64,000 nucleotides of DNA, taken from Cercospora beticola (Eukaryota; Ascomycota; Dothideomycetes; Mycosphaerellales; Mycosphaerellaceae). Position 1 is the stretch's first letter. The number at the start of each line of letters is the position of its first letter. The translations under genes were made by a program, and so were the position numbers. The notes beneath the pieces are model-generated. The model worked only from the letters and a program-made list of their open reading frames with translations, searched no databases and was not told where the DNA came from. The stretch is taken from NCBI RefSeq assembly GCF_033473495.1, contig NC_088938.1:3100001-3164000 (forward strand). The letters run 5' to 3'. Of this stretch, positions 1 to 64,000 are shown in pieces.

Positions 1-705
1 GGACCGGCAGTGCCTTGGTTGTGATCGACGACTTTGTTGATGAGAAATCGTGAGAGCTGGATGAATCTCACTTGTTATGCTCGAGATATGTCGCAAAGTC
101 TATGCTCTGCAACGCAGTTCTGCAGCGTGAGAGTCCAGCCCAAATACGACGGTTGCCGTAATTCGCAATTTACAGGATGGAACAGCCACCGGGAGGCTGC
201 AGAATGCAGTCCAGATGCCCGCGGAGCGTGGTTCGGATGAAATGACCGAATGTTGAGCATTAGGTGCTTGGGTGCATATACAAGCGCTGACCATTAAAGA
301 GTAGCTTTGATAGTGGCCGGTGCTTTCGAGCATGCTCATTGAGCGCCTGTATAGAAACCCTGCTCGCCCGTCTCATCACGCGCTTGAGCGGTACCCAGGA
401 TGACCGCGCTAGTCTCAAAAGTTGGGCGAACATCGCTGCTGTCTCGCCCGATAAATTCAGCAGCCCGTCTTGCAATCGCTTCGAATCCGTTGCGACCATG
501 TCTTGGTCGTAATACTGACATGCTCGCTAATGCATCAGAGTACATGCCAAGAGCCAAGGCCGCGATGCGATCAGAGACCACAGCTGCAGCTGCAGGGAAG
601 AGCTATAGCTACCTGCAGGTCATCCATCTGACAAGCGCCAAGAGCCTCGAGATGTTGATGATATTCAACGACGACGTACTTCGCCTCAATGGCGCGCACT
701 TGTGT
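1..705. other. Gene-free stretch downstream of the transcription factor
   Basis: No reading frame here has convincing protein character. The short open frames on both strands are low in complexity and mutually overlapping. It is probably the 3' flank of the minus-strand transcription factor gene that ends at 706. Confidence 0.4.
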
Positions 706-3340
706 TCATCCGCCAAGAACGATGCGAACGAGCTGGTCGGCCATTGATCGACCGAGTGTGCTGGCGGCTGCCTTCGCCTTCAGAATGCGTGCCGCTTCCT
801 TCAGCACTCGCGCCGCAGCATCGGGGCCAGAGAGGACACCGACACCAGCAAGCTGTGGTCTGCAGCCAGTACTATGGGTGATCCAGCGCTGCGCCAATGA
901 CGACTCGAAGCCTTGATCGACGCGGATGCTTTCGCCCGGAGAAGCTCTCCGCGACTCTTCGGCACTCGCGTCACGCTCCGGAGCGACCAGTTTGACCCAG
1001 GCCCAGATGTACAACGAGGCGGCGAGGAAGGCTTGGAGGTCACATCTTGGTACGCTTCGCACAGCTCGGAAATGCGAATAGAGCCTGCCAGCATAGAGCA
1101 ATGTGATCCGAGCCCGGGCCTCATCGCCGGAGAGAATGCCTGTCAGCTCATGGATCGCCTGGCTTTGAGTCTGACGTCCAGGCCTCAAGCCCGAAGCAAT
1201 GCAAAGGTTGCTGAATGGTGTAAAACGAAGGATTGACATCAGGTGGAAGGAGACCTCAAAGTCGCCGCGGGGTCGCGTATGGGCATTCTCTTCGAAGCGT
1301 TCCATGTCCGCATCCAGGTATTTGTGAATCACCGAGCCATCACTGCGATCATTGGCGTTGATGCGTGGCTTGATCCATATTGCGTAAGTTTCTGTCAAAC
1401 GTTTGTGAGCAACTAGCAATGTGAGTAGAACTTGTAAGAACGCTGCATCGCTGAGCTCCTTGACGACAGTCGAGGTCACAGGGCCCTGCGAGATTACGGC
1501 TGCGATGCTGGACTGAGATGTGTGATCTGGACAGTGTTAGAAGAACAGGAGTACGAATGCTGGATGACGAACATACCCTTCTCAAGCTCCTGCTGCCACT
1601 CAGCAGCTGTGGAGCACGACCAGAGGCGTTCGTGGCATGGAAAGGTACTTGTTAGCTCCCCGGTGTCCATTGTCGGGGGCATGTCGAAGGTGACGTATTG
1701 CAGACACTCAAAGTTCCAGACCGTGGCGACATATCTTCTCTCCTGTTCAAGCAAGGCCCATTGCTTCCAAGCGCTATCAAGGCTTTGGTCGGGATCGACT
1801 GCGGGCGGTTTGGCTGCCAGTTTCCGGCACGTGGTGACCAGTAGGGATCGATGATGCTGAAGGAACAGTAAATGGTCTTGTGAACCATCATACAGTAACA
1901 AGTGGGAGAATATCAAGACGCTCTGGGTAGTGGAAATGGACTCAATGTTGGGCGAGTGGGTCATCTGGACAAGTTAGTTTCACAAGAGAGAATCAAAGCG
2001 GCACAAACTTACTGTGAGAGAGATGGCACGCATCGCGAGGTGCTCAAACATTGCCATCAGCTGGATCGAGCAGAGCTCCGAGTGCTCACATCCGACAGCA
2101 GCCACGGCAAGGACTAGATGCCAATGATCCTCGGAAGGCGTGAAGGTGGCTTTGTGGAGCAGAGGCAGTTTCGCATGATGATATTCGAAGTACAACTGAA
2201 CAAACGCATTCAGGGCATCGATGCTGGGTAAAGCTGCATGAGCCGGAGATCGTACTCGCTGCTCCTCGTAAAAGGCCGCGATCCTGCTATAGGTGGCTGC
2301 CGGCAACCGTGGGACGTGTCCAAAATCCTCGGCCGCGATAATGTCGGCATCACTGTGTGGTGGCACATGAAGCTGAAGCGAAGCTCGTCGGGATGAATTC
2401 ACTGATGGTGGATTCGCATGAGCAGAACTCAGCCTGTGGCTGTGTGAAGTCGATGTGGCTTGCAAGTCTGACTGGTCGTTGGCCTCGATTGAAGGATATA
2501 TTGAGGAACCAGGGGCACGATGTGCATTGACAGCAGCATAGACTTCCGCGATCGATGCTCTCCGTGCTTCTCTTCTGGCTTCCACGAACCGATCGTGATC
2601 GTTGTTGAACCAGGTACTGTTCCCAGTTTCGACAGGCTCGGTCTTGGTGCGCATCCTCGGACTTGCTCGTTCTTCCTGCATGCGGTTTCTTTGCGACACA
2701 GGCTCGATTGGATCGTCTCGTTCACTGCTATGTGCTGTGATGCCGGGCAGAGCTGCCTCAAGACTGTTCGTCTCTGGGACAGCAGATGTCGACCTTCGAC
2801 TGCAATCCATCCCTATGATGCAGTCAGAAAATGCCCAGGCCGCGGAGCGCTGTAAGTGCCATCCAATGCGCCACACTTGCGAAAGCGATGATTTTAATCG
2901 CGCGCCCGATGCGCGCCGGATGCAACGTAGACATCGCAAACGCCTAAATTTGGACGAATTCTTCCGTACTGGCAAGCGCGAAACACACCTTTCTGCCTGC
3001 ACCGCTGGCACGGGCTGTCCCCATCGCAGCGTTGCTTCGACTTGGCACACGGTCTGCATGCTTTTGCAGTGCGGGCGGCCGTCTCCGCACTAGGCAGAGT
3101 TGCACCTTGTCTGCCATGCATCGACATGTGCCGTTGCAAGGTGTCGCGACGAGGAAAGGCTTTCCAGCATAGTTGGCATTTGAATGGCTTCTCTCCCGAG
3201 TGCCGCAGCATGTGGCGCATGAGGTGCTCTCGTCTCTTGAATTGTTCCGTGCATCCTGGATGTGTGCATTTAAGCTTCGCGTCCTGTGTCGCTCCCTCCG
3301 CGGCCTCGTCAGAGGCTGGCTCGGCGTGCCGCACTTCCAT
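706..3340 (-). CDS. Transcription factor with two C2H2 fingers plus Zn2Cys6 and a fungal-specific TF domain
   Basis: I assemble four exons: 3340-2970, 2799-2013, 1964-1577 and 1526-706, giving about 788 residues. Two C2H2 fingers lie at residues 25-47 and 55-75 and are followed at once by a binuclear zinc cluster at 95-123 with all six cysteines (CX2C-X6-C-X5-C-X2-C-X8-C). The long C-terminal part has the helical character of the fungal_trans (PF04082) middle-homology region. Introns 2 and 3 are clear: GTAAGT with AACTAAC before CCAG, and GTATGT with TCTAACAC before GTCCAG. Intron 1 (2969-2800, GTACGG donor) is the least certain; an acceptor at 2813 is an alternative. The start is the ATG at 3340, because a TGA lies upstream in frame. 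It should act in the nucleus as a sequence-specific regulator. Target genes cannot be read from the sequence. Confidence 0.8.
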
Positions 3341-3563
3341 TTGCTGCACCGCCAGCGCTCACGCCGCGGTTTGACCTCAAAGAGGAAGTTGTTGGAGTCG
3401 AAGTCGTTGTTGGGAAGGTGTTCGGAGGGCGCGGGGGATCGCAAACTCAAGTACGAACGCGAAAGTGCGGGGTACCGGAGGTCCTCCACAAGCCACCAAG
3501 TATGAGCCGGCGCTCATCATGCAGAGCTGGTCAGTATGTTTCGTTCATTCAGCTTGTCCTGAA

Positions 3564-5451
3564 TCACCGGCGCATGCACCAAACGATCACATCGCCTCTT
3601 CGTCTCCCGTCGTCAAGCCAGTGTGTGTTGAAGAATCTCTTGCACTCTCTGTATCGGCTGCCCTCGAGCACTTGCAGCATCGTTGGCTGGAGCTGCTCGA
3701 ACGCCACAAGATAATGGGGCCACGGTCTTTTAGCATTGTTGAGAACGTCGGGAGTTGCCATATCCAACTCAGTTGTGACAGATATACTGCTGCGGTCTTG
3801 CATGTTCTCGTCGAGCCATTTCGCAGGGTTTGCGTAGAAGACATCCGCTTCATCCAAGTAGCTTTCTCTTGCATCAAGAGGCACGTGAATAGGAGGCTCA
3901 CAAGTGAGAGCCCACGCCTGAATACCAGGATACACCAAGTGGCTTCTCCACGGGGTGCTGTGACATGGCATTAAGAACCCGACCGAGACATTCGCAGCAC
4001 CAGCACCCGAAGACTCGTTCCACGCTTCCTGCCGGTGACGGAGATAATGCATCACATCGACAACACCTCGCTGGTGCACGAAGCTGACGTAGAAGGCGAT
4101 GAAAGCATTCATGCCGACGCCAATGACCAAGAGTGAGAGACGGGCTGTGGACCTGGTAGCGAAGATTGAGGCCAGAGGGCGAGCAGCCAAGACGTGCAGA
4201 ATCGGTAGTAGCGGATAGATGAAGCGCATTTCCTTGTGCGAGATGACGGACAGTGCCGCAACAGTTGCAATGACTGTCACTGCCAGTATCGATGCCGTGC
4301 GCTTCCGAGCGATGTTCTGCGACGTACGTGAGATCTTTGCACCCCGCAAGCTGTAGTACAGTCCAGTTGCTGCAAAGGGCAATGCGGTCGTCAACAACAA
4401 AGGCAGTCCTTCTGTAAAATAGTAGTCAGGTCTGTTCTTTCCATAGAAGACAGCCAACGACTGCACGACGTTGAATTGCAAGAATCGCAACGGCGGAAAG
4501 GTCCAAGTCTCGTAGTATGTGCGATCCGCCCCAGCGAACGCAACGATGACCGCGCTGCCACATATGACAGCTGCTTGAATCAATACAGCAGCTTTCGCGA
4601 TGCTGCGACTGTACCAAACCAGGCCCGCACTGATGCTCAGCCAGATGATAATGTTGGTGGGCCGCAGGTAGAACGCAGCCGCCGCAGCCGCAAGTGCCGT
4701 ATACAGACTGGCGGAAGAGCTTGCACCATCTTGAGCGAGCCTCTGCTGGCCTGCCTGTCGGTCATTCGACGGCTGCAAAAACCGTCCCCATGGAAAGTAA
4801 GTCAACGAAAAGATCGTAAGCGTCGTCTCAATAGAATTCGAGAACGTCCGAACCGAGCAAAACCACTGCCACGGACTCAGTACCGTTAGCGCCAGCGCCG
4901 CGAAAGAAGCCGCATGCCCAGAGCCATAAAGTTTACAAGCCATGCGCCAGGTCGATAAATCCATTCCCGCTGCCCAGAAAGCTTGCAGCAGTCTTGGTGC
5001 TGCAAGGAGAGCGGCGGCGCGGAATTGCTCATTTGCTTGGACCAGTTCGCAGATCTGGGCGACGGCTTTGTATGCGGCTGCGAATAGATAGGGGTGCACC
5101 GAGGTGCGAAGGCCTTCTCGCCATTCCTGGACATTTGCTCGTTAGTGTGTTGCTCCTGCCTTCAAGTGAGGTTGTGGTTGTGCGAACCCATGTTATCCAT
5201 GCACCGCTGTCAGGTCCGAAGGCTATTTGCCATGCTGGTTCGAGAGCTTGGAAGTATTCATCAGGCTGGAAGAAAGTCTGGACCAGTTGCGAGTTGATGA
5301 TTCGGAAGATCAGGAGGGCAATGAAGACGATCGTCTTGGCTTGGAAGCTGTGCAGGCCGACTGCAGTGGCGGTGGCCATGTTGCGGACAAAACTTCTTTT
5401 CAGCCGTTTCTGATGCGGATTGCGAGGTTGACTGTCAAACCGGCATGTCAA
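3564..5451 (-). CDS. GPI10: GPI mannosyltransferase 3 (GPI10 / PIG-B)
   Basis: Adds the third mannose to the glycosylphosphatidylinositol precursor on the lumenal side of the ER (GT22 family, dolichol-phosphate-mannose donor). Two exons, 5451-5188 and 5126-3564, give about 608 residues; the 61-nt intron has a CACTAAC branch site. Joining restores the family's early segment around [14 protein letters not shown] and [18 protein letters not shown]. Further matches are multiple hydrophobic segments, the [12 protein letters not shown] motif, and the C-terminal end at [15 protein letters not shown]. An internal ATG at 5379 (starting MATATAV) is an alternative start; the longer form adds a basic 24-residue leader. 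The stop lies about 220 bp upstream of the transcription factor start on the same strand, so the two genes are tightly packed. Confidence 0.9.
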
Positions 5452-5709
5452 GAGACATGGTGATATTGTGCAGGTTGATGAGACTTGTGAATGGGAGGAC
5501 GCGTTTCGAGGGGTTTGACTTTACGTTGATCCGAAACCGAGGCTCCACTCTCTGCTCACAGTCGATGCACATCTCCAACCAGGATCCTTCTGAGATGCAT
5601 GGAAATCGTATGCAATGGCTGCGTTGTAGCTTGAGAAGTCTGAACCATCTTTCAGATGCACAGTATCTTCAATTCATCAACATACATTACGAACTATTTC
5701 TCATGACCC

Positions 5710-7581
5710 TCAAACAGTCTTTGCACTCTCATGATTGAAATCCTCAACTCTTAAGCTCCTCCCGGCCTCAGCCTCCTGCTTCCAGATCCTTCTCTCCTCA
5801 TCTGGATTGACACCAGGTCCATTATACACGCTTCCATATTCATTGCCCGTTGCATAGTCTTTCCCTTCACCATCCTTCGTCTTCTTCGTGTAATTTCGCT
5901 TGATCCACTTTCCGTAAACGAGCAAATTATACAACCTGAACGCCAAGAACGCGAACTTGTCTCGCTCCAAATCAGCAGGATACTCCGCTCCGAGATCCAC
6001 CGCGGCAGAGATGCCAGAGATACAGGCTGTTTCGTGCGCATTTACCAGAGTCCAGGATGAAGCAAAGCGCGTGTGGCGTTTGCCCTGAAGGAACATCAAG
6101 AAGGGCACAACAAAGAGGTAATGGGTCCAAGAGTGGCAGAGTTGATGCCACCAATCTTCTCTAATGATTTTGTCTTTTTGAATTTCGTCCCTGGTCCACA
6201 GCTTGCTGTCGCGATCATTGTTCAGGAAGATGGTCTGGAAGACGTGCTTATCGAAGGGCACTTCAGGCGGGAATTGCGGCTGGTAGTTGGTGCAGTCGAA
6301 GCACATTTCGAGCTTTGTAAAGTCTTGGGGATACATTCGGATGAGATACATGGCTTTGAAGTTGTCCTTGGCCCAGTCGTTCCTTTCCTGCATGCTGACG
6401 CCGTTGATGGAAGATACGGCAAGCTCTTGGTTGTAGAAGTTCTCGTAGTGTTTCTTCATATATTCATGATCCTGGTGAGTGACTGTGATATCGTCGGCGA
6501 ACTTTGCCGAGCCAAGGACTCTCGATTCGAGGCCAGTGATGGTGGGCTTAAGTAGGCGCTTCGCGGTATCAGTCAAGACGCAAAGCACGATTTCGTCGTA
6601 GTCTTCGACCGTCTCGACTTTATCTGCATCGGCATTTGATGTCTCATCGGGTGCCCAGGCAGAGTTTGGATTGTGGTTGTCTTTGGCTGGCGTCCGGCCA
6701 GTGATCTTGACTTTCACGCCGTCCTTGTTGCGCTGTGTGATCTGGGTGACTTCAGTGCTCAGGCGAATGTTGACTCCACGCTTGAGCAAGTTCTTTCGCC
6801 ATGTCTCATAGAAGTCGCTCAGGTTGGGGAAGACCACCATGGGAGGAATGTTCGAAGCCACGCTGTTCTTGTCCGGAGGATACCACATGCCGTATGTCGG
6901 ACTCGTGCAGAGTCGGTCGAGCATTATAGTAGGCACCTCGGGCGCATAATTGCCAGTTCCCAGAAACAGAGCTACCATAGGCAGAGCTACGGCATTTGCG
7001 AACTCGGTAGAAAACCTGAAGATCTTGACCAGAAACTTGATTGGTAGCAGCGCAAACAAGATCTCGAATGTGCGAATAATCTTGAGCATGCGGAAGAACC
7101 TGACCACTTCTGCCTTGTGCTTCTCCAACATCTTCGTGGGGTACACGTTGCTCCAGAACGTCTCGCCTTTGCCAAAGGACACTTGCAGTCCGACAGGGTC
7201 AGCCCAGTACCCATTCCTGCCGAACATGGCCATTGTATGGTGGAAAATGTACGAGCCTCCCTGCACTCCTTGGTTGAGATATGATGCACCCGTCTTTTGC
7301 TTATCCAGTGGTATCGAGAACGCCTGTCCTCCACAGTAGTTAACCGCATCGACCAGAGTTACATCGAATTTGTCTGGATGCTCGGAGAGGTGATGCGCGC
7401 AGGACATGCCTAGTCACAATTGTGAGCTATTGAGCAGCGAATCTCTGTATCTCCTCTTACCAGCAGCACCAGCTCCCACGATGAGCACCCTCTTCCTCCT
7501 CTGGCCTTCTACCTTCTGGCTCATATCGTATCGTGTCTGGGAGCCTTGAGCTTCCAACAGTGGCCTGCCGTCAGTAGGCAT
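5710..7581 (-). CDS. FAD/NAD(P)-binding oxidoreductase of the amine-oxidase-like type
   Basis: Two exons, 7581-7461 and 7409-5710, make about 606 residues. The intron (51 nt, GTAAGA...CTAG) splits the dinucleotide-binding motif, and splicing restores RKRVLIVGAGAAGMSCAHHL, a GxGxxG Rossmann fold followed at about 25 residues by an acidic residue (VTLVDA). The fold class is FAD-dependent oxidoreductase with an NAD_binding_8/amine-oxidase-like N-terminus. Mid-protein hydrophobic patches (around FALLPIKFLVKIF and HYLFVVPFLMFLQG) suggest membrane association. The substrate is unknown. Because the longer open frame lacks the glycine motif without the first exon, I place the start at the ATG at 7581. 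It is divergent from the secreted glycoprotein gene at 8613. Confidence 0.75.
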
Positions 7582-8612
7582 GTCAGGAAATGGTGAAAGA
7601 AAGGGCTACAACCAGCTCATGCCTACCTCACAGTGTGGTCAATATGGTACGCGCGAAGCTCGCGTTTGCGAACGTCATGACGGCCTGCGAATGGCTAGAC
7701 CAACACAAAGACGCCCGTGGCAGCACCACAGCACGCATCATCGTTGACAGGCAGATCGGAAGATCGGCGAGATCGACGCTTTGTCTGCTTTGGGACAATC
7801 GGGGTGGTCTGAGCTGTTGTCAGCCCGGGTCCATGGGGTGCCTGAGCTTTGAGACAACGATGCTCAACAAGCCACACTTTCCTGCCGTCAGACCTCACCT
7901 CTTCATCAACCTGTCGCTCAGTGTTCACACAGCGGATCCGGTGTCTTTTCTGCTTTCCATAAGAGCTGCTCGCAAGCTGCCTCCGGCTCTTCTTGGCGGG
8001 TTCCGCCCTCTCATCCTGGAAGCTCAGGGGATCCCTCCGGCTCCGGATTATGTTCTCTTCTCATTGCTCTCCTCGCTCTGCTTCGCACCTTCTCACTCGT
8101 GATGAGTCGATGCTTCCACATGGCCAAAGTTGGAAGCAAGGAGTTTCTGCAGTCCTCTGTCCTTTCCCCAACCACCGACTTCCAAGCAATGACGCAGTGC
8201 TGAAGATCTTCTGAGGGCACAGCAAACAAAGTGCGAGAAGTCATGCGCATGACCTGCTAGCTGGCTTCCAAGACTGCAATATGGCCAATGGAGGAGCAAC
8301 AAGGTTCGCATCCTTTGCACATTTCCACCATTTTGCTCCAGTATCATGCGGATTCATTGCATAAATCACCGGCGGAGCCACTGTCGCTATCCGGCTTCGA
8401 CCCGATACTTCCTCCCAAAGCGCTTGGCAATGCATGTGCGAGATGACCATTGGCTACAGAGCTCTACCGGCCGACTTAGCCTCGCAAGCTTGAGCATTGT
8501 GAACAGAATGAATTGTAGGATCAAAGCGCGGCAGTGCACAGTCGAATGTATAAGAATTGGGAGAGCGCGCGCTTTGGACACCTGTGCAACTCGTGTGTAG
8601 CCACGCCTCACC
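7582..8612. other. Divergent intergenic region
   Basis: About 1 kb separates two divergently transcribed genes and probably holds both promoters. Open frames here (for example one at 7590-8102) have no recognisable protein features. Confidence 0.45.
8547..8555 (+). promoter_or_regulatory. TATA-like element upstream of the secreted glycoprotein gene
   Basis: The sequence TGTATAAGAA lies about 60 bp before the ATG at 8613, close to where a fungal TATA box could act. It is a motif match only, with no transcript data. Confidence 0.3.
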
Positions 8613-9632
8613 ATGAAACGACTGACTACCCTAGCGACCCTGCACTTGGCTGTGCTCAAAGCCACTGCTCAGCGGGTTGAGTTCGCAGAATACAGCATTT
8701 TTGGAGTTGGCGAAGCACCTGACGATGGATACGACACCTTTCTGGCCGCGTCTCAGTCGCCAATCGTCCAAAACCAAGTCTTCTTCAATCGCACAGACTT
8801 GACCGATCTGGACCAAAATTGGACCTGGAATGTTCAGATGAGTAACGTCTCCATGTCAAATGCAAGTCTCTCAAACTCGGACCCTCCACCAAACGCCCAT
8901 GTCGCACTCACCACCTACAACTTCGGCTGGCCAGAGGGCGATAACATCAATAACGCAACTCGGCTCAGCACCCCATCAGTTCGTGGCGATCGTGAAGGCA
9001 ATCTGCCACCAAACAGCACTGCTTGCATTTGGCTTCTGTCCGGTGCCAAATTCCCGCAAAATGTCTCCGACAAGTGGGACTCCTCTTCCTCCGACTGCAC
9101 CAGTGCCCTTGGAGAGGACTGTGTCCAGGCGATTATGTCCGGATTAAAGGGTAACGACTGCGACAGCGGCGCTTTCACGAGCAATCGCACTTTCCGCGAA
9201 AGCTGTGCGAGCTCGTTCGGTGTCCTCGGCAGCTGGGGCGTCAATGCACAGCGTACGTTTGTTCACTACTGAGCTCATACCAAATCATTCCTTGTGAGGC
9301 ACATCTTGTACTGACCCACCTGTAATTCAGCCTTCGGCAATTCTAGGATCCGAAATGCAACGGATGTGCTCGAGAAAGGCGAGGCCCTCGCCTGGCATCT
9401 CAGTAATCCCTATCAGGCCGACAACGATACTATCTTTGAAGAGGAGAAGTCCAGGTTGCATGTCATTGGTCTGAGTGTCTATTCCCAACTCAACACCGTG
9501 AGTTTTATTCGCCGCGAATATGTCCTATGCAATCGTGTTAGTGCCAGTGAGTCGAGCGCTACTTTGCAGAGGAGCAACATGGCTATTCTGGGCCTCACGA
9601 CTGTGCTGGCTGCATTGTATCTGTCCATGTAG
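8613..9632 (+). CDS. Secreted, probably GPI-anchored glycoprotein of unknown function
   Basis: Two exons, 8613-9252 and 9331-9632, give about 313 residues; the 78-nt intron runs from GTACGT to ATTCAG and splits a proline codon. The N-terminus (MKRLTTLATLHLAVLKATAQ) is a signal peptide. At least eight N-x-S/T sites and several cysteines are visible in the body, which fits an exported glycoprotein. The C-terminus ends in a hydrophobic stretch (AILGLTTVLAALYLSM) typical of a GPI-attachment signal. A GTGAGT at about 9498 could act as a donor, but using the nearest acceptor brings an early stop and loses the anchor signal, so I read through it. I do not recognise the family. The GPI biosynthesis gene nearby is probably coincidence. 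Confidence 0.7.
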
Positions 9633-9942
9633 CCGCATAGACAAGATGAATGAAAATGGAAGATGTTTCATTCCATTCTTTGACCTAAAGCTTGAAGAGC
9701 CTTCACATTTCTTGACATTGATATTTGCAGAACAACGACGCATTCGCTCAACATGCTCAACGGGCCATCTTCAACTGAGTCGTCCAATGCCTCGCCGTCG
9801 AAAATTCAACGTGCTCTCGAGACAGATTGTGTGCTGCGATAATGACCTCTTCCAAAGTGACGCAAAACATCAAGTAAACAAGAAGAACGCTTCTGCAACA
9901 TCGTCAACCCTCCTTCGGAACACTTCGCCCTCCAGAACCCAT
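9633..9942. other. Convergent intergenic region
   Basis: This is the 3' flank shared by the plus-strand glycoprotein gene and the minus-strand paralogue A. I see nothing else in it. Confidence 0.4.
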
Positions 9943-10773
9943 TCATCGAGCATGCACACGCTGAGCCTGAATAATCTCCGGTTCCATCGGGTTAGCTGGG
10001 TCCATCGGCAAAACCACAAGCTGCAATTTTTCAACAAAATCCTTCATCTTCTCAGCATCCCAGTCACGAATGGCTTCCTTGACTCCACGCAATTGGAGGA
10101 CCCGATCTGCCTGGACGCTACCTGCGCCGCTGTCGATCGACGTATCAACATCGTCGTCGTGATAGAAGCTCAAGCTATCTGCCGCCACATGCGGTGCTGT
10201 GCCATTTTGACCTTGCCATGCAATCGTGATACCCCTGTCGCCGGCGTAGATTCTGCTGTTTGGGTAGTGGACCGAGGGAGCGAGTGGACGCTCAACTAGT
10301 TCGTAAGGCAGTGGGTGGCGAGCGCTTGTGGAGAGGACGACATACTTGGTCTCTCTGTCTTCGCCATGGACGAAGTTGGCAGTGTTCGCGGCTGTGTGTT
10401 TGGTGATGGGGAAGGCGTCGATGCCCAGGGTAGACTTGGTTATGTTAATTCTGCGGAAAGGTGTGAGTGTGACAGGGTTGCTTACGATATCCAGAAGCTC
10501 AGCTCCTGCGCTCCCAGGCCAGAATGAGAATTTGCGGTCTACTTGGTCGGCTGTGGTGCAGGCTGCCCACATGTCGTCAACGATCCGTCTTGCCTGATCG
10601 TCCGAGTCCTGGAGTATTTGGTCGACTAGCTCGGTCGGTACATTTCCAGGGACAACCTTCTTGATGATGCTGCGTTGGAACTGGGCTCTAACATATGTGC
10701 GAGCGCCCTTCAAGTAGCTCTCCTCGGTCACAAGGATGCCGTACAGGTTCACAGTCCAAACGCAGACAGCCAT
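9943..10773 (-). CDS. Tandem family member A, unknown function
   Basis: First of three neighbouring paralogues on the minus strand. The frame is open throughout, but comparison with members B and C predicts a 51-nt intron (10485-10435, GTAAGC...CCAAG). It would leave exon 1 at 96 codons and exon 2 at 492 nt, the same exon 2 length as member B. The spliced product is about 259 residues; the retained form gains 17 residues in frame. Shared features are an N-terminal hydrophobic YGILVTEESYLKG block, a middle NVPTEL...ARRIVDDMWAAC block, and a C-terminal VKEAIRDWD...PMDPANPMEPEI block. There is no clear signal peptide. I do not recognise the domain, and no enzyme motif is evident. Confidence 0.7.
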   Translation of the reverse strand: MAVCVWTVNLYGILVTEESYLKGARTYVRAQFQRSIIKKVVPGNVPTELVDQILQDSDDQARRIVDDMWAACTTADQVDRKFSFWPGSAGAELLDIVSNPVTLTPFRRINITKSTLGIDAFPITKHTAANTANFVHGEDRETKYVVLSTSARHPLPYELVERPLAPSVHYPNSRIYAGDRGITIAWQGQNGTAPHVAADSLSFYHDDDVDTSIDSGAGSVQADRVLQLRGVKEAIRDWDAEKMKDFVEKLQLVVLPMDPANPMEPEIIQAQRVHAR

Positions 10774-11408
10774 ATTGAAGATGAAGTGATCGGTGGTATT
10801 GAACTCGACTGTTTTGCTGTCACCGCCTCCGTCTGCTTCTGTTGCGGATTGCGAATGGAGAAGCGCTGAACGGGTCGTCTTTTGTCTATCACTTGAATGT
10901 TACTGGAACGGATGGGATGATACCAAGTTGGCCATCGGATGGCGGAGCAAAATTTGGCTCCTGGACAGTCTTCTCATTCACTTCGTGTTGGCCGAAGAAG
11001 AAGCGAAGCATCCTTATTCACCCCTGACGTAAGTCTACATGCTGTTCAATTCAATTTGCATATGAACAACACAATGCATCGCTTGTCGAAAGTGCCGTTG
11101 AAAAGCTCCGGATTTTGATGCCTGGTTAACGATAAAAGCCTTGAGAAGATACAATCGCTATGAGGAGTTTACTGAGCAAACACTGTCAAACAACTACCAA
11201 GAGCCGCATATGTGTCTAGTCTCAGTCGATAACAATTCCCCTGCCCCGAATATTCAGCTCTGTACCTTCCCCTCCAATCGAGGCGGTCTCCCCATGACAA
11301 TGCACATGTTCCAATAGTGCCTGTCAAAGGTCACCTTTGGCAGGCCCTTGATGAGAAGGTCCGTCGGATCTGGAGCTTCGTCGCCATCTCTTACCGGTCA
11401 ACTCAGGA
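10774..11408. other. Intergenic region between family members A and B, with a short protein-like fragment
   Basis: On the plus strand, 10842-11027 reads as about 60 residues with protein-like character (blocks such as SFVYHLNVTGTDGMIPSWP and GAKFGSWTVFSFTSCWP). It has no ATG at its head and no visible partner exon. It may be a gene remnant. The rest shows nothing convincing. Confidence 0.3.
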
Positions 11409-12348
11409 TTATCTCCAACATGTTGCCAGGCACTGGTACTGCAGAAGTTCCGGCTCGAATGGCTCATCGGCATCGAAAGGCACCACCTCAAGGTCAAGTG
11501 CTTCAACCAGCTTCTTGATCAGACGTGCGTCCCAATTCTTGATCGCCGCCTTCACATTCTTCAATCGCAGGAGGCGACTGACGCAGATTTCCTCCTCTTC
11601 TTCTTCCTCCGACTCTAGCAAGCGAAAGAAAAAATCCGTGTGCAATTGTGGTCCTGATGTCGTGCTTGCGCGAGACGTGGCCACACAGGCTTCCGGGCCC
11701 ACTTCCCAAATGCTGCCAGAAGCGGTCGGGTACCGGGTATGCGGTACAAGAGTTTGCTCTGGAAAGTTGACGGGCTGTATAGCTTGGCCTGGTATCGAGA
11801 GATGTACATAGCGAGTGATACCATCGTGGACATCGTTAGGCGTGGCGAGATTTTGGGGCGCTTTGGCGGCGACTACAGTCGCGTCCACGGCTCGCTCACC
11901 CTGTGATGTGTTAGTCGAGTCCCAATTTCTTGGTAGGCTATACGCTTACGATATGGACTCGAACTGCGCCTTGTTCATTCTTTAAGTCATCGTATGAAAA
12001 CTTGCTCAATCTCTCATCATTAGAGTTGCAAGCATCCCATTTCTTGTTGATGATTGCACGGGCTTGTTCCTGGACTGCCTCGTGCATCAGTTCCAGGAGC
12101 TCGGGTGGCACCTTTTCTCCAGCGACAAGCGTAACGAGTTTGCGCTCGTGCTGTGTTTTTGAATAAGTACGAAAACCCTTGAGAAAGCTTTCCTCGGTCA
12201 CCAGAATGCCGTAGAGCGTGATGGAGAGTATTCCGGTGGCAGCCATCATGAGCAGCAACAGGTTGGGTCGAGATGTTCCGAGGTTTCTATGTGAAGAGGG
12301 ACACGATTCGAATGAAGTGCTGAAAGCTGCACCGTGGGTTGCTGTCAT
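11409..12348 (-). CDS. Tandem family member B, unknown function
   Basis: Two exons, 12348-11950 and 11900-11409, separated by a 49-nt phase-0 intron (GTAAGC donor, GACTAACACATCACAG end). The intron sits at the same place as in members A and C. The product is 296 residues from the first ATG. Homology starts near the ATG at 12246, which would give about 262 residues, and the extra N-terminal segment is serine-rich and unmatched in the paralogues. The N-terminal block is ITLYGILVTEESFLKG; the middle block is KVPPELLELMHEAVQEQARAI followed by WDAC and KF; the C-terminal block is VVPFDADEPFEPELLQYQ. An acidic run of glutamates (complement of 11587-11613) is unique to this copy. Function unknown. 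Confidence 0.7.
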
Positions 12349-12513
12349 TTTTGAAGTTCTGCAATGTTGGTTCTTGTTTGATAGCAGCCGTCATTCACTG
12401 CGTGCATTCGCCTTCGTTCACTGAACCAACAGGACTTCTCACTCCGTCGCCATACTTTCTATCTTCCCGCGCATCACGCTCTTGCTATATCTCCCTTCCC
12501 TGCCTTTTCTGGT

Positions 12514-13365
12514 TCACTCATGGACGCGCTGGTATTGCAAGATCTCCGGCTCGAAAGGCATCCCAGCATCGAAAGGCACGACCTCAAGCTCCATAAAATT
12601 CACAAGATTCTTGATCAGCTCTCCATCCCAATTCTTGATCGCCTCCTTAATGCCGCCAAGTTGCACGAGGCGATGCGTATGCGGGTCAGAATGGCTGGTC
12701 GGAAGATCATGAGGATCTTCTAGGTACATCAGCATGTCTGTGGTGATCTCCGGGCTCGTTTGTTCGTTCTCCTGCTTGCCGACAACGAAGCTCTTTGCAT
12801 TCCCCCAAAAGACGCCTTGCTGATTGGGAAACACAGGATGGAAACTAGTCGCCTGGCCAGCGAACTCTTTGGGTTCGGGATGCTTCTCTGCGGTAGACAG
12901 GTGGATGTAGTATGTGATCGGGTTGTTCGGATCGATCGGCGTAGCGGTGTTTACTGCTGTACTAAGCCCCACAGAAGTCGCGTTGATGGTGCGATCAAGC
13001 TAGATTCTGGTTAGCCTGGCCGTCTTTGGCTCGTTTCCATGACTTACGAATCTGATCGAAGCCTCCTTTGCTGTGCCAGGAAACTCGGCTTCCACAGCGA
13101 ATTTGTGAAGTCTTTCGTCTCGTGTGCTGCAAGAAGCCCATTTCTCTTCAACAATTCGCCGCGTATGCTCGCCCACCTCGTCATAAATCTGGTCTGCCAA
13201 CTCTGTCGGTACCTTGTCCGGAATTGCAGCGGACGCAACTCTATGCCCGAGGCTCGTTCTTTCACCCCTGCGCAGTCCTTTGAGGAAGCTGTCCTCCGTG
13301 ACCAAAATCCCGTAAAGTGTGATCTGGTAAATGCCAATGATGGCGGCATGTGGGTCGTCGGCCAT
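12514..13365 (-). CDS. Tandem family member C, unknown function
   Basis: Two exons, 13365-13048 and 12999-12514, with a 48-nt phase-0 intron (GTAAGT...TCTAG) at the position shared with members A and B. The product is about 267 residues. The N-terminus MADDPHAAIIGIYQ leads into the shared ITLYGILVTEDSFLKG block, then KVPTELADQI...RRIVEEKWASC and, at the C-terminus, GIKEAIKNWD and VVPFDAGMPFEPEILQYQ. This copy and B are closer to each other than to A by eye (shared VPFDA and PFEPE motifs). Its stop is about 165 bp from the start of member B on the same strand, a tandem duplication arrangement. No known domain recognised. Confidence 0.7.
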
Positions 13366-13804
13366 GGCGCCTGAGCTGAGTGATTATTTTGTATTGCCGC
13401 CGATGCAGCACTGCACCTCCAGGCGGTATCTGTATTGGCTGAGAAAGGATCGGGTGCTCAGTCGGTGGAGCCCACGTATACTTCGAAGACCTCGAGAATT
13501 TCATCATTGAATATAAGTGGTGAATGAGGTTATCAGTGAAAGCCTTCATTCACCAGTGTCCACAATTTATCTCTTGTGTCCACCCTTGTTTGCGAGTTTC
13601 GGAGGCTCAGCAAACAGGATACTTACATTGAGGGTCATGATTGCTGTTCAGCTGGACAATTCTGGGCTCGATGTCAGTCAAACTTCTTTGCTGTAGGCGG
13701 TTGCATGTCCGACCAGGCGATCCTGCACGTCTGCAGCTTGTTATATATGTCGCGTTCGACGATCCGGAGACTTTGACGAAGCACATTGGTGGCCGCTGAG
13801 GCCA
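13366..13804. other. Intergenic region
   Basis: Upstream flank of family member C and 3' flank of the next minus-strand gene. I see no gene or repeat in it. Confidence 0.4.
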
Positions 13805-14284
13805 TCATAAGTCATTACCTTTTCCCCTCCCCAGTCTCTCCCTACACCTCCCTTCCCACCTCTGCAAACTCTCCTCCAACCTCCTCTTCTCCCTCTCCCC
13901 ACCCTCAACCTCACAAACCTCTTTGACTCTCCCACACAACTCCAAGATCTCCCCATACTTTCGATCATAATACATCTCTCCCACCACATACCCCAACAGT
14001 TGAACGTCCTTCTTTCCCAAGTTCACTTTCTCCCCATGTCCCTGAGCGTCTTGACCTCTAAACTCCAACTCTGGCACAACACTCACTAAGTCCTCCAGCA
14101 GGTTCCCCTGGTGCACCTTCGCCGAATAACTCGCTTTTTGTTTCTGAAACTCTTCTTCGGATTGGAAAGTGCGGTCGACGACGCTGGGAGCATCGCCCGC
14201 TGCTGCTTCGGCATAGTCGTCTGCGTCGACGGAGATGGAGAAGAGGTCGTTGGAGTCTTCTAGGGTTTCTTGTTGGGTTGTCAT
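13805..14284 (-). CDS. Small acidic conserved-looking hypothetical protein
   Basis: A single-exon frame of about 159 residues from the ATG at 14284 (MTTQQETLEDSNDLF). An ATG at 14332 would add 16 residues that look like 5' untranslated sequence. The N-terminal half is acidic. The C-terminal half is helical and charged, with blocks DVQLLGYVVGEMYYDRKYGE and ILELCGRVKEVCEVEGGERE. The repeat-like helix content could suit a small TPR-like or scaffold protein, but I do not recognise the family. No signal peptide or membrane segment. Confidence 0.6.
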   Translation of the reverse strand: MTTQQETLEDSNDLFSISVDADDYAEAAAGDAPSVVDRTFQSEEEFQKQKASYSAKVHQGNLLEDLVSVVPELEFRGQDAQGHGEKVNLGKKDVQLLGYVVGEMYYDRKYGEILELCGRVKEVCEVEGGEREKRRLEESLQRWEGRCRERLGRGKGNDL

Positions 14285-14744
14285 TTTTTGAATTTTGAAG
14301 GGAAGGCAAGGTCCGAGTAGCTTGGTGGGCAAGGCTTGAGCAAATGGATCACGTTGGTTCTTAATGGAATTTCTCTCTATCGATGCTTGCGTTACGTGTC
14401 AAGGCTCGCGGTTTCCGCCTGTGATGTTCATTCATGGTTCTGAGTCTGGGCTTGGCGCAAACTCAGGAAGGTGAGGTCCAAGCCGAATGCGGAGAAGCCG
14501 AAACAAGCCGATCTGAAGCAACTGAGGAAGACGGGAGAAACACTACACATATCATAACATACAGGAATTCGTATCATTTCAGGGAGAAGCCCGTAGCTGA
14601 GCATACATAGAACGGAGTAGCTAAAGGAGTTTCTGTGTGTCCGCCATCTCCAACACTTCGATGTGACTTTTGCGCCGAACGCACAGCCTCGCTTGCTTCG
14701 TCAAGATATTAAACCTCTCGCAGCGTCTGCGCTACATTCTCCAT
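14285..14744. other. Intergenic region
   Basis: Promoter side of the small acidic protein gene and 3' flank of the DUF1761-type gene. No other feature seen. Confidence 0.4.
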
Positions 14745-15379
14745 CTACTGGAGGCGAGAGTCCAATGGGTTGGTGCGGGTTCCCCAGTAGGTGAGGAAGA
14801 GCGAGAGACCGACAGTCTCGAAGACGCGGGCGAGAGCTCCAACGGCGACGGTGTCGAGTGGGCGCTTCTCAGTGGCGATTTGTGCGATGAACTGCGAGCA
14901 CGTTAGATGATTGCGGTACTGAGGGTGAATGAATTTGATGACTTACCGATGGGGCAGACGAAGCGAAGAAGATCAGACCGCCGAGGTAAGCAGCTCCCTT
15001 GTAGGACAGAGTACCGGTAGCGTTGATGAGAGCACCAACACCATATGACTGGATGGCAGAGCCGACGAGCGAAGTTCCCCAGGCGGCGCCAGCAGATGCG
15101 GCCTCCTTTGACTTGAAGAACTCCTCAGAGCTGTTGGCGGCTTGTGCCTTGCGGTAGGTCTCGCCGAAGACTGGGCCGAGGATGGCGAGCGATGCGACGT
15201 GGTTGAAGACGGTGCCGAGGGCGATAGCCGATGGCTTGACTGGTGGGAGGTCTGCGAAGAGATGTGTGTTAGTGATGTGCGACGGATGGTATTCTGCTCA
15301 GACCGCCAAACAAACAAAGGTGTTTGAGAGCTGGCGAGGAAGCAGGGCACGGGAGTGACGTACAGTGCAGAGTGGCCAT
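14745..15379 (-). CDS. Small membrane protein of the DUF1761 type
   Basis: Three exons: a 16-nt exon 1 (15379-15364), exon 2 (15251-14947) and exon 3 (14891-14745), giving 155 residues. The introns are 112 nt (GTACGT donor, CACTAACAC branch, TTCGCAG acceptor) and 55 nt (GTAAGT donor, CTCGCAG acceptor). The protein begins MATLHYLPPVKPSAIALGTV and has four likely membrane segments (AIALGTVFNHVASLAILGPV, TSLVGSAIQSYGVGALI, AAYLGGLIFFAS and VGLSLFLTYWGT), with the ETYRKAQ block after the first. Length and layout match fungal DUF1761 proteins, whose function is unknown. The longest open frames over this locus are shadows in other frames; splicing is needed to see the gene. Confidence 0.75.
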
Positions 15380-15932
15380 TGTGGAGGTGGTGTGTGGTAT
15401 GGAGTTGTTTGGGTGGTGTGATGAGGTTGATTGAAGTGTTTCGGTGGGTTGGATGGATTGTTATTGGGGAGAGGGAGAGAAGATGAAGCAAGCAGGCGGT
15501 GGTGCAAGTGATGGCGGATGGGCGAGCTCTGGCTGGGCGGCGCGACGTCACCATCACGATCACGATTGTCGCTGTCGCTATGGAAAGCCACGCGATCAAA
15601 GCCACAATCTGGTCCGCGCGCTGCCTCCGCCACCCATTTCACTCGTCCTGTGCCGAAGCCAATGATGGTACGATCTCCATTCTCTCCACCGCTCCACTGC
15701 AATTATCCTGATTTGCACGTCGTGTCTTGCTGAAGACGACATGGCGTGCACGTCTCGCGTTCGCAGCAAGGTGCCGTGGAGCTCTGCCCGCCTACCCCTG
15801 CAAAAGTCGTCATAGCTCTCCACGCCGGGCTCAAGACCGCAAACAGCCAGAGCATGATGAGAGGCGTGATGTAAAATGGAGCAGGACGTGAAGATGTTGT
15901 TCATTATAGTCCCAGGGAGGAGACTCTCTACT
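15380..15932. other. Intergenic region
   Basis: Upstream of the DUF1761-type gene and downstream of the 2EXR gene. It contains a pyrimidine-rich tract on the minus strand just before the DUF1761 ATG, common in fungal promoters. Nothing else seen. Confidence 0.4.
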
Positions 15933-16628
15933 TCAATCGTACTTGATGAACCCAAGCCACGCCGAATTAGCACTTCCAAGCGCCTTCTGCATAGGCTTCA
16001 AGACATCCTCCACTTGTTCCCACGACATATTATGGTCTCGTCCCATCCTACAAACCATATCAAACATCGCCGCAGCAGTATTCGAAAAGGCTGCGGGATA
16101 CTCCTTCTCCACGTTCGGAAGCCCAAGACACTTCCGATGATAATATTTCTCCAACCAGAACATCAGATTTGGCCAAAGTTGCCTTTCCTTGGGCACGAAA
16201 ATTCTCTGTCCTGGACCAGAATGCGGATCTCGAAAATCTTCGGGGATCTGGAGAAGTGGTTCATATATGAGGTTTAATCTTACGTTGGCTATGAGGCGCC
16301 GGGAGAGCGAGGCTTGGCACCAGGCAATGTATGTGCTTGCATCCAAGTTCTGTATCTCGAATATGAATTTATTCTGTTTGTAGTAGACCGATGAGGCTTC
16401 TGCTCGGATTTGACGATTTACGAAGAGGAGAGGGGGTTCAGAGGGACGATTTGCGGATGTGAAGGTGAATTCCCAGGCGTCTGGCGCCAGCGGAGTCGCT
16501 AGGCGGTAGATCTCGTCGCGCAACTCAGCGGGCAGACGGAGTAGCGAAGGTATGCTATCAGACCCTGCCACTCCAGATGCCATACTGTTCTCGAGTGGTG
16601 AAATGTACGAGTGTGGTGAGCGAGTCAT
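15933..16628 (-). CDS. 2EXR / F-box-like domain protein
   Basis: Single exon, 231 residues; the ATG at 16583 (MASGVAGS) is an alternative start. The N-terminal LLRLPAELRDEIYRLA is the leucine-proline-rich helix typical of the fungal 2EXR family, followed by PPLLFVNRQIRAEASSVYY, also characteristic. The C-terminal part is helical and unassigned. These proteins form a large, poorly characterised fungal family sometimes annotated as F-box-like. A second, divergent member lies at 60532-61167. It shares about 300 bp of divergent promoter with the DUF3405 gene. Confidence 0.7.
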   Translation of the reverse strand: MTRSPHSYISPLENSMASGVAGSDSIPSLLRLPAELRDEIYRLATPLAPDAWEFTFTSANRPSEPPLLFVNRQIRAEASSVYYKQNKFIFEIQNLDASTYIAWCQASLSRRLIANVRLNLIYEPLLQIPEDFRDPHSGPGQRIFVPKERQLWPNLMFWLEKYYHRKCLGLPNVEKEYPAAFSNTAAAMFDMVCRMGRDHNMSWEQVEDVLKPMQKALGSANSAWLGFIKYD

Positions 16629-16933
16629 GAAGACACGGCACAGCGAAAGGCGTTTGTTGGCTCGGAGACAAATCCACCGCGGGATCCCAGCTTGTTTACG
16701 TCTTCCCGTCTCGGCAGGAGGATGCGTGCAAGCCCTCGAATCTTGAAATCAATCGCGTTGTTACTCCTCCATTTCCCACAAAGCTATTGTACATCTTAAC
16801 GACTTGACGACATCCACGGCCTCTACGCGACTCGAGCACAGATCCCAGCAGGCATCAGCACACGATTACTGATACCGCAGTATCGATTCGTTCTCATGAG
16901 TTAGAACGCAACCCTTCTTCAACCACCGCAACG
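16629..16933. promoter_or_regulatory. Divergent promoter region
   Basis: About 300 bp between the minus-strand 2EXR gene and the plus-strand DUF3405 gene. No individual element is clear enough to name. Confidence 0.35.
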
Positions 16934-19288
16934 ATGGGCGGCCGTTATAGATCCCTTAGTGGGCGATACGTCGAACCCGAAAAGACGGAAAAGCCGCGCA
17001 AATCTTTCGACTCAGCTATCTCAGACGATGATTACCTCGCCAGCAGTAATGCGCCCATGTTGGGCAAGCATAAATCCAAACCCACATACGCCTACCACCT
17101 TCCCCGAAGGCGCTTTACCCGCTACTTTACTCTTGCCATCACCAGTCTGCTCGGGTTATTCGTGTGGTGGCTTGTAAGCTCTTCATACGCTGCACGAGCA
17201 GAAGTCGAGCTCGGGCTGCGAAAACCTCCGCCACCACCTGCATTCGAGGGCTTCCCGTTCCTCAAGAGATATCATGGCGGGATAAGGAGCTTGGTGTCGC
17301 GAGCAGAGAACGAGGCGTTCAAGGAGTATCCTGTGAGCGAAGATGAGGAGTTGAAGAGGTTGCAGGAAGCGGCGTTGAAGCAGAAGGAGCTTGAGGACAA
17401 GGAAGTGGAGAGGAAGAAGGGTTTCAACAAGAGAGAGATCAAGCAAGGTCGACGATTCGACCCTTATTCGAGGGCTGTGGGGAGAGGCATACATGAAGAG
17501 CCGGTGAAGTGCTATATCGATAATACTACACGAACGACGGTGCCATTGCTTTTGAGCTACGAGGGCGTTCCGAAAGGTTTCCCAGATCCGATTTACGGAA
17601 GCTATGAATTGCTGGGGCTTAGATCCGACGTGTGCTTTGAGAGATACGGGAGACTTGGGCCATATGGCTACGGCTACAGCAAGAAATTTGGAGGAAGCGG
17701 TGCGGGTATGGAGGGCGAGAAGGAAGGATCTGAGCAGGTTTGGGGAGACGAGCTGGAGATCGATTATCGAAATGTGAAATGGGCAGAGGTGCAAGAGAGG
17801 TGTCTTCAGGCGAACGCACATCGATACAGAACTGCATCCAAAGCTGGACGTGACTCCTTCACTCAGATGAGTGTGGGTGATGCGCAACGACCCAATCCAA
17901 CGCAAGAGCAGAAGACTCTCACAGTAAACGGGAAACAATTCGAGAATCGAACTGCCTTCATTATCAGAACATGGTGGGACTACCAGTACGATGATGAGGA
18001 CCTTTTCTACCTCCGAGCGCTAATCAACGAGCTGTCCATTCAGACTGGAGGCGAATACACAGTACATTTCTTGATTCATGTCAAGGACGACAACATGCAA
18101 ATCTGGTCTGATGAAGAGACATACCAAAGAGTACTGCGCGAATCTCTTCCTGCGGAATTCCAAGGCATGGGCACACTTTGGTCAGAACGCCAGATGGGTC
18201 TCATCTACGGCGGTCTACACGAATCTTTCTATCGCGACTTGCCAGTTCACGGCGCATATCGAAGCACGTATATGCCTGTACAGTATTTTGCACATATGCA
18301 TCCCGAGTACGAATTCTTCTGGCATTGGGAAATGGATGTACGATACACGGGTAACTTCTTCCACCTTTTCAAGCAGGTCTCTGAATGGGCGAAGAAGCAG
18401 CCTCGGAAGGGATTGTGGGAACGAAATGGGAGGTTCTATGTTCCGTCTGAGCACGGCAGCTGGGAAGACTTCCGCCACATGGTACGCGTGCAGATTGAGC
18501 ATGGCACGGCGCATGGAAGTGGGGCATACAATAAAGCGCCAAAGGACGCAGCGAAAGCCCATCCTCTCGATGAAGCTGCGAGACAGCCTGAAGCGCCGGT
18601 TTGGGGACCTTTGCCACCGACTGGGGAGGGTGACGAGACTGACCGCCCGGAGCTTGATCCAAAGCCACCGACCACTTACGATGCCGACAAGTACGAATGG
18701 GGCGTTGAAGAAGAAGCAGATTTCATCACGTTCAACCCTCTGTTCGATCCTCACCAAACGAACTGGATCCTTGCGGAAGATACCACTGGATACAACACGA
18801 CTGAAGGACAGCCGCCTCGAAGAACCGCGATCATTACAGCTAGCCGACTGAGCAAAAGACTGCTCGAGACGATGCATCGCGAAACGTCTTTGAAGCGACA
18901 CTCCATGTTCTCTGAAATGTGGCCTGGCAGTGTCGCCTTGCACCACGGCTACAAAGCCGTCTACGCACCTCATCCAGTGTACATCGATCGTGCTTGGCCA
19001 ACGAGCTATCTTACAGCCATCTTCAACAACGGACGAAACGGCGCCAGCGGAGGTGCAAGGACTTCCGTCTTCAGCGACGAACGACAAATCAACTTCCTTG
19101 GAACAACCTGGTACTATCACGCGGGGCATGCGCCGAATCTTTGGAAGAGGTGGCTTGGCTTCAAAGTTGATAATGATGGAGGTGAAGAGTGGGAGAAGGC
19201 GAATGAGGGGCGGATGTGTTTGCCGCCCATGTTGCTGCATCCTGTCAAGGATGTGAATTTGATATATGAACATCGTGAAGGCGAGTAA
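16934..19288 (+). CDS. DUF3405 type II membrane protein, putative Golgi glycosyltransferase-like
   Basis: Single exon, 784 residues. A cytosolic N-terminus of about 60 residues is followed by one membrane segment (RYFTLAITSLLGLFVWWLVS) and a long lumenal domain, a type II topology. A charged coiled region lies at about 130-180. The core block includes FIIRTWWDYQYDDEDLFYLR, YTVHFLIHVKDD, YMPVQYFAHMHPEYEFFWHW with EMDVRYTG after it, and HHGYKAVYAPHPVYID near the C-terminus, matching fungal DUF3405 proteins. The family is uncharacterised. The DxD-like EMDVR after the tryptophan cluster and the topology suggest sugar transfer in the secretory pathway, but that is inference. Confidence 0.8.
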   Translation: MGGRYRSLSGRYVEPEKTEKPRKSFDSAISDDDYLASSNAPMLGKHKSKPTYAYHLPRRRFTRYFTLAITSLLGLFVWWLVSSSYAARAEVELGLRKPPPPPAFEGFPFLKRYHGGIRSLVSRAENEAFKEYPVSEDEELKRLQEAALKQKELEDKEVERKKGFNKREIKQGRRFDPYSRAVGRGIHEEPVKCYIDNTTRTTVPLLLSYEGVPKGFPDPIYGSYELLGLRSDVCFERYGRLGPYGYGYSKKFGGSGAGMEGEKEGSEQVWGDELEIDYRNVKWAEVQERCLQANAHRYRTASKAGRDSFTQMSVGDAQRPNPTQEQKTLTVNGKQFENRTAFIIRTWWDYQYDDEDLFYLRALINELSIQTGGEYTVHFLIHVKDDNMQIWSDEETYQRVLRESLPAEFQGMGTLWSERQMGLIYGGLHESFYRDLPVHGAYRSTYMPVQYFAHMHPEYEFFWHWEMDVRYTGNFFHLFKQVSEWAKKQPRKGLWERNGRFYVPSEHGSWEDFRHMVRVQIEHGTAHGSGAYNKAPKDAAKAHPLDEAARQPEAPVWGPLPPTGEGDETDRPELDPKPPTTYDADKYEWGVEEEADFITFNPLFDPHQTNWILAEDTTGYNTTEGQPPRRTAIITASRLSKRLLETMHRETSLKRHSMFSEMWPGSVALHHGYKAVYAPHPVYIDRAWPTSYLTAIFNNGRNGASGGARTSVFSDERQINFLGTTWYYHAGHAPNLWKRWLGFKVDNDGGEEWEKANEGRMCLPPMLLHPVKDVNLIYEHREGE

Positions 19289-19673
19289 TTCTTGCTGTGG
19301 ATTGCAAGCGATCACAGATTTGCATAGCGAGGTGTTCTTGGGAGATGGCGGTGCTGTCGCCGGCCCTTTTTGGATAGCATGAATGCAGACGGGATATACC
19401 TGTTGGATGCCAGAGAGTTGACATTGCTCGAACTGGTGCATTTAGGTGTATATACGACTGTAACATTGTACGACCTGTTTATCCTTCGTTCGCGAGGGCT
19501 TGAAACATGCTCAAGTTGGGTTGTGGCTCGGACAATGGTTGAGATGAGACTTGCTCCTTCTCGCTGAGCGAAGATCGGCGCTTTGTTGTTGGACGTACCA
19601 CACTTTGAGCAACGCATGGCTGAGACTAGGCTCTGCGTACCTTACATCCACGCAGGTACAATGTCTGAAACAG
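19289..19673. other. Intergenic region
   Basis: 3' flank of the DUF3405 gene and upstream flank of the NRPS-like gene. No feature seen. Confidence 0.4.
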
Positions 19674-22600
19674 ATGATGAGCGAGCCATGGCAGGATCGC
19701 GCTTGTCTCTCGTGGCCGTCACGAGCTGGGATTGTCGGCAATATGGTGACGTTGGCTAGGGAAGGAGCGATCGGTATATCAGAAGCGACGACCACTGCTG
19801 GTGGCTCGAGCATGCCACTCATGATGGACAGTACAGAACTTACAATGAACCATCACAGCACCAACACCGCAAACACTAGCGCCTCAGCCATTGGACGCGA
19901 AGACACAGCAGCCATCTTCTGCCACGAGCAATTCGCTGACCTCGACGCCGAGCAATTCCCACGTCTCCCATCAGCAACATACACCCCTCGCCCAAGCAAG
20001 AGCTTCGAATCCACCATCGAAGGTCTCGGCTGGGACTCCAGCGCTTTCAAACCTACAATTTTCGTCCGTCTCGCTTGGGCACTTCTCCAAGCCAAGTACA
20101 CGAATAATCAAGATGTCCTCTTCGGAGCAGCAACTGGTATCAATGGAACGGCGTATCCGAACAGAGTACGATTGGACTACAATGAGACCGTCGAGCAAGC
20201 ATTGCAAGCTCTGCAATCACAAAGCGAGAGTCTAGCGGCAGCGGTTTCTACCACTGATAGCAAAGACTTGAGCTCTAGACAAGCTGCATTAGATTGCGAA
20301 TGCGACTATCAAACGATGCTAGTTTTGACATCTTCTTCTACGCCTTCTGTGGAGATTGCTCCGCAAATGAGAGAAAGAAGAAGGCAGTCCCTCATCGACC
20401 TTTACGCTTTGACCCTGGAATGTACAGTCTCGATCACGGGGCTCTGGATCCGATTCGTGTTTGATCCGGCTGTGCTGAGTAGTCGGCAAATTGAGCGTAT
20501 GAGTGCACAGCTGAGACATGTGCTCAGTCAGATTTTGATGCAGCCGCAGTCGAAGGTTGGAGAGATTGGTATTGCTTGTGAGGATGATTTGAGGGACATT
20601 GAGGAGTGGAATTCGAGCTCGTTGAGTTCGGAGGGCACGAGCAAGACTGTCGTGGAGTTGTTGAAGAAGGCTACTGATCGGGAGGCGTTGGCTGTCGATG
20701 CGTGGGATGGCAAGTTCACCTATGCGCAACTGGATGACTTTTCGACGAGACTTGCTTTCCATCTCGCGGAGATGGGGGTTGGTAAAGGTGCCATTGTGCC
20801 AGTATGTTTGGAGAAGTCGAAGTGGATGAGTGTGGCGATTCTGGGTGTCATCAAGAGCGGCGCGGCGACTCTCTGCCTCAATGCGAACCATCCTGCTGGA
20901 TATCTATGCAAGATCATGTCTGGCCGATCCCAGATCTCAGCGTTGGTGTGCTCGGACAGCACAAGAGATTTGACAAGCCAGATTGCAGACGGTCGGTCTG
21001 TAGTTGTCTTGGGAGACAACTTCTTCGCCACACTGCACATCGAGCCCGTGGAACCTCTGCCTGCGATTGAACCCGAGGATATGCTATGCGTTCTTCCGAC
21101 AACTGGCAATTCGCTCGCCGTCCTGACACACGCCAATTTCGCTGTGGGCATCATCAACCAGAGCAAGATCTGCTCCATCACCTCCAAGTCTCGGCTGTAC
21201 GACCTTCACTCCTACAACTCATCTCTCGCCTACCTGAACAACCTCCTGGCCTTCACAAACGGCTCTTGCCTCTGCGTTCCCTCCGACCCGCAACGAAAAC
21301 AGTCTTTGGCAGATTCGCTTGCCGAATATCAAGCTTCGATCCTCATCACCACGGCCGCATCAGCACAGCATATCGACTTCACAACAGCTGTAGACCTCGA
21401 GACTGTGGTCGTCAGTGGAGAATTCACGCCGAAGCTGGAACTTCCGCCACATGTGAAGCTGATTAGTGTTTATGGCGCGCCTGAGTGTAGTATCATGGCT
21501 ATGTGCGCCACTGAGGATCAAATGTTAGATCGAGAAGGCTCTCTAGGCAGAGGAATGGGAAGCAAAACTTGGATTGTGTCTACTTCGAATTCTGGAACGC
21601 TTTGTGGCGTTGGTGAAGTCGGAGAGCTCTGGCTTGAGGGTCCACTTGTCGGCGCAGGCTACTTGAAGGATGCTGGAAAGTCCCGTGAGTCTTTCATGGA
21701 CAATGTTGCGTTCTCCATCAAAGATGGTGGGTCTGCTCCATCAGGGAGAATCTTCAAGACTGGCGATCTGGTGCGATATATGTCCGATGGCTCGATCGTC
21801 TTCGTCGGTCACCGAGAGGCACACGTCAAGAAGGTTCGCGGAAAACGTATCGATTTGACCGAGATCGAGGGTCACATGAAAGAGCTTCTAGGCGAACAGG
21901 TTATGGACGTGGTCGCTGAAGTCATCGCAGCTCAAGGACAACCCGAGCCGGTGCTCGCTGCTTTCATTGTCCCTGCTGGCGATTCAGTTCTCGATTCATC
22001 CCAGCTCAGACAATCTGTGGCACAGCTAGCAGAAGAGCTCGCGACAGTTTTGAAGCAGCAGCTACCTTCAAATATGGTTCCCATTGTCTTCCTGGCTCTG
22101 CGGAGCGTTCCAATGGACAAAAATGGCAGAGTAGACCGGAAGAAGTTACGAGAGACTGCAGAGCGCAAATCACAAGATCCTGAGAACCGGACAGCAGTCC
22201 ATGCCATCCGCCCAGCCCAAGCAATGACGGTGCTCGAAGTCCAACTGCAACAGCTTTGGGCACAAGTCCTCGGCATCAAAGACCGATCGAGCATCACCGC
22301 TAATTCTGACTGGATCACTCTTGGCGGAGATGAGACTTCTGCCTCCAAGCTTGTCGCTGCAGCCCAGAACTGGGGACTTGCCGTATCCGTTGCGGATGTG
22401 CTTGCTCGCACTCGTCTGGCAGACTTGGCTGAATGTGTCAAACATTTCCATCGCGCTTCTGTGGTTGCACCTGAAGGCATGGATCAACCTTCATGGTCTG
22501 ATATGCGAAGAGGTACATTCCAGTCGAGCTTTGCTTCCGACAAATCTGGATTTGGGGGTTCGAATGGCGTCCGAAACAACAGTGCTGTGACGAAGAACTC

Positions 22601-23924
22601 TATGGATAGACGTCGATCAAGCATCTTGGTCAATGGGAAGGAGGAGACACCGCCAGCTCCAATGGTTTTACTGCCTCTGACGTCGATGCAGAAGAGACTG
22701 CTACAGGGTTCGATCGGTGGCCATCATGCTCCTGCTGGGGCAGAATACTATGCTCTCGATCTACCATCGAGACTGGAGCCGTCCAAAGTCATTGAGGGTT
22801 GTCGAAAGCTCGTGGAGCACTTCGATGTGCTTCGCACAGTCTTTGTACAGGTCGAGAACTCTGTCTTCCAAACCGTCCTGCCCGCTGTGGACGTGCCGAT
22901 CGAGGTACACCAGATGGACAATGGCCTCGATGAAGCTTCCGATGCCTTCATACGGAAGGATGCCAATATTCCATTAACACTGGGGCGCAGTCTGCTGCGC
23001 ATGTATGTCTTGCACAAGAGTGGAGAATATATGCGCATAATCTTACGCAGCAACCAAGCCTACACAGACGGACAGAGCATTGCCACCCTCGGACTTGCGT
23101 TGGCCGATGTGCTTAGCGGCAAAGAACTGAGAGCTGGTCCAACCTTTCACGATTTCATACAGCACGTGAAAAACGAATCGAACAAGAGTCGATCGTACTG
23201 GCGGAATCTACTACTCGGTGCCTCCATGACTTTCGTTCCCAAAGCACCATCCTCGTCAGTGGCATCTAAAGATATCAAGACACTGTCCGCAACCAGCATC
23301 ATGCAGCTTCCCAGCATAGCCTCCTCCACGCCTTCCACAGTCTTCACGGCAGCTTGTGCAGTCCTTCTCGGACGACTCACATCAAACGCCAAGGAAGTAC
23401 TCTTTGGCCGTCATATCGTAATGCGCAACTCGTCGACCTCCTCTCATCAACAGAGTTCTCTCACAGTCGTTCCATGCACGAACCTGGTCCCCGTCCGCGT
23501 GCGTCTCGAACCAAAGACTTCGATTCTCAAACAAATCGCAGAGCAATTCGTCGCAGGAATGGAATATGAGAATGTCGCATTTGAGGATGTCGGCAACGAT
23601 CGATGTTTGACACTTCTAGGAGATGAAGGACAGGAGATTGGAGTGGATTTCGGTATGGTGAGCGAGTTTCACTCTGCTCAGGAGAGATTTATCGGAGGAA
23701 GAGATGGAGTGAAGTGGTTGGGTAAGAGGGAGAATGAAGTATTGAGGAGTAATGCCGTGATTGTGGAGGGATGTGAGCTGGGCAACGGAAGAGTAAAGGT
23801 TGAGATCAGGGCGAAAACGAATGTTCAGTCCCAAGAGAGGTTGGCAGAGATGATGGGATTGATGGAGGAGGCTGTCAGAGAGTTGGGTAAAGAGGGAAGG
23901 GGAAAGAGAGGGTTTGAGGATTAG
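19674..23924 (+). CDS. NRPS-like protein with degenerate catalytic motifs (partial C - A - carrier - C)
   Basis: One uninterrupted frame of about 1416 residues from the ATG at 19674. ATGs at 19812, 19821 and 19824 are plausible starts, and the upstream part looks unlike the family. Order: C-terminal half of a condensation-like domain (about 19.95-20.58 kb), an adenylation domain (about 20.6-22.2 kb), a carrier-like domain (about 22.2-22.45 kb) and a full condensation domain (about 22.66-23.8 kb). Adenylation motifs near the end survive (FKTGDLVRY, VRGKRIDLTEIE, MDKNGRVDRKKL). The glycine-rich A3 loop is replaced by LPTTGNSLAVLTHANF. The carrier reads LGGDETSAS, with Glu where the phosphopantetheine Ser belongs. 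The second condensation domain has NQAYTDG instead of HHxxxDG. No tailoring genes flank it. Confidence 0.8.
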   Translation: MMSEPWQDRACLSWPSRAGIVGNMVTLAREGAIGISEATTTAGGSSMPLMMDSTELTMNHHSTNTANTSASAIGREDTAAIFCHEQFADLDAEQFPRLPSATYTPRPSKSFESTIEGLGWDSSAFKPTIFVRLAWALLQAKYTNNQDVLFGAATGINGTAYPNRVRLDYNETVEQALQALQSQSESLAAAVSTTDSKDLSSRQAALDCECDYQTMLVLTSSSTPSVEIAPQMRERRRQSLIDLYALTLECTVSITGLWIRFVFDPAVLSSRQIERMSAQLRHVLSQILMQPQSKVGEIGIACEDDLRDIEEWNSSSLSSEGTSKTVVELLKKATDREALAVDAWDGKFTYAQLDDFSTRLAFHLAEMGVGKGAIVPVCLEKSKWMSVAILGVIKSGAATLCLNANHPAGYLCKIMSGRSQISALVCSDSTRDLTSQIADGRSVVVLGDNFFATLHIEPVEPLPAIEPEDMLCVLPTTGNSLAVLTHANFAVGIINQSKICSITSKSRLYDLHSYNSSLAYLNNLLAFTNGSCLCVPSDPQRKQSLADSLAEYQASILITTAASAQHIDFTTAVDLETVVVSGEFTPKLELPPHVKLISVYGAPECSIMAMCATEDQMLDREGSLGRGMGSKTWIVSTSNSGTLCGVGEVGELWLEGPLVGAGYLKDAGKSRESFMDNVAFSIKDGGSAPSGRIFKTGDLVRYMSDGSIVFVGHREAHVKKVRGKRIDLTEIEGHMKELLGEQVMDVVAEVIAAQGQPEPVLAAFIVPAGDSVLDSSQLRQSVAQLAEELATVLKQQLPSNMVPIVFLALRSVPMDKNGRVDRKKLRETAERKSQDPENRTAVHAIRPAQAMTVLEVQLQQLWAQVLGIKDRSSITANSDWITLGGDETSASKLVAAAQNWGLAVSVADVLARTRLADLAECVKHFHRASVVAPEGMDQPSWSDMRRGTFQSSFASDKSGFGGSNGVRNNSAVTKNSMDRRRSSILVNGKEETPPAPMVLLPLTSMQKRLLQGSIGGHHAPAGAEYYALDLPSRLEPSKVIEGCRKLVEHFDVLRTVFVQVENSVFQTVLPAVDVPIEVHQMDNGLDEASDAFIRKDANIPLTLGRSLLRMYVLHKSGEYMRIILRSNQAYTDGQSIATLGLALADVLSGKELRAGPTFHDFIQHVKNESNKSRSYWRNLLLGASMTFVPKAPSSSVASKDIKTLSATSIMQLPSIASSTPSTVFTAACAVLLGRLTSNAKEVLFGRHIVMRNSSTSSHQQSSLTVVPCTNLVPVRVRLEPKTSILKQIAEQFVAGMEYENVAFEDVGNDRCLTLLGDEGQEIGVDFGMVSEFHSAQERFIGGRDGVKWLGKRENEVLRSNAVIVEGCELGNGRVKVEIRAKTNVQSQERLAEMMGLMEEAVRELGKEGRGKRGFED

Positions 23925-26900
23925 TTTTGAGTCGACACAATGATTGCAATTATGGCGCTGTCTTATACAGCCACTTCAATATCCACGCTATCGCGATTCT
24001 TCTCGCACGGCATTATTGTATCTCTCTACGAGCCGACACTAGAACTCGAAAACACATCGACAAACCTTCTATATCAGCCACTGTCTTCGGACGAGACCAG
24101 TGATTATCCTTTGCTTTGGAGCACCCATATCAACACTTGAGACCTTCAGAGCAAGTCCACAGCAACCCTCAATCGCCGAGCCCTTCTGCATAGACGCCAA
24201 CAGCATCAGGCAGAGTTTTGATGCACAGCCGCACTACCTATGCCATCTCCATCAGACAAACACTCCGCTTACGTCTCCCAACTTGAAATCCAACAAGCCA
24301 AACCTCCCTAGTCCCGCTTATTAGCTCAGCAGCTCACGTCCCTTCAAACATACTTATCAAAGTACATCGGTACCTCCCTACCGCACAGCCTACTGTAGAC
24401 AAACTTCACACCACATCTTCTGCCTCCTGCAATCCCTACCAGAAAACCTAAGCCTGACTCGCGAACTCAGTTTCCAAAGTCCTTGATCCCAGTCAACCAT
24501 CTTCATCCGCACGTGGCGAACAACATGCTCTGCAGGAGGGGGCCTGAGTCATGTCATGGCGGACATTCGGGTCCAGCAGAGAATGTCACATGCGAGATAC
24601 CTGTGGTTTTTGCTGACAGCAGCGGAGATAAGAGGTTAGGAATAGGGGAGATGATGGAAAAGACCTGGCTCTCGCAGTTTCGTGCATGAGTCTGGCTTGT
24701 AAGATCGGAGAATTTTTCGGTTGAGGTCGAAGTCAAGTGGAAAAGTATTTCCAGTGTGACACGAGATGAACTCAGATTCAGGGCGAGCGACAGCATGATA
24801 GCGTGCCCGGCGAAACGTGAAGAGCCATCATTCAACAGGCGTAAAACCTGCGGACCAGACGCGTTTACGCACAAGAATTGAGATCTTTTCAATTCGTGTC
24901 ATGTCCTGCCATGGGACTTCTAACTCGCTCGCGGACCTGTACTCTTCTCTACACTTGTACGCCGCGAAAGCGCGGATATTGATTTCCAGTGATTATCGAT
25001 TCCAGCCTCGAGACTTCGCCACCACCAAGCACGAAGCCTATCATGAAACCCAGATTGCAGGACTAGCATTGCTCAAATTAGAGACTTACGCCAAGAGATT
25101 TCTTCACAACGTCTCATGAAACTCAACTACTCCTTGCTCGCGGCCAAAAAAAAATTGTACCTCCTAGAGGAAGTCAAACTTCATGATGATGAGTGAACAA
25201 GCGTCACGATGATGGAATTGACATTGTGCTCTCGACATTCCTAGTCCGTGTCGTTATGGTTCACTTGCTTCTGGTGAGCTTTGCTGTGCACTCCAATAAC
25301 CATCCGCTTTGTCTCCGCAATCATTCGAGATCGTTGTCGGGGGTGGACATCTGCTAAATCCAAAGAAAGGGCGAAAGTAGAACGTGTGGTCTGATATCCT
25401 GCGCGGCCGGCGGACAGGAAAGGCGCAACGGTCGGGTCACAGCAGTTCCATTGAACTGCGGCTGCTCTGGCGCGGTCCGAAACGTTTCTGCGTGAGCAAC
25501 GAGCGGAGCGGAGCGGGCAACGATGCTTGTAGGCCGCTATTGAATCTTGGGCCAGTACATGTATACATGACCAGGTACGATTCTGCGAATGAGGATTGAA
25601 TGTGCAGTGAAGACCTTGACATGTACTTTTCTCATGTCAGCATTAAAGACTTCCATTTTGTCGAGAGCAATCTCTCGGAAGACTGTGAAACAAACCATGT
25701 CAGTCTGACTGGTAGACCAACCCGCAATGCCTTGTGGTATCAGCAGAAGTCAGATATAGCTGGCAAGCAGATCTCAAACCTCTGCTTGGCAAAGTCGACA
25801 AAGCCACGATCTTCACTCCTTGCGATAATCCGTGCGCGCGTATCGCTACGTCAACCAGGCCAGCATGCAGGCCTGTCATCCGATGTACTCAAGAGCACGT
25901 TTCTTGCAAGGATACAAGGAAAGGGTCGCCTGTTGTCAGATGTGGAGGAGTCGGAAAGTCAATTCTTCGAGAGTTCGGATCCTGAACATGCAACGGGACC
26001 GAGCAGAAAATGTGGTCTGAGGTTCCTGCGATCCCTTCCGCGCGCGATGATAGCATAGGGGCGGTGAGATCTTAGTTGGAAAGTGATGATGTGTACCGAT
26101 GGACGAGTAGTGAAGTCGTCAGCGCCGAGTCTTAGTCGTTCTGATTTCGGTGAGCGGCGAGCTGAGTAGAGCACAAGAAGTCGGACCGCAAAGGACTTAC
26201 TGTTGTCTTTTGCAATTCTCATACTAGAAAATCTGATGTCACTGAGCACAGTAGATACTATGCTCGTAGTCATCGTTCCAATGCCGAGGGAGCATTCCAA
26301 ACAGCCATGGGGTTTCTCCCACGAGACTTCTCCGAATCACTCAACCAACGCAACACGTTGAGCCACATGCAATCGCAATCCCGGACTCCTGAGCTCGTAA
26401 GTTAAGATTCGTCCTTTTCTGACTTCGTCATCTAAAGCATGCTTCCACGTGACGATGGCGGTGAAGTTAGAAGTTAGAAAGAAGCTGCCTGTTCGGCAGA
26501 GCATTGGCCCAAAGCAGGAGCCCAAATTACAAACAAGGAAGGGACACGAGTACACAAACTCTATGCAGAGAGTTGTTCAGGAACTTTGACTGCCCCTTAC
26601 GGATGATCGGATAGTCGTTTGTAATGGTACTTCAATACCAAAGAGTTCCGATCGGCTCGTGCAAACCGCGGGCCCGGAGCGTACCTGGATGATTCGGAGG
26701 CAAGAGTGATATTCGGATACGTTCACTTCGGCGCGCCATAGGAAGAAGGTCGTGTGTACTGGTACGCAGGCAATGTGTCCACGTCAAGCAGCCCGTGCCA
26801 CCAAGTCTGCGACAACAAGAGTCAGAACTTGCTTGCGGCCGCGATGGACTTCGTGCCCCGGCAGGTGACGACGTGTCCGATGGGATAACTCGGGGTCTCA

Positions 26901-27182
26901 GGAAGAACGTCGTATATATTGGTACACTGTCATTCCATCCGAGTCAACAAGTCCGCGGCAACCTGAGTCAGAACTTGGCGCGGCCGCAATGCTTCGTTGT
27001 CGTGCGTCCTGACAGGCACGAAGGAGTCGACGAAGGCAGCGCGAGGCGCCTACAGTTCAAGGTCGTTCTCATACCCCGGGTATCATATCCTACATGCAGT
27101 ACTGTCCATCCAAGAGTTCAGTTCTATCCTCTTGCAACCCTTCATCGTGATAATCATGCAATCCTTCGACATTCCCCTTCCA
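23925..27182. other. Gene-poor region of about 3.3 kb
   Basis: Between the convergent 3' ends of the NRPS-like gene and CHK1. Several short frames exist (24817-25119 and 25600-26058 are the longest on the plus strand) but none has a recognisable domain or clean splice structure. A diverged direct repeat occupies 26741-27010. Base composition is not strikingly AT-rich. Confidence 0.45.
26741..27010. repeat. Diverged direct repeat, two copies about 160 bp apart
   Basis: Copy 1 begins at 26741 (GGAAGAAGGTCGTGTGTACT) and copy 2 at 26901 (GGAAGAACGTCGTATATATT). They stay alignable through the AAGTC-GCG-CAAC, GAGTCAGAACTTG and GCGGCCGC segments, about 100 bp per copy with small gaps. Several differences are C/T or G/A transitions (GTGTGTACTGG against ATATATTGG), as expected if repeat-induced point mutation had acted, though random divergence is also possible. 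No coding capacity recognised. Confidence 0.6.
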
Positions 27183-29059
27183 CTACTGCTGCCCAGCACC
27201 GACAATGCCATCTTTACAAAGTACAGCCACCTGTTTGAACAGTCTTCTCCAGCCTAGGGGATCACCCTTCAGCTTAAGGAATCTCGTCTCCAGGACTTCC
27301 ACAGCGCCAGCTCCAGTTGCCGTTCCACCAACACGGATCCTCTCTACAACGACTTGTCCTTGAATCGGCATCTTATTCGCATCCAGTGTCTTGACCCATA
27401 TGCTGACCATGTCCTCCTTGCCCTCCATTGCAGAGGCAGCAGGAGGTGCAACAGGGATGTTCAGCCGATGAAGGGCATCCAGTATCATGGGCAGGAGCTG
27501 ACCGAATGAGAGCACAGAAATAAAGCGTGCGAGAGAGTGCGACGGCACAATATCCTTGAATTGCCGGGCAGCTTGCGTGAGAGTCAGAGGGACGGAGGGA
27601 GTTGCGGAGAATTGACTCATCGAGGGGTCCTCGGAGAACAAGTCGTGAAGGTCTGTAGGCATCACCTGCCCATTTCGTGCCGCAATCGAAGTATGCGCTG
27701 CCACAGCTGCAGTCCGGTCGTGGTTCGTCTGTGGTTGTGAAGCCGAGATTCCATTTCCAGCGCCCACTCGCGGCGGAGCTTCCCAGTCATAGGCGGAGGC
27801 ATCGCCCAAAGGCGTCTCTGGCTGTGTCGAAGCGAATTGGGCCCATCTCGGGTCCTGTCTGCTGTCGACATCCATGGCATCTCCTTGACTTGCCGCAGTC
27901 TGCCCTCCAGTACCAGGCCTCCTCCGCTGACTGCTCTGCACGTCGGCTGAGAAGTCCACCTTCAATGACTCCATCATCTGGGTGGCCAAACCAATCGGAT
28001 CCTTCGCTCTTCCCTTCGAGTTCAAGTGGTGATTACTCCTCGTAAACCAAGGATGCTTCCTCACCGACTCCAACGAGAACCTCCCCTCGGGCTCAATGTT
28101 CAACATGCCCCGTACCAAACTCAATGCCTCCGGAGGGACGTTCCCCCATAGTTCATCCGTGGTCCTTCCTTTTGTCGTAACATATTCGTGATATTCGTAA
28201 CTGTCCTCCATGACAGGGCTGTCCCAAGGCGTATTGCCCACCAATAAGACAAACAGCACGATGGCACAAGACCACACATCTGCAACAGCAGGGTCGTATC
28301 CCACCTTATCCTCTTCCCGGTTCTTTCTCTTCTGATTTTGTTTTCCCACATCGATGATCTCCGGTGCAATATACGGCGGACTCCCACACACCATCCCGCA
28401 AGTCTTCCGTTTCCCACTCTTGAGTTCCAGAAACTGCGTCGCGAGTCCAAAATCCGCGAGTTTGAGATCACCTTCTCCGCTCAAAAGCATGTTCTCGGGC
28501 TTGATGTCTCGATGCGCGACGCCTTTTCCGTGACACCATGCAATCGCAGATATGAGTTGAGTAAAGTAGAAATGCGCCACGTCTTCGCCTACTCCTGCGT
28601 CGGCTTCAATCTTGTCGAATAGGTCGCCGCCTTCGGCGAGCTCGAGTGCCAGCCAGACCCAAGCGGGATCTTCGCCATGGCGGATGTAGCGAATGATGTT
28701 TTGGTGCGGAGAAACGTGGGCATGGAGGGAGAGCTCGATCTGAAGCTGGCGGGGTCGGAGTCGTCCGGCGCGGAAGGCGTGGTCTTTGTTGATGAACTTG
28801 ACGGCGATGACGGGCCCGGAGGAGTGTGGTGGGATGGCTTTGCGGATGCTATTGGCGTGATAGTCAGAACATGTGTGTCGCGTCTGGCGTTACAAGAAAG
28901 GATGGACGTACGAGGCATATGCGCCAGAACCAATTGTCTTGGAGACGATGCGGAATGGTAGATTGGTGGGCAGCGGAACTGCTTGTGACTGCGAAGTGTT
29001 AGCGGGTGATTGAGGTGGTCTTGCTGCAGAGGAGTCGATACTCCTGGAGGGCCACCCAT
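27183..29059 (-). CDS. chk1: Checkpoint serine/threonine kinase Chk1
   Basis: Three exons: 29059-29042 (six codons), 28988-28912 and 28848-27183, giving 586 residues. The introns are 53 nt (GTATCG donor, GCTAACACTTCGCAG end) and 63 nt (GTACGT...CAATAG). No in-frame ATG exists without the tiny first exon. Kinase motifs are complete: glycine loop SKTIGSGAYAS, VIAVKFINK, the GVAHRDIKPENMLL catalytic loop, KLADFGLAT and GSPPYIAPEI. The N-terminal LPFRIVSKTIGSGAYAS start and the C-terminal KA1-like region (DPLGWRRLFKQV) fit Chk1. The region between about 330 and 440 is rich in Ser, Thr and Gln, with SQ/TQ sites that could be checkpoint targets. Known role of the family: nuclear effector of the DNA-damage and replication checkpoint. 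Confidence 0.85.
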
Positions 29060-30087
29060 GGCTGTACAAATCCAACGCCAACCGCAATGCAAGATGCTGA
29101 AGAAGACCAAGTGCTGTTTAGGCAGACAATGTGTAGTTCGGCAGACACTAGTCAAGTAGAGTGACGCGACGTCAAAGCACGCGCCGACGCGATAAACACC
29201 AATGTCCGCGTTGGGTCGCCTGAGGAACCAATCACGCCGCACTCAGGCCATTAATTCAACACCACAGCGAGCAACACTTCATCATTAGAAGGAATTCAGA
29301 GACAAGTTCACAACTATTCCTCAGATCTTTCTAGTTTCGATTCAATTGTTTGGTTGAAGAATTATACTATACAAAAGCTCAATAGAGAGAGCTCGAGAGC
29401 GTCCCAGTCATAGCAGAACCAACTGCTCTATTATCCCAATCTCGTGCTCTGCTCATCCAAAGCCAAGAGAAGTCGTTGCTCCACGTAAAGAGATAAAGAG
29501 ATCAGCTGCCTGTCATATGTCATTCCTTCCCCGCTAGATTGAAGGACGCCCGCCGCAATGCTTGTCAAACAATAACAGCCTGCGCATTTCCCGGATGCGT
29601 TGCTCGTGAGTAGCAATGGTATCTCAGACAGTTCCCAAAACGCCGATCGCTTGCTGATTGTAGCCAAAGATGAGAGAGACGTACGAGTGTAATCCAATCC
29701 ATGTAGTGATCAAAGGCCTAGATCGGTGCAACCGCAGGCAGCCGCATTTTTCATGCAAAACCTGTTGCGCATGCCTAGACTTCATTAGTCCAAGCTCCCA
29801 TCTGGTATAAGATTCCGGATGTTGTGAAAGGTAGATTCTCAGGAGGTTGCCAAATGTGGAGGTAAGCTTTGCGTATGCCACGCAATGCGCAGCCCGGCAA
29901 ATTCACCCTGTCGTGCGCCAGGATGTGAGGCGACTCCTGCAGCTCGTCATGGCACGTGTCGGGCACGCTGCAGCACGCGGCTGTCCACCCGAGAGCTGAC
30001 ACGCATGGGAAATGTTCATCGTCATGATGGTCAATAGTGATCAGATGACCGAGATAGTGGCAATTGCGGATCTTGAGGGCCCAGCAC
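29060..30087. other. Intergenic region between chk1 and the RGS gene
   Basis: About 1 kb holding the chk1 promoter and the 3' flank of the RGS gene, both on the minus strand. Short minus-strand frames at 29624-29881 and 29775-30113 overlap each other and lack features. No gene supported. Confidence 0.4.
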
Positions 30088-32324
30088 CTATCCGGACACG
30101 TTCGCAGCTGCAAATTTGGAGATCATGTGCTCCAAGTTTCGCTCTTTGAGGACTGCGGCATATTTTGGCTCCCGAAAGAATTTAGGTACGGAATCCTGGT
30201 CATGTTAGCACGCACTTCTGCCTATACGAAGAACGAAATTCAAACTTACGCTAGCCATAAGCTTGAACACGCTGCTTTGAGCCTGATCGAAGAGATCTGC
30301 CACTTCATCCAGGCTGCGAATCATCTGCTCGTCCTCGCCGACTGCGCGAGTCATGCGAGCAGCGAGTGCATTCCGTAAGTTGTGATCAATGTTGAGCTCG
30401 CAGGGTGAACCGGGTGCAAGGAAGGCATTGTAAAGCGAATAGGCCGATGCGAGGGTTTCCCTGATAACGTCAGGCCGTGGTATCGAAGAGCCGCGCTTAG
30501 CCCGCTGGTAGTCATCCAGGAAGGACTTGACTTCAGTGTAAAACGACAAATTCTCCTCGCAGTGTGTCTCGCGCAGATACTCTCTGAATAGTAAACGCAG
30601 AGCAGGATCGCGGATGATGACCGTCATGCGATTGGTGTTCGAGTCGCGGACCGGCATGCTGGAGCCGTTCGGGCGGGCAGCGCCGGTCGCAGTCTCTCCA
30701 TGGGAGGACGTCGCCGGAGTTGGTACCCAACCAGCAACTTGCATGCCCTTCAGGGTGACAGCATATTTGACGTGTCTCGATGCTGCGAAGCGGTGACCCG
30801 CGCCATTCTGTGCACCGCGTTCTTCTCCGAACGGCTCCACGAGCCCGGTCGTCATGAAGAGATTGGCAAGAGTGAAGCCCTCACGCTTGTTGACAGTAGT
30901 CGTGCAGTCCATTAGCCAGTCAAATGCGGCCTTGCCCGTGAAAGCGTAGTAGGCTGTTTGGTCTTTGCGCGAGCTCTTTGCTCGCTCCATCCTCACGCCC
31001 ACGAGCCCCGTCGCGTAATCGTTCAACGAGTCCGAATCCGATGACGAGTGCTCTGACTTGATGTTTGGTCCTGTATCACCAGCGAATCTTCGGAAGAGGA
31101 CGTTGATCGTATCGGCATCGTGCACAATCTCGTCCGTCTCGGGATCGCGCTCGAGGATGACAAGGTTCATCACGTTGCGTGGAGAATCCAGAAGTTCGTT
31201 AACGTGTCGCTGGTGAATGCCGTTTCTTTGACAGAAACGCGAGAGAAGGTGCATGCCTTTCGGTGTCAGCTGCCACACCGAACTTCTAGAACTGAAATCT
31301 GTCCTGCCATCCACCGACTCGATCATCCTGGCCTCCAAGAACCGTGCACAAGTCGCACGAGCCATTTCGCGTGCCATGGAAAATGTGGTCGTGGTCGTTG
31401 TTGTCACTATCCTGTCAGGTGCTTTCGGGTCTGGCATTCGATTCGATTGAGAAAACTTTAGTGACCCCAAATTTGTGATGGCTTCCTCGGTAGTGAAAGT
31501 GTGTGGGTATTTTGAAAATCGAACACGGTGTGGTGTCAATGGCAAACTGACGATTAATGTCGCGAATAGATCTTTGAAATCCTGCACGAATGGTAAGTCT
31601 TGCATCTTGAATGCTTGATGTGCTGAAAGAGCGTGGTGTTAAAATGAGGTGCGGTGGCGAATGACGGCCCAGGGGAGGCATTGGGTAAACAAATGAATCG
31701 ACGTGTGAGGAAGCCACATGGAATAGTGAGAAAACAACATACCCTCGTGTACGGCTGATCGTCGCCCGTCATCTTGAGCAGCTTCGATGATGTTTGATGC
31801 ATCATGCGTGGACTTCGGCGCAGAATGCGCTCGTATGCTTCGGTGTCTTGATACTCGCTGTCCTCAGACTGTCCTCGCTCTCTCCACGTCGCTACGGAGT
31901 CACGGCTCGGCCTGTCGTTGGCAGCCTTTATATTCGTCGAGGAATGATCGGTGAGCGCTGTCTCAGACGATGCGTTAGACCGCGTCGATGCGTCGGAACG
32001 CCTGTCTTGCGAGCCCGCGTCTGAAGGCGAGACAGGCACTTCTGGGAGTGTCTCGCCTTGTGGCCGAACCTCAATCGGCTGTACGATGCCGAGGAGTCGT
32101 TGGCGGCTGAAGGAAGCCAGGCGGGAGTGAGCCTTGCTCTTGACGCTCGACGGGACGGGTTGTTGCTGTCGAGAATCCACCTTGTCGACAGTCGCAAGGG
32201 TGCTATCGGTCGTAGGATGTGGGACGAACGTCGACGTGCGTTCGTCTGGAATAGGGAAGCGCCGAATGGGCAGCTCGGTGAATGTCTGTTGTGAGGGCTG
32301 CGGGCTCAGTCGCAGGCGACGCAA
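30088..32324 (-). CDS. flbA: Regulator of G-protein signalling, FlbA type (5' end incomplete)
   Basis: In Aspergillus FlbA is a GTPase activator for a heterotrimeric G-alpha that restrains vegetative growth and permits conidiation. Exons seen: open frame up to 31743, then 31581-30250 and 30195-30088, with introns of 161 nt (GTATGT...GTGCAG) and 54 nt (GTAAGT...CCAG). Splicing restores KLLKMTGDDQPYTR-DFKDLF and VFKLMAS-DSVPKFFREPKY. Two DEP-type regions (around VWQLTPKGMHLLSRFCQRNG and AAFDWLMDCTTTVNKREGF) precede a C-terminal RGS domain (RLLFREYLRETHCEENLSFY). The frame is open back to 32528, where a TAG closes it, and contains no ATG. The translation start must lie in an upstream exon I could not identify, so 32324 is arbitrary. 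Fully open it would be about 741 residues, near the 700-residue family size. Confidence 0.8.
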
Positions 32325-35300
32325 CGGCAGTGCTACGTCAGGAAGGGCGCATGCGAGTGACTCGTGGCGAGCACGTCGTGGGGCTTGGCTGGGTGTGGAA
32401 TGGGCGTGGTATGGAATGCGGGATATGGCCGGAGGTGTATGTGCGCAGGATATGGCTATGCCGCTGGAGCGGCGGACGGCATGGCAGTCTTGTACGCAGT
32501 CGCAGATGAGTGGGCCGGGAGATGGCGACTAGGGTAGGCCGTCGAGCAGCGAAAGCGTGCTTGGTGCTATGACCCCAGTGCTGGCACCAAACCTGGCGCG
32601 GTCATCTCGTGCTGATCGCTGCGCACTGGCCGCCCGGCAGCGCCAGGATAACTCGTGGCCAGTGACCAATGCGGTTCCACCGGCCTGCGCCCACCACCGC
32701 ACCACGAAGGACCAGGGGCGCCGTCTGCGAGTCTGCCGCAAACAACGCCTGGGACGAAATTCCCGGCGACTTCGCGAGCGCCTGGTCGGCGGCCAAGCAG
32801 TCACTGCCTCTCTCGTGCACTCACGCTCACTACTGATGATATGCTGATATGCTGATGCCGATGCTGATGATGCTGCTACCTGCTGCTGCGCCAGCGACGA
32901 CCACGCACTCCGCCAGGTCACGCGCGCCGGCGAGTTCGCTCCATTCTTCCGCTGAGTCTGCCTCCTCTGCCTGTCTCACTACTCCTCCACCTCCGCCCAC
33001 TGCGGCGGGACGGGCGGCAGACCTGTTGTTGAGAGAGACAGCCGCTCTCCTGATCGCGATGCTCGTGACGGCATATTCTCTGCGGCCAGGCGCCCGTCTC
33101 ACGCTCACGGCAGCCCCAGCAGCACCGTGCTCAGTCCTGTCTGCCCACGCGTTTCACCATGCGCGCAGGCATTGTTCAGAACTACGTACTCTGGCCATGC
33201 GCATGGGGTCCGGCATCCCTCGCCGTCGGCCACGCTGAGCGCTGGGATCAGTCAGCCTTTTCTTTGTCTCACACTCTCACTGCCTGTTCCGTCTGCTCTA
33301 GCTGCCCGCTGCCCAAGGCATCTGTTGGACGAAAGCGTTGGCGCGGCAAGGCTGTGTCCACATGGCGACACATTCCTGATGCACCTGGGCCGTCTGGCAC
33401 ACATGGTTATGCATGTCGCCCAGTGCCAGACACGGGCGACACGTTGTTTGCAAGTGAGATCGCTGCATGATGACCCGCCCTTACGCTCAGGTCGAATCGA
33501 TCTCTGCGCACGCATGAGCTTGGTTACTGACAGTGGAATGTGGCACCCATGCCCGAGAGTTTCCATCGGCGAGCTTGTTGCAAATGGTAATGGGACACTG
33601 CCTCGGGAGCTATTACTACGACCTTTTCGCGGTATGACTAACGTCTGCCATTGGGCTCAACTGTCCCGTACAGTGGAATTTCTGGGCCTACCGTGATCTG
33701 TGCAGAGTTCACGCTCGTTCAAAGTGTGTCGTAACTGGAATGGGAGAGCTCACCTCTGCATGCAGCATCAGTCCCATGGAAACACCTTCAGTACGCTGTG
33801 AGGGAGCGCTGCTGCATCGCAGAAAGGAGCAAATTCTCGACTCCTGTCAATTCCACCATTCCTCATGGCGTCCAACAGCTTGACACACCGTCGGCAAAGA
33901 ATACTTTCAATGCACAAACGCACCTGTAATTCGACTTTTGGCCATGGGCTGTTTAACATTTATGCTTTCGAGGAGGCTTCCACGTGGTACTTCACGCGCT
34001 GCAAGCCCGGCGTGGCGTACTCGAAACCGTCATGTCTGCATATTCTGTGTTTGGTCGATCCGACGGCCTTGCGTCGATACCACACTCAACGTATTTGTCG
34101 AACGCGTTCGCTGTCCGGCCAGCATCGCGATCTGCATTCGTTCGAAAACTTGTCAGCCGTCTTGCAATACTGTAGCATCGCCGCTGGCCGACTTAGCCGT
34201 GTCGGTGCATGATCGACGCCGCTAGAAGGCCATTCGAATTTGCTGACCTTCTGGCCTAGAAGCCACGCTTCCGATATAGATCGACGTTATGTAACGAGTC
34301 AGAAGGATTCTGTCCAAAAAGCTTTCGCTCGACCATGCCGGCGGGACTCCACTTGTGCGCTTGTCGACACGTGAGCCCAGCTTTTGACGTAGCGGCGGCT
34401 CATTTCACTACTGCGGCGGATGGCCAAGCGCGGTGAAGGTGGTATTGGTCTTTTCGTTTGCCAAGCTCGCCGTATAGACGAATCGGGAAGGTGAGAATGG
34501 TTGTGTGCGTGGTGGCTGTCTGCGATTTGGTTTGCCCGACATCGCACCTTCGCGCACAGGACTGCGCGCGTCTATCGGTGCCTCTCCGGAGCGTGGACGA
34601 CAGTTTTGCTCGCACTCATCAGCGGTGTGTCACAACATACGCGGGCATGCTTGCGCCGAGAGGCAAAAGGAAAAATCCCTACGACCTCGTGTCTTCATCA
34701 GATTGGGATGCAGCCTCCCGCGTCCCGCCATGCGTGCTAAACTTCATCCAGGCAGTCCGAAAGCACCGACAACGTGGATTTTGCAGTCCGACTGGTCACA
34801 GCAGCATGACTCGCGGGCGAGCATGTCCGCGAAACTGCAGCAGGACAGGAGCACAACTCCCAAGCTGCCACTGCATTGGTAGCCGGTCGGAAATTTCTCT
34901 GCTGCCTGCCCTCGTGCGGTGCAGTCCGCCGGTGGAACATACGATGATGGCCGTTGCGGTGTAAGGTTCTGCCATCAACCAAAAATAGTGAAACAGACGG
35001 CACTTCTGCTCGCCAGACCAGACCAGACATGCCCCCAACGGCAGCAGCAGGGCTCGGAGGATGCCTGCGGCAGAGGCGCTGCAGCTTCGACGGCAGAAGT
35101 GTTCGCGTCGGCAACGGTGCTGCTGCTCGTCCTCTTCAACATCGACCCGTCCTCATTCAGCCTGCCGCTGCCGCCAATGGCTCCGGCTCGCGATGCGAGC
35201 GCACTTGTTATCGTGCAGAGCGACAGGCATCGGAGGCAGAAAATTCGTCGTGCGCGCGGCTTGCCCCAGTCGTGGCTTGCAGCAGAGTCGAGTCTATCTG

Positions 35301-38300
35301 ACGTCGGCTGTCTATGCCACGTGTCGTCGAAGCGCTACGAGACGCCATCGTCAAGCCAAGGAGTGACCTTAACCAGACGATTGTTCGCTCGCTGAGCGCC
35401 ATACCGAGGTTGGCAGGTCCTAGCCTGTTCGGTGGACCTGCGAGTGGACCGCGCTGCTGCTGTCCCCGGCCGCAATTCATCACCCTTTGCGATCCCGCGT
35501 CGCAGATTGAATGGAGCCGTGAGATTCTGCCCATGTTCGCCACGTGGTGCTCACGAAGAACCCAAACGAGCTCCTCACCGTCGCTTCCTGCGCGCGGCAA
35601 AGCTGGCTCTTACACTGGACACGCTTTTCCCATGCCAGGCTCAATCGGGCTGACAGTGACATTGCTGCTTCATGTTGCCACGGCCGAATCATCCGAATGC
35701 CCTGGCTTCGCATCTTGCCGTGCTTGCCTGCCGGCAGGTTGCCGAACGCATACCTTTTCGTGAAGCGTCGCGACGCTGCACCACAACGCTCCAGACGAGC
35801 GACCAATGTCCATGGAAGACGTGCCGCCACGCAGACGCACAGCTCTGCACATGCGATTTCACGCGTTTCGAAGACCCTAGCCGAGGCGCCCGTTAACGCG
35901 AGACAGACATTCGGCAGCCTGTCGCGCTCACCGGCCCGGCCTTGGACCGAGAAGGAGCATGCAAGCGACCGACTTGATCCCAGCAGACCACGAGGTGCAG
36001 AGTGAGAGATCGCGTCGGCCGCATTGCGAAATCTCACCAAGATCTGACTCAAATGCCCTCATACGAAGTGCCGACCGTCACAGAGGTACAAGTCACCAGT
36101 CTTACATTATACGATGCCGTGGCCGTCCGGCAGCGAACACTGCCCAATGTGCGGATCGATCATTTGAAATGTTCTGGATGATCCTCCTGTCCATGCCATC
36201 TCAGGGTTTGTATACACGAGCTGAACCGGTCAGCTGAGGTTGCTGCGCAGCCGTCGAGGATCATATCACTTTCCAGCTAGCGCTTGCGAGCCGGCCAACA
36301 GTCAACCACGCTGGAGAAAGCTTGCACCCACCACATGCTCACCACGCGTCGAAGCGAGATGTCTCGTGAGTTGATCAGCTATGTACCTCCCTCGTGGCGG
36401 CCAAGAAGAGCAGCAAATCCGAAGCTCGCTACCAGGCAACCTTTTTGTTCCTCTCAGAGCTCTCCGATCTCATTCGGCAGCACGACTACATGGTGGCTGA
36501 ATATCATCCGCTTTCTGATATACACCACTTTGCTGCAGCAATGTCCCAGTCGACATATTAATCAAAGTCTCTGCGTGGAACGTGGTCGCAGGGCCAATCA
36601 GCATGATGAAATGAATTTTCAGCTGTGAGCTCACTCTATTAGACATCCGGACCTCACTCTCGCTCTTGCGATATGTCCGAACCCAACTCCTCCCACCTGC
36701 GCTTCACTGGATCAGGGCAGTCTGCGATCATCGAACGCGTGTTTCATATCATACAACAGGGTTACATTCGCAGCAGCTGAGCAAGAAAGCGCATCTGGAG
36801 ACTGCTCCGTCGGCACACATGCCTCAAAAGTGCTGCACTGCGAGGCTTGTGATATTGCCCAAGCTTCCCCGTGGTTCATGTGGGTCGCGCTCCTGATCCC
36901 AGCTTGAAGAAGGACACCAGCGCGCACGCACGCGGCGGAGTGAGAGCGGGGAGCTGCCACGCGCGTGTGATGCTGCGGCGATTGAACACTCGTATGTGAC
37001 TTCTGTCATCACGATTGGCATATGCGGTCACCATAATGACTCAACTGTTTCAAGCATTCTAGGGCATCAATACCGTGGAGCTTCTCCTTGCAGTCGTGGC
37101 AGGGGCAACATCCGAAAGGTCAGCGGGAGGCGATCATTGCTCTATCGAGTCTTGGTACCGTCATCAACAAGAAGCAGAAATGGAGCAAAGCGCAGTGGAT
37201 ATTCATCGGAAGATCCTCCGCAAATACCCACAGCAGCACAAGTCCTCGAGCACCTTTCTTGCAAGTTGCAGACCGGCATGCCGTTGTGACAACGCTGCAG
37301 CGACGATCACCGGCCGGCTTGTCAACTCAAATCCACTGAGACTAACAGTTCTAGGCAAGCAGATACGGCTCTGCATCGATGACTTCACTTCTTGTTCAGC
37401 ACAATCTCACTACTTACGTTACAGCACCACGCGAAGGATAAACGTGCATGCGTAGAGAGATTGCGCTGATGGAGTGCTGTGCTGACACGAGCAGTGCCTC
37501 CATCTATGAAAGTTTGACCAGCCAGCATCGCGCAAGTCAAAAACAACACACGGCACTTAGTTGCAGCAAGGAATTTTGGAGTATTTCCGAGGACACTACC
37601 AACATGTTGCTCAGCTCCTTAATATACCAGTGGTATCAGGTGGCAAGCGTTGCATCGAGGCCTACGTGAGCCTGTGCGTCCAATCCGGCGTGTAGTACCT
37701 CGATCAAATCATGCCACCACAGAACGCACACAGTTCGCGAGCTCGGGAGGACCGAATGTCGGCCATGCGACTGCCCGAGAGATGGAGGCTTCGTCAACTT
37801 GCCACCATGATCCTGGTCAAGTTATGCCCACGCTTCGGGTGTTCGTAACGGCGGACTCCTGAGAACGTCCTATTGATTGCTCGTTCGGCGGACGTACAGA
37901 AGAAGAACTGCCGAGTGGCATGTGATCGTGCGGAACGAGTGACAAGTCAGCACTTGCTCTGCGCTCCAAAACTCGACGCGCGTGCTCAACGCTGTTGTGA
38001 ATGGCCCTTTGGACGTCACACTAGTACGCAGTAACATCACTCCAGAGAATTTACCCAATTATTCCGCATTTTGGCACGTCACGCATCCGAAGTTTTGGTG
38101 ATTGATCAACTAGGACGGCAACGAGAGCTATGATCAGTTTCGATGAACAGAAGCGTCTTTGCGCGGGTCCTCAGGCATGATTGCCCTTCTATGGGCTGAT
38201 CAATAAGCTGCATTGTCCATAGCCAACACTGTTCTAGAGTTCAGCCTCATGTGAACCTCAGGACAGGATGATTGAGAATCATGCTGCCGGTAAGAAGACA

Positions 38301-38552
38301 GGGGCGAATACTGCGGGCTCTGCAAATATTTGGACGCACTGGAATGGCTTTTACTTTCTCATCAAGTCTTCAAATTTGTTTCTCATATCAACGCAAGATA
38401 TCGGAAACGACTGTTCTGCAACCTAAACTTCGAACCTCAACACTTTCAACGCCGAAGATCTCCATCTCTCAGCGAATCAAGTTAGCAGTCTTTGTCCTCT
38501 CCCTCCATCCCTTCCATAACCCCACGGCTTCTCCCTGCTCGACGTATTGCCC
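32325..38552. other. Gene-free region of about 6 kb upstream of flbA
   Basis: No frame here is convincing: the open frames are Cys/Arg/Ser-rich in every phase and overlap on both strands. It probably includes the unseen 5' exon(s), leader and promoter of flbA, and perhaps non-coding transcripts. A short GATGCT/GCTGAT-rich microsatellite lies near its start. Confidence 0.45.
32833..32892. repeat. Degenerate GATGCT/GCTGAT microsatellite
   Basis: A run of imperfect GATATGCT, GATGCC, GATGCT and GCTGCT units upstream of the RGS gene. Short and imperfect, of the kind common in fungal intergenic DNA. Confidence 0.5.
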
Positions 38553-39317
38553 TCAAATGACCCGGTTCAGATGCACTAGATCATCAACTCCCAAAACCGT
38601 CAACGCAGGAGTCCAATCCGCCTCCGCAATCCCAATCGTAACATTCTTCAACCCAGCAAGCGAAGCAGAATAACTAGCCGGCAACACGGCCTTCGTCAAC
38701 TGCGACTCCGTAGCCGAAGTTGGGACAAACGTAAACTTCAAGGTTGGGGCTTGCACGCCAGTGGTATAGAAACCTGTCACGGTAATACTGCAGCGACTGG
38801 AAAATGTGACGAGGGATTCTGCAGTGAATCCGATGCAGCCGAAATAGAAGGATATCAGATTGTAAGAGTTGACGCCTTGAGAGGGGACGGCGGAAATTGT
38901 GCCGAACGGGCGGAGAGAGACCAGGCCGATTTGAGTTACGGTTTGGACGAGACCTGTTACGGCGATTTTGGCGGGGCTTTGGGGTTTGAGGCCGTAGCTG
39001 AAGGTTGCAAGGCAGAGACGGTCGCCGAGGAGACAGAGGTTGGGGAGTGGGAGGCCACCTTGCTGTTGGTGGGAAAAAGAATGTTAGAGTGGGCTGGATC
39101 GAGGGAGTTGCGGGATGGGGATTCGACTTACGGCTACAGTCCATCCCTTGTAATCAAGACCGTTGTATTGGCCTATCAAGGAAAGTTGCGGCACCGCAGG
39201 AACGGTGGTAAGACCATCGTAGTTGTCGGTTCTGAGACCAGCGCCTGCTTGGCGGGTGTCGAGGGCCGCTGTCAGGACAGAGGTGATGAAAGCGGCGAGA
39301 CTGAGCAGACGAGCCAT
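38553..39317 (-). CDS. Small secreted protein of unknown function
   Basis: Two exons, 39317-39132 and 39062-38553, give about 231 residues. The intron has GTAAGT at its start and CCACCAACAG at its end, with a CTAAC branch site. The N-terminus MARLLSLAAFITSVLTA is a clear signal peptide. After it the mature chain contains LSLIGQYNGLDYKGWTVA, CLLGDRLCLATFSYGL, NSYNLISFYFGCIGFTAES and FSSRCSITVTGFYTTG. Four cysteines in the second exon could make two disulfides. The beta-rich look resembles extracellular fungal proteins with a conserved NGLDYKG-W block, but I cannot name the family. No membrane anchor is seen, so release or wall association is likely. Confidence 0.65.
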
Positions 39318-40447
39318 ATTGACTTATTGGAGACTGTTGTTGGGGTGTGTTTCATCTTCATCACAATCGGACTCACAGCTTCATATACCTTTCTCCATTC
39401 TCTTCACACCGCCATCGATCGCACACCACCCACTTGCTAATTCCAATTCCAATTCACGTCTTGCATAATCACGGCGAAGCTCGGCCGTGAGCCGCTCATC
39501 CACTCCTCCCTCCAGTCAACAGATCTCAGCGATCATCATGTCGTGGTGGCTGTAGCCACATCTCTGCCTCAACGAACATTCCCCAGTCATCGAGGCACTC
39601 AATCGAAGCCACCAAGCCCTCGCTGTTCATCGCGAGGACGAGCTCTCTCGTGGCTTCTCCAATGCAGTCAGCAAGGAACTACTGCACAGCTAATGATGTT
39701 TAACCGACCTGCAATAACTCAGATTACCATCCAGGATCAGAGTCATGACAGGATGATCAAAAGAAACAACCCTCCAGTCCGACAATCTTCAGGTTACACA
39801 AAATCTTACCAGAAGAGAAAGATCTCCGTGACTTGTGTGGTGGCGTATGGAGAAACACGAGCCTGTTGTACGACACATCCTTCGGCAAGACCAAGGGAAA
39901 ACTTTTCGCCTCTCGCTATTCGATCGCGTTTTGGAGGGTGCATGAGCTTTGATTCCACTGCAAAGCGCTTCGATCGAGATCTTTCAACCTGCGTGTACGA
40001 TTGAAATCTTTTCTACGTGGATCGCTGTTCGGGAGCCGCAATTTGTATCGTCCAAGAAAGGCAAGTTGCATTCTGCATGGAGCTAATCGATTGGCGAGTT
40101 TTGCGAGGACGGAGCGGATTCAAAACACAATCATGGCATGTATCCGCCTGCCGAGTGGTCAATGTGTCGATACACGATCAGCAGTGCGGTCCACTGTAGC
40201 ATTGAAAGTATCCCTCAATTGATTTTATCGGAGGTCTGTAGCTGAGTCTCTTGACACCATTGGGCCCCAACGCTTGTCGAGCATCATTCATGCTTTTCCA
40301 AATCGTCAGCAGGATTCGTGTCGTCGACCTTCTCCGCTGAACCGCATCTCTGTGTCATAAAGCTGTAATCATCGCTTCGTCCATTTTCCGAAAATGTAGT
40401 TCTGCTGACTTTCCCTCACACCGCCAAATTCAATGTCGCCCGTCTCT
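39318..40447. other. Intergenic region
   Basis: About 1.1 kb between the secreted-protein promoter and the 3' end of the SDR gene. A 153-residue open frame at 39543-40004 lacks protein-like patterns. No gene supported. Confidence 0.4.
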
Positions 40448-41407
40448 TTACCGGCCTGGAACCACATTCAGCACACCACCATCAATCGCCAGGATTTCTC
40501 CGTTAACGTAGTGATTGCGTGCGAAGAAGAGCACACCCATTCCGATCTCCTCGTCACGTCCGGCTCGCATCATGGGCACATGGCCCGTCTTGTCGATCTT
40601 CTCTTGCGGAAAATCACTCTTCTGACGATCATCGGATTTCGTGCCCGCCATTTCCGAGGGAAAGTATCCTGGCGCAATGCTACAGACTCATGTCAGTACA
40701 AGGGACATTCAAAAGCGCAGTCAAAATGAGGGCCTATACCTGTTCACTCGAATCTTCGCCTTCTGGAACTCCGCACTCATCAACTTACTCAACTGCACCG
40801 TCGCTCCCTTGGCAGCATTGTACGAAAAATGCCCTTGCGAGTCCCTCATCAATCCTGACATGGACGAGATAATGATGACACTCGCGCTAAAATCCTCGTA
40901 AGGCCCGCCTTTGGCTTTCGTGGCAGCCTGCAACAATGGCAGGAAAGCCACAGCAGTGAAGTAGACCGACGTCACATCCGTCTCATATGTCTTCTGCCAA
41001 TCCTCGACAGACTCCTCATTCCATAGTTTCGCGCTCAAGTCGTCGGCGTCAGAGTGCTCGGGTGGAGCCTTGGGGCCTGAGACGCCAGCATTGCAGACGA
41101 GGAGGTTGATGTGGGATTCTTTAGATTTGATGTCGGAGACGAGTTTCTGGAGGTCTTCTTTCTTGGTCACATCGCAGGGGCCAATTGGGATGATTTGCCC
41201 GCCGGTGCGGTCTTGCTCGGGGCTGTGGGCTTTCGCGGCATTTTCGAGAGCTTCGACGCGGCGGCCAGTGATGTACACTTTTGCGCCGTTGGCGGCGAGG
41301 GCTTGAGAGGCCATGAGGCCTATGCCTGTGCCGCCGCCAGTCACGACGCAGACATAGTCTTTGACTGTGAAGAGGCGGTTGACGTCGAAGTGGTGAGTTT
41401 CTGCCAT
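40448..41407 (-). CDS. Short-chain dehydrogenase/reductase
   Basis: Two exons, 41407-40740 and 40679-40448, give 299 residues; the 60-nt intron (GTATAG...CTGTAG) splits a serine codon. Classical SDR motifs are all present: TGGGTGIG cofactor loop near residue 22, CNAGV strand, the catalytic Ser in IIISSMSG, and YNAAK. After splicing, RVN-SIAPGYFPSEM continues the fold, and the C-terminus reads YVNGEILAIDGGVLNV. The basic residue after the glycine loop (ITGRRVEALE) favours NADP(H). Substrate unknown. I place the start at the ATG at 41407 (MAETHHFDV); an upstream in-frame ATG-like extension looks like leader sequence. Probably soluble and cytosolic. Confidence 0.85.
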
Positions 41408-42033
41408 GGTGATTGTCCTGGGTCTTTGTTGATAAGTGGAAGTTTTTGAGTCAGTCGCGCGAGCTTGTCGAGAGAAGTGAGCAGTCGTCGCTGCAGTTTC
41501 GTTCTGTAGCACACGACATTGAATTATGACGTAGCGGGTGACATTTTTGTGACGCGAAAGGCAACACGAGCGCATGTGATTTGGTGTTTTTCAATATTTG
41601 CTTCACCTACCCGCTTTGAACACTGCATATGCGATGTGGGTATTACTTACCGCTCAAGCCTGTGCATTCCGGAGAACGCTGTTAATTCTGGTAAGGGCCA
41701 TTGACACCTGAGGTGTGGGTTGAGTTCCCTCTACTGTTTTGCTACGTAACCGAGTTGGTGTAGCCAACCGAGGACACAGCCTACGTTATGTTTTAATCCA
41801 AAGATCTTTGGCGGTGGCTGTTAGCAGCGCTATCTCGCGGTGCAAAATAGGAATCGCCTTGAAGAGCATCAAAATCTGGTCTCTAGGTTGCAAGGATATT
41901 CTTGGTCGAGAAAAGTCGTCTCATGGGCGGCCACTTTTGGTTTCTGGCAAATGCATAACTTCTCTTGCACATCTCGGAGTCATAGCCTCTGAGAGCGATG
42001 TCGATATCACAAAATGGCGAAACCGCAACTCGC
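41408..42033. other. Intergenic region
   Basis: Promoter side of the SDR gene and 3' flank of MYG1. No convincing gene or repeat. Confidence 0.4.
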
Positions 42034-43311
42034 TTACATCTCCAGAGCCTTCTTTGCCATCTCGAGGGCTCCATCAAAGGTCTGGTTGCCACCGATGAAG
42101 CCGGCAGCGTGCACAAAGATGCTGCCAGGAACGCCAGAAAGCTTGCTGAGCTCGTCATCGCGCACACCTCTCCATGCCTCAGGAAGTCCCTTTCGGTTCT
42201 CGAAGCTGCCAGGCTCGAGACTGACAGCTCGGATACGCCACTTGCTGTCCTGTTCTCCACTCTCGGCGAAAAGTGCATACAGAACGCTACCTTGTGCACC
42301 AGTCTCTTCCTCGAGCGCATACAAGTGGTCCATCCACGGAACACCGCCGTCCTTCCAGGGCACCACGAGAATACGGCCTTGCGGGTCTACTGCGTGCCTG
42401 GAGTTGAAGGCTTGCGCGACCACGTTACGAGCGGGTAGCCACGCCAGAAATTTGTCGCTGAGCTCAATGGAGAATTGCTCGCCCACAAAAGCGGAAGCAC
42501 GAGCGAAGCGGGCATCCTCATCAGCCTGATCTGCGGCCTTGCTGGTTTGGACGAACCCATTGGCGTTGATATTGTTTGCAGCAGGTGTGACAGGTGCGTG
42601 ATTGTAGCGACCGACCACGCTGGCAATGCTGAAGCCCTTGTCCGATGTCTTCTTCTCGATGCCTGCCTTTCTGATCTCAGCAGGGTCGTACACCGAGATA
42701 CCATTGTCATTGGCGTCGAACGCCTGCACAAAGTCCTCGTATAGCTTCTGATACAGCAGCTCGTTCTCCGAACTGGCCACGTCCAGCCCTGTCACGGCCG
42801 ACACGATTCTCTTGCCATAGTGCATCCACACCAGTCCTGCTGATGAAAGCTTGGTGTTCTTGCCAGGGAAAGTAGCTTTGAATTCGCGCTGGTGGTGGTC
42901 GTAGCGGAAGATGGCATCGTCGTGCACACCACCCACATCAACGACAATGGTGCATGTCTTGAGCACTTCGGAGTCGCGAGTTCTGATCAAGGATGCGCCT
43001 TTGTAGTCAGGCAGCAGACGGAGCAAGTAAACTGCTAGGGCTTCGTCGGCGTGGAAGTGGCCGTTGTGGGTGCCAATGACTGGCGCTGCGGTGCCGTCGG
43101 CCATCTTTTGTCGCTTCGATGAAGGCTCCGAGGTCATTTGCTGCAGCAGAGGTCGGTAGAGGTGGGGGTTGCTGGCCACGAGGCGCTGGAAGATGTCGTT
43201 GGTGGTCTTTGCCTTGTTTGGGGAGTTGACAGAACGAATGGAAGCTCTGTGCAGAGGCAGACGGAGTGGTGGACGGGAGGGCCGCAGTGGTGACAGAACT
43301 AGCCTCTTCAT
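42034..43311 (-). CDS. MYG1: MYG1-family exonuclease
   Basis: Single exon, 425 residues from the first true ATG at 43311. The frame is open upstream to a GTG at 43449 but without ATG. The family is a DHH-superfamily 3'-5' RNA exonuclease, shown in animals to act in nucleus and mitochondrion. Diagnostic motifs are GTHNGHFHADEALAVYLLRL, the metal-binding region VVDVGGVHD and RYDHHQREF, and C-terminal WKDGGVPWMDHLYALE and FVHAAGFIGGNQTFDGA. The first 40 residues (MKRLVLSPLRPSRPPLRLPL onward) are basic and free of acid, a likely mitochondrial presequence; KRQK near residue 70 could serve nuclear import. An internal ATG (MTSEPSSKRQK) could give a second form lacking the presequence. Confidence 0.9.
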   Translation of the reverse strand: MKRLVLSPLRPSRPPLRLPLHRASIRSVNSPNKAKTTNDIFQRLVASNPHLYRPLLQQMTSEPSSKRQKMADGTAAPVIGTHNGHFHADEALAVYLLRLLPDYKGASLIRTRDSEVLKTCTIVVDVGGVHDDAIFRYDHHQREFKATFPGKNTKLSSAGLVWMHYGKRIVSAVTGLDVASSENELLYQKLYEDFVQAFDANDNGISVYDPAEIRKAGIEKKTSDKGFSIASVVGRYNHAPVTPAANNINANGFVQTSKAADQADEDARFARASAFVGEQFSIELSDKFLAWLPARNVVAQAFNSRHAVDPQGRILVVPWKDGGVPWMDHLYALEEETGAQGSVLYALFAESGEQDSKWRIRAVSLEPGSFENRKGLPEAWRGVRDDELSKLSGVPGSIFVHAAGFIGGNQTFDGALEMAKKALEM

Positions 43312-44097
43312 GCAAACGGAGACTGGAGCTGGCGGCGGGCGAGAAAATGTCACAAGCTTGGGACGTCGCGATAATCCCTGCAGCTTGCTTTCTGCACGTG
43401 CAATTCCGCTGCGGTGCGTCGTGCGTGTGCGTGCTGCTGCATCACCCACTATCCCGCCAAGCCATGGCCGTCGATGCGATATTCGTCAATCGTTGTTGTG
43501 CGACGCGAGAAGCAGGAGTCGCCATGACGCTGCTGGCGGTTGAAGCGACGTGGTAAACCGGTTTGTCGTCGTCGCCGTCTTGCTTTGCGTGATGGCGAGT
43601 GCTGCGCTCTGCGGGGCGCTGGCGCTCGACCATTCCAGCGTGTACCACTAGTACTGCACATCGCACGCGACACCCAGCACCACAGACAGATACTTCACTC
43701 GACACGTCTGCAGGTAGTCACCTGCGCAGTCACGCCTCCACTCGCTCCCAAACTTCGTCGTCCCCCGCCTGACCGCCCTTCAAATATCGCGTCGCCGCCA
43801 TCACCGAACCACGGACGCGCTTGCATCGACGACTGTGGAGACCAGCGCTGGCTGGACCCTAGTTATCACACTATCTGGCGGTCAACTTTAGCCTAGCGAC
43901 GAGCACAATTTCAACACTTCCCGCCCACCTTCCTCCAAGGCCGCTGTTCCTCCTGCCTCCTCCACCACGCGCTCCTGCTGCGATTTCGCCAGCGTGAGAG
44001 GTGAGGAGAGCCAATCTCTTCGTCATCGCCGCATGACCCTCCCACCACCGCCAATCCTCAACCCTCCGCACGACACGGCTCGGCGGTCAAGGTGGCC
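43312..44097. promoter_or_regulatory. Divergent promoter between MYG1 and ICE2
   Basis: Nearly 800 bp between two divergent genes. The sequence is rich in GC and short pyrimidine tracts. No specific element can be assigned with confidence. Confidence 0.35.
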
Positions 44098-45414
44098 ATG
44101 ATCCTCCGCTTCATTGGGAGTTCGCTCTTCCTCGCCTCGATCGTCTTCACCATCCCACTCGCTTTCGATGTCGGCGGCCGAACGTGTGGGCTCGCCTTCA
44201 GTCTGAGCTTGGCCACGTACTACTTCATCCTCTCCACGCTACGACTCGCGACGCCAGATCAGTCAACATGGAGGAGGGCAGGAGTCAACACGATCGCCGC
44301 TATGCAGCCCATCATGATCGCAGGACTGCTGATTTGGAGCCTGAACAAGTTCAGTGTGGACGCTGGTGAAGAGGGAACCTGGGTTAGTCGCGCCTTTTTC
44401 AACGCGACGAAGCCACTGCACCAGAGCCCGAGCTTCAAGGAATGGGTGTTTGGACGTGAGGGAATGCTGCAGTATGCCTTGATCGGCGGATGGGACAAAT
44501 TTCTGAGGTATTCCATGCCTGTGTTCCAACTGGTCGAGGGCTTCTGCAGTCTGCTGGTCATACAAGCTGCTGGGCAGGTCACGCGGTATCTGGTCAACAA
44601 CGACGATGGAGGAGACACTTGGATGCTAGGGCTCTTAATACCATCCGGCAGCATCATCGCCAGTTCATGTTATTTCATCTGGCGCATGTCGACCTTTCCG
44701 GGACTCGACAGCCAGGATGCAGTACTGATCGGCATCGCCATCACTTGCGCAGTGTTTCTGTGCGCTTGGGGCATTGGAAGCGGGCGTGGGAACATTGTGG
44801 AGAGTAGCTTGCTATTCGCATACATCACGCTCTGCATCTACCAGATCTTCACCGATTACCAGCCAAGCCACCCACTGCCAGAGTCTCCTCTACCGAACGA
44901 CGTCAATGAATTCCCACCTCTCCCTCCAATCCTGATGGCCAGCTTCTCGACCATCTCGCAAGCATTGTCCCAATTACCGAGCACCATTTTGAACGGCTTC
45001 GGCTTCATGTTTGCTGCTGTACAGACCGTAACGCCCTCGGTCATCATCTCGCTGATCTACCGGCTTCTGGTCCTCTACGCTGCAGCACGCATCATCCCTG
45101 CTGTCCGGGAGTCTGGCGCGCGTGCTTTAGCACACGATCCATCGTTTGAAGATTCGGAAGGTGTGCATGGTCTCATGGGAGTTCTAACGTACTACAGCCC
45201 AAGCATCCTCATCGCAGTGTACACAAGCCTTCTCCTCCAGCACTTTGCGACCGCTTCTGCAGATCATCCAGGGGAATGGTGGACTAGTCAAGGCGGTGAA
45301 GGAGGAGGAAACATCAGCCGGTGGGCCAACCTGGCTGGCACTATGGCACTCTACGCAGTCGAGCTGTACTTAGGCAAGGACCAAGATGATGCCCTCCACT
45401 GGAAGCTGGATTGA
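44098..45414 (+). CDS. ICE2: ICE2 family ER membrane protein
   Basis: Single exon, 438 residues from the ATG at 44098 (the frame opens slightly earlier at a GTG). The N-terminus MILRFIGSSLFLASIVFTIP and the FDVGGRTCGLAFSLSLATYY segment match ICE2 proteins. At least eight hydrophobic membrane segments are visible across the chain, with a long loop around residues 100-140 (FFNATKPLHQSPSFKEWVFG). In yeast ICE2 shapes the cortical ER and links lipid droplets to membrane synthesis by regulating phosphatidate metabolism. The function here is by family assignment. The gene is convergent with the four-exon gene ending at 45977. Confidence 0.85.
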   Translation: MILRFIGSSLFLASIVFTIPLAFDVGGRTCGLAFSLSLATYYFILSTLRLATPDQSTWRRAGVNTIAAMQPIMIAGLLIWSLNKFSVDAGEEGTWVSRAFFNATKPLHQSPSFKEWVFGREGMLQYALIGGWDKFLRYSMPVFQLVEGFCSLLVIQAAGQVTRYLVNNDDGGDTWMLGLLIPSGSIIASSCYFIWRMSTFPGLDSQDAVLIGIAITCAVFLCAWGIGSGRGNIVESSLLFAYITLCIYQIFTDYQPSHPLPESPLPNDVNEFPPLPPILMASFSTISQALSQLPSTILNGFGFMFAAVQTVTPSVIISLIYRLLVLYAAARIIPAVRESGARALAHDPSFEDSEGVHGLMGVLTYYSPSILIAVYTSLLLQHFATASADHPGEWWTSQGGEGGGNISRWANLAGTMALYAVELYLGKDQDDALHWKLD

Positions 45415-45976
45415 AGACAACCAGACAGGATGCGAGAGTGATTCACGAAATTGTATTTGACCCCAGAGGTCATTTGAAGGAGCGATCTGTGATCGCGAAC
45501 GGCTGGCCGTAAAGGCTGACATGCACTCCTCTTGAGCAACTATGGCAACGGACAAGGTGCGTTTGCCGGGCATGGGTGTCGTACGTCAGAGGAAGGACGC
45601 GTCGTGCACAGCCATACGAGATTGGAAGCATTCTCTTCGCAGCCGACGGGGCCGGCGTACGTGTGCACTTGCATTTGGAACAGACCCAGCGAGGTCCAGG
45701 GAGTGGAGGAGGGAAGGCACATCCCCTTTGTAGCATTGGATGAGAGGAAGAACACGCAGTTGAGGATATAAGAGAACGGTAGCGCGGGAGGAGGGGTGGC
45801 AGAAGACTGAATGAAATCACTAATTCCACAGAGCGTGGTAAAACACCAGCCTAAGCGATCGATTAGATACCCCAGAAAACGTCAATTTGTGCATGCATGT
45901 ATTCTCGCTCATTGAATAATCGGGAAGCAATCGTGCTGTCCATCGGTGCCTTGCAGGAGGATCAGTAAGCTGCATC
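45415..45976. other. Convergent intergenic region
   Basis: 3' flanks of ICE2 and of the four-exon minus-strand gene. Short frames here lack protein character. Confidence 0.4.
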
Positions 45977-46854
45977 TCAGATATGGAATCGGTCGGACAA
46001 ATCATGGATTAGGGTATAGGTTCGCTGTCCCAGAGGTTTTTGTCGCTGCAACCCTAACGATGCTGCGACATCGAATTTGACTTCCCAAACGCATTGAAAA
46101 CTCTGATTAGCGAGGCGGATGAGATTGATACCTTTCTGTATCATATGGGCTGCATAGTGGTGCATGGAGGTCGAGTGCTCATATTGTGTTGTGAACTCGT
46201 TGCTTGCGTCGGTCAAATCCTTCTTTCCCGCCGATTGCTTGTTTGAACTTAGCCTAACTAGCTGAACAAGAAATTCAACAGCAACTGCTTCGGGTATTTG
46301 TACGGCTGCTGCAATTGCGCGGCTCTGCGGAAGGGAACATGAAGATCATTTCATATGCATGACATGGCATCTGTGATGATGGGTCGCAGTTGATTTCCCA
46401 TCTTTTGGTGCCTCGATCCCTCCTTCGTCATGTCGGCCGTACATGTCCAAAGTGCACTTTCCACTTTGGGCAAGAAATACTGCAACTCTTTCCGTTCGTC
46501 ATGCTGACGATTGACTTACTGCCACTTCTTTGGTCGGAACGACAGCAAAGAAGAGACCACGACATGATGTTTGATTAATCCAGCTCTCGATTGCGCACAA
46601 GGCATCGCCTGCACGAAGGGTTGCATCTTCAGTCTCCTTGAGAAAAATCGCTTCAAGGAAAGACACAGATCATTCAGATCAGTCCAGTGCCTTAGGATCC
46701 CGCAACAGACTTCGTCTTCGCGCCAACGCGTACCGATCGAAAACATCGAATATGGCGCATTCGTGCTGTGCGCTGTCACTTCTTGGGCAAGCTCCCCAAG
46801 CCGATCGCCCATATTTGCCGCATAACGTTCGCTGTTAGCTCCACTTCCGTGCAT
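45977..46854 (-). CDS. Four-exon hypothetical protein recovered by splice assembly
   Basis: Exons 46854-46734, 46650-46520, 46479-46364 and 46322-45977 join in frame to 237 residues. Introns: 83 nt (GTACGC...TTGAAG), 40 nt (GTAAGT...TTGCAG) and 41 nt (GTCATG...GCAGAG, the least certain join). Support is that each exon is protein-like only in the phase the joins demand: ELAQEVTAHSTNAPYSMFSI, then AIFLKETEDATLRAGDALCA, then YFLPKVESALWTCTADMTKE, then EFTTQYEHSTSMHHYAAHMI and GINLIRLANQSFQCVWEVKF. The chain looks like a soluble, mainly helical protein without signal peptide or membrane segment. I do not recognise the family. Its ATG lies about 220 bp from the divergent MFS transporter start, so the two may share a promoter. 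Confidence 0.55.
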
Positions 46855-47078
46855 TCACCAGAGTCAGATTTTGCTGGCGCGACCCTCGAGGCACTTGGAT
46901 TGCGACTTTATGCGCGCATTCGCCATGTATGCAGATCTTTGGCGTTCTATAGGTTTGGCTCTGAATATGTTTGTCCTACTCTCACATTTTGGAGAAGCAT
47001 AGGTTTACTGATGTGTTCAGAGTACTGGAAGTCGACGCAACGGGCAGCGAAGATACGCAAGTGAGAATATAGGAAGAG

Positions 47079-48882
47079 ATGGAACATGTTGAGCACGACC
47101 TGGAAGCCGCGACTTACTCCACGGAGGAAGAGGAGGAGAAGCACGAGCAACCCATCAGCAACACTCTCACATCACCTGAAGATGGCTCCACAGCATCAAC
47201 GAGAGAGCACGTCGACATTCCACCTAATGTAAATCAAAAACTGCATTCGAAAGGCCTCGCAACAGATAACTCTGGCTTGGTGCGATGGAAAAGCGGCACA
47301 TCTGCCCATCCGAGACGGTGGCCTCTATTCCGAAAGTCCTACGACTCTGCCGTGATCATCTTCATGGAGTTCATCATGACACTCTTCAGCAACGTCGGAA
47401 GTTCTATCGTGCCGTACTCGATCGAACAGCTGGGCACCTCGGAAGAGCTGGGTCTGTTCTACTTCACAACATTATACCTGCTGGGTCAAGCCCTCGGCGG
47501 ACTCATCTTCCCACCTCTGGCCGAGTCCTTCGGTGGACGAACAATCTATACTACGTGCGCGTTTGGGTTTGGGGCATTCTGTGCGCTCGTCGGAGCTTCG
47601 CCAACCGTCCCTGCAGTGGTGGTCGGCCGCTTCGTATCAGGTTTCGTATCTGCCATGCCTGCTGTGGTGGCGTGCGGTAGCATCGAGAACATGTGGAACA
47701 TTAAGGCGAGAATTTGGCTGGTGCATATCTGGATCGCGTCAGCTGTGCTCGCGCTGGCTTTGGCACCTGCGATTGCGGTTGCTGTCAGTGAATCGCCACT
47801 TGGCTGGTATATTCGAATGATATGATCAACGTGTACGAGGCTTACGCTGATAAATCCCGCAGGCAATGGCTGTTCTACATCGCAGCCATCCTTGGCGGCC
47901 TCATGGGCATCGCATGCCTCTTCATGCAAGAATCTCGGCCCTCGCAACTCCTTCGCCAAAAGGTCCAGCGCGTCTCACGCACGACCGATTTTCGCAAGCT
48001 CTCCGTCAATCATCAAGACTCCAAGCCATCACTCTCCACTTTCGTCCAGGAAGGCCTCACCATGCCTCTTCGATTGTTCTTTACGGAGCCTATTGTCTTC
48101 TTGACCTCCATCATGGCCGCGATCGTTTACGCTGTGATCTACCTCTTCACAGCCGCCTTACCTCAAGTCTACGAAGAATCTTTTGGTTACACGAGACTGC
48201 AAGGGTCTTTGGTGTTTGTTTCGATTGCCGTGGGGATATGCTTCACGATTTTGCCGAGGATATACGATATTCGAGTCGCATGTCGGAAAGATGCGCAAGC
48301 CATTGAGCCCGAGGACAAGTTATTCGGCTTCTATGTTGCTGCGCCGGTGCTGGCTGTGGGATTGTGAGTCTTTCTCTCTCCCTGTTCTGTTTCCTGAACT
48401 TTACCCGGCTGTTGAATGAGCGTTGCTGACTGAGGGATTTTCCAGATGGTGGTTCGCTTTCTCGGTCCCTCCGCTCAATTCTTCGGCTTCGCCCTGGGTT
48501 TCCATTTGCTCGCTTGCACTGCTGGGATATAGCATTGTCGAGTTCGACAATGTGTTGAGCGGATATCTTTGCGATACGTATGCTTCTCGCACGGCTTCAG
48601 CGCTTGCGCCATTATCGTTTCTCAGAGCGACCCTTTCGGGCACGTTTCCGTTGTTTGGAAGTGCGATGTTCCATAATTTGGGTGCTAACTATGCGATGTG
48701 AGTGCTGTTTGCGGGGGATGAGAATATCAGAATGGTACTATGGTGCTGATGAGTGATCCAGGTTCGTTCTTGCGGGCATCGCGACGGCCTTTTGTGCGGT
48801 TGCGGTGTTGTTTGGGGTATTTGGGAAAAGGATACGAGAAAGCAGTCCGTTAGCTGAGAAGACGGTCGGGATGGGTGATTGA
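47079..48882 (+). CDS. Major facilitator superfamily transporter, DHA1-like
   Basis: Four exons: 47079-47806, 47863-48363, 48446-48697 and 48762-48882, giving 533 residues. Introns are 56, 82 and 64 nt with GTATAT, GTGAGT and GTGAGT donors and CGCAG, TCCAG and TCCAG acceptors. The acidic N-terminus of about 85 residues is cytosolic. Helices follow from about residue 88; the loop after helix 2 reads PPLAESFGGRTIYTTCAFGF, a variant of the MFS signature. A central cytosolic loop (ESRPSQLLRQKVQRVSR) separates two halves of about six helices each. The EFD..LSGYLCDTY block late in the protein resembles fungal polyamine/drug H+ antiporters. Substrate unknown; plasma membrane location likely. Confidence 0.8.
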
Positions 48883-50450
48883 AGAGACGGAAATGAGATG
48901 GGGGAGATATGGCGCATAAAGTCAGAGCGCTGTCACATCTTTCCATTGCCGGCACGCCTCATTCTAATGCAGCACAAGGATGAATGAAAGAGCGCCAGAA
49001 TCCCAGAATGGCGACCGAAACCTACCTAGAATCCACGGTGATGGAGAGAGTCCCCTCCAGCGGATGGATGTTGCATGAGAGCGAAATGAGGGTACAGCTC
49101 GACAAATCGCCTCGACGCACCTCGAGAAAAGAGCAGCGGGAGGGCGAGGCAGGAGACTCAACATCGAGAATGACCAGAAACTGGCCGGCTGCAGTCTTCG
49201 CATTTCCGTCGAGGACTCGTGATTTTGAGTCTGTGAAACTTTTGGGGCACCGAATTGCCCGAAAGTACAATGTACGGCCGCTCCGCACGCGCCTGGCTGC
49301 TCGAATGTGACAGAACATCGTCGAACACGCCAGACATCGCGAAATCAATAAATACGTGGTGTTTCCCAGCCGGGGTCCACATGAGCATAGTGAGGTCGAT
49401 ATAGAGTTCGTCGTACCATGGATCGTAGGTCATGCGCTGTTGACCTCGCGCATTTCCTGTGGCTTAAAGCCGCCATTGAGGCCGCTGCTTGCGCTACTTC
49501 CGTAACAGGTGTTCGCAAGCAGAGTTGATCAGAGCAGAGATGAGACGACCTTGCAATGTCATTGTGTTGTTGATGTTGTGAAGCGTTGAGTTCTTGGCGT
49601 TGTCTGTGCTCGGGTGGAGAAGCCGGTGAAGCGATGTTTACACGGAAGTTGTTTGGTGCAGCTTGTCTATGAGGCCACACTGCAAGTACTCGGGGGAAGC
49701 GACGGAAGTCGATGTGCTATTGCAGTCGAGCTTGATACGTATTGTTTCTCGATGTCTGTAGGCATTGCATTCTCTGGGATGAGGATCGTCGCGGCTTGGG
49801 ATTCGCAGGTCAGGTCTGATGTCGTTCGCGATGATGACGGTGCTGAGATGCGAATGAAGGTCCAGTAGTAGATACTGCAGACGTTCTTGCTTGTTTTCGC
49901 TGGGTGTGAATTAGTCCGGGTACTGACTGCTAGTCAGTGTAAACATCTGTTCTGCCGTCAGGCGGAAGCTAGGTTTTGGCGAGATTGCCAGCGCGGCATA
50001 TCAACACCACGGAGGGCCGCTGCATTGGTGATGAGAACTTCCAAACAGGTCATGCGTGCAGATGCAGGTGTGCAGAGAATGTTCCGTAGAGAAGTGAGGA
50101 CTGAACCATTGGGACGTTAAAAAGGTGGCGAGGTCGGCCGTGCCCAATCATCGTTCGTGACGGGAGCAGCCGTTTGCGAGCATATAGTCTGCCCTGCCCC
50201 CGACCGTTTCCTCCCCATACCAATGCAAACTACATGCAACCAAAACGCGAGCGAACACACGCAACCACAACCCGAAAGCGACAGCAATCGAACCAGACGC
50301 ACTTGCTGAATCCACGCACGCCTTCTCCTCGCGCGCGGCCGTCACGCCGCTGCGCATAGCGAGTCTCCAGCTAGCTCTTCTACCGCCGCGGCCACCACAC
50401 CTCTACTCTACAACCTCTACAAACCTCTACACCGCTTCGCATACCTCACA
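48883..50450. other. Intergenic region of about 1.6 kb
   Basis: A minus-strand frame at 49158-49433 begins with ATG and reads partly like protein (YDPWYDELYIDLTMLMWTPA) but loses character after about 50 residues, with no good splice partner. The last 250 bp before 50451 are rich in CT and CACA tracts, typical of a fungal promoter for the kinase gene. Confidence 0.35.
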
Positions 50451-52029
50451 ATGGCGAACACTGCTTCCAGCAGCAATGTGGTTGGCGTCCACTACCGCGT
50501 CGGCAAGAAGATTGGGTACGGACACACTCTCACTGACGTGCGCGGCGAGCACTCCTAACCTCCGTGCAGAGAAGGCAGTTTCGGTGTCATCTTCGAGGGT
50601 ACCAACCTCTTGAACAATACCCAGGTCGCCATCAAGTTCGAACCTCGCAAGAGCGACGCACCTCAGCTTCGCGATGAATACCGCACGTATAAGATACTCG
50701 TCGGTTGCCGTAAGTGCACCTCCTTTCGGCCTTCACCGCCTGCCCGCCAGACATGCTAACCGAGGACTTGTAGCTGGCATCCCGAACGTGTATTACTTTG
50801 GTCAAGAAGGGCTTCACAACATTCTAGTGATAGGTATGTCTCACCCACTCCGCCGCCGCCGCCAGGCACGCGTCTTCAGCCAGCTGCTGGGCTCACCCTT
50901 CGCACGTGACACCAGCTGACATCACCCACGCACAGACCTTCTCGGCCCATCGCTAGAAGACCTGTTCGACCACTGCGGTCGACGCTTCACGATCAAGACT
51001 GTCGTAATGGTAGCCAAACAGATGCTCTCACGCGTCCAGACCATCCACGAGAAGAACCTCATCTACCGCGACATCAAACCAGACAACTTCTTGATTGGCC
51101 GACCGAACACCAAGGCGCAGAATGTCATTCACGTCGTCGATTTCGGTATGGCGAAGCAATACAGGGACCCAAAGACCAAACAACACATTCCGTACCGCGA
51201 GCGCAAGTCATTGTCAGGCACTGCGCGGTACATGTCTATCAACACCCACCTTGGCCGAGAGCAGTCACGACGTGACGATCTCGAAGCTCTTGGCCACGTT
51301 TTTATGTACATGCTCCGCGGCGGACTCCCATGGCAGGGTCTGAAGGCTGCGACCAACAAGCAGAAGTACGAGAAGATTGGGGAGAAGAAACAGACAACAG
51401 CAATCAAGGACTTGTGTGAGGGCTTCCCAGAGGAGTTCAACAAGTACCTGTCCTACGTCCGCAACCTGGGCTTCGAGGACACCCCAGACTACGACTATCT
51501 GCGCGACCTGTTCACCAAGGCGCTGCAGAACACTGGGGAAGTGGAGGATGGGGAGTACGATTGGATGAAACTCAACAACGGAAAGGGCTGGGATGTACCA
51601 ACCCGCCCATCTGCCGCCGCAGGCCACCGCGAGCAAGGCAACCCATCAAACGCGGATCTTCACCGCAACAACCTCAACAGAGCGTCGAACACGCCACAAA
51701 TCGATAAGGAGAAGCCACTCCCAAGCAAACCAGGCGCAGTGCGCCAACCCACCAACCAGAGGGCACAGCCAGCCAGGCGCCCACAAAATAGCCAAGACTT
51801 AGGGAAGCGTGGCAGCGGAATGCAGATGGACACCGCAGACCACCGTAGCACGGCTGCTCAATTCCAGAACAGCCGCGCCGATTTGACACGAGGGCCCGGC
51901 TCATCAGCCGTCGGTGCCCAACCACAAACAGCAACTGCTGCTGCTCAGAGGCCAGCTGCACAGACACAGCAGCCCGAGCAAAAGCCGAGTGCAATCCAGA
52001 AACTATTCAAGGCATTATGCTGCGGATAG
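50451..52029 (+). CDS. Casein kinase I, membrane-anchored Yck type
   Basis: Four exons: 50451-50515, 50570-50709, 50774-50833 and 50936-52029, giving 452 residues; introns are 54, 64 and 102 nt. Hallmarks of CK1 are [24 protein letters not shown], the [13 protein letters not shown] catalytic loop, [13 protein letters not shown], and the CK1-specific [20 protein letters not shown] followed by [18 protein letters not shown]. The C-terminal 150 residues are rich in Gln, Pro and Ala and end ALCCG. The double cysteine is where Yck1/Yck2 kinases are palmitoylated, anchoring them to the plasma membrane. Known roles of that subfamily are endocytosis, morphogenesis and nutrient sensing. The frame stays open for 146 codons after the TAG stop; see the next entry. 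Confidence 0.9.
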
Positions 52030-52470
52030 AGCAAGCAGCACAATATTTTAGATGATATTTTACCCTCAAGGATTGCATCACCAGAAGTCGTCGACAAGGC
52101 GATTGCTGCACAGCAGGCAGCGGAGAAGGCCGAGAAAGCAGCGCTAGAGCATATTGCGCCAAAGAAGCAACTACCACTCCGCTACAACTACGAGTACAAG
52201 TTCAGCCCTTATGGGCGCTTGGAGAAAGTGCCGCGGAGGAGGCTGTCCAAGGTTCCAACCCATCCAGATTTGCCATTGAACCGACCAAGGACGAGGCCAT
52301 CGTTGGCTGAAAAGCAGCGGGCGGAGGAGAAGGCTCGCGCAGACGCATTGGCGGCTGCAAGGAAGGCGTACCAGCATGGGTACCCAATGGAGAGGACGAA
52401 GAAGAATCTTCCCACTGAGGAGATGATCAAGGCGCGACGGGAAAGAAGGAGACAGCAAGGTCAGCTTTAA
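52030..52470 (+). other. Long in-frame open extension after the casein kinase I stop codon
   Basis: In the kinase's own frame, 146 sense codons follow the TAG before the next stop at 52468-52470. The reading is protein-like: HNILDDILPSRIASPEVVDK, then KKQLPLRYNYEYKFSPYGRL, then an Ala/Glu/Lys-rich helix and KNLPTEEMIKARRERRRQQG. There is no ATG in frame before the late Met at residue 123, so it cannot be translated alone from a normal start without another exon. It may be a readthrough or alternatively spliced C-terminus of the kinase, the last exon of an unrecognised gene, or a decayed gene. The antisense frame 52171-52476 is less protein-like. Confidence 0.4.
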
Positions 52471-52954
52471 GACCACTCCTCGGAGGAATACGTAATGTCT
52501 AAACGACCAGCGCGGCGTTAGGGAGTTTTTTTGTTTGGGCGTTTTTGTTTTGTAATGGGAAAAGGGAAAGCATGGGCAGGCTAAAAGCCCACACCTACTG
52601 TATGCACACGTGAATAAAGTTCACTTCAACTCAGTCTATTGTCTCTCACGAGTGATGTTCTACTGTGCCATTGCATGCTCCAATCAGTGCCCGCGTCGTG
52701 GTAAGAGCGAAGCGGAAGTGTCCGATGTGACTTCCTGTTTCTCTCAGAACCACTGCGTACCAGGCCACCGGCAGTCCATCTGGAGCACCGTGACATTTCG
52801 GCCGAAAATCAGAGGCATCCAATGCCATCCGGGCTCACTTACCTCCGGAGGCTTCCCAGAGAGACCTTTACTCCTTGCGATCTTCGGAACAGCTCCCAAA
52901 ATATTTTCTCCGCGTGTAAGCAGCTTTCCAGGTCAGCGAAAGGAGCATCATCTC

Positions 52955-53302
52955 ATGACACATCGCCACAGACTGGCGGATGAAGAGCGCGCTGCACGGC
53001 ACGCACGCGAACTTGAGATCGGCAAGGCAGAGGAGGCGACTGTATCTGGCGGTGAAACGATTGAGGACGAGCATTTAGTGGCCAGACTCGCCCGAATGGA
53101 CATGCTTCAAACAGATTTGACTGCATGCTTCCGGGAGATCTCTTCTCCAAGTTACCACCAGACTCGCAAGAGGCAGAGCATGAACAGTGTGTGCCCGACT
53201 CACCTAAAGAGGGGTCTGAAGAGAGGAATTCTGAGGCGGAAGGCAGAAAAAGGTAAGGCTCAGGACGCAACTATCGACGCCGAAGCAATTCCAGCCCCGT
53301 AA
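52955..53302 (+). pseudogene. Possible gene remnant, unknown product
   Basis: From the ATG at 52955 the frame reads RHRLADEERAARHARELEIG, then DEHLVARLARMDMLQTDLTA, a charged helical sequence of about 115 residues. It stops just after a good-looking donor (GTAAGT). Within 29 nt there is a branch-like GTGAC and a CGCAG acceptor, too short for a working intron. Beyond it another phase reads protein-like (GEAASPNQQLTEDLPRDAVA). This pattern suits a gene that has lost part of an intron and its frame. Evidence is weak, and chance is possible. Confidence 0.25.
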
Positions 53303-53513
53303 GTGTGACTCCATAACCCATTCGCAGAGACGCATGCAGGTGAAGCCGCTTCGCCGAATCAACAACTCACGGAGGATCTACCAAGAGATGCGGTAGCACA
53401 AGCAAATCTCGGATTCTTGAGTGCATTGCTTCCGAATTCATCACATTCACCGTGCCGAGCGATGCAGGTGAACAGCGTGAATGCAAGTTGACATCCGGTC
53501 TGGAGCTCGGGGC

Positions 53514-53534
53514 TATGCATGCATGCATGCATGT
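53514..53534. repeat. Short GCAT microsatellite
   Basis: About four and a half tandem GCAT units, self-complementary, in intergenic sequence. No function implied. Confidence 0.6.
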
Positions 53535-54723
53535 GAAGCTGCTGTTCACTTCTCCCCGGGATAGCTGAGTCCCGGAGTATTTCTGGTTTCGCCTGATGAA
53601 GCTGGACAGTGGCAACGAAGGAAAAGAGAGATTTTGATTCGTTTGCAAAGATAGATGCTCATAAGACGGGTTCCTGTTCCGCAGACATTGTCGTATTGCT
53701 CGCAGAGAGCCGTGAGGAGTATTGTCCCCGTGAGTTCTTGATGCACAAGAAGAGGAGATCGATTGTGGGCTTCTTCGTACCTTTCCGAGGGAAGGCGTAA
53801 GCGAAAGACATATTGAGACGCACCAGTTCTCACCATACTCCATAGTGCTTATGCTCTTGTCGGTCGAGAGACCGGGCCACCTGATTAGATCGAGGGTTCG
53901 AGAGAGGATAGCTTGACCTCGAATTCGCATCCTGTCTCGCACTCTCGTGAGTTAGATTGGTGGGCGTGTTGCTTGTAGACGATGGCCGGGAACGTCCTAC
54001 ACACCGTCAGCAGATCCGGACGCGGCCAGTCTGATGATACGAGGCAGGTCAGCAAAGTCCATGTCGTCATCCTCACCGGAGTCTCCCTCTCATCGTGACA
54101 GCAAGCGCAGTGTGGATTGTTCGATTTGTTTCCATTCATACAGTAGTTGCTTGCCTGGTTCACCGCAGTAGCAGTCATCGAGGTCAAGTCAGTATGTACA
54201 CACTCCTTCGTAGGAGGTCTGCGTCACGCTCCCAAAATCCTCCTCTCTCTTCCCATCTCCTCCCCTCCCACCTCTCCTTCAGCATCAGGCCACCGGACCT
54301 GTTGATAAAAGAGCTCAAAACATTATCGCTTCTATCCCATGACGCCCAGATTGCCCGCTTTCCCGCCCGCCCATCTTTGTAAAAAGTCCCGAAAGGGATG
54401 TGTATGCTTTGGCGGACACTGCCGTTTCGTCTAATGCTGTCTCCGTAAAATGAGTGACAAGAAAAGGATTCCAAAAAGTATGTCTGGTGTCTCATGCAGC
54501 TGCCGGACTGTGTGTGTATGTGCATGGCAAACCCGGCTGCAGTCGATCGACGCGTAAGTCCAGAAAGAAAGAAGTGTTTGGTGGCTGCGTGCACAACTGA
54601 GGCTCTAAAGTCATGATGCGATGGTGATGGTGATGCTTGCGCCAGATTCAGATGCAGGTTTTTAGTTCGTAATGCTCGTAAGTGCCGCTTTTGGCAAAAG
54701 TCGCTCGCTCACAAAATCGAAGG

Positions 54724-56966
54724 TTATGCTTTGCTGACCAGGTTCATCTTGGGACGCAGCTGGTTGGCGATATCATCTTTAGTCGTGACCATCTCCTTGG
54801 GGATTCGCGATACACGATATGCGCCGTCTCGGACAGCGTGGTGTTGCATGGCAGAGATACCCGAGCGATTGCTGCGGATACTGCCGGCGTCGCTGGGTGA
54901 GAGGTTACCCGGATCGCGGATCTTCGAAGGTGGTGCAAAGTCCAACGCAGTAAATGTACCTGATCGCCGCAGATGGTGCGGTGAAGGTAGTACATCCAAT
55001 GCATCGAAAGATGACGCCAATGGCGTGAAGGCGCGCACACTTGGGCTGTAAGGCCTTTGCACGCCCATAGGCGAATCTGGTCGTCGACCGTTTTGCAGCT
55101 CACGGAAAGAGCTTGGTGGCGCAAAGTCGATTGGGTTGAAAACCAAATCATCCTCCTTCAGCTTGTGGGGTGTTGGCAGGCTGGTCAGAGCCTTCGGTGG
55201 AGGAAGCATCTTTTTCGGTCCGGGGCGTCCTCGTGGACCACCGCCGGACATCGTTGAATATGCCAGCGACGGACGTCTCGAGTGATATTGGTAGCCGACG
55301 GAAGAATTATCGCTTACTCGAGGGCGAGCACGTGGCGGAGGTGTCATGGCTCTTCGAGCAGGACCTTGTGCCCATGGCTTTGCATGTGTTTGTGCACCTG
55401 GAGCATAGAATCCTCCGGTTTCTGGGTCGTAGATGATGCCATCCATGTAGCCATCATCATAGTAGTAGCCAGGATCGGTGTACTGCGCATTTGCTGGCTG
55501 AGGCTTGCTGTCATCAAAGTACTCCTTGTAGAACGAGCGAATTCTATTCGCACGGACTTCTGGATTGTCATCTGGCATGTCTGGTGGCAGCGGTCTCAAG
55601 CCCATGACTGAAAGTCTTGAGCCAGCGGCGGCGGCGGCATGTGGTGCAGCAAGACTTTGCTTTCGCTGTGGTAGTGCGTTCGGGCTCGGTGGCTCGTCGC
55701 CGTACTCGGTGTAGATCATGATTGGATCGATATCATACGGTGCATCATGGTCGGTGACGGTCACTGCGTGGTGTTCTGCCAGTGGTGCGAGCGGTGTAGG
55801 TTCTTCATCCCCGTAGTTGCTCGACTCTGGGCGACTTGAGCGGTCCGTGGTGAGCATAGAGTCGCCCCTTGAAGGGAGCGAGGAGGTAGTGGTGGTGTCG
55901 GAACTTCTTGGAGCTGGTGGCATTTGCTTTGCAACTGGCTCTGGGATAGCAATCTCCTTCGCAAGCGGTGCAGGTGCCTGCGGCTCATCAATGACAATAG
56001 ATGGCGAATCTCGAGGGCCCACTTCCTTCTCAAGAATTTCAGGTAGGTTCTTGTCAAGACTAGGCTTACGAATCGGTGGCGGCGCAGTTCGGTTGATCGA
56101 GCTGTTCATCTGACGCAGAGGGAAGTCGCCGCCCGCGGTGGGTGATGCTGGGTTTTCGGGGGACATGGAGTCGCCTCGCTTGGACCATGTTTGCGACATT
56201 GGACGAGCATTGACGAGCAGGCCGGCCTTGTCCTTATCTGCCAATGCTGAGTGATGTCCTGTTGACATGGAGTACAGAGAGCCGTTGTCACCTTGGAATC
56301 GGCCAGTCCGTATTGAACCGCCGTCAGTGGAGGGTCGCAGCAATGCCACGGATCGGTATGGGTCGTGGTCATCATGGGTTCTAGCCAGGCTGTGTATCGA
56401 CTCGTGGGACCCGTTCATTCCAGGCGGCAGCATGTAGGGACTGCCAATGTTCATGTCTAATGACAATCCAGGCGTCCGTTTCGGTTTCCCGTGGCCACTG
56501 ATCTCTTGCACGCTCATTTCAGGTTCTTTTCTGCTCTTGTTTCTCTTCACGTAGGCAGGCTCCACGCCATCCATACCGAAGTCTAAAGACTTATGCGGAT
56601 CGTGCAAATCCTCCTGTTTCTGCTTTTTGCGCAATCGTCGGTGCAACACGGCCAAAATGACAGCAGCAATTAGCAATGGGACGCTAGTCACAATGTCAGT
56701 GTACGCGCTCTGCAGTGCCCCTTTCTGCCTAATACTCACACTACGCCCATGGCGATGGCCACATTCTGTATCCCTTGCCGTGCTGAAGGCGTCTCGCAGA
56801 GGCCACTGTCGGTGCCCTTGGTACAGCTGCTCGATGACCCGCTGCTGGATCCCGAAGAGTCTCGCTGTGCCAGCACTCGCGTCGCCTCGTCCACAATTTC
56901 GCCTGCCGCTCGCTTCATCCTCTCCTTCTGCGCATCGCTCAGATGCATCTCGAGCGGTAACTTCAT
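54724..56966 (-). CDS. Single-pass membrane protein with long low-complexity tail
   Basis: Two exons, 56966-56740 and 56683-54724, give 728 residues; the 56-nt intron (GTGAGT...GACTAG) falls inside the membrane segment, and splicing restores VAIAMGVVVPLLIAAVILAV. A 70-residue N-terminal part precedes it, and RRLRKKQKQED follows, so the long C-terminal tail is probably cytosolic by the positive-inside rule. The tail is rich in Ser, Pro and Arg with repeated DFAPPS motifs (FNPIDFAPPSSFREL and TALDFAPPSKIRD), a YxxDGYMDGIIYDPETGGFY block and many potential phosphosites. No signal peptide; the first exon could sit outside if the segment acts as a reverse anchor. Similar large hypothetical proteins occur across Pezizomycotina; the function is unknown. 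Confidence 0.7.
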
Positions 56967-58748
56967 CCTCCCTTTACACGGCCGACCCCGTGAGCCGTAG
57001 TGGTGCCAGGAGGCGGTGGACTGCTTTGGCTACCACAGCACGACGCGTTTCCGATGAAGAAGGCCGGGAGTCTTGTCTGGTGGGGTTGTTCAATGGTGCT
57101 GTTTATCGCTGCATTGAGGCGCGTCCGAGGCAGTGCAATGCAGTAATTACGTTTGGTATACGAAACGCAGTGTTCCAGGGCGGGCGCTGATCGGTAATGA
57201 GGGCGTTGGGTGCGCGTAATGGTATGTACAAGGAAAGACTGCGGTCAGACTGTCGTCGTCGTCGGGCTCGGCGGCGTCGGCGGTGGTGGTGGTTGCTGAA
57301 GAGCGGTGGTGATGTCGGTTCAAACGAGTGTCGTGGTCGGCGCCATGCAAAGGAATGTGGGAGGGTGTCTCGACCTGGCGAACCGAGTACGAGAGGATCC
57401 TTGGGAGCGTGATGGCAGTTCGGTGTGTGTGTGAAAGAGAAAGGAGAGGAATGCGGAGCTTCTGCTGATTCGGACCCACCCACGGCGCGCCGTGATTCGT
57501 CGGCACCCTAGACGTTCGGCGGCTCTGACAACATGGGTCTTGATTGAATCGCAATAAAACCACTGCCCCAAACGGCAAATCTGGCCGTCAATTTGTGCCC
57601 GCCCACTTCTGCACTGCGCTGCCTCTCACCGCTCTGCGAAGGCATCGAGACTACATGGCCAGGCCATCACCACCACGGCCTCCCAATACTGCACCACCGA
57701 CGACCATCGACGCGGCTATTGACCGCCTTCCGCTGCGACCGTTGCGCTGTGGCTGCAACGAGAGTGCAGCAGCGGTGTTTCGGTCTGCTGGCGCCGAGCC
57801 TATTTCCCCTGCCTGTGCTGCAGGAACCCGTGTGGGCGCCGTGGATGGCCAATCACACTCTGTAACCTTATGTGAGACACGCTTTAGTGCTTTTTGCTGG
57901 AAATAGTGTAAGCCAAGATTCCAGCCCTTCTCGAGAGGCTTGATCAATTGGCTACGCGTCTCATGAAGACTTAATTCTCTGGTATAACGAGCTGGGTAAC
58001 GCCGGACTCGTGGGTATTGATCTTTCGTCACCACTACTCGCTATACAGCTCATGCTGTGGCATGTGAAACTGGCAATATCTGTTGTCTGGTCCTGGCTCG
58101 CCAGTTCGTTGTTGGGAACTACGATTGCCATCCCAGCAAGATCTTCCGCATGCAATCTCCGGCCGTCACCCACGGTCGCCTCCACGCGAGTCGGATGCAC
58201 GTGCAAGTTGCGAGGATGACGACTACCCGCAAGACACGGAGCGGTACCGGTACGGCCTACGGACTGTGAGAACTCTGGACTGTAAGGTGTGATGCGATTG
58301 GTCTGGTCTCCTAAAGTGCCTTCGCCGTGGTTGGTGGTGATAAAGGTGTGGTTCCACGAAACTGATCTGCGAACTGATCATGCTCCTGCAACTTCACCTT
58401 CGATCCTCCGATGTACAAGCAATACCTGTGATGCTGCCACTAGACGGAGGATGCAAGATGAACCCCCGGAAACGCAGAATTGCAGTGCCGCTTGTTACCT
58501 ATCGTTCATTGTGCTCAGAAGTGTTGAAATATAGGAAGACCAGGACTCACCCTTCCTGGTCCATACAGCCTGCAAGCAAGAACCAGATGCCCGCCATGAA
58601 AGAACAGATCCTTAAGGACAAGAGATAAGAGCTGAGTGTGTTGATGTCAAAAAAATATCGAGTGTTGCCTGAGGGTGAAGCGGTCTCCCATACTTCACAC
58701 CATTCATCCAACGCCTTCCCATCATGCTCCTATGCTCGCAAGAAGGCC
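56967..58748. other. Intergenic region of about 1.8 kb
   Basis: Promoter side of the membrane-protein gene and 3' side of the tRNA gene. Frames of 60-140 residues on both strands overlap and lack recognisable features. No gene supported. Confidence 0.4.
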
Positions 58749-58753
58749 AAAAA
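58749..58753 (-). terminator. RNA polymerase III terminator
   Basis: A run of five T on the minus strand, six bases past the tRNA discriminator base. This is the usual Pol III stop and supports Pol III transcription of the whole interrupted gene. Confidence 0.7.
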
Positions 58754-58758
58754 GTGTA

Positions 58759-58908
58759 GGGTCTGTCCCGGGATTGAACCGGGGACCTCCCGCAACTTGG
58801 ATGCATTGCTGCTCCCTAAGCGGAAATCTGCGTTGTGTGTTAGAACGATGTTCAGGTGTCTGAGGAGCTGCTGGAGCTTTACTCACCATACCACTAGACC
58901 AACAGACC
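58759..58908 (-). tRNA. tRNA-Pro (AGG) with a canonical intron and an extra spliceosomal-looking intron
   Basis: Read on the minus strand, the ends GGTCTGT and ACAGACC pair over seven bases, with C as discriminator. The A box TGGTCTAGTGG (58901-58891) and B box GGTTCAATCC (58780-58771) are intact, and the T-arm pairs CCCGG with CCGGG. The anticodon loop is TTAGGG-T with anticodon AGG at 58817-58815, and the anticodon stem TCCGC pairs with GCGGG. A 19-nt intron (58813-58795) follows position 37, the normal tRNA intron site. A second insertion of 59 nt (58886-58828) splits the 3' strand of the D-stem: GTGAGT donor, TTCTAACAC branch site, AACGCAG acceptor. Removing both leaves a canonical tRNA-Pro body (GTGGTATG joined to ATTTCCGCTTAGGG). 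Confidence 0.85.
58828..58886 (-). other. Spliceosomal-type intron inside the tRNA-Pro gene
   Basis: 59 nt, starting GTGAGT and ending CGCAG, with CTAAC whose branch A lies about 14 nt before the 3' end. Length, donor, branch and acceptor match introns of protein genes in this same window. It sits between positions 23 and 24 of the tRNA. A tRNA endonuclease would not be expected to cut here, since that enzyme measures to the anticodon loop. Confidence 0.7.
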
Positions 58909-59711
58909 GATGACTAAGCAACGGAGATTGTCGTACAAGTCCTTGCAACAAAGCTCGTGGAAGTATGGAAGCACAGGCGGTAGTAGGTGAGCGAGGTGAA
59001 CAATCATGCGGTATGTTTTCATGTCCGCTTCTTGCAAAAGCCGTACCTGTGCTTCACAAACCAGCGCCAGAGGGAGTACTTGCAACGCGGGTCCAGCAGA
59101 AGGCTAAGCTAAGGCAAGCATCCCATATGCTATATCATGCTTCAAGTCGAAGTGATGGATCGTGGCAGAATAGATCACTTCAAACCGTCCGCTGCTGCCC
59201 AACCTCGACGCGTCCGTGCAGTACGTGCAAGTAAATCAGTACGGACTAGGACTTTGTTAAAAGGCTATAAGTTCGGATTTTGTTCCAGCACTTTGGCACT
59301 TGCTAGACTTTGTATCCCCAGAGTTACAGGCGCGAAAAGGCTAAGCTGGGAACTGCGTTACGGCCTTTCTGCGAAGAACAAAGCCAGATTCGTCAGTGTT
59401 TCTTGTCAGCTTGAAGAGCTTCTCCAGAGAGCTGACCTAGGACCTGACCGACTGAGATTGGCAGCTACACAGACATTTATTTCCAGGAATTGAATATCAT
59501 GAGTCGCAGAGAAATGTAGTAGCAGTCCCGGGGTATCAAATGCATTTCCATATCTTCTGTGCCTACGACCGGTGGCGAGAACTAAGCTCAGAACAAACGC
59601 CAGCCTCCGACTCCCCTCTCCAGTGAAATTTTGGTTGAATGTCCGATTTGTCGCCCTTGATGTGAATGTGGTAACTTGGCTTTCATGAAAGAGCCCTCTG
59701 ATAACGGATGT
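58909..59711. other. Intergenic region
   Basis: Between the tRNA 5' end and the 3' end of the SERF gene. The 118-residue frame at 59137-59493 has no ATG-proximal protein features. No gene supported. Confidence 0.4.
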
Positions 59712-60040
59712 CTATTTCTTGGCGCCATCGGCGGCCTTCTTGGCCTCAGCTGCGAGAGGCGTTAGTTTTGCACAAATCGCCACCTCAGATACTTGACACA
59801 TACCGGCAGCCTGCTTCTTCCTCATAATCTCAGCGGCCTCTTCCTTGGCGCGTTGTTGCTCTGTGCCAGATAGCTTGTTCCCGGATTTCTGGATCTTCGG
59901 GTCAGCTTCTTCTGTCTCCTCATCAACAGAACCAGCAGCCCGTTCATGGCTGTGCCTCGGTGGCGTCTATGACTTACCATTCCAGCCAATTTCTTCTGGT
60001 TAGCCTCACGAGCCTTGTCACGCTGGTTTCCACGAGCCAT
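59712..60040 (-). CDS. SERF / 4F5-family small protein
   Basis: Three exons, 60040-59978, 59888-59804 and 59749-59712, give 61 residues. Introns are 89 nt (GTAAGT...ATCCAG) and 54 nt (GTATGT donor, AACTAACGC branch, TCGCAG acceptor); the first acceptor could instead be 6 nt upstream. The N-terminus MARGNQRDKAREANQKKLAG is the 4F5/SERF signature, followed by NKLSGTEQQRAKEEAAEIMR and a Lys/Ala-rich C-terminus. These tiny, highly charged proteins bind RNA and modify amyloid aggregation in animals; the fungal role is little known. Probably nuclear and cytosolic. Confidence 0.85.
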
Positions 60041-60531
60041 TCTTGCGATCCGAGCTGAAGCCTACGGATGAGAGGAATCCGGAAGATGAAACTGGTAATG
60101 CCGCGACGGTGCGATGCTGTCTTTCCCACTGACTTTGCAGGTTCCGCAATCGGATGCTCGTGCTGGTATGTCTGGCAGTCTATGGTACGTAGATGTGGAA
60201 GAGAAAAGCGAACCTGCAGGAGCAGACAAGTCCAGAAGGCAAGAGAAGCCCAAATTTGGAGCACGGGCCAAGTCAGCCGGCCTTTGCGATGTGGTTGGCC
60301 GATTGCAGCGGCAAGGGCACCGCAAACCCAACTTCACCCAAGCTTCAACTTCTCATTTCGATGCTTGCAAGGAAGGGTTGTATGCTGGTGCGATCTCCGA
60401 ACATTGATGCATGTGACGCTACGCAATTGTGATGGTATTGATTATTGACTTGGAAATTTGGAGAATCATATCACCCGGCTGCGCATCAAAACCATACTCG
60501 GTGGCAAGACCATCGGTCGAATGAACTGACA
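60041..60531. promoter_or_regulatory. Divergent promoter region
   Basis: About 490 bp between the SERF gene and the second 2EXR gene. No clear individual element. Confidence 0.3.
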
Positions 60532-61167
60532 ATGTCCGACAACGAGATCAGCATAGAACCCACATCAGAGTCAAGCCCATTTCTCACATTAGCCCCAGAA
60601 CTTCGCAACAGAATCTACGAATACGCCCTCAATCTCAGTCAAGGCTCCGAAAAGCTCGATCTCAACCACTCTTTCCGAGGCTCCAACCCTGTATTTCGCG
60701 AGCCAGGTCTATTGACCACATGTCGGCAAATCCGCCACGAATCGCTCAAGATATATCTCTTGTCCAACAACTTCGCTATCAAAGTCTTTGACTGCGAAAT
60801 ATCCCAGCTCATCGCCTTCGAACAGAGATGCTCGGCTCTGGACGTCGCGAAGAATATGAGTGTCTCAATATGGCCTGCAACAAAAAGTGAAGACTTCGAT
60901 TGGAAGGCGCTGTGGGACTGGGCGTTGTATGTTCATGCTGGAACGCCTTGGATTCCTGTGGAGGGAAGTCAACGGAGTGCGTATAGTCGCAAAGACCGGA
61001 TCACTTCGACTGTTTTCACAACATTAAGAATTGCGTGGATGATGCAGGATGCACCTATTGGAAAAGCGAAGGATGCGTTGAGAGCGCATTTGTATTCTGC
61101 ATATCGCATGCTTTGTGCTGGTAAAGGTCAAGAAGGATGGATGGCGCAGAAGGAGGTCTTCGTTTGA
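60532..61167 (+). CDS. 2EXR / F-box-like domain protein (second member)
   Basis: Single exon, 211 residues from the ATG at 60532 (MSDNEISIEPTSESS); the frame is open upstream, but that part reads like leader sequence. The N-terminal FLTLAPELRNRIYEYALNL followed by LLTTCRQIRHESLKIYL is the 2EXR family pattern, also present in the gene at 15933. The rest (DWKALWDWALYVHAG, SRKDRITSTVFTTLRI) is helical and unassigned. The two copies in the window differ too much to be a recent duplication. Confidence 0.65.
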   Translation: MSDNEISIEPTSESSPFLTLAPELRNRIYEYALNLSQGSEKLDLNHSFRGSNPVFREPGLLTTCRQIRHESLKIYLLSNNFAIKVFDCEISQLIAFEQRCSALDVAKNMSVSIWPATKSEDFDWKALWDWALYVHAGTPWIPVEGSQRSAYSRKDRITSTVFTTLRIAWMMQDAPIGKAKDALRAHLYSAYRMLCAGKGQEGWMAQKEVFV

Positions 61168-61524
61168 AGCCATGCGACAATGTGTAAGATCACCTCGTCA
61201 TTCTCCCCTACCATGGAGCATGTACAGCACTCTCGATGTGCTTGTAGCATTGCATGCAACACTCGCTGCCAACAATATGGACATTCGGCCCTCAACCAAC
61301 GGACGAACCTTCGGCTCCGAACAAATTCTTGGCACCCGATTGGCTCTCGAGCACAGCAAGGTGACGTCTCGACGAATCCTCGTGCAACGCGTATGCCACA
61401 TTCGCAGCTATTTCTCGCAAGCAACGGGAAGATATAAGTACGACCATTGCCAATCTCTGTTCAACGGTAGGAATTAGCACAACTATTCCATCTTCTACAA
61501 GGCAACAAAACCACTTTAAGGACG
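61168..61524. promoter_or_regulatory. Intergenic region upstream of the monooxygenase
   Basis: About 360 bp between two plus-strand genes. Frames here are short and featureless. Confidence 0.35.
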
Positions 61525-62844
61525 ATGTCCGCTCCATCGATCCTTATAATCGGCGCTGGCATTGCCGGTCCTCCGTTGGCATCTTTCCTCCTTCTTTCTC
61601 CTCTCCCAGCATCGCAGCTTCCATCCATAACAATTGTGGAACGACGTGCAGAAGATGATCAATCTAAGGGCCAAAACATCGACATCCGCGGGACAGGAAT
61701 GCAAATTATCCGAAACCTAGGCTTAGAAGCTGCGATCCGAAATGCTACGACTGGCGAAGAAGGTTGTCAATTCGTCGATGACAAGGGTCGCGTATGGGCA
61801 AGCTTTGCGGCGGACAAGACTGGCCAGATTCAGACCGGCACGAGCGATATCGAGATTCTGAGGGGAAGACTAGCGGCGATTTTGTTGGGGAGATTGAAGA
61901 GTTTAAGTGATGATGTGAAAGGGAAAGGGGGCAAGGGAGTGGAATTCCTGTTCGGGGACTATGTGGAAGAATTTACCGATGTTGGAGAGAAGGGGGCGGA
62001 GGTGAAATTTGCGAATTCTGGGGAGAGACGGCAATTCGACGTTGTAATCGCTGCCGATGGATTGCAGAGTCGGACGAGGAGGATGGTGTGGGGTGAGAGT
62101 GGAGAAGAAGACAGGCTCAAGAGGTTGGGCATGTATGGCGGTTTCTTCAGTATGCCGAGCGCGAAGACGGACAGCGAGTGGCGAAGATGGTTCCATACCT
62201 CGGGAAGGAGAGGCATCATGGTGAGGCCTAGCGACGACCCGAAGATCACAACGGTGTTTGCGTATGTGATCAACGAGAACGATCGCAGGCTTGAAGACGC
62301 CGCTCGAGATGGACGGAAAGGCAGCGCCACCCAACGAGCTTTGTTGAAAGAGTACTATCAGGATGCCGGGTGGGAGTGTGAGAGAATCAATAGGGAGATG
62401 GAGATAGCCGACGACTTCTACTTCGATATGGTAGCTCAGGTGAAGATGCCAAAGTGGAGCAAAGGCCGAGTGGTGCTACTCGGTGATGCTGGATATTGTG
62501 CATCGCCAATAAGCGGAATGGGAACGACCTTGGCACTCAACGGAGCGTACAGCCTCGCTGGAGCCCTGACTCGTAATCCGCACGATCACGCTGCGGCATT
62601 CGAAGAGTACGAGAACAGCATGCGGCCTCTCGTGGACCGCGCTCAAGCATTACCACTCGGTGGCAGAGTGCACTATCTCATCAACCCGGAGTCAGTCTGG
62701 GGTGTATGGGTTCTGCATTTGCTGTGCTGGTTCTTCTGCCAGTCTGGCATCGCAATGCTGCTCGCGCGGTTCCAAGGTCCTCCAGCAAATGCCGTGCCTA
62801 TCAAAGAGCACGGCTTCACGCAGGCAGCTGAATGGCGAGAGTAA
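61525..62844 (+). CDS. FAD-dependent monooxygenase (UbiH / TetX-like aromatic hydroxylase)
   Basis: Single exon, 439 residues. The three motifs of class A flavoprotein hydroxylases are present: GxGxxG in ILIIGAGIAGPPLA (residues 6-19), the DG motif in FDVVIAADGLQSRTR (about 175), and the GD motif in VVLLGDAGYCASPISGMGTT (about 315). QNIDIRGTGMQIIRNLGLE after the first motif matches TetX-like and salicylate-hydroxylase-like fungal enzymes. They use FAD, NAD(P)H and O2 to hydroxylate aromatic or polyketide substrates. A C-terminal hydrophobic stretch (VWVLHLLCWFFCQSGIAMLL) may touch a membrane. No other secondary-metabolism genes flank it closely, so its substrate is open. Confidence 0.85.
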   Translation: MSAPSILIIGAGIAGPPLASFLLLSPLPASQLPSITIVERRAEDDQSKGQNIDIRGTGMQIIRNLGLEAAIRNATTGEEGCQFVDDKGRVWASFAADKTGQIQTGTSDIEILRGRLAAILLGRLKSLSDDVKGKGGKGVEFLFGDYVEEFTDVGEKGAEVKFANSGERRQFDVVIAADGLQSRTRRMVWGESGEEDRLKRLGMYGGFFSMPSAKTDSEWRRWFHTSGRRGIMVRPSDDPKITTVFAYVINENDRRLEDAARDGRKGSATQRALLKEYYQDAGWECERINREMEIADDFYFDMVAQVKMPKWSKGRVVLLGDAGYCASPISGMGTTLALNGAYSLAGALTRNPHDHAAAFEEYENSMRPLVDRAQALPLGGRVHYLINPESVWGVWVLHLLCWFFCQSGIAMLLARFQGPPANAVPIKEHGFTQAAEWRE

Positions 62845-63013
62845 TGCTGAGCATTCGCGTCGGACAGTGGCCCGTCGAATATCCTCCGAAGTGCTAGAAG
62901 CTGCACCTACGTTTCCTTCGTCGGTCCACGTAGATGTGGGTAGGTTTGAAGTTTTCCAAGCCACAGAAGGTAACATGAATTCTCTTATAACAGTGAAACA
63001 CTCTTGTTCGATC

Positions 63014-63580
63014 TCAAGCTCCTTTCAGCTCATATCTTGCCTTCTGCAATTCCTCCAGATCCAGCGGCGCCAGCTGTTGCCTGACGAACATGGTGAGGCC
63101 CAGAATGATAGCAGGTAGACTCTCTCTCCACGCGTCGTCCAGACTCCCTTGTCTCCAGCTCACGAACGCAGCAAGTGTCAACAGTGCCGCAAGCCCTGCA
63201 TTGAGACAGACCAGATACTTCTCAACTGGGCTCTTCTCTGCTTCAACTCGATATACCGCTCTCTTGCCTTTCCTCTCCAGCTTCTCAATCGGCATGAAAT
63301 GCAATATGTAAGCAGTACATGCCAGACTAGAAATACCGAGGATCGCTATCAGTCGCTGGCGAGCAGTCGATGCTGTAACAAAAGTGTAGAGAAAGACGAG
63401 AGACGCGATGAAGGGTATGCTGAGAAAGGCTCTGCGGTAAAGTTCGTTCTTTGCGGAGTCTTCTGCTTCGAGGTCGGCTATGAGCTTCTCTTGGTGCTCT
63501 TCGTCGAGATCTTCGGGCTCGTTATCGTCGTCTTCGGAAGGGTAGCGGAATGTTCTGCGTAAGCGGGCTGCGGCCATCAT
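63014..63580 (-). CDS. Small multi-pass membrane protein of unknown function
   Basis: Single exon, 188 residues from the ATG at 63580 (MMAAARLRRTFRYPSEDD); the frame extends upstream to 63697 but that part looks untranslated. An acidic N-terminal segment (DDDNEPEDLDEEHQ) precedes hydrophobic segments AFLSIPFIASLVFLYTFV, LIAILGISSLACTAYIL, CLNAGLAALLTLAAFV and LPAIILGLTMFVR. The RRTFRYPSEDD start and PLDLEELQKARYELKG end look like a conserved fungal family I cannot name. The stop is about 170 bp from the convergent monooxygenase stop. Likely an organelle or ER membrane protein. Confidence 0.65.
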   Translation of the reverse strand: MMAAARLRRTFRYPSEDDDNEPEDLDEEHQEKLIADLEAEDSAKNELYRRAFLSIPFIASLVFLYTFVTASTARQRLIAILGISSLACTAYILHFMPIEKLERKGKRAVYRVEAEKSPVEKYLVCLNAGLAALLTLAAFVSWRQGSLDDAWRESLPAIILGLTMFVRQQLAPLDLEELQKARYELKGA

Positions 63581-64000
63581 AGCCTTGGAGGGAGGACACG
63601 CTGCTGTGTGGGTTGGATGATTGGGATATTGCATTTGGGGTCGACGGTCGTCAACATGCGCGGCGATGCTTGCCTGGCGGTGGCACAGCTCGGCCACCTA
63701 TGTTTGGAGTGAAGCACATGCTGGCGGAATTGTTGCCTGTGTCGAGCTTGCAGGTCCCACGCTTGCGTCACAAGGTGGGTGGTCTTGGACATGCAAGCCA
63801 CCAACTTCTGGCAGGTGAACCTCACCTTCTTGCAGCTTTCATCGGCGCCGGAACATGCCTGCGGCACGGAGAAAGAGCTGAGAAGGAAAGCTCCTACTTT
63901 CCATCCACCGTCAAGGCCAGCATGCTCCATTTGCCGCTTCGCCGGTGGTCGGCCGCAGAAGCTGCCTGCAGCTCCATCCTGTAGCCTTCATCTCGCGACA
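63581..64000. other. Window end, upstream flank
   Basis: Promoter side of the small membrane-protein gene up to the window edge. Short overlapping frames only; a gene continuing beyond the window cannot be excluded. Confidence 0.35.

Follow-up and report, generated by a model that had tools for sequence, protein, structure and literature searches.

Our analysis indicates that the 59-nt insert in the D arm of a tRNA-Pro(AGG) gene of Cercospora beticola is in all likelihood a genuine U2-type spliceosomal intron in a working nuclear tRNA gene, and that this gene is one of a large set whose transcripts would be processed by the spliceosome and then by TSEN. The intron signals, the restored tRNA structure together with its paralogue sequence, and the finding of no uninterrupted copy for several isoacceptors were all computed here. 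Making the tRNAs of this plant-associated fungus very probably needs the mRNA-splicing machine in addition to the usual tRNA one. Read from the genome, cytosolic translation is very likely to be obligately spliceosome-dependent for its tRNAs: every gene found for Phe, Cys, Trp, Ile(AAT) and Pro(AGG) is affected, the gene for a tRNA of about 72 nt can be split by as many as three spliceosomal introns and a TSEN intron as well, leaving internal exons that may be as small as 14 nt, and a genome-wide class of genes would depend on two unrelated splicing machines.

The tRNA-Pro(AGG) gene of the window

The window, i.e., the whole stretch of 64,000 nucleotides that was analysed, covers positions 3100001-3164000 of contig 4 in a genome of 36.07 Mb and 10 contigs. 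Its minus strand, on which all features given below lie, carries at 58759..58908 a tRNA-Pro(AGG) gene that contains one intron of each of two types; the gene was recognized by sequence reading, by our cloverleaf scorer and by ARAGORN. Exon 1 (58887..58908) contains the 5′ strand of the acceptor stem, the A box and the D arm up to position 23. The 59-nt spliceosomal-type (GT-AG) intron follows at tRNA position 23/24 (58828..58886), with the 5′ splice site GTGAGT at 58881..58886, the branch site CTAAC at 58839..58843, inside TTCTAACAC, and the 3′ splice site CGCAG at 58828..58832. Exon 2 (58814..58827) completes the D arm and runs to position 37, including the anticodon AGG. Next comes a 19-nt canonical 37/38 (TSEN-type) intron (58795..58813), placed by the established tRNA intron position, and exon 3 (58759..58794) extends from position 38 to the discriminator, including the T arm. 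Both the A box TGGTCTAGTGG (58891..58901) and the B box GGTTCAATCCC (58770..58780) are intact, and a T5 run resembling a Pol III terminator starts 6 nt past the gene end (58749..58753). The original prediction had described a complete tRNA-Pro(AGG) with A and B boxes, stems and a T-run, and sequence reading, scorer and ARAGORN bear this out; the coordinates and motifs of the 59-nt insert, and a second intron of 19 nt after position 37 (58813-58795), were likewise confirmed. Elsewhere in the window, positions 61525-62844 encode a protein with 93% identity to a Cercospora kikuchii protein.

Removal of the insert had been claimed to restore tRNA-Pro. With both inserts taken out, the claim holds: the product is 72 nt long, has 7, 3, 5 and 5 pairs in its acceptor, D, anticodon and T stems, respectively, and is called Pro(agg) by ARAGORN with a score of 120.5. 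The unspliced gene is miscalled as Leu(tag) by the same program, and an Rfam search of the window gave no match reaching the gathering score. In a deletion test blind to splice motifs, the best 59-nt deletion for this gene is another than the GT..AG one, which scores one point lower (26 vs 27). The GT..AG placement is preferred because of the splice motifs and because of a pair of Asp genes, one with a GT..AG intron at 23/24 (L088) and its paralogue without (L051). Apart from Asp, the same site is also occupied in a gene for Ala-TGC (L066).

Interrupted tRNA genes across the genome

When the genome was searched with the Rfam tRNA model, 62 of 905 candidates were scored and 42 matches were listed, several of them overlong. 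These and the B-box matches revealed GT-AG inserts in many tRNA genes. Since the B-box pattern has 190 matches in the genome vs 201 for the reversed pattern, which is the chance level, these matches were used as starting points only. Our own scorer sought cloverleafs after removing up to two, and later three, inserts that start with GTNNG, end with HAG and contain a YTNAY branch. In 270,003 bases (the fetched DNA plus the window), it found 25 insert-free tRNAs, 14 with a single insert and 7 with two. When the scan was repeated on 270 kb of reversed DNA and on eight block-shuffled copies totalling 2.16 Mb, it gave zero tRNAs of any kind. Chance is thus excluded for the window gene, as the intron-removing scan is empty in reversed and block-shuffled DNA.

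With four added loci and up to three inserts allowed, the catalogue holds 50 genes: 25 plain, and 16, 6 and 3 with one, two and three inserts, respectively. Ten loci were omitted as duplicates or overlaps (L001, L033, L034, L049, L050, L036, L040, L061, L022 and L025). The 25 interrupted genes contain a total of 37 GT-AG introns and are spread over seven contigs. Selection of the loci relied on Rfam score, on the B box or on isoacceptor patterns, so the share of 25 in 50 should not be taken as representative of the genome; the fetched DNA covers 77 of the 190 B-box matches. An anticodon-loop insert is also present in 24 of the 25 interrupted genes, the exception being L023. The original prediction for the window, that a single nuclear tRNA gene contains introns of two types, is therefore supported, and the combination recurs in nearly all the genes of this set.

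ARAGORN, when every insert including the 37/38 one was removed, called all 25 interrupted and all 25 plain genes with the anticodon assigned by the scorer. When the GT-AG introns were taken out but the 37/38 insert was kept, all 25 interrupted genes were still called as tRNAs, 15 of them with the same anticodon (20 of 25 for plain genes). From the unspliced DNA, the program returned the scorer's anticodon for 2 interrupted genes and for 20 plain ones, out of 25 each. Besides, 8 of the 25 interrupted genes were among the matches listed in the Rfam genome search, in which 62 of the 905 candidates were scored. In other words, tRNA finders miss or mislabel such genes. Two assignments are less certain: L029, for the boundary of its variable arm and a motif-blind optimum of another length, and L031, whose isotype CAT is doubtful. 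In L053, the intron picked automatically was 45 nt long and had the donor GTCTGC; it was manually exchanged for GTGAAT..AATAG, a 54-nt intron lying one nucleotide off the site in the other Ile genes. The corrected form was used for intron lengths and signals, pair comparisons and blastn, and the uncorrected one in the catalogue and in the motif-blind, ARAGORN, site and BHB tests.

The 37 introns are 50 to 59 nt long (median 53). Their commonest donors are GTAAGT (11), GTAAGC (5) and GTGAGT (5), their acceptors are CAG in 26, TAG in 8 and AAG in 3, and CTAAC occurs in 22 of them, with the branch about 10 nt upstream of the acceptor. In 50 mRNA-like introns, predicted from open frames of this DNA, the donors, CAG/TAG ends and branch spacing are the same and the lengths more spread; GTGAGT, the donor of the window gene, is the commonest donor among them. 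Because GT, AG and a loose branch had been search criteria, placement was redone without regard to motifs. The annotated GT..AG deletion was among the best-scoring set in 12 of the 16 one-insert genes, where about 0.3 would be expected by chance (71 best deletions over 16 genes, 1/256 each). The optimum was not GT..AG in the other four, namely L029, L082, L088 and the window gene.

These introns occupy 18 sites in the acceptor, D, variable and T arms. Those on the acceptor 5′ strand lie at 4/5 and 5/6, followed by 9/10 and 11/12; those of the D arm lie at 23/24, 24/25 and 25/26; beyond the variable arm, the T-arm sites range from 50/51 to 61/62, with further sites at 65/66 and, on the acceptor 3′ strand, at 68/69 and 70/71. 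None of the 37 falls in the anticodon arm, the seat of the TSEN intron. The shortest internal exon measures 14 nt (L079). The A-box span (positions 8-19) is split by an intron in two genes (L079 and L083), and the B-box span (52-62) in seven (L037, L095, L099, L052, Ala-CGC L066, Trp L012 and L101). In the Phe gene L095, whose internal B box is thus split, a B-box-like GGTTCGAGTC lies beyond the terminator, at locus positions 231-240.

Could these inserts be errors of the assembly or derived from cDNA? A single assembly was examined, and yet such an artefact is extremely unlikely: the 37 introns differ from one another, are spread over 18 sites and seven contigs and have orderly splice signals, and introns sharing a site have diverged. 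We also consider it highly unlikely that the tRNA splicing endonuclease removes the inserts at non-canonical positions, as it does in archaea, Cyanidioschyzon and nucleomorphs. Non-canonical tRNA introns of this kind are known, as the sections of PMC4090602 used here describe. However, our own simple test, which looked at the junctions for a BHB-like central helix of four pairs, detected it in 3 of 37 introns vs 5.1 (sd 1.9) on shuffling, and what the inserts carry instead is GT, a CTAAC-like branch and AG at mRNA-like spacing. With no BHB excess, BHB/TSEN removal of the GT-AG inserts was rejected, and they are not taken as non-canonical introns of the TSEN type.

The original prediction had further named introner-like elements as a possible source of the insert, and this origin found no support. 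Mutual blastn among the 37 introns gave no match beyond one of 13 nt, and nothing past three short matches of 19-24 nt appeared when they were compared with 301 kb of fetched DNA. As no intron sequence is shared within these 301 kb, there is no sign of introners there. A DNA search of the whole genome returned only the locus itself, in a search insensitive enough that a similar one missed the related Pro(AGG) gene L032.

Several other tRNA-like loci came to light. L028 (three copies), L096 and L097 form a family whose members start with GGGGYTGTGGTC; their anticodon-loop inserts are long, scored at 28 nt in L028 and at 94 nt in L097, and their anticodons are odd or unclear. L019 and L070 are tRNA-like, with a D arm TAGTGTAGTGGTCAACAC and about 70 nt or more of extra sequence in the anticodon region. 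L005 (G000:C7:2750480-2750551) is called tRNA-Ile(GAT), which is unusual in a eukaryotic nucleus, and resembles the elongator-type Met of L006; it lies about 560 nt from an initiator-like Met gene bearing a 24-nt insert. Inside contig 2, an AT-rich, mitochondrial-looking tRNA cluster (G000:C2:3502591-3503121; L014, L022 and L025) may be an insertion of mitochondrial DNA or an assembly join.

Probable function, transcription and splicing of the interrupted genes

The predicted products of splicing match intact paralogues in three cases. Spliced Asp L088 equals intact L051 (72/72), spliced Ser(AGA) L023 equals intact L008 (81/81) and spliced Ala(AGC) L052 equals intact L021 (72/72), so that in each pair the uninterrupted paralogue provides an empty site marking the intron ends. 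In other pairs, the mature parts are conserved to different degrees. The two Phe genes are identical in their mature parts (73/73), and their introns at the same site agree in 35 of 56 positions (0.63), at the background level for intron pairs (random average 0.59, 95% point 0.67). The Ile genes L042 and L102 are also identical when mature (74/74), with introns at 0.69-0.70, above the 95% point, and the Cys pair agrees in 67/72 mature positions and at 0.75 in same-site introns, again above that point. The mature parts match imperfectly for Trp (69/72), Ala(TGC) (70/72) and Pro(AGG) (61/72) as well.

Exact-match surveys with D-arm plus anticodon patterns located 2 Phe, 2 Cys, 3 Ile(AAT) and 2 Trp genes, with zero matches for the reversed pattern, and all nine were interrupted on inspection of their sequences; being exact-match, such surveys could let divergent intact copies escape. 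Two of the Ile(AAT) genes share an identical coordinate on two contigs (G000:C1:1793721 and G000:C4:1793721), and they are separate loci because their introns differ. The Pro survey gave 71 matches vs 78 for the reversed pattern, and since this control is as high as the count, tRNAs were chosen from it by eye; three Pro(TGG) genes and one Pro(CGG) gene were located in this way as well. Besides the window gene, a single other Pro(AGG) gene was found, L032 (G000:C2:250205-253231); it is interrupted too, and no intact copy was found. A DNA similarity search for an intact Pro copy was uninformative, as it missed L032 despite long shared exact stretches. In L032 (locus 1581-1652), GTAAGT..GAACTAACA..TTTCCAG follows position 72 and precedes the first T5 run, which is possibly a further intron in the 3′ trailer, uncounted among the 37.

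The window gene had originally been read either as a Pol III transcript handled by the spliceosome or as a recently disabled tRNA. The latter idea, extended to the whole set, would have the interrupted genes be dead or decaying copies hit by insertions, with functional intact copies elsewhere. Uninterrupted paralogues of Asp, Ser(AGA) and Ala(AGC) do exist, and more than half of the genomic B-box matches (all but 77 of 190) lie beyond the fetched DNA. Nevertheless, every copy found for Phe, Cys, Trp, Ile(AAT) and Pro(AGG) is interrupted, L032 included, the Phe pair and two Ile genes have kept identical mature parts while their introns diverged, the insert ends are splice signals and some predicted products match paralogues. 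The disabled-tRNA reading is thus contradicted for the window gene, and death of the copies in general is very improbable. With all the copies found for these five isoacceptors interrupted, the cell must remove the introns, and reading of the Phe, Cys and Trp codons depends on this removal, unless divergent intact copies were missed. The spliceosome part of the other reading is supported, and synthesis by Pol III is likely.

As to the polymerase, A and B boxes, downstream T-runs and the absence of TTTT from the 37 introns favour Pol III as the likely maker of the transcripts. On shuffling, 5.6 of these introns would be expected to contain TTTT (P(0) = 0.001). The comparison with mRNA-like introns (0/37 vs 5/50, p = 0.07) is a weak contrast and TTTT occurs within the exons of three interrupted genes, so we regard its depletion as a suggestive sign of Pol III. 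Counts of TTTTT are uninformative, at 0/37 tRNA introns vs 1/50 mRNA-like introns. All 25 plain genes are followed by a run of T4 or longer within 120 nt, and so are 23 of the 25 interrupted genes; for the remaining two, the stretch of sequence stops too soon. Among other Pol III genes checked, no intron was seen in full-length U6 and 5S matches, and thus not every Pol III gene is affected. On contig 7, a half match to U6 snRNA (G000:C7:2731470-2731523) spans model positions 1-54 at E 0.005, short of the family cut-off, and may represent either a fragment or an intron-split copy.

Introns inside the A- or B-box spans should hamper TFIIIC, and the split boxes point either to assistance by upstream elements or to Pol II. 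Synthesis of the interrupted genes by Pol II, alone or within longer RNAs, with co-transcriptional splicing and release of the tRNA by RNase P and tRNase Z, would account for the nine genes in which a split box is tolerated and for working mRNA-type splicing, and TATA-like elements stand upstream of some genes, intron-bearing and plain. It is nevertheless improbable, given the T4 or longer runs behind the interrupted genes (at 73-85 nt in three of them), the introns devoid of TTTT, and the A and B boxes that are intact in the window gene.

We infer Pol III as the maker, the spliceosome as the remover and the order of the steps as follows. The gene would be transcribed, most likely by Pol III, up to the T-run, giving a precursor with two introns. 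The spliceosome would take out the GT-AG intron, thereby restoring the D arm. This step probably precedes or accompanies folding and end trimming, since the introns of other genes split the acceptor and T stems. TSEN and tRNA ligase would then excise the 37/38 intron from the folded tRNA, as established tRNA processing suggests.

Such a pathway would tie mRNA splicing directly to tRNA supply. It raises the question of how U1 and U2 could recognize a short, highly structured transcript, and of how TFIIIC could tolerate split promoters. Furthermore, it offers a system for studying intron gain in RNA genes, with introns delimited at single-base resolution.

Relation to known introns

The nuclear tRNA introns of eukaryotes known from textbooks are removed by TSEN and lie at 37/38. 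The anticodon-loop insert shared by the window gene and 24 of the 25 interrupted genes is of this canonical kind, whereas the GT-AG introns differ from it in position, signals and machinery alike. An mRNA-type intron occurs in the U6 snRNA of S. pombe and other fungi. This is a spliceosomal intron in a Pol III transcript, as proposed here, with U6 rather than a tRNA as the host RNA; unlike in S. pombe, the full-length U6 and 5S matches in the present genome are uninterrupted.

Introns of the BHB type, as described in the sections of PMC4090602 used here, resemble ours in lying in the D, T and other arms with several per gene (archaea, Cyanidioschyzon and nucleomorphs). In contrast, the nucleomorph tRNA inserts of Guillardia measure 3-24 nt in that account, and the present introns are 50-59 nt long, with spliceosomal signals and no BHB excess. 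The introner-like elements of Dothideomycetes (PMC4457414, in the portions used) share with ours the fungal class and the spliceosomal nature; however, introners are multiplied copies of each other, and the tRNA introns have no such kinship in the fetched DNA. The word tRNA is absent from the main text of PMC4457414 and from PMC4979122. No report of spliceosomal introns in nuclear tRNA genes was seen in open-access PMC, judged by title and start of abstract among the matches listed. The original statement that no nuclear precedent is established is consistent with this search.

The closest precedent found is that of the fungal U3 snoRNA genes, which contain spliceosomal introns according to the passages of PMC5832005 used here. 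As in the present set, the host is a small, structured non-coding RNA, the introns are GT-AG with a branch of RCTRAC type, and there are paralogues that have the intron and others that lack it; a few species have two introns per gene. U3 is one snoRNA gene family, whereas here a set of tRNA genes is concerned, internal exons can be as small as 14 nt, every arm but that of the anticodon harbours introns, and the precursor is expected to be processed by a second machinery as well. The introns are of a known kind, and the host gene is of a new kind.
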